A stretch of DNA of 34,722 bases from a virus. Of the stretch, positions 1 through 34,722 are shown one piece after another. Below the pieces are notes generated by a model. That model was not told the origin of the DNA and ran no database searches. It saw nothing but the letters and a program-made list of their open reading frames with translations. The stretch is from the IMG/VR virus record IMGVR_UViG_3300042516_006280, positions 1-34,722 of that record; one strand, written 5' to 3'. A program made the translations under genes and the position numbers. How positions within the stretch are numbered: position 1 is the first letter of the stretch; the number at the start of each line of letters is the position of its first letter.

Positions 1-127
1 TGTTGGTGTAGCTGTTGGTGTAGCTGTTGGTGTAGCTGTTGGTGTAGCTGTTGGTGTAGCTGTTGGTGTAGCTGTTGGTGTAGCTGTTGGTGTAGCTGTT
101 GGTGTAGCTGTTGGTGTAGCTGTTGGT
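1..127. repeat. 12-bp tandem repeat coding ATPT
   Basis: There are ten perfect, uninterrupted copies of tgttggtgtagc (1-120) plus a partial copy (121-127). On the minus strand each copy encodes Ala-Thr-Pro-Thr in frame with the gene starting at 321. The array continues past the left edge, so its true copy number is unknown. Copies are identical at the DNA level, which implies recent expansion or slippage, or an assembly that stopped in the repeat. Confidence 0.97.
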
Positions 128-321
128 ACTCCATCAATAACATTGTTAAATTGATCGCCATCAGCAAGACGTCCTACCATTTTTCTATTTTCTCCATTTA
201 CAACCATAACTCCGTTGAGAGTTCTTTGTAAAGATTTGCCGTTTAGCAAAGAGGTGTCCATGCTTCCTTCTGTTGCCATGTTAACAACATCTGGGCTTAA
301 ATTAACTATAAAATCAGACAT
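1..321 (-). CDS. Partial protein with Pro-Thr repeat tail (C-terminus beyond left edge)
   Basis: The ATG at 321-319 is preceded on the minus strand by a strong AGGAG site (about 328-334). The frame is open to the window edge, so only 107 codons are visible. The first ~60 residues form a small domain. From about residue 64 the protein is an (ATPT)n tail encoded by perfect 12-base repeats. The domain resembles the stretch just before the Pro-Thr tail of its upstream neighbour (419-2704): both have EG(S/N)MDT, then QRT, then NRK, then DG..F. I infer a virion or surface protein on an extended Thr-rich stalk. The total length is unknown because the repeat runs off the window. A 97-base AT-rich gap with TATA-like strings separates it from the upstream gene. 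The specific function is not recognised. Confidence 0.75.
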   Translation of the reverse strand, partial: MSDFIVNLSPDVVNMATEGSMDTSLLNGKSLQRTLNGVMVVNGENRKMVGRLADGDQFNNVIDGVPTATPTATPTATPTATPTATPTATPTATPTATPTATPTATPT

Positions 322-418
322 GATTATCTCTCCTTTAAAAATTTATGGTTTTTGCGTCATCGACTTCATTAAATTGTGTGTTTAATATAAAAGTATATAT
401 TATAATTATAAGATTATT

Positions 419-2704
419 TTATGGTGCAGCTGTTGGTGTGGGTTCTGGTGTAGCTGTTGGTGTGGGTTCTGGTGTAGCTGTTGGTGTTGGTGTAGCTGTT
501 GGTGTTGGTGTTGGTGTAACCACCACAGGTTCTACAAACGAACTAACTGCATTATACCAAGGGTTTGTATCTAAGCTAAAGCTTTCACCATCTCTAGATG
601 AGACTATTTTTCTGTTTCCACAATTGTCAGTAAGTTCAAAATATCCGGTTCTCTGTATACTTCTACGTTTTCCAGTAACTGGATCGACTATTATTGCAGT
701 GTCCATATTGCCTTCTCCGTCATAGGCATAATTTGGAATTATTTCTGGATTATCAGGACTTAATTTTAATTCATAGTTTTCACTACCACAAGAAAAGCCC
801 CCAGTAACCTCCAAAAATTTAACAGCAATTGCTTCTGCATCTTCATAATCAAGATAATCGCCTGTTTCTCTTGCAACAAGAATGTATGCGATTGCATTTC
901 TTCCTGTTAACCCTCTAATGCAATGATCGTCGTAGCCATCTCCATTATCGTTGATGATCTGAGTTAAGCCCTCTGGACTTCCTGGAACAATTATCATGTG
1001 GTTTACGGACGGGTCCGATCCTTCTCCTCCGCCTTCACCGCCCTCTCTGTTAACTTTTACAAAAACAGTATAGGTGGATCCTTCGTAAACAACGAGCATT
1101 GTTGATTCATTTTGTGTGCTGCTGTCTGACCCCAATTCTCCACCAATTGAAAATTCTTCGATGTCAATATTGTTCGCAACCATGACATACATTCCCGGAT
1201 AGTAATTGGTGAAGTAACTACTATTGTCGCCAAAATAACCAACTCCCGACATTACTTGTCCGTCCATGGCAGGCTCGTAAACAGGTGATCCCTCATCTTC
1301 TAGGTCACTTTCATCTATGGCGGCAGAATGAGTATTTGGTACACTCAAAAGTTCTTCAACATTATCACCAGAGATATTATCAAAAAGTTGAGTCAAATTG
1401 GTATTGATGAAGTTTCCATCATCATACATGTCATCATAACCATCATTTATACCAAAACTTACATATCTGAATAATCTTTCCGAGTCTGGCGATCCTGTTA
1501 AACTCAACTTGGCAAAACCATAAAGTGCCTTGCCGCCATAATTGTACAAGCCTCCAACACAAATAATTTTGTTGTCGTGCAGAAGTATGTCTTGAACTCT
1601 TTGGCCTTCATATGATCCATCATCACCAAAACCATACCCGGTAACAAAAGTAGAGTCTTTGGTTCCATCCGCATTGAGTCTGATAATGTGTCCTTGTCTG
1701 TTGCCGTCGTATTGATTGAACCAACCGCCAACGACTATCTTTCCATCCGACTGAATTGCCAAGCATTGAACCACACCCTCGGTAGAATTCAATCCAGCAC
1801 CTTCTGTCTCAAAACTGGAATCCAAGGTTCCATCGGCATTCAATCTGACGATTCCGCTACTGCAAGGCGAGCCATTGTACTCACTGAACCATCCTCCAAC
1901 AATCAATTTGTTGTTGGAGTCTACTTCAACACTAGAAACTCTGTTGTTAAAACCAGTACCTACATCAAAAGTCTCATCCGTGGTTCCATCGCTGTTGAGT
2001 TTGATTACTTTGTTTGTGAAATTTCCGCCGACATAAATCTTGCCAGACGATAAAACATGAATTGCAAAAACATCGTTACTTAAAGTGACATTGTCAGAAA
2101 AACTTGTATTTAAAGACCCATCAGAATTCAACTTGACCAATCTGTTTACAGATGCATCATTATAATTGACAAATGTTCCTCCCACCAAGAAACTTCCATC
2201 GGAAAGAAGTTTTAATACAAGTGCATGATTACCAAACCCACGGTCGTCGTAGGAGCCTTCAAAGTTGAAAGTAGAATCCAACGATCCATTTGCGTTCAAT
2301 CTTGCAATTTTACCCACTGATGTTCCATTGATGTTTGCAAAATGCCCAACTATGACCAGTTTGCCATCAGATTGTTCTACTGCGTCTCTAACGAAGCCGC
2401 TGCTTCCGTCTGGAAAGATAGGAGCGGTAAAAGTTTCATCCAAGGTAAAATCGCTGTTGTATCTGCGAACATTTCTGGCGTTGTTGCCCTCGTCGGATGC
2501 GCCATCAATACCCACCCACAGATATTTACCGCCACTTAATGCGATGAATCTGTTTCCAAGCGGAGAATTGCCGGGAACATATGCGTTGTATTCGTTTTTT
2601 GCGACGTCAAAATCGTCTACGAAAACTCTTTTGTCCGGTATTAGGTTTGTTATTTCCTCGTATCTCGAATTTAGACTAGATAATATGTCGTTGATATTTG
2701 CCAC
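419..2704 (-). CDS. Seven-repeat Delta-60 (DUF5122) propeller protein with Pro-Thr tail
   Basis: This 761-residue protein starts at a GTG (2704-2702) with AAGGA six bases upstream. Residues about 50-412 hold seven repeats of the Delta-60/DUF5122 type: (S/D)(D/N)GK.(V/L)VGG.F followed by RLN.DG(S/T).D.(S/T)F. Seven is the number expected for a closed beta-propeller. Residues 413-650 are acidic and unassigned, with a Gly/Glu-rich patch near 555-562. Residues 662-710 resemble the N-terminal domain of the gene starting at 321. Residues 728-761 are a Pro-Thr/Pro-Glu tail. There is no signal peptide. Such propellers are common in bacterial surface proteins; here the setting suggests a virion fibre or adhesin. 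It is the last-but-one visible gene of the leftmost minus-strand block. Confidence 0.8.
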   Translation of the reverse strand: MANINDILSSLNSRYEEITNLIPDKRVFVDDFDVAKNEYNAYVPGNSPLGNRFIALSGGKYLWVGIDGASDEGNNARNVRRYNSDFTLDETFTAPIFPDGSSGFVRDAVEQSDGKLVIVGHFANINGTSVGKIARLNANGSLDSTFNFEGSYDDRGFGNHALVLKLLSDGSFLVGGTFVNYNDASVNRLVKLNSDGSLNTSFSDNVTLSNDVFAIHVLSSGKIYVGGNFTNKVIKLNSDGTTDETFDVGTGFNNRVSSVEVDSNNKLIVGGWFSEYNGSPCSSGIVRLNADGTLDSSFETEGAGLNSTEGVVQCLAIQSDGKIVVGGWFNQYDGNRQGHIIRLNADGTKDSTFVTGYGFGDDGSYEGQRVQDILLHDNKIICVGGLYNYGGKALYGFAKLSLTGSPDSERLFRYVSFGINDGYDDMYDDGNFINTNLTQLFDNISGDNVEELLSVPNTHSAAIDESDLEDEGSPVYEPAMDGQVMSGVGYFGDNSSYFTNYYPGMYVMVANNIDIEEFSIGGELGSDSSTQNESTMLVVYEGSTYTVFVKVNREGGEGGGEGSDPSVNHMIIVPGSPEGLTQIINDNGDGYDDHCIRGLTGRNAIAYILVARETGDYLDYEDAEAIAVKFLEVTGGFSCGSENYELKLSPDNPEIIPNYAYDGEGNMDTAIIVDPVTGKRRSIQRTGYFELTDNCGNRKIVSSRDGESFSLDTNPWYNAVSSFVEPVVVTPTPTPTATPTPTATPEPTPTATPEPTPTAAP
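422..519. repeat. Pro-Thr coding repeat, C-terminal tail of propeller gene
   Basis: An imperfect tandem repeat built from ggtgtagctgttggtg units, including two copies of a 24-base unit that adds gggttct. On the minus strand it encodes the Pro-Thr tail with interspersed Pro-Glu. It is related to the repeats at 1-127 and 34371-34722 but more degenerate. Confidence 0.85.
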
Positions 2705-2796
2705 AGTTTTTCCTTTTGTAATTCTCTAATATATAGAATATATATCGCAGAATTTAAAAATTTATAGACCCGGTACATTCAGGGTTAGGTAGCAGC

Positions 2797-3363
2797 TTAA
2801 ATATTTTTAATTTTATATCTATACTTTTCATAGAAGCTTTCTGCTTCATTCATTATGTTTCTATCTATATAAATTTCTTTTTTATATTGAGTCTTATTTT
2901 TTATCTTTATTTTATCTTTTATTCCAATCATTTGATGAATCTTATTGTAAGTTTCATCGTTTTGTAAATCTTCATCAAAAAACACAAGGCAGTCACCTGA
3001 TTTTTTAATCATTTCATATATTCTTCTAACTCTAAAACAGTAATAATTACAAGCGGTTCTTTCATCGTAAGTCTTATTATAAACTATATTATCTAAAGAT
3101 TTTTTTGGATCCCCAATAACATAAACAAAGTTTAAGTATTTGAATAATTCTTTACAAGAAAATTCGTGGTTATAGAGAATATGATCGAAATAAACTTTTG
3201 GTCTTTTTCTATATTCTGTATTTGGTCTTTTAAAAGATAGACAATCTAAATTGGAATATAAATTAAAGTTTAGCCTCTGAAGTCGAATGCCAGAGTCCAA
3301 ATTTTGAACCAAGGATTCACTTCCTGATTCTAAGTGACTTACAATTAAAAGAATTTTGTTCAT
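2797..3363 (-). CDS. Sulfotransferase-like P-loop protein (tentative)
   Basis: This 188-residue protein starts at the ATG at 3363, 12 bases after the stop of the upstream gene, and has no good ribosome-binding site. The N-terminus reads as a beta strand running into SHLESGSESL (residues 9-18), which resembles the phosphosulfate-binding loop of sulfotransferases. Near residue 80, VYVIGDPKKSLDNI resembles the second cofactor-binding segment of that family (usually R/DP followed by a helix). It is shorter than typical sulfotransferases, and the canonical Lys/Arg of the first loop is replaced. If real, it could modify surface glycans or proteins. A degenerate P-loop kinase fold is the main alternative. 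The C-terminus is very Lys-rich. Confidence 0.45.
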   Translation of the reverse strand: MNKILLIVSHLESGSESLVQNLDSGIRLQRLNFNLYSNLDCLSFKRPNTEYRKRPKVYFDHILYNHEFSCKELFKYLNFVYVIGDPKKSLDNIVYNKTYDERTACNYYCFRVRRIYEMIKKSGDCLVFFDEDLQNDETYNKIHQMIGIKDKIKIKNKTQYKKEIYIDRNIMNEAESFYEKYRYKIKNI

Positions 3364-3375
3364 ACTAGGTTAGCT

Positions 3376-4344
3376 TCAATCTTCTATAGAGTATTCCTCT
3401 ACAAATTCTATGATAAAATCACCATAATTCCCAGATTTTTTAATCAAAGATATTAATGAGTTTAATGAATGTCCATTTTTAGTTTCAGAAACAATCCATT
3501 TTATTAATTTTCTGATGGATTCTCTATCTTTATCTGAAATTATATAGTCAAACGCGCTTTTGATTCTCCACTCAGCCCACCCAGCCTGAGTACCAGCCGC
3601 TTTAATATCCTTTAATGGTTTTTTATTTTTAATTTCATTTTTTACCCAAATTACAAATCTATGAAATTTTAATTTTTCTATTAAAATTTTTACTTTGGAC
3701 TCTTGCCAACCAGATTTTTCTATTAAGTTTTTGATTTCTTCAATAGATCTTCCTCTTTCAAGCTCTTGAACTGCCCAATTTTCTAAAGTTCTAAATTTAT
3801 CCGAATTTGCTTTAAATTCCTTGTGATCTATTAGTCCAAGCATATCTAAAACATCAAAGTGAGAACCCGTGTACCCCAGAGTTCCCTCCCAGTTTACGTT
3901 TCCATAATTCATCTCTGGTATCTTAGCTCCTTTTTTGATTAAGAGCTCACAAATTTCTTTAACGTCTTCTTTGGCAGAACTATGGACTCTATGTCCATTA
4001 ATTGCAATAAACCAATCAAATAACTTAGACAAGTAATCTTCAGATAATTTTTCTCCTTGGCTTTCTATTTTGGATATTAAATTAAAAATAATTTCTTTAT
4101 TACAATCGCTTCTAAAAGTTGCTTTTTCAAAAGCTTTGTTCAAAGCTTTTATTAAATCTGATTTTTCAAAATAAAAATCTTTTAATAAATTGTTTGCAAG
4201 ATTTATTTTATTATTCTCTATAAAACTTATTAATTTAGTTAAGTCTGAAGGAGTGGCAGCCAACCCAGACCCATCCCCAAGGCTTTCATCGGATGCTTCA
4301 CTAATAAACCAGCTTTTAAACCTGCGAGATTCTTGGTTTTTCAT
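3376..4344 (-). CDS. Helical repeat protein with capsid-targeting-like N-terminus
   Basis: This 322-residue protein starts two codons after the stop of the upstream gene, so it is probably translationally coupled. Residues 9-17 (FKSWFISEA) resemble the end of the T4 internal-protein targeting sequence, which is cut after (L/I)xE; here that would be after ISE. Residues 31-180 are helical, with an ankyrin-like ELLIKKGAKI segment near 133-142. Residues 184-226, 227-270 and 277-319 are three copies of a ~43-residue unit with W near the start, a (K/R)(S/P)(I/L)..(I/L) helix, then GW in the first two copies. I infer a protein packaged inside the head or carried in the virion, but no enzymatic motif is visible. 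Its function is not recognised. Confidence 0.65.
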   Translation of the reverse strand: MKNQESRRFKSWFISEASDESLGDGSGLAATPSDLTKLISFIENNKINLANNLLKDFYFEKSDLIKALNKAFEKATFRSDCNKEIIFNLISKIESQGEKLSEDYLSKLFDWFIAINGHRVHSSAKEDVKEICELLIKKGAKIPEMNYGNVNWEGTLGYTGSHFDVLDMLGLIDHKEFKANSDKFRTLENWAVQELERGRSIEEIKNLIEKSGWQESKVKILIEKLKFHRFVIWVKNEIKNKKPLKDIKAAGTQAGWAEWRIKSAFDYIISDKDRESIRKLIKWIVSETKNGHSLNSLISLIKKSGNYGDFIIEFVEEYSIED

Positions 4345-4347
4345 GGC

Positions 4348-4905
4348 TCAAGGTCTCGGCACTGGTGCAGGAGCGCCGGAAGGAGTGCCAGAACCACCGG
4401 AAGGAGTGCCAGAACCACCGGCGGGAGCGCCAGATTTTTGTGCATATTGCGGTTGAGTATTAGCCGCCGATTGCATTCTTGGAATTGCGTCTCTTTCTTT
4501 TTTGAGAGCATTTAATATCATATTAATCCACTTAGACAAAGTTTGTGTCCCCCCGGCGTTCATCATGTTTTTAGTTTGATCGTTCTTTTCTAAAGTATCA
4601 ATTAACGCTGTCAAAGAATTAACTGCGGAATCGAATTTAGCTCCGGGACCCATCACCATATCTTTTGCTTGTGATAAACCGCCTCTTATGCCGCCACCGC
4701 TCCAAACATTTTGCCCAAACGCCATTGCTCCTTTTCCAATATTTTTGATGGTATCCATGAAACCTTCTTGTAACTCTGAATCTTTTGATAAATATTCGAT
4801 TATAAATTCTTGTGGGTCTATGTCCATTTCAACCATAAGATTGGCTGCTTCAATTATAGAAGCCTCTAGGTTTTTGTGATCAACAAATTCATAAAAAGTT
4901 TTCAT
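4348..4905 (-). CDS. Putative internal capsid protein with T4-like targeting N-terminus
   Basis: This 185-residue protein starts at the ATG at 4905 with AAGGA upstream. It begins MKTFYEFV, very close to the MKTYQEFIAE capsid-targeting sequence known from T4 internal proteins. A prohead-protease type site (I/L)xE-A occurs at SIIEAA (residues 17-22). The middle is helical and Gly-rich (residues 50-90). The C-terminus (about 155-185) is a disordered tail with two copies of GGSGTPS followed by a Pro-rich end. It heads the leftmost minus-strand block and is divergent from the M28 peptidase gene, with an 89-base AT-rich gap between them. The targeting role is inferred from the N-terminus; the mature function is unknown. 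Confidence 0.6.
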   Translation of the reverse strand: MKTFYEFVDHKNLEASIIEAANLMVEMDIDPQEFIIEYLSKDSELQEGFMDTIKNIGKGAMAFGQNVWSGGGIRGGLSQAKDMVMGPGAKFDSAVNSLTALIDTLEKNDQTKNMMNAGGTQTLSKWINMILNALKKERDAIPRMQSAANTQPQYAQKSGAPAGGSGTPSGGSGTPSGAPAPVPRP

Positions 4906-4994
4906 TGGTTTTCCTTATTATCGAGTTGCTAAATTATATATACAACATATAAAAAAAATTTTCTAATATATATTAAGTCTTACAAAGGAACAAC
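4906..4994. promoter_or_regulatory. Divergent AT-rich promoter region
   Basis: An 89-base gap lies between two divergent genes. It holds TATA-like strings (tatatataca near 4935, taatatatattaag near 4965) and one ribosome-binding site at each end: AAGGA for the minus gene and AAAGGA at 4984-4989 for the plus gene. The string atatatattaag recurs on the opposite strand near 8872-8882, in front of the gene starting at 8866. Promoter identity is inferred from position and composition only. Confidence 0.4.
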
Positions 4995-6071
4995 ATGAGA
5001 AGAAAACTTTTAATTTTAACGTCTTTTTTGCTTTCATTAATCAATTCTGGGCTAATTTATACAAAATTTGCTGTTATTGATAAACAACCTCAGAAAATCG
5101 AAGAGAAAAAGTTTAATTCTCTTGAAGAAGCCCTGGAAAAAGTAAGTGAACAAGATTTAAAGAAATTTGTTGAAAAGTTATCCGAAAAAGATCTTGAAGG
5201 TAGAATGAGTGGTAAAAATGGTAACAAAAAAGCCGCAGATTACATCGATTCTGTATTGGATGAAAATGGAATACCTCATACAAGACAAAGATTTGGTATT
5301 AAAAAAGGAGTTAATGTAGGTCCAAATAAAGAAGAAGGAGATTCGTTCACAGAAAATATAATCGCATACATAGTATCAGACACTAATAAAGACGACATAA
5401 TAGTTTTAGGAGCACATTTTGATCACATAGGCTACGGACCTGCATATAGCAGGGATAATAAAACTGCAATTCATCCTGGCGCCGATGATAATGCCAGTGG
5501 TGTTAGTGTTCTTTTGGAATTAGCCAAGATTCTGAAGACTATGAAATTAAATAAAACGGTTTGCTTTCAGTTTTATTCAGGTGAAGAAATGGGTTTATTG
5601 GGAAGCAAGTATTATTGTAATAACCCCATTTTGCCATTAGACAAACCAGATATTAAAAAGCATATAGCAATGATAAATTTTGATATGGTGGGGTACTTAG
5701 ATGAAAAGTACGTCAGAAAAGCCAGTTTGTTTGAAAGCTCAGTTGATCTCAGAGAAACTATCTACGGCTTAAATGATAAGTATAATTTCGCAAAGAAGAT
5801 CAGCGGCTTTGGTCCAGGTTCAAGTGATCACTCCAGTTTTTATAACAAAAAAATACCAATAGCTTTTATTCATACTGGAGTACATCCTTATTATCACACA
5901 TCAAGAGACACTCCTGAAAAGTTAAATTACAAAGGCATGGTAGAAATAACAAAATTTGCCCTTGAACTTATAAGCAAAATTGATTACGATAAGAATCCTG
6001 AATTTACAATAGTTGACTTTAAGCCGTTTGAAGCTAGCTACGATCACGAACAGATAAAATTTGGAGAATAA
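4995..6071 (+). CDS. M28-family zinc aminopeptidase, membrane-targeted
   Basis: This 358-residue protein has AAAGGA six bases before the ATG. Residues 5-24 are a hydrophobic signal or anchor segment; no clear cleavage site is seen. The M28 motifs are complete: H141 (GAHFDH), bridging D165 (GADDNASG), general base E197 and metal ligand E198 (SGEEMG), D230 (NFDMVG) and H301 (YHTSRDTPE). The family uses two zinc ions to remove N-terminal residues or cleave small peptides. The protein would act outside the cytoplasm, possibly in host envelope remodelling, peptide scavenging or lysis. The ferritin-like gene starts three bases after its stop, so the two are probably co-transcribed. It lies on a two-gene plus-strand island inside minus-strand virion genes. 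Confidence 0.9.
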   Translation: MRRKLLILTSFLLSLINSGLIYTKFAVIDKQPQKIEEKKFNSLEEALEKVSEQDLKKFVEKLSEKDLEGRMSGKNGNKKAADYIDSVLDENGIPHTRQRFGIKKGVNVGPNKEEGDSFTENIIAYIVSDTNKDDIIVLGAHFDHIGYGPAYSRDNKTAIHPGADDNASGVSVLLELAKILKTMKLNKTVCFQFYSGEEMGLLGSKYYCNNPILPLDKPDIKKHIAMINFDMVGYLDEKYVRKASLFESSVDLRETIYGLNDKYNFAKKISGFGPGSSDHSSFYNKKIPIAFIHTGVHPYYHTSRDTPEKLNYKGMVEITKFALELISKIDYDKNPEFTIVDFKPFEASYDHEQIKFGE

Positions 6072-6073
6072 TT

Positions 6074-6496
6074 ATGACTAAGCAAGAGCTTATTGATCTT
6101 TTAAACAACGATCTTAAGAATGAATGGAAGCATCATAATTTTTATTTACATAATGCCAGCACTCTTACGGGCTTGCTTTCAATAGAATATAAAGAGTTTT
6201 TGTTAAAGCAGGCTGAAGGTGAAATGCATCATGTGACTCAATGGTCAGACATGATAAAAGGCTTGGGTGGAATTCCTACAAAAATTTGCAATGAATTTCC
6301 AACATTATCATCCCTAGGGGAAATTCTTAATTATGCTTTATCAATGGAAGAAGAAGTGTTAGTTAATTACGTCAAAAGAATAGAAGATGCCGAACAATTA
6401 GGCGGCGTAGATGGATATTGGGTGACCATATTTCTTGAAAACCAAATACAAGACAGCAGACAAGACAGAGATGAAATACTAAAGTTTTTAAGTTAA
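6074..6496 (+). CDS. Ferritin-like diiron/iron-binding protein
   Basis: This 140-residue, all-helical protein fits a four-helix ferritin-like bundle. Candidate metal ligands are E17 (helix A, NEWKHH), E50 and H53 (an ExxH in EGEMHHV, helix B), E92-E94 (helix C) and E122 with D127 (helix D). This matches the bacterioferritin/rubrerythrin arrangement better than Dps. The likely role is iron or oxidative-stress handling in the infected cell, but a virion role cannot be excluded. The ATG follows the M28 stop by two bases. Its last nine bases overlap the end of the convergent gene at 6488-7207. Confidence 0.75.
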   Translation: MTKQELIDLLNNDLKNEWKHHNFYLHNASTLTGLLSIEYKEFLLKQAEGEMHHVTQWSDMIKGLGGIPTKICNEFPTLSSLGEILNYALSMEEEVLVNYVKRIEDAEQLGGVDGYWVTIFLENQIQDSRQDRDEILKFLS

Positions 6497-7207
6497 TGTT
6501 GGCGTGGGCGTTGGTAATGTATTTTGATCAACAAACCCGAAACAAACTGTGCAGTAAGTTTCACTCACAGTATAATTAAATGTTACGCTACTTACTGTTC
6601 CGTCTATTCTAATGATATTAAATCCTTCTTCGCCTGTAAACTGATTATATTGAGTGGCGTTTGCTGGATTTTGATATGTAGTATCTCTGCTCCAAATTGG
6701 AGTAAATGGCGTTGAAACCTGAACGGGAACAGCAAGTCCTGGTTGACCGACACTTGCAAATGCAACCAAAGCATCTGTAATAGGACTGCTGAAAGTGGCA
6801 GTAAATGTACCAGATTGGGTATTCATTATTTGAATTCCATCAAGTGGCACACCATTCTCTGCGGGAAAAGAAGTAGCAGAATACATTCCGGAGTGTTCGC
6901 CCATTCCGCCACCGCTTTGAATAATCGAAACAGTAATATTATTTTGACCTACTCCGGATGCTGTATTTGATGTAACAGAATTAATAGTCATCCACTGAAA
7001 TCCCGAACTACCAAAAACTTGTGGTGTGGGCGTTGGGGTGGCTGCAGGGGTTGGAGTTGGAGTTGGAGTTGGAGTTGGAGTTGGAGTCAAATTAGAACCA
7101 AAATACAATATTTGATTTGTAATTTTATATAAAGGTCTTTTCCAAAATCTATGCACAACACCCTTGGTTAAATCATAATGACCGTGAGATTTAAAATATT
7201 TTGCCAT
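6488..7207 (-). CDS. Pro-Thr-linker surface/virion protein with beta-sandwich domain
   Basis: This 239-residue protein starts at the ATG at 7207, four bases after the upstream stop. Residues 1-40 are basic and aromatic (KSHGHYDL, RFWKRPLYK) and could be an attachment segment. Residues about 41-62 are a (TP)n linker. Residues 65-228 are a beta-rich domain with FASVGQPGLAVPV and a C-terminal EEGFNIIRIDGTVSSVTF pattern, resembling extracellular beta-sandwich domains found in PEP-CTERM-type bacterial proteins. It ends in another short PTPTPT tail, as if a further module had once followed. I infer a short fibre or surface-decoration protein. It overlaps the ferritin-like gene tail-to-tail. Confidence 0.65.
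   Translation of the reverse strand: MAKYFKSHGHYDLTKGVVHRFWKRPLYKITNQILYFGSNLTPTPTPTPTPTPTPAATPTPTPQVFGSSGFQWMTINSVTSNTASGVGQNNITVSIIQSGGGMGEHSGMYSATSFPAENGVPLDGIQIMNTQSGTFTATFSSPITDALVAFASVGQPGLAVPVQVSTPFTPIWSRDTTYQNPANATQYNQFTGEEGFNIIRIDGTVSSVTFNYTVSETYCTVCFGFVDQNTLPTPTPTLT
7051..7087. repeat. 6-bp tandem repeat coding Thr-Pro
   Basis: About six perfect copies of ggagtt; the minus strand encodes Thr-Pro pairs in the linker of the gene at 6488-7207. The unit sequence differs from the 12-base repeats at the window edges, so this linker arose from a separate expansion. Confidence 0.85.
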
Positions 7208-7211
7208 GATT

Positions 7212-8024
7212 TTATGGTGTTACCAAATCACCATCTGCTAACACATATGGTATTTCTGTAACCTTTGAGGGATTAGTATTGCTGCTACTATATGTGTAGT
7301 TTATTTTACGAGCAAAATCACCAGCCACTGCTCCGGCTGGATATTCTATTATCTGAGTTATTCTATCGCTACCATCCACAGTTATTTTTTGAAAAGTAAA
7401 TAACCCGGATCTTCCTTTTAGAAGATCATAGTCTTCTTTTGCTGGAATTGTGAATCCTGCATCTTCAACCACAGATTCATCTATAGGATTTGTTGTGTCT
7501 AATTTGATTAACATTCCCAGGCTATCAGGATAGTTTAATCTATTTTCTATTGTGTGTCTTTCAAAATAGCTTGGAAGATCTGCGACACTTGCATATTTGT
7601 TAAATTTTAATAAAGATTCAGCGCCACTATTGCTGAAATAAATCTTTATATCCTGACGTTTCAGACTGTTCTTAGATACAACAACTGTATCTGCATTGTT
7701 AAGCTCGGTGACAGAGGCAACAAGTAGTTCTGAAAAAACCGGATTTGCATTCAATGCAGATGCTATTTCCGAAGCTCTTGTTTGCGAGGCGGTTGCTCCA
7801 GCTATGTTTATTTGAATTGAACTCCATATTTTAAAATCTCTATCCCAAGAATAATTTAGAGTTAAAGTATTCAAAGAAGAAAGATTATAAGGACCAGAGT
7901 TCCAAGCTATTTGTTTTGTTTGAGCGTTTTTGTTTGCTGGTATCTTATAAGTGATAGATGCTTGTCTATCACCTAAAACTAAATATCCCTGAAATTCTTG
8001 ATCAAATAAATTTTGAAAAAACAT
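7212..8024 (-). CDS. Beta-rich putative virion structural protein
   Basis: This 270-residue protein has no signal peptide or membrane segment. It is dominated by beta strands with alternating polar and hydrophobic residues. Residues 50-110 include a helix-strand pattern (SEIASALNANPVFSELLVASV) of the kind seen in phage structural proteins that bin or align with a partner. Residues 165-230 contain a KGRSGLFTFQKI segment. The start at 8024 has GAGGT (8030-8034) just upstream on the minus strand. It lies between a tail-anchored protein and a Pro-Thr-linker protein, all co-directional with short gaps, which suggests one virion operon. No family is recognised. Confidence 0.6.
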   Translation of the reverse strand: MFFQNLFDQEFQGYLVLGDRQASITYKIPANKNAQTKQIAWNSGPYNLSSLNTLTLNYSWDRDFKIWSSIQINIAGATASQTRASEIASALNANPVFSELLVASVTELNNADTVVVSKNSLKRQDIKIYFSNSGAESLLKFNKYASVADLPSYFERHTIENRLNYPDSLGMLIKLDTTNPIDESVVEDAGFTIPAKEDYDLLKGRSGLFTFQKITVDGSDRITQIIEYPAGAVAGDFARKINYTYSSSNTNPSKVTEIPYVLADGDLVTP

Positions 8025-8034
8025 TTTTACCTCT

Positions 8035-8319
8035 TCATTTAACTAGTAAGTAGACTAAACCTATCACCTGAATAACAATAAATACAATTAAAACTTTATC
8101 CACAACCTTTGAGAGATCTAGTTTTGCATCGCTCTTTTTCAATGACATCTTTTCTTCAATTTTTTGTATCATTGATTTTTTGACATCAACTTTTGACTCA
8201 ACTGCCTTAGGAGCTAAAGATTTATTTTCTTTTGATGGCTGTTTTTTGTTTTTAGGAGCTACGCTCTTTTGTTTTTGGTTTACTGGTTTTTGTTCATTTT
8301 TTTTACTGGGCTTTTTCAT
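8035..8319 (-). CDS. Lys-rich protein with C-terminal membrane anchor
   Basis: This 94-residue protein starts at 8319 with GGGAG upstream. The first ~65 residues are extremely Lys-rich and low-complexity (KKPSKK, KNKKQPSKENK). Residues 72-93 form a single hydrophobic helix ending in LLVK. The layout is that of a tail-anchored membrane protein with a highly basic cytoplasmic part, which could bind nucleic acid or acidic lipids. A holin-like or membrane-tethering role is possible, but nothing specific supports it. Confidence 0.6.
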   Translation of the reverse strand: MKKPSKKNEQKPVNQKQKSVAPKNKKQPSKENKSLAPKAVESKVDVKKSMIQKIEEKMSLKKSDAKLDLSKVVDKVLIVFIVIQVIGLVYLLVK

Positions 8320-8350
8320 TTTATCTCCCTTTTAAGTATAGTATATATAA

Positions 8351-8866
8351 TTATATACCCCATTTATTGCTTAAGTAATTTATTAATTTTTTCTTATTTT
8401 CTTCAAAATTTGATTTGGATGATTCTTTTTGCTGTTCTCTATGCTTAATTTCTTTTTCTTTGGCTTTCTTGTAAAGAGGATTTATCTTTTCCTCCCAAAT
8501 AATATTTGGAACATAAGCCTCTAATTCTCCCGAAACTTCCTCGTAAACATCTTGGGATTCATATGCTACTTTAATTTTTTTATCATTTTCAAAAACAAAT
8601 ATCTCTAAATTAATACCAATTCCAAGTCCATCAAAAAACCAACCCAAACAATCAACATTTGATTCTATATCCATTTCTTGTATTTCATCATCTGTAGTTT
8701 TCCAAAAATCATCATACGATAAAGTTTCGCTAATTGCGCCTTGATCTACTATCTCATGACCAAGATTTCTAGCTATACAAACGAGTTTGCCTTGAAAACC
8801 CATGTATTCTTTTTGTATTGCTTCTACTGTTCTTTTTTCTTTTATTTGTTGTTCGTTAAATTTCAT
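8351..8866 (-). CDS. Hypothetical acidic protein with basic coiled C-terminus
   Basis: This 171-residue protein starts at the ATG at 8866. It lacks an obvious ribosome-binding site, and a TATATATTAAG string lies just upstream. Residues 40-125 look like a small mixed alpha/beta domain with CLGWFFDGLGIGINLEIFVFE in the middle. Residues 126-165 are a charged, Lys/Glu-rich helix. There is no signal peptide or membrane segment. It is divergent from the metallopeptidase gene at 8916. The family is not recognised. Confidence 0.55.
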   Translation of the reverse strand: MKFNEQQIKEKRTVEAIQKEYMGFQGKLVCIARNLGHEIVDQGAISETLSYDDFWKTTDDEIQEMDIESNVDCLGWFFDGLGIGINLEIFVFENDKKIKVAYESQDVYEEVSGELEAYVPNIIWEEKINPLYKKAKEKEIKHREQQKESSKSNFEENKKKLINYLSNKWGI

Positions 8867-8915
8867 GGCTACACTTAATATATATCTATAGAGTCAAAAG
8901 AAAAAGGAGTTTCTT

Positions 8916-10331
8916 ATGCTAAACAAAATATATAATTGGATTTTTCCAACCAAAAAAACAAACATTCTGAATAATAATCAGCCCATAGAATATTGGGTAA
9001 ACGATCCAACAACCCCAGAGTTTATAGGAAACACCATATATTCTGGTTCTGTTTTGCCCATCAATGTAAGTGGGTTTGTAGGCGGCGGACACAAAATGAC
9101 TTCCCCAGAAGGCAGAGCTGCCAATTGCTACGCTATAGTTAACAACACTGTTGGTAGCATTACACCAAAAATGAAAAAATTTCCTGGGCGCTGGGCGGCA
9201 ACTAATAATTTGAATGTATATCCAGCAGCTGGGCAAGACTTAAATGCTTTTTACGATAGAAGTAGCCTTAAGTTCTTTTATGCCCTCGATCCTGTTGTTA
9301 AAAAGAATATTTACACATCTGACAGCAGCGACATTGTTTCTCACGAAACCGGTCATGCCCTCCTAGACGCCATAAGACCAGATTTTTGGAATGTTCAATC
9401 TTATGAAGTTTGGGCTTTACACGAATCTTTTGGAGACATAGTTGCAATATTAAACATAATTGAGAATAAAGATCTTGTAAGTATGGCTTTAAAACAAACT
9501 TCTGGAGATCTTAGCAAGAGTAATGTTATATCAAAGCTCGCAGAAGAGCTTGCCAAAGCTATATTCAATATAACAAAAGGAAAAAAAGGATATAGTCCTT
9601 TATTCTTAAGAGATGCAGCCAATAATTTTCACTATGTATCCCCGGATAAGCTATCGGATAATACTCCTGATAACGTTTTAAGCAGGGAATGTCACAATTT
9701 CAGTAGGGTTTGGACTGGGGCATGGTATGCCTGTTTGGTTGGAATTTATAATTTTAATGTTAAAAATAACAATAATCAATATGACGCTTTGATGTCTGCA
9801 AAAGATACTATGGCTCGTTATTTTTTCGAAGCAGTTCAGAATGTGCCCATGACAGCCAGACTATTTGAAGCTTTGGCGAAAAAAATAATATTAATCGATT
9901 CTGAAAATGGATCAAAATACTCTGAAATTTTAAACAATGTGTTCACAGAGAGAAACATTGTTGGAAAAATAAGTTTATTAAACAATTTTTCTTTCAACGA
10001 TATAAAAGGAGATAAAAAATTCCTCCAAATAGAATCTGAAGGTTCTAAGATTTATAGCGATATGGAAAAAATAAAAACTTTAAAAGTATCTGATTATGTA
10101 AGCAAAAAGAGCATTTTAAATAAGAGTCTTTATAATATTGAGATAGAAATTCCTTTTGAAGATAGATATGAGCTATCAAAGGGTGGAATATTCATACAAT
10201 CCACTAATAATATAGAGGAAAATGTAAATATGGCGGTCATGTGCTTAAATAGTTTGAGCGAAAATGATTTACTGGGTAATCTATTTAAAATAGAAAACAA
10301 TAAATTGGTCAGAAATAAATTTATAAATTAA
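8916..10331 (+). CDS. HExxH zinc metallopeptidase (gluzincin-like)
   Basis: This 471-residue protein has AGGAG seven bases before the ATG. The catalytic helix SHETGHALLD gives H143, E144 and H147. Downstream HESFGDI provides E170 as the third zinc ligand, as in thermolysin-type gluzincins, where a second helix carries E followed by (S/G)D. No signal peptide is seen, so it would act in the cytoplasm or as a virion protein. Residues 180-350 are helical and 350-471 are mixed. Phages use such enzymes for virion maturation or host-protein attack; which applies here is unknown. It opens the plus-strand run that leads to the terminase. Confidence 0.8.
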   Translation: MLNKIYNWIFPTKKTNILNNNQPIEYWVNDPTTPEFIGNTIYSGSVLPINVSGFVGGGHKMTSPEGRAANCYAIVNNTVGSITPKMKKFPGRWAATNNLNVYPAAGQDLNAFYDRSSLKFFYALDPVVKKNIYTSDSSDIVSHETGHALLDAIRPDFWNVQSYEVWALHESFGDIVAILNIIENKDLVSMALKQTSGDLSKSNVISKLAEELAKAIFNITKGKKGYSPLFLRDAANNFHYVSPDKLSDNTPDNVLSRECHNFSRVWTGAWYACLVGIYNFNVKNNNNQYDALMSAKDTMARYFFEAVQNVPMTARLFEALAKKIILIDSENGSKYSEILNNVFTERNIVGKISLLNNFSFNDIKGDKKFLQIESEGSKIYSDMEKIKTLKVSDYVSKKSILNKSLYNIEIEIPFEDRYELSKGGIFIQSTNNIEENVNMAVMCLNSLSENDLLGNLFKIENNKLVRNKFIN

Positions 10332-10361
10332 ACTATACTATAGTTGCCCAAAAAAGATAGG

Positions 10362-10390
10362 TTGACTTAAAGTTAATTTAATGGTAAATT
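10362..10390 (+). promoter_or_regulatory. Sigma70-like promoter before acidic-protein gene
   Basis: TTGACT (10362-10367) is a near-perfect -35 element. It is followed after 17 bases by TAAATT (10385-10390), which matches four of six -10 bases. A purine-rich ribosome-binding region (aaaggaaaag) and the ATG at 10426 follow. The gap 10332-10425 holds no other feature. Confidence 0.5.
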
Positions 10391-10425
10391 TTTGCCTCCG
10401 TTGTTAAAAGAAAGGAAAAGAAAAA

Positions 10426-10764
10426 ATGCCCCAAATTATAGACTTTGAAACTATGCTTCCAGAAAAGCTTCTTAACGTTTTTTGTTTTTCAAGAGACGAA
10501 GATTATTTCGTTGATGATAACGATGACGAAGAAGAAGATTACAACGATTACGAAGACGATGATGAGGAGGAAGAGGAAGATGAAGATTGGGGTGGAGAGT
10601 GGAAAGAAGTAGGAGATGACAACGAGGAAGATGAAGATGAAGATGAAGATGAAGATGAAGATGAAGATGAGGATTGGGACGACGAAGATGAAGATGAAGA
10701 TGAAGAAGAATGGGATGATGAGGATGAAGATTGGGACGACGAAGATGAAGATGAAGAATATTGA
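10426..10764 (+). CDS. Extremely acidic Asp/Glu-rich protein
   Basis: This 112-residue protein has a normal-looking first ~28 residues (residues 1-22 include LPEKLLNVFCF). From there it is almost entirely Asp and Glu with spaced Trp (EWDDED, EDWDDED) and no Lys/Arg in the last half. Part is encoded by seven perfect copies of gaagat (10627-10668). The net charge is extremely negative. Possible roles are DNA mimicry, histone-like-protein sequestration or metal binding; none is proven. It has its own promoter-like sequence and is closed by a rho-independent terminator, so it is a separate transcription unit just ahead of the terminase. Confidence 0.75.
   Translation: MPQIIDFETMLPEKLLNVFCFSRDEDYFVDDNDDEEEDYNDYEDDDEEEEEDEDWGGEWKEVGDDNEEDEDEDEDEDEDEDEDWDDEDEDEDEEEWDDEDEDWDDEDEDEEY
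10627..10668. repeat. gaagat x7 microsatellite in coding sequence
   Basis: Seven perfect tandem copies of gaagat encode (Glu-Asp)7 inside the acidic protein. The unit is prone to in-frame length change. Confidence 0.9.
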
Positions 10765-10794
10765 TTAAAATTGATTAAAATTTTTCCTTTCTTT

Positions 10795-10822
10795 AAAGCC
10801 CCTAATTTTTAGGGGCTTTTTT
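10795..10822 (+). terminator. Rho-independent terminator
   Basis: The stem aaagcccctaa / ttaggggcttt (10795-10805 with 10809-10819) has a three-base loop and is followed by further T residues. The GC core is AGCCCC/GGGGCT. It sits between the acidic-protein stop (10764) and the terminase ATG (10836). It would end the acidic-protein transcript or attenuate read-through into the terminase gene. Confidence 0.9.
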
Positions 10823-10835
10823 AATAGATAAACTT

Positions 10836-12599
10836 ATGGACTTTAAAGAATATTACTCAAAACATTACAATCCCAAGTACTTTACTTTAAATAATTATGA
10901 GCTTGCCATAGATCCAACAGAAACAATGGATGAGGTAAACTTATACGACATGGACAGACAAAAAAAAGAAATTGTAAAATGCGTAAATAGTTTTGAATAT
11001 TTTTGTCACAAGTATATTAAAATTCTTCATCCTGTTAAGGGTTTAATACCATTTGTTCCTTTCAATTACCAGAGAAAAGTAATCAGTGAGTATGAAAACA
11101 ACAGGTTTAATATAATTTCTAAGTTTAGACAGGGCGGCTTGACTACAGTCACTCTTCTTTGGGGATTGTGGAGATGTATGTTTAAATTAGATCAACAAAT
11201 AATGTTGATATCCAAGACCGACAGAGAAGCAACAGACACAGGTGCTATAATAGATAGAGCCGTGGAACATTTGCCATTATGGCTTATTCCAAAAAAAGAC
11301 AAAAAATGGAATGATCATTTAAAAGAATTTTCTGACACAGGCGGCGCTTTAAAATTCTACTCTCCTGAAGCCTCTCGCGGTAAAAGCGTTACATTTTTAA
11401 TAATAGACGAAGCTGCGTTCATACCCGACATGGATAAACATTGGAAAGCTATGTGGCCAGTTCTAAGCACAGGTGGTAGTTGCGTTTTGATTTCTACGGT
11501 TAACGGTATGGGAAATTGGTATGAGCAAACATATAGTGACGCAAAAGAAAAAAGAAATATGTTCAACGTCATAGACTTAGATTACTGGGAACACCCTGAG
11601 TATAACAACGAAAAATGGATAGATGAACAAAAGCGTCAGCTAGGAGAAAAAGGATTTCTGCAAGAAGTTTTAAGAGAGTTTTTAGGCTCTGGAGAAACTT
11701 ATATTCCCTCTAACATAATAAGAGAATTAACCGAGTACACAGGGAAGATGCCTCCCATAAAAAAACTATTCCCAAAGTGGACTAATAAAAATGGAAGGGC
11801 AGCACAATTAGAGACAGACGAGAACAACAAAGGCGCATTATGGATATGGAAAGAACCAAGTGAAAGCAGAGAGTATATAATAGGCGTTGACTGTGCTGAT
11901 GGAATGGGAGAAGACGCAGATAATAGTTGTTTTCAAGTATTAGATATGGAAACACTTGAACAAGTTGCCGAGTTCTATAGTAATCTTATACCTCCTCACT
12001 TATTTGCACAAATAATAAAAGAAGTGGGTGTTTATTACAACACAGCCTTGGTAGTAGTTGAAAATATGGCAGCAGGCGGCGCTGTTTTAAGCTCTCTTCA
12101 GAATACACTATTTTATGAAAATATATTTTTTGAAACTAAGAAGAGTGGGTCACAAACAATAGGGTTCAAAGTCAACAGAATAAACAGACCGATGTTGCTG
12201 GAGGCTATGCAAAGCAGAATTCTTAGTAAATCAATTAGAATAAATAGCGCCAGACTAACCTCTGAGTTACAAACATTTGAATTTAATCCGGTTACTAAGA
12301 GAGCCGAAGCTCAAAAAAGAAAACATGACGATGCGATTTCGGCATTGTGTATATCTTTATTTGTCCGAAATCAAATGATTCAAGATCTACCAGTTGGGGC
12401 AAATGCTCCCCAGGAGGCGGCAAGCATTCTAAGTAATGATGTTTGCCAAGAAATCAAAAGAGAGCTTTTTGATTCAAGATACGAAGATTTTATTGAAGAG
12501 GAAATAAGCACAAGCTCCTCTATCGATGAAGATCAAAAAGAAACTCTCTTTAACCTGTATAGAAAAAACAATAAAATACTAAAAGAGTTTGGATGGTAA
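10836..12599 (+). CDS. terL: Terminase large subunit, T4 gp17-like
   Basis: This 587-residue packaging motor has an N-terminal ATPase and a C-terminal nuclease. The deviant Walker A is SKFRQGGLTT (residues 95-104), where the usual GK(T/S) lysine is Leu and a Lys lies upstream, as in several phage terminases. Walker B is FLIIDEAA (187-194) with D191 and E192. The coupling motif is LISTVNG (218-224). The RNase H-like nuclease centre has D352 (IGVDCADG), E409 (VVVENMAAGG) and D498/D499 (RKHDDAIS). Length is close to T4 gp17. A cryptic terminator lies immediately upstream and two small genes follow at once. No small terminase or portal gene is in the window. This gene is the strongest evidence for a myovirus-type tailed phage. 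Confidence 0.95.
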   Translation: MDFKEYYSKHYNPKYFTLNNYELAIDPTETMDEVNLYDMDRQKKEIVKCVNSFEYFCHKYIKILHPVKGLIPFVPFNYQRKVISEYENNRFNIISKFRQGGLTTVTLLWGLWRCMFKLDQQIMLISKTDREATDTGAIIDRAVEHLPLWLIPKKDKKWNDHLKEFSDTGGALKFYSPEASRGKSVTFLIIDEAAFIPDMDKHWKAMWPVLSTGGSCVLISTVNGMGNWYEQTYSDAKEKRNMFNVIDLDYWEHPEYNNEKWIDEQKRQLGEKGFLQEVLREFLGSGETYIPSNIIRELTEYTGKMPPIKKLFPKWTNKNGRAAQLETDENNKGALWIWKEPSESREYIIGVDCADGMGEDADNSCFQVLDMETLEQVAEFYSNLIPPHLFAQIIKEVGVYYNTALVVVENMAAGGAVLSSLQNTLFYENIFFETKKSGSQTIGFKVNRINRPMLLEAMQSRILSKSIRINSARLTSELQTFEFNPVTKRAEAQKRKHDDAISALCISLFVRNQMIQDLPVGANAPQEAASILSNDVCQEIKRELFDSRYEDFIEEEISTSSSIDEDQKETLFNLYRKNNKILKEFGW

Positions 12600-12602
12600 A
12601 TT

Positions 12603-12872
12603 ATGAAGCATAACTATGATACTGTTGTAAACCACTTAGAATTAGCTTATAAAAATTGCGGACTTTCAAATGAATCGGACGCCCTCAAGAGTGTAATAAA
12701 ACAGCTTATAAACAGTTTTAATAAACTTATAATTAAAAATAAAAAAAGAATCAACAGGGAATTAAGTGAAATAAAATCTGTTAAATACACACACCCAAAA
12801 GAAACTCTCCAGTTGATAGAAGAATTAATTGAAAAAGAAAAAGGAAAATCAAATGAGACTATTGACAATTGA
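12603..12872 (+). CDS. Small helical protein downstream of terminase
   Basis: This 89-residue protein starts three bases after the terminase stop. It is fully helical and Lys/Glu-rich (residues 25-85), consistent with a short coiled coil. It has no known motif. Position suggests co-expression with packaging or head-assembly genes. The next gene overlaps its 3' end by 20 bases. Confidence 0.6.
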   Translation: MKHNYDTVVNHLELAYKNCGLSNESDALKSVIKQLINSFNKLIIKNKKRINRELSEIKSVKYTHPKETLQLIEELIEKEKGKSNETIDN

Positions 12873-13371
12873 AAATATAAAACTATTTGATAAAAACAAA
12901 AACATAAAATATGAGCAGAGTAATATAAAAAATACATTGCACCAAATAGGCGAGTCATATATGTTAAATTGTCTTTTTGTAAATAAAACACGTAATGATA
13001 AAGGAGAGATTCAAAAAACAAGAGAAGATTTTTATTACGCCGGGCTTGATAACAGAAGCACTTTAAACACTACTGACGTCATGTCCTCATTAGTAAATGA
13101 GCCTTCCGCAAACGGATACAGCAGACAAAAAATAACTTCTTGGAGCTCACCAGTAATTTCTAATTCTGTTTTTGTCACAAAAAGTAATAATATAACTTTC
13201 AATGCATCGACTGGAACCAACACTGGTTGGGGACCAGTCAAAAATATATTCCTAGCTACAACACAAAACATTAGTGGGATTTTAATTTCTTCTGCTAAAT
13301 TAAATCAAGAATTAAAAATGGTTGCTGGCGATACTATTGTTTTGGTTATGAACTTATCTCTAAGCAATTAA
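12853..13371 (+). CDS. Beta-rich putative virion protein
   Basis: The chosen start is the ATG at 12853, which has AAGGA eight bases upstream, rather than the in-frame ATG 24 bases earlier that lacks one. This gives 172 residues. The C-terminal part has the pattern W...KNIFLATT...SGILISSAKL...(V)AGDTIVLVMNLSL. That pattern recurs at the C-terminus of many phage tail or neck-associated proteins, where a last beta-hairpin follows GD(T/S). I infer a minor structural protein encoded in the terminase operon. Its tail overlaps the convergent gene at 13360 by 12 bases. Confidence 0.6.
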   Translation: MRLLTIENIKLFDKNKNIKYEQSNIKNTLHQIGESYMLNCLFVNKTRNDKGEIQKTREDFYYAGLDNRSTLNTTDVMSSLVNEPSANGYSRQKITSWSSPVISNSVFVTKSNNITFNASTGTNTGWGPVKNIFLATTQNISGILISSAKLNQELKMVAGDTIVLVMNLSLSN

Positions 13372-13812
13372 AGAATCTGTTAAATTCTCTATTTTTTGAA
13401 TTTCTACGCTATGTATTATATTTATGTAATCCGAAATTTCATATACTTTAAAATTAATCCATTCTGCTCCACCGTCTTTTACATCTAGCAACAATTTCGA
13501 ACAAGGAATATAGTCTTTTTTTTTCTTAAAAAACTTTTTTATTTTTGTCGGTAATACATTATCTCTCTCACCGGACAAGTATATTCTATATCCATTGTCT
13601 GTTACGTCTATTCCTTTTGATTGATTTTTATCATCATTTGCAATAATATATTTACAAAAAACTTCTATTGCCGGCTCTGATGTTTCACTTTTATCATAAA
13701 ACCAAACAGGCACACTAACACCCACCACTTCTATTTGCTTTCCTTCATAAATATCGTATCTTTGCTCTCTTGTTAAAAAAACATTGTGGGAAACGCATAA
13801 TATGGAATTCAT
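13360..13812 (-). CDS. Hypothetical protein, single-gene minus unit
   Basis: This 150-residue protein starts at the ATG at 13812. Directly upstream on the minus strand is TTATAGTTT, with no good ribosome-binding site. The same TATAGTTTATG arrangement precedes the gene starting at 15486. The sequence is mixed alpha/beta with a basic loop (KIKKFFKKKKD, about 90-100). No motif is recognised. It sits alone on the minus strand between plus-strand genes, overlapping the previous gene tail-to-tail. Confidence 0.55.
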   Translation of the reverse strand: MNSILCVSHNVFLTREQRYDIYEGKQIEVVGVSVPVWFYDKSETSEPAIEVFCKYIIANDDKNQSKGIDVTDNGYRIYLSGERDNVLPTKIKKFFKKKKDYIPCSKLLLDVKDGGAEWINFKVYEISDYINIIHSVEIQKIENLTDSLIA

Positions 13813-13855
13813 AAACTATAAGAGTAATATTTCTGTTGAAAATCATAAATACATT

Positions 13856-14734
13856 ATGGTTAAATATTTATCTTTCTTCTTTTTATTGTTGTGTTTTACT
13901 TCTTCAGCTTTTGCCCAAAGAATTAAACATCCAATGGATAATATGCCGTTGGTTCCTCCTGTTCCGCTAACGGGAGAAAATGATCTCTATGGAATGCCAA
14001 TAGAAGAAAGAGGCGAAGAATACAAAAAGTTTTTATCTCCTTCTTTAAAAATTATGGTAAATGGAGCAAGTGGCTCTGGAACTATAATTTATTATGATAA
14101 AAAAGATAATACAGCTTATGTTGCTACCTGTGGTCATCTTTGGAATCCTGGTATCTTAAATTACGAACAAGCAAAAGTTAAAAAACTAAAGTGCAAGGTA
14201 CTAACTTGGTTTCATAATGATAAGAAATTAGATGAAACAAAAACATACGAAGCAAGTGTTCTATTCTACAGTTATGTTGAAGGTTGTGACACAGCTCTAA
14301 TAAAGTTTACGCCCGACTGGATCCCTGATTATTTTCCAATTGCACCAAAAGATTACCCTTATGTAAAAGGATCAATAGTTCATTCTATGGGTTGTGATGG
14401 AGGAAATGAAGTGGCTCATTATAAAGTAGAGATAGTGGGATTGAGAAACAGAGGGGACTTAGTGACTATTCAAAATAGTCCAAGACCAGGCAGATCAGGT
14501 GGAGGTCTTGTTGATGACAACTTTTTTTATATTGGAACTTGTTGGGGAACTACGGCGTTTGATGGTGGAGGACAAGGATTTTTTACATCTTTGCCCGTAA
14601 TTCATGATTTCTGGAGCAAGAATAGTTTTGATTGGCTATTAAAGATTAAAAAACAAAAAACAATTATTCTAAACAGAAACACAAATAAAAAAGAAATAAT
14701 CGAAGGCGATTATATTTTAATGCCATCTCTCTAA
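13856..14734 (+). CDS. Secreted trypsin-like serine protease
   Basis: I place the start at the ATG at 13856, because it begins a textbook signal peptide (residues 1-20, hydrophobic core FFFLLLCF, cleavage after SSAFA). An in-frame start 72 bases upstream would bury it. The 292-residue protein has the trypsin-fold triad: H94 (TCGHLW), D145 (CDTALIKF) and S214 (GRSGGG). The mature protease would work in the periplasm or outside. Host-envelope or competitor-protein cleavage is plausible but unproven. There is no clear ribosome-binding site before 13856. Its last four bases overlap the convergent nuclease gene. Confidence 0.8.
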   Translation: MVKYLSFFFLLLCFTSSAFAQRIKHPMDNMPLVPPVPLTGENDLYGMPIEERGEEYKKFLSPSLKIMVNGASGSGTIIYYDKKDNTAYVATCGHLWNPGILNYEQAKVKKLKCKVLTWFHNDKKLDETKTYEASVLFYSYVEGCDTALIKFTPDWIPDYFPIAPKDYPYVKGSIVHSMGCDGGNEVAHYKVEIVGLRNRGDLVTIQNSPRPGRSGGGLVDDNFFYIGTCWGTTAFDGGGQGFFTSLPVIHDFWSKNSFDWLLKIKKQKTIILNRNTNKKEIIEGDYILMPSL

Positions 14735-15486
14735 GTTAGAGAATAAAATGGGCATAATTTACGAAAATCACATCTTCTGCAATGATCCCCAGTTCTTCCA
14801 AAAACATTGTCCGGATCTTTAGCTTGAATATCGTTATAAATACTCAGAAGCATTTTCTCCACTCCATCAAGCATTGATTGGTTGAATTTAGTTGGTATTA
14901 AATCTCCCCCATCCAAGTAATAAAGAGCAGCTCGTATATTTTCTGCTTTTATCCCAAAAAGTTTTTGAACAACTTTTGCATAACATAACATCTGTGTATC
15001 TTGACGAATTGTTTGAGGGGTTTTTCTCCATCTTCCTTTCTTTGTGGTTTTATAATCTATTATAAAACACATGTCATCTTTGATTATTAAACGATCTATG
15101 ACACCTGTTAAGTATTTCTCATGCGGTGGATCCAAGTCATACTTAAAAAAGTATTCTGTTTCTCCATCAAAGCCAACTCTGTCGCTTAATTTTTTAATAT
15201 TTGTTATATGCTCGGTTAGTTTATTTTTATATTCTGATGTTAATTCTACCTTCTTATCTTCTAGCAGAAGCTCACCTTTTAAATATGGTTGAAGAAATTT
15301 GTTTATTTCTATTTTACCTTTATTTTTAACATACTCTTCCGCTACTTTATGAACAAGCTTTCCATAAAGAAAATACTCTGGTTCTGATTCCTGAGAAGCC
15401 AATTTTAAATGATATTTGTATTTGTACGCCTGATTGCATTGATCCCAAAGTTGTTTTCTACTAACAGATAAATGTTCTATTTTCAT
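14731..15486 (-). CDS. RecB/Cas4-like PD-(D/E)XK nuclease with predicted Fe-S cluster
   Basis: This 251-residue protein has the whole motif set: H46 (GKLVHKVAE), D131 (TGVIDRL), D144 and K146 (IIDYKTT), then Q165 and Y169 (QDTQMLCYA). C17 together with C236, C239 and C245 (HCRRCDFRKLC) matches the four cysteines that bind a 4Fe-4S cluster in Cas4/AddB-type nucleases. The expected activity is single-strand DNA exonuclease or recombination end-processing. No cas1, cas2 or CRISPR array is present, so a role in phage recombination or host DNA breakdown is more likely. It is divergent from the primase gene. Confidence 0.88.
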   Translation of the reverse strand: MKIEHLSVSRKQLWDQCNQAYKYKYHLKLASQESEPEYFLYGKLVHKVAEEYVKNKGKIEINKFLQPYLKGELLLEDKKVELTSEYKNKLTEHITNIKKLSDRVGFDGETEYFFKYDLDPPHEKYLTGVIDRLIIKDDMCFIIDYKTTKKGRWRKTPQTIRQDTQMLCYAKVVQKLFGIKAENIRAALYYLDGGDLIPTKFNQSMLDGVEKMLLSIYNDIQAKDPDNVFGRTGDHCRRCDFRKLCPFYSLT

Positions 15487-15507
15487 AAACTATAGGAGTA
15501 AATCGAA

Positions 15508-15536
15508 TTGCAAAAAAGAACAAAAATCGATATAAT
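15508..15536 (+). promoter_or_regulatory. Consensus-like promoter giving a probable leaderless primase mRNA
   Basis: TTGCAA (15508-15513), then 17 bases, then a perfect TATAAT (15531-15536). The expected transcription start, about seven bases downstream, falls on the ATG at 15543. No ribosome-binding site lies in the usual position for that ATG, which fits a leaderless transcript. Confidence 0.6.
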
Positions 15537-15542
15537 TTGAGC

Positions 15543-16601
15543 ATGGGAATCTTTGAGAATTTTCAAAAATGGGCAGAAGATCGCTTTGACGGAGATATAG
15601 TCGTCAAGGGAAATGAAGTTGTATTAAATTCAATATTTGCGGATGACACAAAATACCATCTATGGTGTAGTCCATCAGGCGGCAAGACAGAAAGAAAAAA
15701 TGGTGTTTTTCATTGTTTCAAAACAGATAAAAAAGGCTCGCTTCCAAAATTAATACAAATTGTAGATAAGTGTAGTTTTGAAAAAGCAATATGCATCTTA
15801 CATGGCAGATCAACAATATCAGAATTAGAGGAAAAGCTTTTTGAATTTTTTGAAAACATAGATGAAAATCAAGATGTTAAAATAAGCAAGCCCGAGAAAG
15901 TTCAGCTATCCCTGCCAGAAGGAAGCTGCTTAATAAGCTCTTTACCAAAAAATAATTTTTGGAGAAATTTAGCTTCTGATTATCTTACTAAAAGAAAAAT
16001 ACCCATAGATGGATTGTATATTTGCAAGTCAGCCCCCTATAAAGCAAGAATAATAATTCCTTATTATGATTTATCTGGGGATCTTTTTTATTGGAATGGT
16101 AGACATGTTGGTAATTCAAGAATTAGATATTTGGGTCCACCCAAAGAGGTGGGAATAGGCAAGTCTGATGTTTTATTCTTCGCAGGAGGGAACTGGGCTA
16201 GTAAAAACGAAGAAATATATCTTTGTGAAGGAGAGTTTGATGCGCTCAGCCTTTTTTATAGCGGACTAAACGGGGTCGCTTGCGGCGGCAAAAACTTAAG
16301 TGAAAAACAAATGAATTTAATAAAAGATTATAAGATAGTTATATGTCTTGACAACGATAAGGCTGGTCTTGGTGGGATGACCACAATGACAGACATGATT
16401 AACAAAAATATTGAATCAAAAAATTTAAAAGAACGATTGATGTTCGTGAGTCCTCATAAGTCCTATAAAGACTGGAATGAAATGTTTGTAAAAGAAGGTC
16501 CATCTGTTATGAAGAATTATGTTTTAGCTACAAGAAAAAATTTAGATTTCCAAGCTCCTATGGGTACGGGCGGAGATTACTTTAGAATGAAGGGAATGTG
16601 A
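15543..16601 (+). CDS. DnaG-type primase with Toprim domain
   Basis: From the ATG at 15543 the product has 352 residues; a TTG two codons earlier is the alternative start. The N-terminal region has a reduced zinc-binding pattern, C42 (HLWCSPSGG) and C58 (FHCF), instead of the full CHC2 set. The Toprim domain has E229 (CEGEFDAL) and D270/D272 (CLDNDKAG). No C-terminal helicase domain is present, so a separate helicase is expected elsewhere in the genome. It synthesises RNA primers for phage replication. The next gene overlaps its stop (TGATG). Confidence 0.85.
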   Translation: MGIFENFQKWAEDRFDGDIVVKGNEVVLNSIFADDTKYHLWCSPSGGKTERKNGVFHCFKTDKKGSLPKLIQIVDKCSFEKAICILHGRSTISELEEKLFEFFENIDENQDVKISKPEKVQLSLPEGSCLISSLPKNNFWRNLASDYLTKRKIPIDGLYICKSAPYKARIIIPYYDLSGDLFYWNGRHVGNSRIRYLGPPKEVGIGKSDVLFFAGGNWASKNEEIYLCEGEFDALSLFYSGLNGVACGGKNLSEKQMNLIKDYKIVICLDNDKAGLGGMTTMTDMINKNIESKNLKERLMFVSPHKSYKDWNEMFVKEGPSVMKNYVLATRKNLDFQAPMGTGGDYFRMKGM

Positions 16602-16960
16602 TGAATCCAAATTTAGAAAAATTCAAATATTTTATTGGCAAGCCAATAACAGTTTTCACTTTGCACACAGGTAGAAATTTCACAGAAGCTCAGTTCAACG
16701 ATTACTTCACAGGTGTTTGCCAAGCTGTGCATGTGGATGCAATAGAAACCTTGCACCCCATTACAAATTGTAAAAACCTTTTCTTTTTCAACAACATTGT
16801 TGGAATTTGCGAAGAGCAACAGCTAGATCCTGAGAATCCGGAACATCAGGAAATTATAAAAGAAATTAAGAAAGAAGTTCCGGTAGAACAAAATGATTTA
16901 CAGCCAAATAATTCTGTAAATATAGATATAGACCTATTGAATAAGATAATATCGAAGTGA
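16601..16960 (+). CDS. Small protein coupled to primase, possible SH3-like/LSm-like barrel
   Basis: I choose the ATG at 16601, which overlaps the primase stop and has AAGGGA upstream, over the GTG one codon earlier. The product has 119 residues. Residues 8-75 look like a five-stranded small barrel: GKPITVFT, then YFTGVCQAVHVDAIETLHP, then KNLFFFNNIVGICEE. This resembles LSm/SH3-type folds by pattern only. The C-terminal 45 residues are acidic and disordered with a final helix. An accessory role in replication is suggested by the operon, not by sequence. Confidence 0.55.
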   Translation: MNPNLEKFKYFIGKPITVFTLHTGRNFTEAQFNDYFTGVCQAVHVDAIETLHPITNCKNLFFFNNIVGICEEQQLDPENPEHQEIIKEIKKEVPVEQNDLQPNNSVNIDIDLLNKIISK

Positions 16961-16963
16961 GAG

Positions 16964-17902
16964 CTATTCCAAGCCTAAATCTCTTGAGACCAAAATTAGA
17001 TGCATTCTCTCAGCTATGTGCCTGGCTAAAAATCCTTCCCATTTACTGTTGCTGCTTTCCACATCAGAAACTTCGCTTGGATTAGATTTAAGTTCCTCTT
17101 CGTTATCCTTTAATATCTTGATAAAGGCTTCCTCAAAGTCTTTATCAAAAGTGCTTTCGAAATTAGGGTGGTCTTCTTTCTTTTCAATTAATTTTTTAAG
17201 TACTTTTTTCTTTATAAAATTAATTGAATTTTTTGGTAGTTTTCCATCGGCTGACTTCGGTCCCCAACCCTTATCTTTGCTCCAAGAAATTTTAATTCTT
17301 GGTGGTCTGCCCCTGCCCCTGCGTCCTTCTTCATCAGAATCACTTCCCGACGATCCACCACTGCCCGCCGATCCACTTGGCGGAGCGTCCATTGGAGCTG
17401 TACCAGAAGCTTCAGCGCCCTTTGCAGTCGTAGGTACTTCTGTTGGTTCTTCTTCTGATTCGGTAGAACCAGAAAATTGATTTATTATTGCTTGTTTAAA
17501 CTTACTAGCCCAACTATCTATTATTCTAAAGAGCTTTAATTTCTTGAGGTTTTCTGACTCTGTCTCTAAATCTTCGTTTAAAACAGACAATTCTAATTCA
17601 AGTTTGTTGTATTGTTCTTTGATAAAACTGTATTGGGATAAAGACAAGCGTCTGGACTCTTTTTTTGCATCTTCTTCATGCCCAAGTGCTCCAAACTTAT
17701 TTTTATATACATATGGATTATTAGTATCATTTCCGCCTTTTTTGAGAACAGAATTGTACCACCAATTTTTCATTCTGTCCCATACACCTGGCAAAACACC
17801 GGTTTTTGTGGGCTTATACTCAACTGCAAGTAAATCTTTTTTCAATTGTGCTACAAAATCATCTACAAGCTTTGTAATTTTGTCTAATTCTAATTTTTCC
17901 AT
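16964..17902 (-). CDS. Putative DNA-binding virion protein with AT-hook and disordered linker
   Basis: This 312-residue protein starts at 17902, 11 bases after the upstream stop. No ribosome-binding site is seen, but TATATA is placed five bases before the ATG. Residues 1-145 are helical with a likely coiled coil (90-125). Residues 146-192 are a Ser/Gly/Pro/Glu-rich disordered linker. Residues 194-202 (RRGRGRPPR) contain the RGRP core of an AT-hook, which binds the minor groove of AT-rich DNA. Residues 215-312 form a second helical domain. A packaged DNA-binding or head-scaffold role is inferred; the family is not recognised. Confidence 0.6.
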   Translation of the reverse strand: MEKLELDKITKLVDDFVAQLKKDLLAVEYKPTKTGVLPGVWDRMKNWWYNSVLKKGGNDTNNPYVYKNKFGALGHEEDAKKESRRLSLSQYSFIKEQYNKLELELSVLNEDLETESENLKKLKLFRIIDSWASKFKQAIINQFSGSTESEEEPTEVPTTAKGAEASGTAPMDAPPSGSAGSGGSSGSDSDEEGRRGRGRPPRIKISWSKDKGWGPKSADGKLPKNSINFIKKKVLKKLIEKKEDHPNFESTFDKDFEEAFIKILKDNEEELKSNPSEVSDVESSNSKWEGFLARHIAERMHLILVSRDLGLE

Positions 17903-17913
17903 GATAATATATA

Positions 17914-18363
17914 TTATAATTTATCAGAAATATATTCGTTTATTTTCTTCAGACTCATAAGACAAGAGTCGAATCTATGAAAATCGCTTGTTAAATATTC
18001 AAAGGCAAGTTCGTCAAACTTATTGTCGCTTTCAACCTCAAAATAGATATATTTACCTTTTTTCCCGAGTACCTTATACTTATGCATCAATATATAAGCG
18101 GCAACGCCTAAATCGGTAGCAAATCTTATATTGCCTGTTTCGTTGAAATTATATTCTCTAATTTTCTTCAAACTCATTATGCAAGAATCAAATCTATGAA
18201 ATTCACTACTTAAATAATCAAGGCATATTTCATCAAATTTTTCTTCGTTCTTTTCTTCTATATCAAAAAGAACCTCTCTGCCCCTTCTGCCTGCCAATTT
18301 ATAATTGTGCATAAGGACGTACGAAGCGGTCCCAAGATCTTCTACACTTTTTATTTTTTGCAT
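17914..18363 (-). CDS. Tandem DUF5659-like protein
   Basis: This 149-residue protein is two copies of one ~63-residue unit (residues 9-71 and 83-144). Each has DLG.A(S/A)Y(V/I)LMH.YK, then a basic G(R/K)(R/K)G(R/K) turn, an F(D/E)(I/V)E strand, and (S/D)FHRFDSC(I/L)MSLKKI.EY. The strand-helix layout and the DL..A.Y.L start match the phage-associated DUF5659 family as I recall it. The strongly conserved HRFDSC segment marks a shared surface. Its function is unknown; the internal duplication suggests a binding protein with two similar sites. TTATAAGTTT lies directly before the ATG. Confidence 0.65.
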   Translation of the reverse strand: MQKIKSVEDLGTASYVLMHNYKLAGRRGREVLFDIEEKNEEKFDEICLDYLSSEFHRFDSCIMSLKKIREYNFNETGNIRFATDLGVAAYILMHKYKVLGKKGKYIYFEVESDNKFDELAFEYLTSDFHRFDSCLMSLKKINEYISDKL

Positions 18364-18390
18364 AAACTTATAATAGTTAAAATTTTGAAA

Positions 18391-19392
18391 TTAATTGGCA
18401 GCTTCAGACGCCAGCAAACAACCTCTGGCAACACTGAAAAGCGGGTCTTTTGGCTGAATAACTTCACCTATTTTAACAGACAAATCTGCTTCTTTTAAGC
18501 ATTGGGCAAGTAAATCTTTGAAGCCCGGAGGACTTGATGTACCACCAGCAACAACGAAGTCTATCTCTTGATCCGTCTTTACACTCTTAGATGTATTTTG
18601 AAGACCTTTTTTGATGCCTGTTACGGTGTGCTCCAACATTATTCTATATTGGGTCTGTATGGCTCTTTCAACAAGAGTTGTGGCAGGTTTTGTTAAATCT
18701 ATCTTGGTCTTCTCTTTGTTTATAAAGGTTGTACTCTCTCCTGTTGCCTTAGCAGCCATTTTATCAATCCAGTCACCACTATTAACAATAGAAAATGAAA
18801 ACAATGGATTGCCAAACATTGCGAAACAAACATTTACCATACCGCCGCCAAAACTCATTCCAATACCTGTAAAGGCTTTGTGAGATAATTCGGCATAAAT
18901 CAATGCTAATGCTTCGTTTATCGGTCTGGGATCAACTGTATAGCCTTGTTCTGATTTATAAGCCTTGAATATAGCCTCTAATATTTTTCCGTGATAATCA
19001 GCGTCAGTTTCTTCGTTTATGGCATTTGCGGGCACGCAATAATACAATATTTCTTTATCTTTCTCTATCTCACCTATTAAGCTGTGTAGCATAATGCTCA
19101 ATATTTGAAAAGCATCTTTTTCTTTTGGATTAACACAGCCGGATGTCATTGGTCTCTTTAACTCCAGACCACTCATCGTGTACGCCATATTAACAGCAGC
19201 CTCGCCCAAAGCATACGCAACTTTTTCTCTTTCAATAAGAGGAACGCCAGCGCTTTTCATCATGTTAAAAACAAACTTGTTTTCCAAAGGCATTTCTAAA
19301 AAAGCGTTAATTTCTTTTTTATATGCAAAATCATTATTCTCATTTCTTTTACAACAAACGAGCGTGTAAGTTCCACAATCCATTCCAATCAT
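18391..19392 (-). CDS. Actin/Hsp70-superfamily ATPase-like protein
   Basis: This 333-residue protein has the fold's nucleotide-binding signature. Phosphate-1 is MIGMDCGTYT (residues 1-10, D5). A connect-type segment NEALALIYAEL (159-169, E160) matches the Hsp70 NEPTAAALAYG motif. Phosphate-2 is GIGMSFGGGMV (176-186), and the adenosine motif is DFVVAGGTSSPPGF (278-291). In phosphate-2 the usual Asp before the Gly run is Ser180. There is no C-terminal Hsp70 substrate domain. Candidate roles are a phage cytoskeletal filament (positioning or segregation) or a specialised sensor ATPase. Its ATG overlaps the GIY-YIG stop (ATGA). Confidence 0.78.
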   Translation of the reverse strand: MIGMDCGTYTLVCCKRNENNDFAYKKEINAFLEMPLENKFVFNMMKSAGVPLIEREKVAYALGEAAVNMAYTMSGLELKRPMTSGCVNPKEKDAFQILSIMLHSLIGEIEKDKEILYYCVPANAINEETDADYHGKILEAIFKAYKSEQGYTVDPRPINEALALIYAELSHKAFTGIGMSFGGGMVNVCFAMFGNPLFSFSIVNSGDWIDKMAAKATGESTTFINKEKTKIDLTKPATTLVERAIQTQYRIMLEHTVTGIKKGLQNTSKSVKTDQEIDFVVAGGTSSPPGFKDLLAQCLKEADLSVKIGEVIQPKDPLFSVARGCLLASEAAN

Positions 19393-20060
19393 TTTTTATT
19401 TCTCCTTTTTGTTTCGCTAATTTTTCTTTTAGTCTCTTCGGATTTTTTAATTCCTAGGTGGGCTTTTCTAAGTTTTTCCTTAGTCTCTTCTGATCTGCTT
19501 TTTCCTATATTTCTTAATCCTCTTCGTTCTTTTTTCACAACCTTCCCGCCAGTAACAAATGACCACCTTGTTCCGTTTGATATTCTCGTTATAGCGGTTC
19601 TGCCGACTCCATATTTTTTTGCAATCTCACCATCTTGTAATTTTCCCTCTAATAATAAATTTTTAATTTCAATAACTTCTTTTATGCTTAATTTAACTTG
19701 AGGCAACTTTAATGTATTTTTTTTCTTTTGCTCTACTGTCCATTTTTTACCAAAATTAGGATTTTTATCTCCTCTTAAATCAACTATATTTAAGTTAATG
19801 TTATATAAGTCACCCCCAGAAAAGATATCAATCCATTTTTCTTCCATAGAATTTAATTTTTCTTTTTCACATTCTTCTAATATTAAAAACTCAAAATTAT
19901 CTTTACCATATTTATTATATGAATTAAGCAAGTGTTGGTTTGGATGTTTGTTCTTCTTTAGTTCTGTTTTATGTTCAGCCCATCTTCTTTCGATTTTTAT
20001 GCTTTGACCGACATAAATTTTTCCATTTACTTTATTTTTAATTCCGTATATCCCAACCAC
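19389..20060 (-). CDS. GIY-YIG homing endonuclease with NUMOD-type repeats
   Basis: The most likely start is the GTG at 20060, four bases after the upstream stop and preceded by AAGGG; longer in-frame starts would run deep into the upstream gene. The 223-residue protein begins with GIYG (3-6) and YVG (16-18). R25/R26 and E73/E74 are candidates for the catalytic Arg and Glu. A helix-turn-helix follows (about 128-165, DGEIAKKYGVGRTAITRIS). Two NUMOD3-like DNA-binding segments (NPNFGKKWT and GKSRSEETKEKLRKAHLG) are visible. It is a free-standing selfish endonuclease wedged between two compact genes; no intron is seen around it. Confidence 0.88.
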   Translation of the reverse strand: MVGIYGIKNKVNGKIYVGQSIKIERRWAEHKTELKKNKHPNQHLLNSYNKYGKDNFEFLILEECEKEKLNSMEEKWIDIFSGGDLYNINLNIVDLRGDKNPNFGKKWTVEQKKKNTLKLPQVKLSIKEVIEIKNLLLEGKLQDGEIAKKYGVGRTAITRISNGTRWSFVTGGKVVKKERRGLRNIGKSRSEETKEKLRKAHLGIKKSEETKRKISETKRRNKK

Positions 20061-20064
20061 TGAG

Positions 20065-20298
20065 TCAACCACCCTTTCCAAAATTAATTTTCTCAGATGC
20101 AAAGTCCGGAATAGCCCAAGCGACTTTATCATCTATGTTATCAATCAAAGTTTCTTTTTTCACAGTAGATTTGCCATCAACTGACACAGTTTCCACAGAA
20201 CCATTCATGTTTATGTTTAAATCTAAAGTTATGGAAACTTTTAGTTCGCCATCCTTAGTTATAATTTTAACATCGCTTGGTCTTATTAATTGTGCCAT
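20065..20298 (-). CDS. Small hypothetical protein
   Basis: This 77-residue protein starts at the ATG at 20298, eight bases after the upstream stop, with AGGTG just ahead of it. It is a beta-rich N-terminal half (KDGELKVSITLDLNINMNG) followed by a helix and a Gly-rich end. Nothing catalytic is visible. Before the homing endonuclease arrived it was probably directly next to the actin-like gene, so the two may work together. Confidence 0.55.
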   Translation of the reverse strand: MAQLIRPSDVKIITKDGELKVSITLDLNINMNGSVETVSVDGKSTVKKETLIDNIDDKVAWAIPDFASEKINFGKGG

Positions 20299-20306
20299 TA
20301 TTTCAC

Positions 20307-20876
20307 CTATTTCTTAGTAGACTCAGCAACCACTATTGATGAGATGACTTGTAGAGAAACAGGACCAGAAGTGCCTTCCGGTAATTTAGCTTCTATTTTT
20401 TGTATATTCAGGTCACCTGCATTGAATACCTGGACTTCTTTTGCACCAAGATCAAAAATAGCGCTATTAATACCATTCAGCTTTATTTGAACTGGATCTT
20501 CTGACTGATTTGCTATTTGGACAAAGTCTGCAAAACTATTTGTGTCGCCCTGTATATCAATAACGTTGTCGGCAAAATCTGTGTCTTCTTCAACAGTTAT
20601 TTTATAGACTTTTGGAATATTGTTAATATCTGTTTTATCATACCAAGCTGAGCCATCGTCTTCTAAAATAATAAGAAAAGCCAAATCAGCAGAAGTATTC
20701 GGAAAAACATACCTTTTCCAGTAGTTGGAGCCAGAAAATGTTTCTCCATCTTTTAATTCTCGGCTAATTCTATCGGGACCCATAGCATAAACACTTCTTT
20801 GTATGCTTATGCCATTCGGATCATTGTCCAATAAACCTTGAGTTCCGTTGTTTAATTTTACTTTAAATATGCTCAT
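20307..20876 (-). CDS. Beta-rich putative virion protein
   Basis: I place the start at the ATG at 20876 (189 residues). The in-frame extension upstream would add a hydrophobic, low-quality segment overlapping the plus-strand gene at 20942. The protein has a strand-rich middle (YKITVEEDTDFADNVIDIQGD) and a C-terminal half ending in SGPVSLQVISSIVVA, typical of small phage structural proteins. There is no ribosome-binding site; TATATA ends seven bases before the ATG, so the message may be leaderless. The family is not recognised. Confidence 0.6.
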   Translation of the reverse strand: MSIFKVKLNNGTQGLLDNDPNGISIQRSVYAMGPDRISRELKDGETFSGSNYWKRYVFPNTSADLAFLIILEDDGSAWYDKTDINNIPKVYKITVEEDTDFADNVIDIQGDTNSFADFVQIANQSEDPVQIKLNGINSAIFDLGAKEVQVFNAGDLNIQKIEAKLPEGTSGPVSLQVISSIVVAESTKK

Positions 20877-20941
20877 GTATTTATATATACGCCCCCAGTT
20901 AAAAAACCATTGGATTTGGCAACAAAACGCTATATATCTAT
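20877..20941. promoter_or_regulatory. Divergent TATA-type promoter pair
   Basis: TATATA on the minus strand (20889-20884) ends seven bases before the ATG at 20876. TATATA on the plus strand (20931-20936) ends five bases before the ATG at 20942. Neither gene has a Shine-Dalgarno site, so both messages may be leaderless. The minus-strand element also contains TATAAATA (20885-20878), identical to the T4 late promoter core, but it lies too close to the ATG for the usual T4 geometry. Confidence 0.45.
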
Positions 20942-21079
20942 ATGGAAGATAAAGAAAAAATAGAAGAAGCAAAAGATACGCTTGAAACTTTTTTTGGTCA
21001 ATTTGGTCAAAATGATTTATACACACAGACAATATTAGAAATGATATTTGAGGAGATGTTCAATAAAAATGAAAAGTGA
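20942..21079 (+). CDS. 45-residue acidic helical protein
   Basis: A short open frame from the ATG at 20942 to the TGA at 21079. It is rich in Glu/Lys with a helical pattern (EDKEKIEEAKDTLETFFGQFG) and an MIFEEMF end. No ribosome-binding site is seen; TATATA lies five bases upstream. Its end overlaps the next gene by 11 bases, which favours a real gene. Function unknown. Confidence 0.5.
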   Translation: MEDKEKIEEAKDTLETFFGQFGQNDLYTQTILEMIFEEMFNKNEK

Positions 21080-21428
21080 TTTAAAAATTTTATGGTTATA
21101 TTTGGCTAAAAGAGACAAAAAGGGTGTTAAGATACTGTCCAAATTTTATTCGAGAGACATAGGACCGATACCCCTTGAAGATCTAAAGCTATTGAATTTA
21201 CCTTCAAGTTGGTACGGTAAAGTTAAATCCTACATAGATGAAAACATGCTTTATTGGCAACCTTGGCTGCAAACCGCAACAAGTTTTGATGAACTAAAGG
21301 CTAATTTAAAAATTAGGGGATACTCGGAACTACCAGCTAACGGAAGACCTATGGTTTTGGTCTCTCCGACATTGTTTGTAAATAGTAATTTTTTTGAAAA
21401 ACAAAAAGTTATGTTAAAGAAACTTTAG
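21069..21428 (+). CDS. Hypothetical 119-residue protein
   Basis: The ATG at 21069 has GAGGAG upstream, inside the preceding short gene; a TTG 21 bases earlier is less likely. The protein is basic at the start (WLYLAKRDKKGVK) with aromatic residues in the middle (YWQPWLQ). No signal peptide or motif is recognised. It is the middle gene of a three-gene plus-strand unit (20942-21732). Confidence 0.55.
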   Translation: MKSDLKILWLYLAKRDKKGVKILSKFYSRDIGPIPLEDLKLLNLPSSWYGKVKSYIDENMLYWQPWLQTATSFDELKANLKIRGYSELPANGRPMVLVSPTLFVNSNFFEKQKVMLKKL

Positions 21429-21444
21429 CCATAAGGAGAAAATT

Positions 21445-21732
21445 TTGCAAGAGCCAATTTACAGTTCTTTAAACGACAAATATGCCAACTGTACAGTGGG
21501 GTTTACCACACAGATATCTGGACCTGTTAGTTGTGGTTATTATGGCGAGCAAAACACCCCACAGAACGCGACACAATGTGGTCAGAATTGGTGTAACACA
21601 TACGCCAAACCTCAGGACGCTCAGTATTTTTGCCAAGAGGGCTGGGTAATAGATGCGTGCACAATTACAGATCCATACACCGGCATCTCAAGCGAGTGGT
21701 TTGTGGACATAAATGTGAGATGCTGTCCATAA
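21445..21732 (+). CDS. Cys-rich small protein, TTG start
   Basis: The start is a TTG at 21445, supported by a strong AAGGAG six bases upstream. The 95-residue protein has eight cysteines (16, 30, 45, 50, 63, 72, 93, 94), about 8%, in an otherwise polar sequence with several Tyr and Trp. No signal peptide is visible. The cysteines could make disulfides if the protein is virion-borne or released at lysis, or could bind metal. The unit ends in a two-sided terminator just downstream. Not recognised. Confidence 0.65.
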   Translation: MQEPIYSSLNDKYANCTVGFTTQISGPVSCGYYGEQNTPQNATQCGQNWCNTYAKPQDAQYFCQEGWVIDACTITDPYTGISSEWFVDINVRCCP

Positions 21733-21754
21733 ACGGAAACTTTTGTTAAACTGG

Positions 21755-21783
21755 CGAAAAACTAGAAGTAAACTTCTTTTTCG
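21755..21783. terminator. Two-sided terminator between converging units
   Basis: An outer stem cgaaaa/ttttcg (21755-21760 with 21778-21783) and an inner stem agaag/cttct (21764-21768 with 21773-21777) close on a short loop, with a three-base bulge. A/T tracts on both sides would serve both strands. It lies after the Cys-rich gene and overlaps the last codons of the minus-strand gene at 21762. Confidence 0.6.
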
Positions 21784-22046
21784 TTAATATAAAAAGTTCC
21801 GGAGTGAACTTCAACCATGAGCATATCCCCATCAGCTCTGATTATGACTCCACCTCTTTTTATGAAATCTTTTGTTAATTCTTTGTAACAACCTTCTTCC
21901 ACAATTATCTTAGAGGATAATTTTTTTAAATACTTTGGGTATACTTTTTGATTTTTCTTTATATTAAAGTCTTTGTTTACTTTTTCTTCTTTTATCCATT
22001 TGCTAAATTCGTTTATAAAAGAAAAATCTATATTATTGTTTCTCAT
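21762..22046 (-). CDS. Small hypothetical protein, distal gene of the fibre block
   Basis: This 94-residue protein starts with ATGA overlap on the upstream gene's stop, so it is translationally coupled to it. The N-terminal 50 residues are basic and helical. The C-terminal 45 residues look like a small beta domain (GGVIIRADGDMLMVEVHSGTFYI). No motif is recognised. Coupling to the Rossmann-like enzyme suggests a shared role. Confidence 0.55.
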   Translation of the reverse strand: MRNNNIDFSFINEFSKWIKEEKVNKDFNIKKNQKVYPKYLKKLSSKIIVEEGCYKELTKDFIKRGGVIIRADGDMLMVEVHSGTFYINEKEVYF

Positions 22047-22876
22047 GTTAAATAATTTTTTATATCTTCCTTTTTTATATATTCTGCATTATTAAATTTT
22101 TTCCCATTACCGTGGTAATATGCTTTTCTTCCATTTTTTGCAAACCAATATAAACAGCAATCTATGACTTCGTTTGCTATATTTTGTTGAGGATAAGTGT
22201 AAAGTCCGTTTTCTAATTGAACACTTCCTGGTTTGTTGTCTTTGAAAGAATCGTCGCAACACAACAATATTATTTCTTTGCAATTAAATTTATAAGCTAG
22301 GTTTATTGAAGCGCAAATTGAATTTCTATAGTCGTCTATTTGGCAATATCCTTCAGATAATTTGTTGAAATTTATGTTTTCTTCGTTTGCTGGGCTGTAC
22401 TTATATTTTATCCCATTATAATTTTCTAAAAATTCTGGATATGTTCTGTTTGAGGCTATGCATTTAGGAAGACTTCTTTTGTTTGGAAGAAATCTCAAAC
22501 AATCTTCATACGGATTATTTACAACGTAATAACTGAGAGAAGTTGCGGTATTGTTCCATTTTTTTAAAGAATTATTTACGCCCATCAAGCAAACACCATT
22601 AATTTTTTTTAATAAAAGATGAATTTCATCAAAGTCATAGCCATCCGAGATTATTATGGCAGTATTAAAATTATTATTCTCCGAGTCAGCCCAAGGGTAT
22701 TTTCTTCTATTATTTTCGAACTCATTTTTCAATAAAAGAAAATATTCATTTTCGTTAATAGTTTTGTTTATGTCTATAACTTGGGAATTGTTACAAAAAT
22801 TCCTTATCCAAAAATTGTAGTTAGGAGTTTTTATAAATTCGTTATTTTTTATTTTTTTTGTTCTGATTGTTGACAT
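22043..22876 (-). CDS. Rossmann-like enzyme, possibly DUF115/sialyltransferase-like
   Basis: This 277-residue protein starts nine bases after the fibre gene stop. Residues about 70-110 alternate strand and helix (NTAIIISDGYDFDEIHLLLKK, then GVCLMGVNNSLKKW). Residues 180-215 read as a helix plus strand ending in KEIILLCCDDSF. This pattern resembles DUF115/MptE-like and GT42 sialyltransferase-like proteins, in which a central strand ends in an acidic residue. If correct, it could add or recognise a sugar on the nearby fibres. Confidence is limited because no signature catalytic residue can be assigned. Confidence 0.4.
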   Translation of the reverse strand: MSTIRTKKIKNNEFIKTPNYNFWIRNFCNNSQVIDINKTINENEYFLLLKNEFENNRRKYPWADSENNNFNTAIIISDGYDFDEIHLLLKKINGVCLMGVNNSLKKWNNTATSLSYYVVNNPYEDCLRFLPNKRSLPKCIASNRTYPEFLENYNGIKYKYSPANEENINFNKLSEGYCQIDDYRNSICASINLAYKFNCKEIILLCCDDSFKDNKPGSVQLENGLYTYPQQNIANEVIDCCLYWFAKNGRKAYYHGNGKKFNNAEYIKKEDIKNYLT

Positions 22877-22885
22877 TTTTATTAA

Positions 22886-24871
22886 CTACTTACAAGGAAC
22901 TATTGCTACGCAATTAAGCTTTTGATCGTCTCCTGTGATCTTGCTTATATCAAGTTGTATTTTAACATCTATTGGTGCCCCCTTATAGACCATTTCTATT
23001 TCTGGCTTCTCAGGCATTAATAATTGAATAGTTGATGGGATATTTCCGTTTATCTCTATAACAGGAGGTATTCCAACAACTTGTATTTGGCTTGGTATCC
23101 CAGAAGCATCTATCTTGATTTCTCTTGGGAAATTATCCGGGATATTCAATCCAATAAATTCTGGAATATCGCTTTTAATCTGTATAATAGTAGGAACACT
23201 TGTTGCGTCTAAAAATATTGATTTTGGTATATCTGCCTCAGAAACAATTTTGATTTCAGATGGAAGTCTTACATCTGGTGCTATTATTTTTATTTGATCT
23301 GGTAGATCTACTTTTTCTATTTTTATGGAAGAAGGTATGTTTGAAGCATCTACTGTTAAAGGAGGAATTTTTGGAGGAACAATATTAATTACAGATGGTA
23401 TTCCCAAACTGTCAACTTCTATTGTAGCGTTCATGGAAGGATTTTCGGAATAGCTCCTACTACCCAGAGCCCCAAGTCCTGGTTCGATAAAGTTCCCGAA
23501 AGAATCTTTGAGAAAACTCACACCAGTGGGACATTGAACCGTGACTATCGCGCTAAGTACTGGGGGCAAGTAGCCACCTCTCGGATTCCCAAACTGGTCC
23601 AAAGCGGGATTTGGTTCACCACCCCAGTCCATTACCATTGTGGGTGTTGTGAAATCTATAATAGATGGTATTTCTTCCATTCCTCGCACAGTTATGATGG
23701 CTGGAATATTCGGAGGCATTCCAATTACACTAATAGTATCTGGTATGCTAAGTCCGTTTGGATAAACATTAATTTTAGATGGTAAGCTAAAACCTCCCAC
23801 AACTTGGATGGGAGATAATTCAATATACGAGTTCAAAGCTCCGTTTATATTTATTTCTATTGGCGATATCCCTATAGAAGGTATATTTATGGGAGTTATT
23901 GATATCGGAGGAATATTAATTGGAGATATTGTTATCCTACTGGGGATATTAATTGGTGATATGCCTATGGTGATAGAAGAAGGAACAGAAGCAATGTTAC
24001 CAACATCCAAACATGGAAATACAATCGGGGGAATGTTATATTTGTTTGGAAGAGGAGAAAAAGGTGTTATTAATATCGGAGGTATGTCAGGTGGAGGCGG
24101 GATGGGAATCTCCAAAGGAGTTATAACATCAACCACAACTGGTTCTATGGAAGCAGTTCTATCAGTAGGAGTGAATGTAACAGAGCACTTATCGTTAAAA
24201 ATTGTTAAAACAGGATCAGGTGTTGAATTTGGAGCGTACGTATGGTTGCCTTGCAACACATTTGTAGTATAATTTCCATCACCAAAATCTAGCCGGAAAC
24301 TTGTAAAAGACCCATTTATCTCCACTAAATACTGAGCAAGTATGCCTGTAGTAAGACTACTTTCAAGTATATTAAAGGTAAAATTTACATCTGGGCATCC
24401 GAAATCATCAAATATGGCAGGTATAGATTGTAAGTTTCTTATTCTCCAATCAAGCGTGGCTTTATCTGTAGAGAAATTATTTCCTATGAACTCCTGTATG
24501 TTTATGACGGCATCCACTATTTGATTATGGTGTTCGGCTATTACAAAACCTCTTATTTTGATGCCGGAATGATTGTATTTTGTTTCCTCTCCACCTAAAT
24601 TACGAATACATTCTTTAAATCTAAAAACCCTTTGCTCGCCGTTTACGATCTTTTTTTCGACACTGTTATAGTAAAATAATTCCCCATCTATGTTAGCAAA
24701 TCCATTATCAGACCATAACTCGTCACCCTCAGATGGTCTTATTTCTATTTCATCTGACCATGGCGCATTATCATTAGCCAATATTGCTTCTGATGTGTTG
24801 AATACGAGAAACAATGTCTCATCAGAGTCATATTTGCTGGGATACAGTGGATTTGGTGGCGGCTTTGTCAA
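22886..24871 (-). CDS. Fibre protein 3: AEHHN adaptor, PKD-like domain, Ile-Pro shaft
   Basis: This 661-residue protein has an N-terminal module (residues 1-150) shared with the next two upstream genes, marked by AEHHN (112-116) and DAVINIQEF. Residues ~163-237 are PKD-like (FRLDFGDG, then HTYAP). From ~250 to 645 the chain is a low-complexity but regular series of short (I/L/V)P..I.I units (for example IPSSIKIE, LPDQIKII, LPSEIKIV, IPSQIQVV), which suggests a fibrous beta-spiral shaft. The C-terminus is short and contains C-V-A-I-V-P-C. It is likely a tail fibre or spike. It is the third of three paralogues in a row. Confidence 0.72.
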   Translation of the reverse strand: MTKPPPNPLYPSKYDSDETLFLVFNTSEAILANDNAPWSDEIEIRPSEGDELWSDNGFANIDGELFYYNSVEKKIVNGEQRVFRFKECIRNLGGEETKYNHSGIKIRGFVIAEHHNQIVDAVINIQEFIGNNFSTDKATLDWRIRNLQSIPAIFDDFGCPDVNFTFNILESSLTTGILAQYLVEINGSFTSFRLDFGDGNYTTNVLQGNHTYAPNSTPDPVLTIFNDKCSVTFTPTDRTASIEPVVVDVITPLEIPIPPPPDIPPILITPFSPLPNKYNIPPIVFPCLDVGNIASVPSSITIGISPINIPSRITISPINIPPISITPINIPSIGISPIEININGALNSYIELSPIQVVGGFSLPSKINVYPNGLSIPDTISVIGMPPNIPAIITVRGMEEIPSIIDFTTPTMVMDWGGEPNPALDQFGNPRGGYLPPVLSAIVTVQCPTGVSFLKDSFGNFIEPGLGALGSRSYSENPSMNATIEVDSLGIPSVINIVPPKIPPLTVDASNIPSSIKIEKVDLPDQIKIIAPDVRLPSEIKIVSEADIPKSIFLDATSVPTIIQIKSDIPEFIGLNIPDNFPREIKIDASGIPSQIQVVGIPPVIEINGNIPSTIQLLMPEKPEIEMVYKGAPIDVKIQLDISKITGDDQKLNCVAIVPCK

Positions 24872-24886
24872 TTCATTTTCCTCGTA

Positions 24887-27802
24887 TTAATATATTGTAG
24901 ATAGCCATTGTTTTTCATCAATATCGCCAGGTCTTCCTCCAAGATATCTAAAAGTTAAATCTATATCATTGAACTTGATAAAGGATTTAGCACTATAGTC
25001 ATAGCTTATATATACATTGTGATCTTCATCTGAAGTTGCTAATAATGTCTGATTTAGATCATCAAAACCAGTTACGGTAGGATCTTGAAGCGATTTAAAA
25101 GACGTAGACCCAACGCCAGGTCCGCCAGTTGACCAAACTCCTGTTGTTGAATTGAATACAGATATAGCACCAGAGTTATTGAATAAAAATATTGCGCTAG
25201 AAAGATTGACTAGTTGACCTTCAGTTTTGGTTGGACCAGAAAGATCGTTTATTTTTTTGATTTCAGAAATTGGATTTGATGTGGTTCCACTTGTTTTATA
25301 AAAGTTTTTAAGTCTGAAGAACTTTCCTTCACCAGAGTTTTGGAGGATGTAGCCAGATCCATCTCTCCAAACCGATCTAGTAAAGCTATGACTATCAGAT
25401 GGTAAAGTGTAATTTTTTATATCTTCCGCTCCATTTTTAAATGAAGTTGAGCTTAGACAATTACTGCTCGAACTATAATTAGACATAGATAAAGAGACGA
25501 CGCTAGTATCTATTTTTGAAACATTTCCATCTCCACAGCTGTTTGCGTTCGTACCGTTTGTTTCATTTTTGTTATTTCCCAAAACAAAATAAATATTATC
25601 ACCAGAGGCTAAGCCTGCCCAACCCCATTGCCTTGATATGCTTGATCCTATTAAAGTGTAGGCAGAATACACATCGTAAAAAGAGCTGTATTTTTTGAAA
25701 AACACCCTTTCATCCAGCACCGGTCTATTTGCAGCTCTTCCCGTAGCCCAAAACATCAAGCCGCCAGAGTTTTTATTGCCTGAACCATAATTATCAGTTT
25801 TGGCAAAACCATTATTTCTTTCAAATTCTCTTATAGATCTGCACTTTTCACTATATGTGTAACAACTATCACAACATTTTATTTCACAATCACAGTTATT
25901 TTCTGTTCCTACGCTTCCTAAAAAACTACTGTTGAATTGTGGAGCTATATCACAAGGAGTATTTAAAGTTTTAAATGTTTCACTTATAAGTCCAAATTCA
26001 TGAGAAATAACTTTATTGGATTTGCCTTTCGTCCATATCCACAAATTTGAATTTTCTATTACATCTATGCTTGATTTAAAATTTGTAATTCTATAGTTTC
26101 CACTATTTGTATCTGTTCTCAAAACTACATCATAGATACCGCCAACACTAAAAGAAGCCGTTGTATAGTTTTGGTTAAGATGAGATAAATCGTCATTTAT
26201 GCCCCATGTATAAGAATTTATTGGATCCGAGGGGTTTTGGCCATTTTTTAAAGATTCTGTAGCGGATATAATCACTTTTGCAAATTTTTGATCCACTACA
26301 GAGCTACTTCCTATTTTTATCACATCCCCTGTGTCTACAGAAAACGAATGAGTTATATTTGTTGGATTGGGGTAATCTACGTTATTTTTAGAAAAAATAG
26401 ACTCATTGTTTTTATAAATCACGGCAGAATTTGAGTTGTTTTCACCATCAGAGTATTCAAAACTTACAAAAACGGTGCCGCTTGCTGTTGCTTTCCATGT
26501 ATATTTTTCTAATCCATCGACATCAAGCAAATCTATCTCAGCCGACCTTGTGAAAGGCTTAGATGGAATCCCCGATCCCAAAAAAGTAATTTTTTCATCA
26601 TTGGAACGATACACCACTAGGTTGTAAGTCGCAACATTGATAGAAATGTAAGTATTTATTGGAGATGTTATTCTAAACAACCTGTTGTTTTTTGAAGATT
26701 CTGAATCGATAATTATCTCCTCACCCAGAAAAGTTTGTGTCAATCCAGCTGTAAACTCCAACTCAGCCTCTGATGGGCAAAAATCTCTTACATTAACTAT
26801 GTTTTTAAGAACACAAGTGTCTGATCCAAAATCGTTAGTGACAGTTAAAGAGACATCGTTGAAGCCAGAGTTTTCATATGTATAAATTAAGCTATCTTGA
26901 TCTAAATTTAAATAAATGGTGAGACCACCGGATTTATCTCCTCCTTCTCCTATTAACAATCTATATTTTGGATTATTTTTTACAGAGGAGTAAGTAATGC
27001 TGAAAGAATCACTGTTTCCAACATCGCTGTAATTAACCCATTCGTCTGTTGATTTTTGTAAAGTGTATATTTCTGGCAAGAAGGTTTGTGTTATTTTTAC
27101 ATCTACCGTTGTTAACATTTCCCCTGTCCCCAAAGTTTTGAAAATAAAGGATTTGCTATAAGCGAAATAATTTTCAGAACCGTAGTTAAAATTCCACTTG
27201 TGTTCTGTTGACCTGCTTGTTCCATCAGTGCCTAATCTGAAACTCAAATCAGTGAATTTAACCACACTTGGTTTCAATCCTATTCTTTTATCAACGCCAA
27301 ACCATGCTTTTGGAGCCAAAACCAAATACCGTAGATAATTAGTTCTTTGCTCAATTGTTCCTTCCAAAGGCTTAACCGACCTTTCGCCTTGTATACCTGC
27401 GAATTTTTCTATGCTTATGACAGCATCCTTCAAAGAATTGTGATGCTCAGCCATTACGTTTTGCGTAATATTTGTTATGTCTTTATATTTTTTAATATCC
27501 TCAAAACCAGGAAGGATATTTAGTCCGCTGAAGTATGCTGTTGTTGAGGAAGTTATTGTTTTTGTTGTATAATAAAAAGATATGGATCTTTGTTTTATTT
27601 CCTCACATTGATCCGTGAGTGTTATTATACCGCCTCCCCGAGATTGATCTGGGAATCTATCTATGGCTTCTGTTGTTCCGTATACATATATCTCTGTAGA
27701 TCCTGGGTTGTAATCTTCTGCTAAAGAGACCCTCAGATAATCATGAACCTCATACAAGTTTTTGTTTGTATCGAATTTTTCTGGGTAGTTGCTGAGGCTC
27801 AT
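24887..27802 (-). CDS. Fibre protein 2: AEHHN adaptor with large beta-rich body
   Basis: At 971 residues this is the largest of the three paralogues. AEHHN is at 118-122, followed by DAVISIEKFAG. Residues 165-350 hold degenerate PKD-like repeats (KWNFNYGS; DVSLTVTNDFGSD). Residues 350-600 are further beta domains (IISATES, SFSVGGIYDVVL). Residues ~633-653 are a cysteine cluster (NCDCEIKCCDSC, then C). The remaining ~320 residues have Kelch-like strand patterns (WGWAGLASGDNIYFVLG, ATSDEDHNVYISYD). There is no signal peptide. It is likely a large tail-fibre, spike or baseplate protein. A seven-base gap separates it from the upstream paralogue. Confidence 0.7.
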   Translation of the reverse strand: MSLSNYPEKFDTNKNLYEVHDYLRVSLAEDYNPGSTEIYVYGTTEAIDRFPDQSRGGGIITLTDQCEEIKQRSISFYYTTKTITSSTTAYFSGLNILPGFEDIKKYKDITNITQNVMAEHHNSLKDAVISIEKFAGIQGERSVKPLEGTIEQRTNYLRYLVLAPKAWFGVDKRIGLKPSVVKFTDLSFRLGTDGTSRSTEHKWNFNYGSENYFAYSKSFIFKTLGTGEMLTTVDVKITQTFLPEIYTLQKSTDEWVNYSDVGNSDSFSITYSSVKNNPKYRLLIGEGGDKSGGLTIYLNLDQDSLIYTYENSGFNDVSLTVTNDFGSDTCVLKNIVNVRDFCPSEAELEFTAGLTQTFLGEEIIIDSESSKNNRLFRITSPINTYISINVATYNLVVYRSNDEKITFLGSGIPSKPFTRSAEIDLLDVDGLEKYTWKATASGTVFVSFEYSDGENNSNSAVIYKNNESIFSKNNVDYPNPTNITHSFSVDTGDVIKIGSSSVVDQKFAKVIISATESLKNGQNPSDPINSYTWGINDDLSHLNQNYTTASFSVGGIYDVVLRTDTNSGNYRITNFKSSIDVIENSNLWIWTKGKSNKVISHEFGLISETFKTLNTPCDIAPQFNSSFLGSVGTENNCDCEIKCCDSCYTYSEKCRSIREFERNNGFAKTDNYGSGNKNSGGLMFWATGRAANRPVLDERVFFKKYSSFYDVYSAYTLIGSSISRQWGWAGLASGDNIYFVLGNNKNETNGTNANSCGDGNVSKIDTSVVSLSMSNYSSSSNCLSSTSFKNGAEDIKNYTLPSDSHSFTRSVWRDGSGYILQNSGEGKFFRLKNFYKTSGTTSNPISEIKKINDLSGPTKTEGQLVNLSSAIFLFNNSGAISVFNSTTGVWSTGGPGVGSTSFKSLQDPTVTGFDDLNQTLLATSDEDHNVYISYDYSAKSFIKFNDIDLTFRYLGGRPGDIDEKQWLSTIY

Positions 27803-27809
27803 TTTTTTC

Positions 27810-29249
27810 CTAATCTATTGTTATTTCTTCTTTCAAAAAAGCTTTTTTAATCGTTTGGTTGTTAAACAAAACGAATACAGAGGGATTGTAAACAGAAGAT
27901 GGATAATTTATTTTATAAATAAAATTTATGCTATGTATGTTAGGGTCTTTCTCTGTATAATTTCTGACTATTTCCGGTTTCCAAAAAGTTCTTGTTTGAT
28001 TGCTGGAATTAGTAGTAGTGAAATAGCTACCGATAATCGCCCCAACCTTTCCCTCTGTTGTGCCTTGAGGTAAATCAAAATTTGTGCCATCACCTTTAGA
28101 TAGTTCAATTATTTCACCTGTATCATCTATGTAAGATATTTTTCCAATCTTAGTTTTTGTTTTTCCGTTTTCATAATAAGCAAATATTACATGTTGGTTG
28201 ATGTAGGGTGAAGTTAAAAAATTTCTGATATCATCTTTGAATGTGAACTTATCACCATTTACGCTGCAAGAGTGAAACTTTTTAATTATACATCCTTCAC
28301 CATTAAAATTCCAATATCTTTCTTTTACATCCCCATCTGTCTGATCAACAAACTCAAAAATAGTTGGATTTTCACCTATGGGCAATGGTGGCTCATCATC
28401 TGCAGGGATACTAAGAGAAAAAGAAAAGCCGCTTGTCATGTTTGGAGTTGTTGTCAAAACATCAAATCCGTCTGGGGAGTTTTTAACATAAAAGAAAGGA
28501 GCTCTTAATGTATTATCAACTATAATATAATTATTTTTTTTAACTATTCCTTGCCCTCCTAATACACTAACAACAACCAACTCAACAGAATATGATCCCT
28601 CTTTTGTGTAAGTGTGAACTGGATTTTTATCAGTAGATGTTGTTCCATCCCCAAAATCCCAAAAACATCTGATCAGGGGTCCATTCAACTCATTTGGCGC
28701 CATACCTAGGCTGAAGTTTTGAAAAGAAACCGTAAGGGGAGCGCCACCGGAAACCGGATAAGCTCTGAACAATGGTTTGGGAGTAAGAAATTTATTTTCT
28801 TGAGTTTTCAATATACCATGTAGAGAGATATCATTAGGGTTAGATTTCAGCCCTAAATTAATTTCTGTTTTTATGATAGCATCTTTTACAGCGTTGTGAT
28901 GTTCTGCACTTACAGAGTTGGACACAGTGCTTCCTAAGCTCCATTGGTTCTGTCTTGATCCTGCAAATCCACGAACCAAATTGTTAAAAGTATTTCCTGT
29001 TCTTGACGCGTAGTAAATTAATTCCCCAGAATTAAATTTTTTATTTGTAATTCTTATTAATCCTTGAAGAGGAAAGCCAGAAGCATCTTCTACAATAATT
29101 TTTTTTGCTGAATATCCTACACTTTGCTTCAAAGTAGTTGTTGCGTTATTTCTAACTTCATATAAACTATCTTTGTTATCAACAGCTTCTGGGTATAGAG
29201 AAAGATCTCCTGTTGTATATCCGTTGTTTAAACTATCAATTCTTGCCAT
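27810..29249 (-). CDS. Fibre protein 1: AEHHN adaptor with PKD domain
   Basis: I choose the ATG at 29249 (479 residues), which has AGGTG six bases upstream; a GTG three codons earlier is the alternative. The N-terminal module has YPE..D...LYEV, GLIRI, an IYYASR strand, and AEHHN (115-119) with KDAIIKTE. Residues ~160-250 are a clear PKD domain (FWDFGDGTTSTDKNPVHTYTKEGSYSVEL). The C-terminal half is beta-rich, ending in a QTIKKAFLKEEITID segment. PKD domains act as rigid spacers or glycan-binding units. It overlaps the coiled-coil gene's stop by 14 bases, so translation is coupled. Confidence 0.75.
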   Translation of the reverse strand: MARIDSLNNGYTTGDLSLYPEAVDNKDSLYEVRNNATTTLKQSVGYSAKKIIVEDASGFPLQGLIRITNKKFNSGELIYYASRTGNTFNNLVRGFAGSRQNQWSLGSTVSNSVSAEHHNAVKDAIIKTEINLGLKSNPNDISLHGILKTQENKFLTPKPLFRAYPVSGGAPLTVSFQNFSLGMAPNELNGPLIRCFWDFGDGTTSTDKNPVHTYTKEGSYSVELVVVSVLGGQGIVKKNNYIIVDNTLRAPFFYVKNSPDGFDVLTTTPNMTSGFSFSLSIPADDEPPLPIGENPTIFEFVDQTDGDVKERYWNFNGEGCIIKKFHSCSVNGDKFTFKDDIRNFLTSPYINQHVIFAYYENGKTKTKIGKISYIDDTGEIIELSKGDGTNFDLPQGTTEGKVGAIIGSYFTTTNSSNQTRTFWKPEIVRNYTEKDPNIHSINFIYKINYPSSVYNPSVFVLFNNQTIKKAFLKEEITID

Positions 29250-29910
29250 TTGATGCACCTAATTTTTTAGTATATTCATTTTGTAAATTTATCATATTTG
29301 ACTGTAAAGCATTCAGTTTGTTTAAAACCTGTTGCTTTATGGGTATATCATCTGGTAGAGATAAAACTGTCTCCACTAGCTCTATATCTATATTATTTTC
29401 AAGCAAAATTTTAAGATTCATTTTCTCCAGTAGCTTTGTACCCCAATATTCTTTCTGAGCTTCAAAATCATCAAAATTCTTAATAGGCTCTATTTTTTCA
29501 ATATTATTATATGTTTGTAAGAAAAATTCACACTCTTCTTCTATAAATTTTTGCTTTTCTTGGAGATCTGCTATTGTGTTTTTAATTCCTTCGACAGCTC
29601 TATTTAATTGTCTTTGTTTTATTTTAAATTCTTTCTTGGTGAGCTCATCTGCTTCTTGATCTTTTAATTTATTTAATTTAATAATATTGATTTCTTGAAG
29701 CTCTAATTTATCTTTTTCTTCTTCAATTTGCAGTATTATGTTTTTTAAGTTATCTTTTCTCAACTTTAATTCTCTTAAACATTGCCACATCTTGGCTTGA
29801 TTTGTAGGTTCTTTGCCTATTAAAAAATATTTTAATTGAAAATAGCTGTGTCTTGATACCACATCGGTTTTCAATAAATTATCCATTTTTTTAATCAGCT
29901 CGCTAGACAT
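29236..29910 (-). CDS. Coiled-coil protein upstream of fibre genes
   Basis: This 224-residue protein starts at 29910 with GAGAG upstream. Residues 55-150 are a long heptad-rich coiled coil (KLRKDNLKNIILQIEEEKDKLEL and onward). A second helical pair lies at 175-215. The N-terminal ~45 residues include HSYFQLKYFLIGKEPTNQAKMW, which looks conserved. It could be a fibre-assembly chaperone or a structural coiled-coil adaptor. The family is not recognised. Confidence 0.65.
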   Translation of the reverse strand: MSSELIKKMDNLLKTDVVSRHSYFQLKYFLIGKEPTNQAKMWQCLRELKLRKDNLKNIILQIEEEKDKLELQEINIIKLNKLKDQEADELTKKEFKIKQRQLNRAVEGIKNTIADLQEKQKFIEEECEFFLQTYNNIEKIEPIKNFDDFEAQKEYWGTKLLEKMNLKILLENNIDIELVETVLSLPDDIPIKQQVLNKLNALQSNMINLQNEYTKKLGASNGKN

Positions 29911-30009
29911 ATTTTTACTCTCTATAAAAGGTTTCTTAAACTAAGATAGTAAAATCTGGGACAATCTACCAATTTGGCGAGGTGCCCAGTATCAATAATT
30001 CGAGCACAT
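29911..30009. other. 99-base gap with a possible hairpin
   Basis: This is the largest gap in the rightmost block. On the minus strand it contains CTGGG (29989-29985) paired with CCCAG (29960-29956), around an inner CCAA/TTGG. A tRNA-like D-arm string (GCCAAATTGGTAGA) lies inside, but no complete tRNA can be folded. It may be a processing site, attenuator or terminator for the adhesin transcript. Confidence 0.35.
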
Positions 30010-30354
30010 TTAGATAATCTGCTGCTCGGTAACCTTAATAAACAAGATCCATTTTGTTTGAGATTCATCCCAATAATAATTTTGCCCGTCGTTTGGATAA
30101 GCTATTGGGCTTTCCCACAAACAAGTCTGTTCGTTTAAAATCCAAGAATTAAAAGGCTTGGGGGGAATAAAAGCATCTAATACTCTATCGTATTTTCCGC
30201 CAATAGAAGCATAGTTTTTTCTTATTCTATTTGTATAACTGGTTTGTATCCAATTTTGTGGATCTCCCAAAACACCACTATTTATAAAATCTTGTTCTGC
30301 GACTATTACTCTTAAAATATTTCCATCGCTATCAATTTCTGCAAAATGACTCAT
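30010..30354 (-). CDS. Small protein of a family common in aquatic T4-like phages
   Basis: This 114-residue protein has the recognisable form (M)(S/A)HFAEID..G.(I/V)LRVIV near the start, then GDPQNWIQTSY, R(K)NYA.IG..YD..LDAFI.P.P, and a C-terminal (Y)YWDESQT.W. Such small proteins are frequent next to tail-fibre genes in cyanophages and related aquatic phages; I recall them as hypothetical structural or fibre-associated proteins. Its ATG overlaps the adhesin stop (ATGA), so it is coupled to it. Confidence 0.75.
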   Translation of the reverse strand: MSHFAEIDSDGNILRVIVAEQDFINSGVLGDPQNWIQTSYTNRIRKNYASIGGKYDRVLDAFIPPKPFNSWILNEQTCLWESPIAYPNDGQNYYWDESQTKWILFIKVTEQQII

Positions 30355-33300
30355 GTTAAATACCTCACTATTACTATACCCGAACCACCACGGGCAAGAC
30401 CTCCACCGCCACCTCCTCTATTAATCACACCAGCAGTACCAGGGTTGGCATTTGTATTTCCAGCCCCACCGCCGCCGACACTGCCAGCCCCAGCAACGTG
30501 CTCTCCATTGCCACCACCGCCACCAGAATATGGAGTATTAACTCCACTTATTGATGAATATTTACCAATTCCGCCTGCTCCTCCAACTCCTTGATTATTT
30601 CCAGTTCCGGCACCACCTACGCCACCAATGCCACCACCGCCTCCACCTGCAATCCAATTACCCCATCTATTATTTCCTCCTATTCTACCCTGCCCCAAAG
30701 TACCTGCCCCGGCACAACACCCTCCCTTGAAACCGGCGCCACCACCAGAGCCACCTCGATTACCGGAATTATTACCACCTTCGCCATCTCCGCCGCCACC
30801 GCCACCATATGATCTTATTGTGTCAAACACAGAATCTCCACCATTGCTAGACAGAGCACCACCCGCACCAACTACAACAGGAACTGTTTTGTTGCTGTTA
30901 AATGTGTACGTAGAAGAAATAAATCCACCACCCGCTCCGCCGCCAGCAGCTCTTAAATAGCCACCTCCACCGCCGCCACCCACAACCAGCACTTCTATAG
31001 TAAAGGGTTGCGTTGTAAAAACCTGTAGAGTTCCACTTGTTTTAAATGTGTGAATAGTGTAATTTCCCGAAGTTGTTACTACTCCGCCAACGGCATACGA
31101 TCTTGCTGAAGGAGTCGCCGTTGGAGTTACGGTTGGCGTAGGCTCAGTAGAGTTATATAGAGTGTAAGTAATATTAGGATAATATGCACACCTGTTTGAT
31201 CCTCCTAACAAAGAAGTTAAATCTGAGTAGCTTCCCCCTGTGTCTACTATTATGTTTTTAGAATTATTTTTAATAAAATTGCTTGCTATAGATTGATTTA
31301 TGTTCCTATTTCCAGCTGCGTAAGAAGCTATCATTCCACAAACTTGGGGGCTTGCCATACTTGTCCCACTTAGTTTGGTCACGCAATATTTGGTGGGTTT
31401 GTTTATACTCCTAACGTCATATGTGCTTGGATAACCATTTACAAAAGTATGTGTTGTTGAAGCTATCATATCTCCTTGAGAATAAACATCCACCCTTGGA
31501 CCTGCATTGCTCCAAATATTTTTTGATTCTATGGATGATCTGCTTAAAGATCCAACATTGATAACTCCTGGACACCCTGATGGGGACGATCCTCTGTGGT
31601 AATACAAATCTCCATAAAGATATTCACTATAATTTATTGGATCAACACCATCGGGAGCATTTACATCTAATCCAATTATTATTGCACTCAATTTATTATC
31701 ATAATCAACCCCGCCAGGAATATCTATTTTGGTAGAGTTGTTTCCAGCTGCAGCCACAACAACAACTCCAGAATTAATCATGTCTGTCAAATCAGCATCC
31801 ATTGTAGCATTTCTACTTCCTATATCTAAAAATCTTTTCCCTTGATTTATCACTCCAGATAAGGTGTAAGATATTATTCCAAAATTTTCTAATTGTTGTT
31901 TCGAAAACCCTCCCCCGTTAGTAAACACAACTCCTGGAGCTGAAGTATATCCTGAGCCCTGATTGGTTATGGTTACTCCCACTATCTTTCCTTGATTGGC
32001 TCCTGTCCCCATTACAGCCCTTGCTTCAACATTGTTTCCTGTTATAACTCCATCTATTATTTGATTTCCTCTATTGAAACCAATGTTTGGAACTGATGTG
32101 TATCCTTCTCCGCAAAACCAAGTCCATCTAACAGTGTCTACTACATATCTTTCAAAGATTACTCCATTGATATTATCTTGAACAATTTTTAGTGTCGCGT
32201 TTTCACTGTAATCTACAAAAATATCTCCGTTTCTAATTGTGCTATAATCACCATCTAAGTGATTTTCTTCAAATTGAAGCAAAGAAATAGAAGCATTGAC
32301 TGCTGGATTGCCACCACCCAAAACAACATTTGGTAAAACTTCATAACTACTGCTGGTGTTGACCACTATGTTCTTAACCACCCCAGATTTTATTTTACAT
32401 GTAGCCTTTGCTGTTCTTCCTGCATTTGGTGGAGGGGGAAAGGTTATTGTTGGGGCAACAGTGTATCCACTTCCTCTATTGGTCATGTTTATGTAGTATA
32501 ACCCGGTGCCTTCAACCGGAAAAATACTTGCTGTACCTACTGCTCTTTGCCCGCCTGTGGGTGGGGCACTAAATGTTATTGGAACCCACTCACCTTCATT
32601 GTATCCTTCTCCAACATCGGTTATTGTTATCTCATATATAGTTCCATTTCCAATGTAAGCTGTAGCTTTTGTTTTACCGCCACCATAAAATGAAATAACT
32701 GGTTCGTTTGTATAATTCGAGCCTTGATTTGTAACTGTTGAAGAAACAACACGCCCAGAACTAACTGTGGTGGTTGCTGCAGCTCCGGAATAATTTCTTG
32801 GGGCGGTGTATTTTACGCCTCTGTGGGTAACATCAACTATGTTTCTTGTGTCAATTCCGTATAATCCGTTCCCATAACTATGATTTGTTATAGTAGGATT
32901 TTTTGTTCCTTTTTTAATATTTATTGGTTTGTTTTCATGCCAAACTTTAATTGCGTTTAAATATAAATCATGTGGTGCTTCCGGATCGTCAATTCCAAAG
33001 TAGGTCATTTGTCCATGATATGGAGATATATTATATATATTTGATTTTGGCGCCCAACCTTGAGTGTTACCTGCTATTATTCCTCCAACATGAGCTCCAT
33101 GATTATTACTATCAGTTAAAGGTGGGTTGTCTACATCTACGTATGGCTCATAAAAATAAGTAGTTCCTGCTGGGAAATCTTCTGTTGGCGCTCCATTTGG
33201 GTATAAAACATCAAACCAATTTATTTGATTTATTCGGGTGCCTCCCGATCCATCTTTTTTAATTGCAAATTCTGGGTTGTTTGGATCCATGTGACCATCA

Positions 33301-33665
33301 ACAACAACAACATCGACATCCTCCCCAGATGGAATGTTGTGAATCGACGCTACTGCATCTGCCGGCAAAGCTTGTATTCCTAAGTTTTTTTCCTCTCCAT
33401 AATCACGATCTGGATTTACAATATATGGCTTTATTTTAAATGGAATTTTTTGTTGAATTGCTTCTAATCTTGTGTCTTTTTCAAGATTTTTTGCCTCTTC
33501 TTCCGTTAATTTAAAGGTTAAAACTCTTCTTTGTATGTTCGTATTATTTAAAGCTAAACAAGCTCTAGAAGGGATGTTTCCACCAACACCCATTCTCATA
33601 TCTTCTATGAGCGACTCTTTATCTTTTATATCTTTTATTACTATATTGTATATTTTTTCTTTCAT
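30351..33665 (-). CDS. Subtilisin-like protease fused to glycine-rich adhesin
   Basis: I place the start at the ATG at 33665 (TAATG coupling to the upstream stop; AGGA upstream), giving 1104 residues; an ATG four codons earlier is possible. The S8 subtilase catalytic set is D123 (VVVVDGHMD), H189 (NHGAHVGG), oxyanion N642 (AAAGNN) and S769 (LSGTSMASPQ). A beta-rich insertion of ~290 residues (about 295-590) splits the catalytic domain between H189 and N642. It is built of NxGSGYT.(A/E)P.(I/V).F repeats. After a Pro-Thr linker (840-855) the last ~210 residues are a glycine-rich domain (GGGGGGG, then GGSGIVIVRY) of the type found in phage tip adhesins. No signal peptide is present. It is probably a virion-borne protease and receptor-binding unit in one chain. 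Confidence 0.85.
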   Translation of the reverse strand: MKEKIYNIVIKDIKDKESLIEDMRMGVGGNIPSRACLALNNTNIQRRVLTFKLTEEEAKNLEKDTRLEAIQQKIPFKIKPYIVNPDRDYGEEKNLGIQALPADAVASIHNIPSGEDVDVVVVDGHMDPNNPEFAIKKDGSGGTRINQINWFDVLYPNGAPTEDFPAGTTYFYEPYVDVDNPPLTDSNNHGAHVGGIIAGNTQGWAPKSNIYNISPYHGQMTYFGIDDPEAPHDLYLNAIKVWHENKPINIKKGTKNPTITNHSYGNGLYGIDTRNIVDVTHRGVKYTAPRNYSGAAATTTVSSGRVVSSTVTNQGSNYTNEPVISFYGGGKTKATAYIGNGTIYEITITDVGEGYNEGEWVPITFSAPPTGGQRAVGTASIFPVEGTGLYYINMTNRGSGYTVAPTITFPPPPNAGRTAKATCKIKSGVVKNIVVNTSSSYEVLPNVVLGGGNPAVNASISLLQFEENHLDGDYSTIRNGDIFVDYSENATLKIVQDNINGVIFERYVVDTVRWTWFCGEGYTSVPNIGFNRGNQIIDGVITGNNVEARAVMGTGANQGKIVGVTITNQGSGYTSAPGVVFTNGGGFSKQQLENFGIISYTLSGVINQGKRFLDIGSRNATMDADLTDMINSGVVVVAAAGNNSTKIDIPGGVDYDNKLSAIIIGLDVNAPDGVDPINYSEYLYGDLYYHRGSSPSGCPGVINVGSLSRSSIESKNIWSNAGPRVDVYSQGDMIASTTHTFVNGYPSTYDVRSINKPTKYCVTKLSGTSMASPQVCGMIASYAAGNRNINQSIASNFIKNNSKNIIVDTGGSYSDLTSLLGGSNRCAYYPNITYTLYNSTEPTPTVTPTATPSARSYAVGGVVTTSGNYTIHTFKTSGTLQVFTTQPFTIEVLVVGGGGGGGYLRAAGGGAGGGFISSTYTFNSNKTVPVVVGAGGALSSNGGDSVFDTIRSYGGGGGGDGEGGNNSGNRGGSGGGAGFKGGCCAGAGTLGQGRIGGNNRWGNWIAGGGGGGIGGVGGAGTGNNQGVGGAGGIGKYSSISGVNTPYSGGGGGNGEHVAGAGSVGGGGAGNTNANPGTAGVINRGGGGGGLARGGSGIVIVRYLT

Positions 33666-34722
33666 TATCCCCCCCATCCTAAAATATTATTTTCATTTAT
33701 TGCTCTCAACAAGCCCCAGTTTACATAATTTCTATCAATAATATTTGATCTACTATAGTTAGATATAGAATTTGCATTAAAGTTATCGAAAACGCACCCA
33801 GGACCAAGAGATCTTAATCCCAAGCCACCGTACCCAGGTATAGTCTCATCTGAAGCATAGGCTACTTGTATATCATTAAAATATAAAGTCAATGAATTTC
33901 CCATAACTTTAAAAGCAAGAACACCTACGACCAACCCAGGAACAGTAGTGTTTGATGAATTTATTACCGAAGAATTTAACAACAGCCAAGATCCATTGTT
34001 TACCCATATTTGTCCGTAATACACAGATCCAATTCTTGCAATCATTCCCAAATACATATAAGCATCTCCGTATATATTTGAGGTGTTTGCTGTATATCTT
34101 GCTATTATGCCTCCCCCACAGCCAGGCATGGATCCTATCGTGGGTAATACAGAATTACTGGCATCCAAATAACAGCTAACGTATGAATCTTTTTCGATCA
34201 CGCCTTTTAACTCCATTATAGAAATAGAAGCATCTGAAGAAACAGACGAACTGTTGAATATAGAAAAATTACCTAACCTCTCAACCCAGTATTTTGATAT
34301 ATATGTGCTGTTTGGTCTATTAAAATCATCATAGAACGGCAAGACAACATAGGCTTCTTCCGTGGCAGTTGGTGTGACTGTTGGTGTTCTTGTTGGTGTA
34401 GCAGTCGGTGTTCTTGTTGGTGTAGCAGTTAGGATTGAAGTATTGGTTGGTGTGACTGTTGGTGTTCTTGTTGGTGTAGCAGTCGGTGTTCTTGTTGGTG
34501 TAGCAGTCGGTGTTCTTGTTGGTGTAGCAGTTAGGATTGAAGTATTGGTTGGTGTGACTGTTGGTGTTCTTGTTGGTGTAGCAGTCGGTGTTCTTGTTGG
34601 TGTAGCAGTCGGTGTTCTTGTTGGTGTAGCAGTTAGGATTGAAGTATTGGTTGGTGTGACTGTTGGTGTTCTTGTTGGTGTAGCAGTCGGTGTTCTTGTT
34701 GGTGTAGCAGTCGGTGTTCTTG
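33665..34722 (-). CDS. Partial fibre protein: Pro-Thr stalk plus LamG-like domain
   Basis: The frame is open through the right edge; only the last ~352 codons are visible. A TTG at 34342 opens the globular domain but is internal, because the Pro-Thr repeat upstream is in the same frame. The visible part has a ([10 protein letters not shown])n stalk (encoded 34371-34722), then a ~225-residue beta-sandwich domain beginning [11 protein letters not shown] and ending [11 protein letters not shown], a LamG/concanavalin-like pattern that often binds glycans. It precedes the subtilase-adhesin with TAATG coupling. I infer a host-surface-binding protein. The N-terminus is outside the window. Confidence 0.75.
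34371..34722. repeat. Nested 24-bp/102-bp tandem repeat coding a Pro-Thr stalk
   Basis: A higher-order repeat of 102 bases (34 residues) starts at 34445, 34547 and 34649 (measured at ggttggtgtgactg). The first unit at the left end is 78 bases, exactly one 24-base subunit shorter. Inside each, 24-base units (tgttcttgttggtgtagcagtcgg) encode eight residues with the motif TPTRTPTA. All lengths are multiples of three. The array continues beyond the window. Confidence 0.95.

Follow-up and report, generated by a model that had tools for sequence, protein, structure and literature searches.

Three tandem tail-fibre-like genes, named A, B and C in reading order, lie on a 34.7 kb virus record, the whole of which is referred to here as the window, and raise the question of what a phage gains from joining one N-terminal module to three different ends. 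The sequence-only reading of the locus had proposed a single attachment module given three working ends that dock to equivalent sites on a baseplate. To our knowledge, hardly anything is annotated in the tail tips of huge phages. We consider it probable that, after an ancient triplication, the three proteins became specialised parts of the virion in a lineage of huge phages with contractile tails, and that each docks by its module at a place of its own on the baseplate periphery. Virion location, stoichiometry, oligomeric state and receptor contact of the three proteins are throughout what we infer.

The genes had been described as consecutive minus-strand genes of 479, 971 and 661 residues, and a check of the open reading frames (ORFs) reproduced coordinates and lengths exactly (Table 1). 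They almost abut, with gaps of 7 and 15 bp, and belong to a co-directional run of window ORFs. The 277 aa gene downstream of C follows it in nearly all compared loci and, given its weak MptE-like/sialyltransferase similarity, is a possible candidate for a fibre-modifying enzyme.

Table 1. Positions of genes A, B and C, their predicted domains and their flanking genes in the window
Feature	Length or residues	Position	Strand	Evidence or remark
Downstream neighbour, conserved	277 aa	22043..22876	(-)	Weak MptE-like/sialyltransferase similarity
Gene C, TTG start	661 aa	22886..24871	(-)	ORF
C N-terminal module	6-155	24407..24856	(-)	hhalign to A and B profiles
C PKD-like domain	~156-240	24152..24406	(-)	FRLDFGDG...HTY pattern; PF18911 15 bits, under cut-off
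C Ile-Pro repeat shaft, spacing mostly 10-13 residues	296-620	23012..23986	(-)	Motif count vs shuffles
C C-terminal segment, strongly conserved	551-661	22889..23221	(-)	Identity 98-100% in close relatives, 45-62% over all
Gene B, ATG start	971 aa	24887..27802	(-)	ORF
B N-terminal module	3-165	27308..27796	(-)	Alignment, hhalign; AF2 strand/helix order as in A
B first PKD-like domain, with insertion	166-340	26783..27307	(-)	hhalign to A over module and PKD; PF00801 15.9 bits, under cut-off
B second PKD-like domain	~521-582	26057..26242	(-)	PF18911 26.3 bits, cut-off 27
B propeller, predicted six-bladed, Kelch-type	583-971	24890..26056	(-)	AF2; VIA-align Z 18.1
B cysteine cluster, inserted within propeller region		25838..25894	(-)	Orthologue alignment
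Gene A, ATG start	479 aa	27810..29249	(-)	ORF; kept in all loci with room
A N-terminal module: β-domain, AEHHN helix, second helix	16-156	28782..29204	(-)	Alignments; AF2; fold match 8jov_1 Z 11.0
A PKD domain 1	157-247	28509..28781	(-)	PF18911 48.3 bits, cut-off 27; 4aqo Z 12.6, rmsd 1.6
A second PKD-like domain	296-479	27813..28364	(-)	W-F-DG...H-Y-G pattern, orthologue alignment
Upstream neighbour, conserved, probably helical from its sequence	224 aa	29236..29910	(-)	14 bp overlap with start of A; PHROG 1409, function-unknown class

The module consists of a small β-domain followed by two helices, the first of which carries AEHHN, and it starts within the first 16 residues of all three proteins, so that it is N-terminal with the fibre body behind it. 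The AEHHN motif is indeed present in each protein (A115-119, B118-122, C112-116). Pairwise blastp of the window proteins yielded E values of 7e-10 (A-B), 2e-6 (A-C) and 8e-7 (B-C), pairwise Smith-Waterman alignments of the first 175 residues scored 11-17 s.d. above 1000 shuffles, and hhalign comparisons of the class profiles, built from one orthologue alignment per gene, gave E values of 2.9e-31, 1.5e-21 and 6.5e-17 over 197-220 columns. As far as sequence comparison goes, common descent of the three N-terminal modules is thus shown. The sequence-only reading had let the proteins align over their first ~150 residues and had called the distal parts unrelated. Similarity far beyond chance was confirmed, but the homologous stretch really extends over ~200-240 residues because a PKD-like domain comes after the module in A, B and C, and it is only past this shared domain that the proteins become unrelated. 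The class profiles align over ~200-240 residues, which rules out that the shared region is a short motif only. Neither did different folds emerge in the comparison of AF2 models, which covers A and B: the two, each modelled from its own orthologues, have the same order of strands and then two helices (strands 37-110, helices 115-131 and 143-155 in the A module). In both models the stretch of the AEHHN helix is predicted with low confidence (pLDDT ~35-50).

A Pfam search with the module matched no family, and a search of PDB sequences with the module profile gave none at E<1. The statement that the module belongs to no named family thus holds for Pfam names, but relatives exist, namely the fibre N-termini of GP4 and Lessievirus and, among baseplate proteins of cyanophages, PHROGs 4406 and 2885. 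Residues 28-154 of the A model match chain 1 of PDB entry 8JOV with Z 11.0 over 99 residues, the superposition being loose (rmsd 5.3). The protein, labelled 'putative tail fiber protein', comes from the Ralstonia podophage GP4; it is present as 18 chains, and the structure covers 116 of its 439 residues, those of the N-terminal part. The phage collection searched yielded neither GP4 nor close relatives of it, and a profile of the fibre N-termini of Lessievirus and related phages stood in for GP4 itself. Aligned with this GP4-type profile by hhalign, the A module gave E 4.4e-5 at a probability of 69% (reversed control, E 0.31), and the B and C module profiles alone gave E 0.05 and 0.35, which is not significant. 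The case that the A module corresponds to the GP4 docking domain is good by predicted fold and fair by sequence, and the relation of B and C to that domain, like their docking role, would follow from A by transitivity. The likeness concerns the resolved N-terminal domain, whereas GP4 is a short-tailed phage, its aligned relatives lack AEHHN and the remaining fibre is unrelated.

The β-domain of the module is similar also to a domain inserted in a tail tube protein (9n71, Z 9.2) and is therefore not fibre-specific. It is found as well in giant gp7-position virion proteins of cyanophages (PHROG 4406 and 2885; HMM E 5e-8 and 8e-7), which are encoded directly after gp25 and gp6, and seems to be an insertion in their gp7/gpI-like region. 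Unlike in A, B and C, it lies inside a far longer protein, the AEHHN helix is not conserved and there is no three-gene array. At two cyanophage loci, L005 (7791-8690) and L004 (7806-8705), the β-domain appears as an insertion in the N-terminal region of the giant protein. The Foldseek list of viral matches for A, mostly of low TM-score for this multi-domain model, serves as a pointer only, to fibres and cyanophage wedge proteins. That the module is a bacterial or prophage domain was considered and rejected, as none of 80 loci from a scan of genome contigs contains the module by HMM; these loci resemble the query chiefly over the PKD region.

The window stops inside a variable cassette, short of gp25, and the baseplate context comes from relatives, the neighbourhood having been read in LR756511, L029 and L280, the last being the closest relative, which lies on the 144 kb L007 contig. 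The upstream order in L280 is OB-fold spike (PF04717, also seen in LR756511), gp25 (PF04965), gp6-like, gp7/gpI-like (PF09684), variable cassette and A. At all three loci the gp6-like wedge protein upstream of A is PHROG 219/10646, and the gp7-like gene is followed by a ~157 aa protein, the variable cassette and the 224 aa protein before A-B-C is reached. The protein at the gp7/gpI position carries a Tail_P2_I domain and has ~1050-1080 aa, being shorter in LR756511. One gp25 gene is present in each of the 19 long records (125-595 kb), ~10 kb from A and with A downstream. The variable slot upstream of A encodes a subtilase and a glycine-rich domain in the window (30351-33677, minus strand), and BP74_N with a glycine-rich domain plus a 624 aa protein in L280 (3115-7517).

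This neighbourhood bears on whether the proximity to baseplate genes might be accidental and A, B and C might decorate another part of the virion, such as neck or whisker fibres, sheath, tail tube or capsid. Such a location would agree with the resemblance of the β-domain to the tail tube insertion domain, with PKD domains being general surface domains and with the further genes between gp7 and A. It is, however, difficult to reconcile with spike, gp25, gp6 and gp7-like genes preceding A in relatives and gp25 lying near A in every long record, with the cyanophage domain relatives being baseplate proteins at the gp7 position, and with a fold match that is a tail fibre, so that we regard it as very unlikely.

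Scans of IMG/VR were collapsed to 105 distinct loci, including LR756511 and the window. The order A-B-C on one strand was found in 92 of the 92 distinct loci holding all three genes; the remaining 13 have only one or two of them (AB, A or C) and are probably cut by contig ends. Exactly three module genes are present in all 19 long records, two of which give four module matches due to an insertion that splits the module of C. The same three genes occur, at ~33-37% identity to those of the window, in LR756511.1, an uncultured huge phage of 595 kb. In a maximum-likelihood tree of 90 module sequences including the distant LR756511, A, B and C form one clade each (support 100/99, 99/98 and 99/95, with the bootstrap short of full convergence). 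Module identity between classes is 23-29% both within and between genomes (A-B, 0.285 in the same genome vs 0.282 between genomes), and ~56% within a class across genomes. The similar identities within and between genomes, together with one clade per class, indicate that the triplication is older than the lineage and that there was no visible exchange; on this sequence evidence, the triplication is ancient and its copies are fixed, with no sign of gene conversion. The equivalent sites proposed earlier do not agree with modules that split once, long ago, into classes now 23-29% identical and each conserved across genomes. The old split and the conservation within classes rather point to three different, dedicated positions.

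The strict constancy of the array might also reflect one obligate mixed A:B:C trimer per baseplate site, i.e. a three-armed organ with a PKD arm, a propeller and, as third arm, a repeat shaft whose length depends on the lineage. Exactly three adjacent genes, one per class and never lost or multiplied in the 92 loci and 19 long records, would be expected of such a complex, the modules are similar in length and contain a conserved helix that may form a coiled coil, and the 18 chains in which the related GP4 fibre N-terminus was deposited are compatible with six trimers. The known relatives seem to be homotrimers, however, and three dedicated homotrimers, as in T4 gp10, gp11 and gp12, explain the same pattern (PMC3004832), which makes a mixed trimer quite unlikely.

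Behind the modules the three proteins differ in architecture. The PF18911 cut-off (27 bits) was not reached in B (26.3) or C (15), where 'PKD-like' is based on the alignment with A. The second PKD-like domain of A is split by an insertion in close relatives of the window. The propeller model of B, which is of moderate confidence, best matches Kelch domains (KBTBD4; Z 18.1, 258 residues, rmsd 3.3), and a sequence search of B for Kelch families gave none at E<0.1, so that it is Kelch-like in fold only. The cysteine cluster noticed earlier in B is present in the window, but the insertion that carries it is confined to close relatives and is not a family feature. Propellers on baseplate-peripheral proteins are known from phi11 Gp45 and phiKZ gp131C (PMC4901313); these are five- and seven-bladed, whereas the one predicted for B is six-bladed, Kelch-like and without a Kelch sequence signature.

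C of the window contains 16 Ile-Pro motifs, as compared to 4.1 expected in shuffles (shuffle maximum 10). Across 58 C orthologues the count ranges from 3 to 106 and exceeds all shuffles in 50 of these. The extreme length variant is gene C of L064 with 2048 aa, in which 79 spacings between the 106 motifs measure exactly 11 residues and the units resemble IPTEITITPVT.

Along the window proteins, B and C are highly conserved towards either end and less so in between, the C-terminal segments being about as conserved as the modules. Receptor-binding tips usually diverge most, and this pattern would argue for a structural or capping role of the conserved ends of B and C. This distribution is relevant to the possibility that A, B and C act as host-range fibres able to replace one another, with one docking module, equivalent sites and receptor-binding tips swapped between phages. 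A module common to all three and differing ends would suit this idea, as would the tandem tail fibre paralogues already known from Bcep22-like podophages, where 3-4 adjacent fibre genes share a single GP4-type N-terminal domain and have different remainders (Lessievirus: DC1, BcepMigl; PMC9144972). The modules of these Lessievirus arrays are, however, 55-64% identical, i.e. recent copies, gene number varies and the tail is that of a podophage, whereas A-B-C always comprises three genes with modules 23-29% identical and is accompanied by contractile-tail genes. Moreover, no locus departs from the set in gene number or order or in how modules and ends are combined, the modules are class-specific throughout the lineage, variation in B and C is internal, and the variable gene cassette sits upstream of A instead. 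Interchangeable fibres are therefore unlikely, and conserved ends with variable middles fit specialised components of the baseplate periphery better than host-range tips that are exchanged. For host-range variation, the variable slot 5' of A is a stronger candidate than A-B-C.

The part of the earlier proposal that stands is one attachment module with three ends, consistent with the shared module, its position downstream of gp25/gp6/gp7-like genes, the GP4 fibre fold match and three C-terminal architectures. As specialised baseplate-periphery proteins, A, B and C would each be docked by the module, β-domain and AEHHN helices together, probably as a homotrimer and at different, dedicated places beside the gp25/gp6/gp7-type wedges, with the PKD-like domain behind the module as a neck. 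Past this neck, A would have a short PKD arm that may clamp or relay, the Kelch-type β-propeller of B could bind a surface glycan or a further component of the baseplate, and the shaft of 11-residue Ile-Pro repeats in C would reach out to a phage-dependent length with the conserved cap at its end.

This arrangement resembles T4 gp10, gp11 and gp12, which are encoded by sequential genes on one transcript, are judged to derive from one primordial fold and are each specialised at the baseplate periphery, where they form trimers with 18 copies each (PMC3004832). Both sets are three sequential paralogous genes near wedge genes. In T4, however, the shared core is recognised by structure only, and the T4 description contains no PKD neck, propeller or Ile-Pro repeats. 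The T4 proteins are absent from the fold matches of the A model, an absence that does not count against them; as there is no sequence or fold match to them, we do not claim membership in the T4 family.

Tandem fibre paralogues (Bcep22-like), baseplate propellers (phi11, phiKZ) and the triplication scheme (T4) were already known. What is new, as far as our searches show, is that A-B-C forms a universal and ancient triad in a lineage of huge phages, that this triad is linked to the docking domains of podophage fibres, and that the shaft of 11-residue repeats varies ~thirty-fold in copy number. The A-B-C genes are not described in the consulted passages of the moraphage and megaphage papers (PMC12619734, PMC9723777). 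The rule gp25, gp6, gp7-like, then A-B-C can serve to find and annotate a baseplate-periphery set in a broad huge-phage lineage, and the triad would be a second, sequence-traceable case of the triplication scheme inferred for T4 gp10/gp11/gp12. It also links the fibre docking domains of podophages to baseplate parts of myophages, and the Ile-Pro shaft, with ~3 to 106 copies, offers a natural length series for studies of fibre length.

Other genes of the window include a large terminase (10836-12599, plus strand) that is nearest to that of LR756511 (51% identity), followed by Microcystis and Flavobacterium phages at ~31-32%. A conserved 333 aa protein that appears actin/ParM-like by eye (18391-19392, minus strand) is found in many related huge-phage loci. 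A 112 aa ORF (10426-10764, plus strand) consists mostly of Asp and Glu, and two large predicted proteins (419-2704 and 6488-7207, both on the minus strand) contain Thr-Pro repeats (TPTPTP / TPTATPEP).
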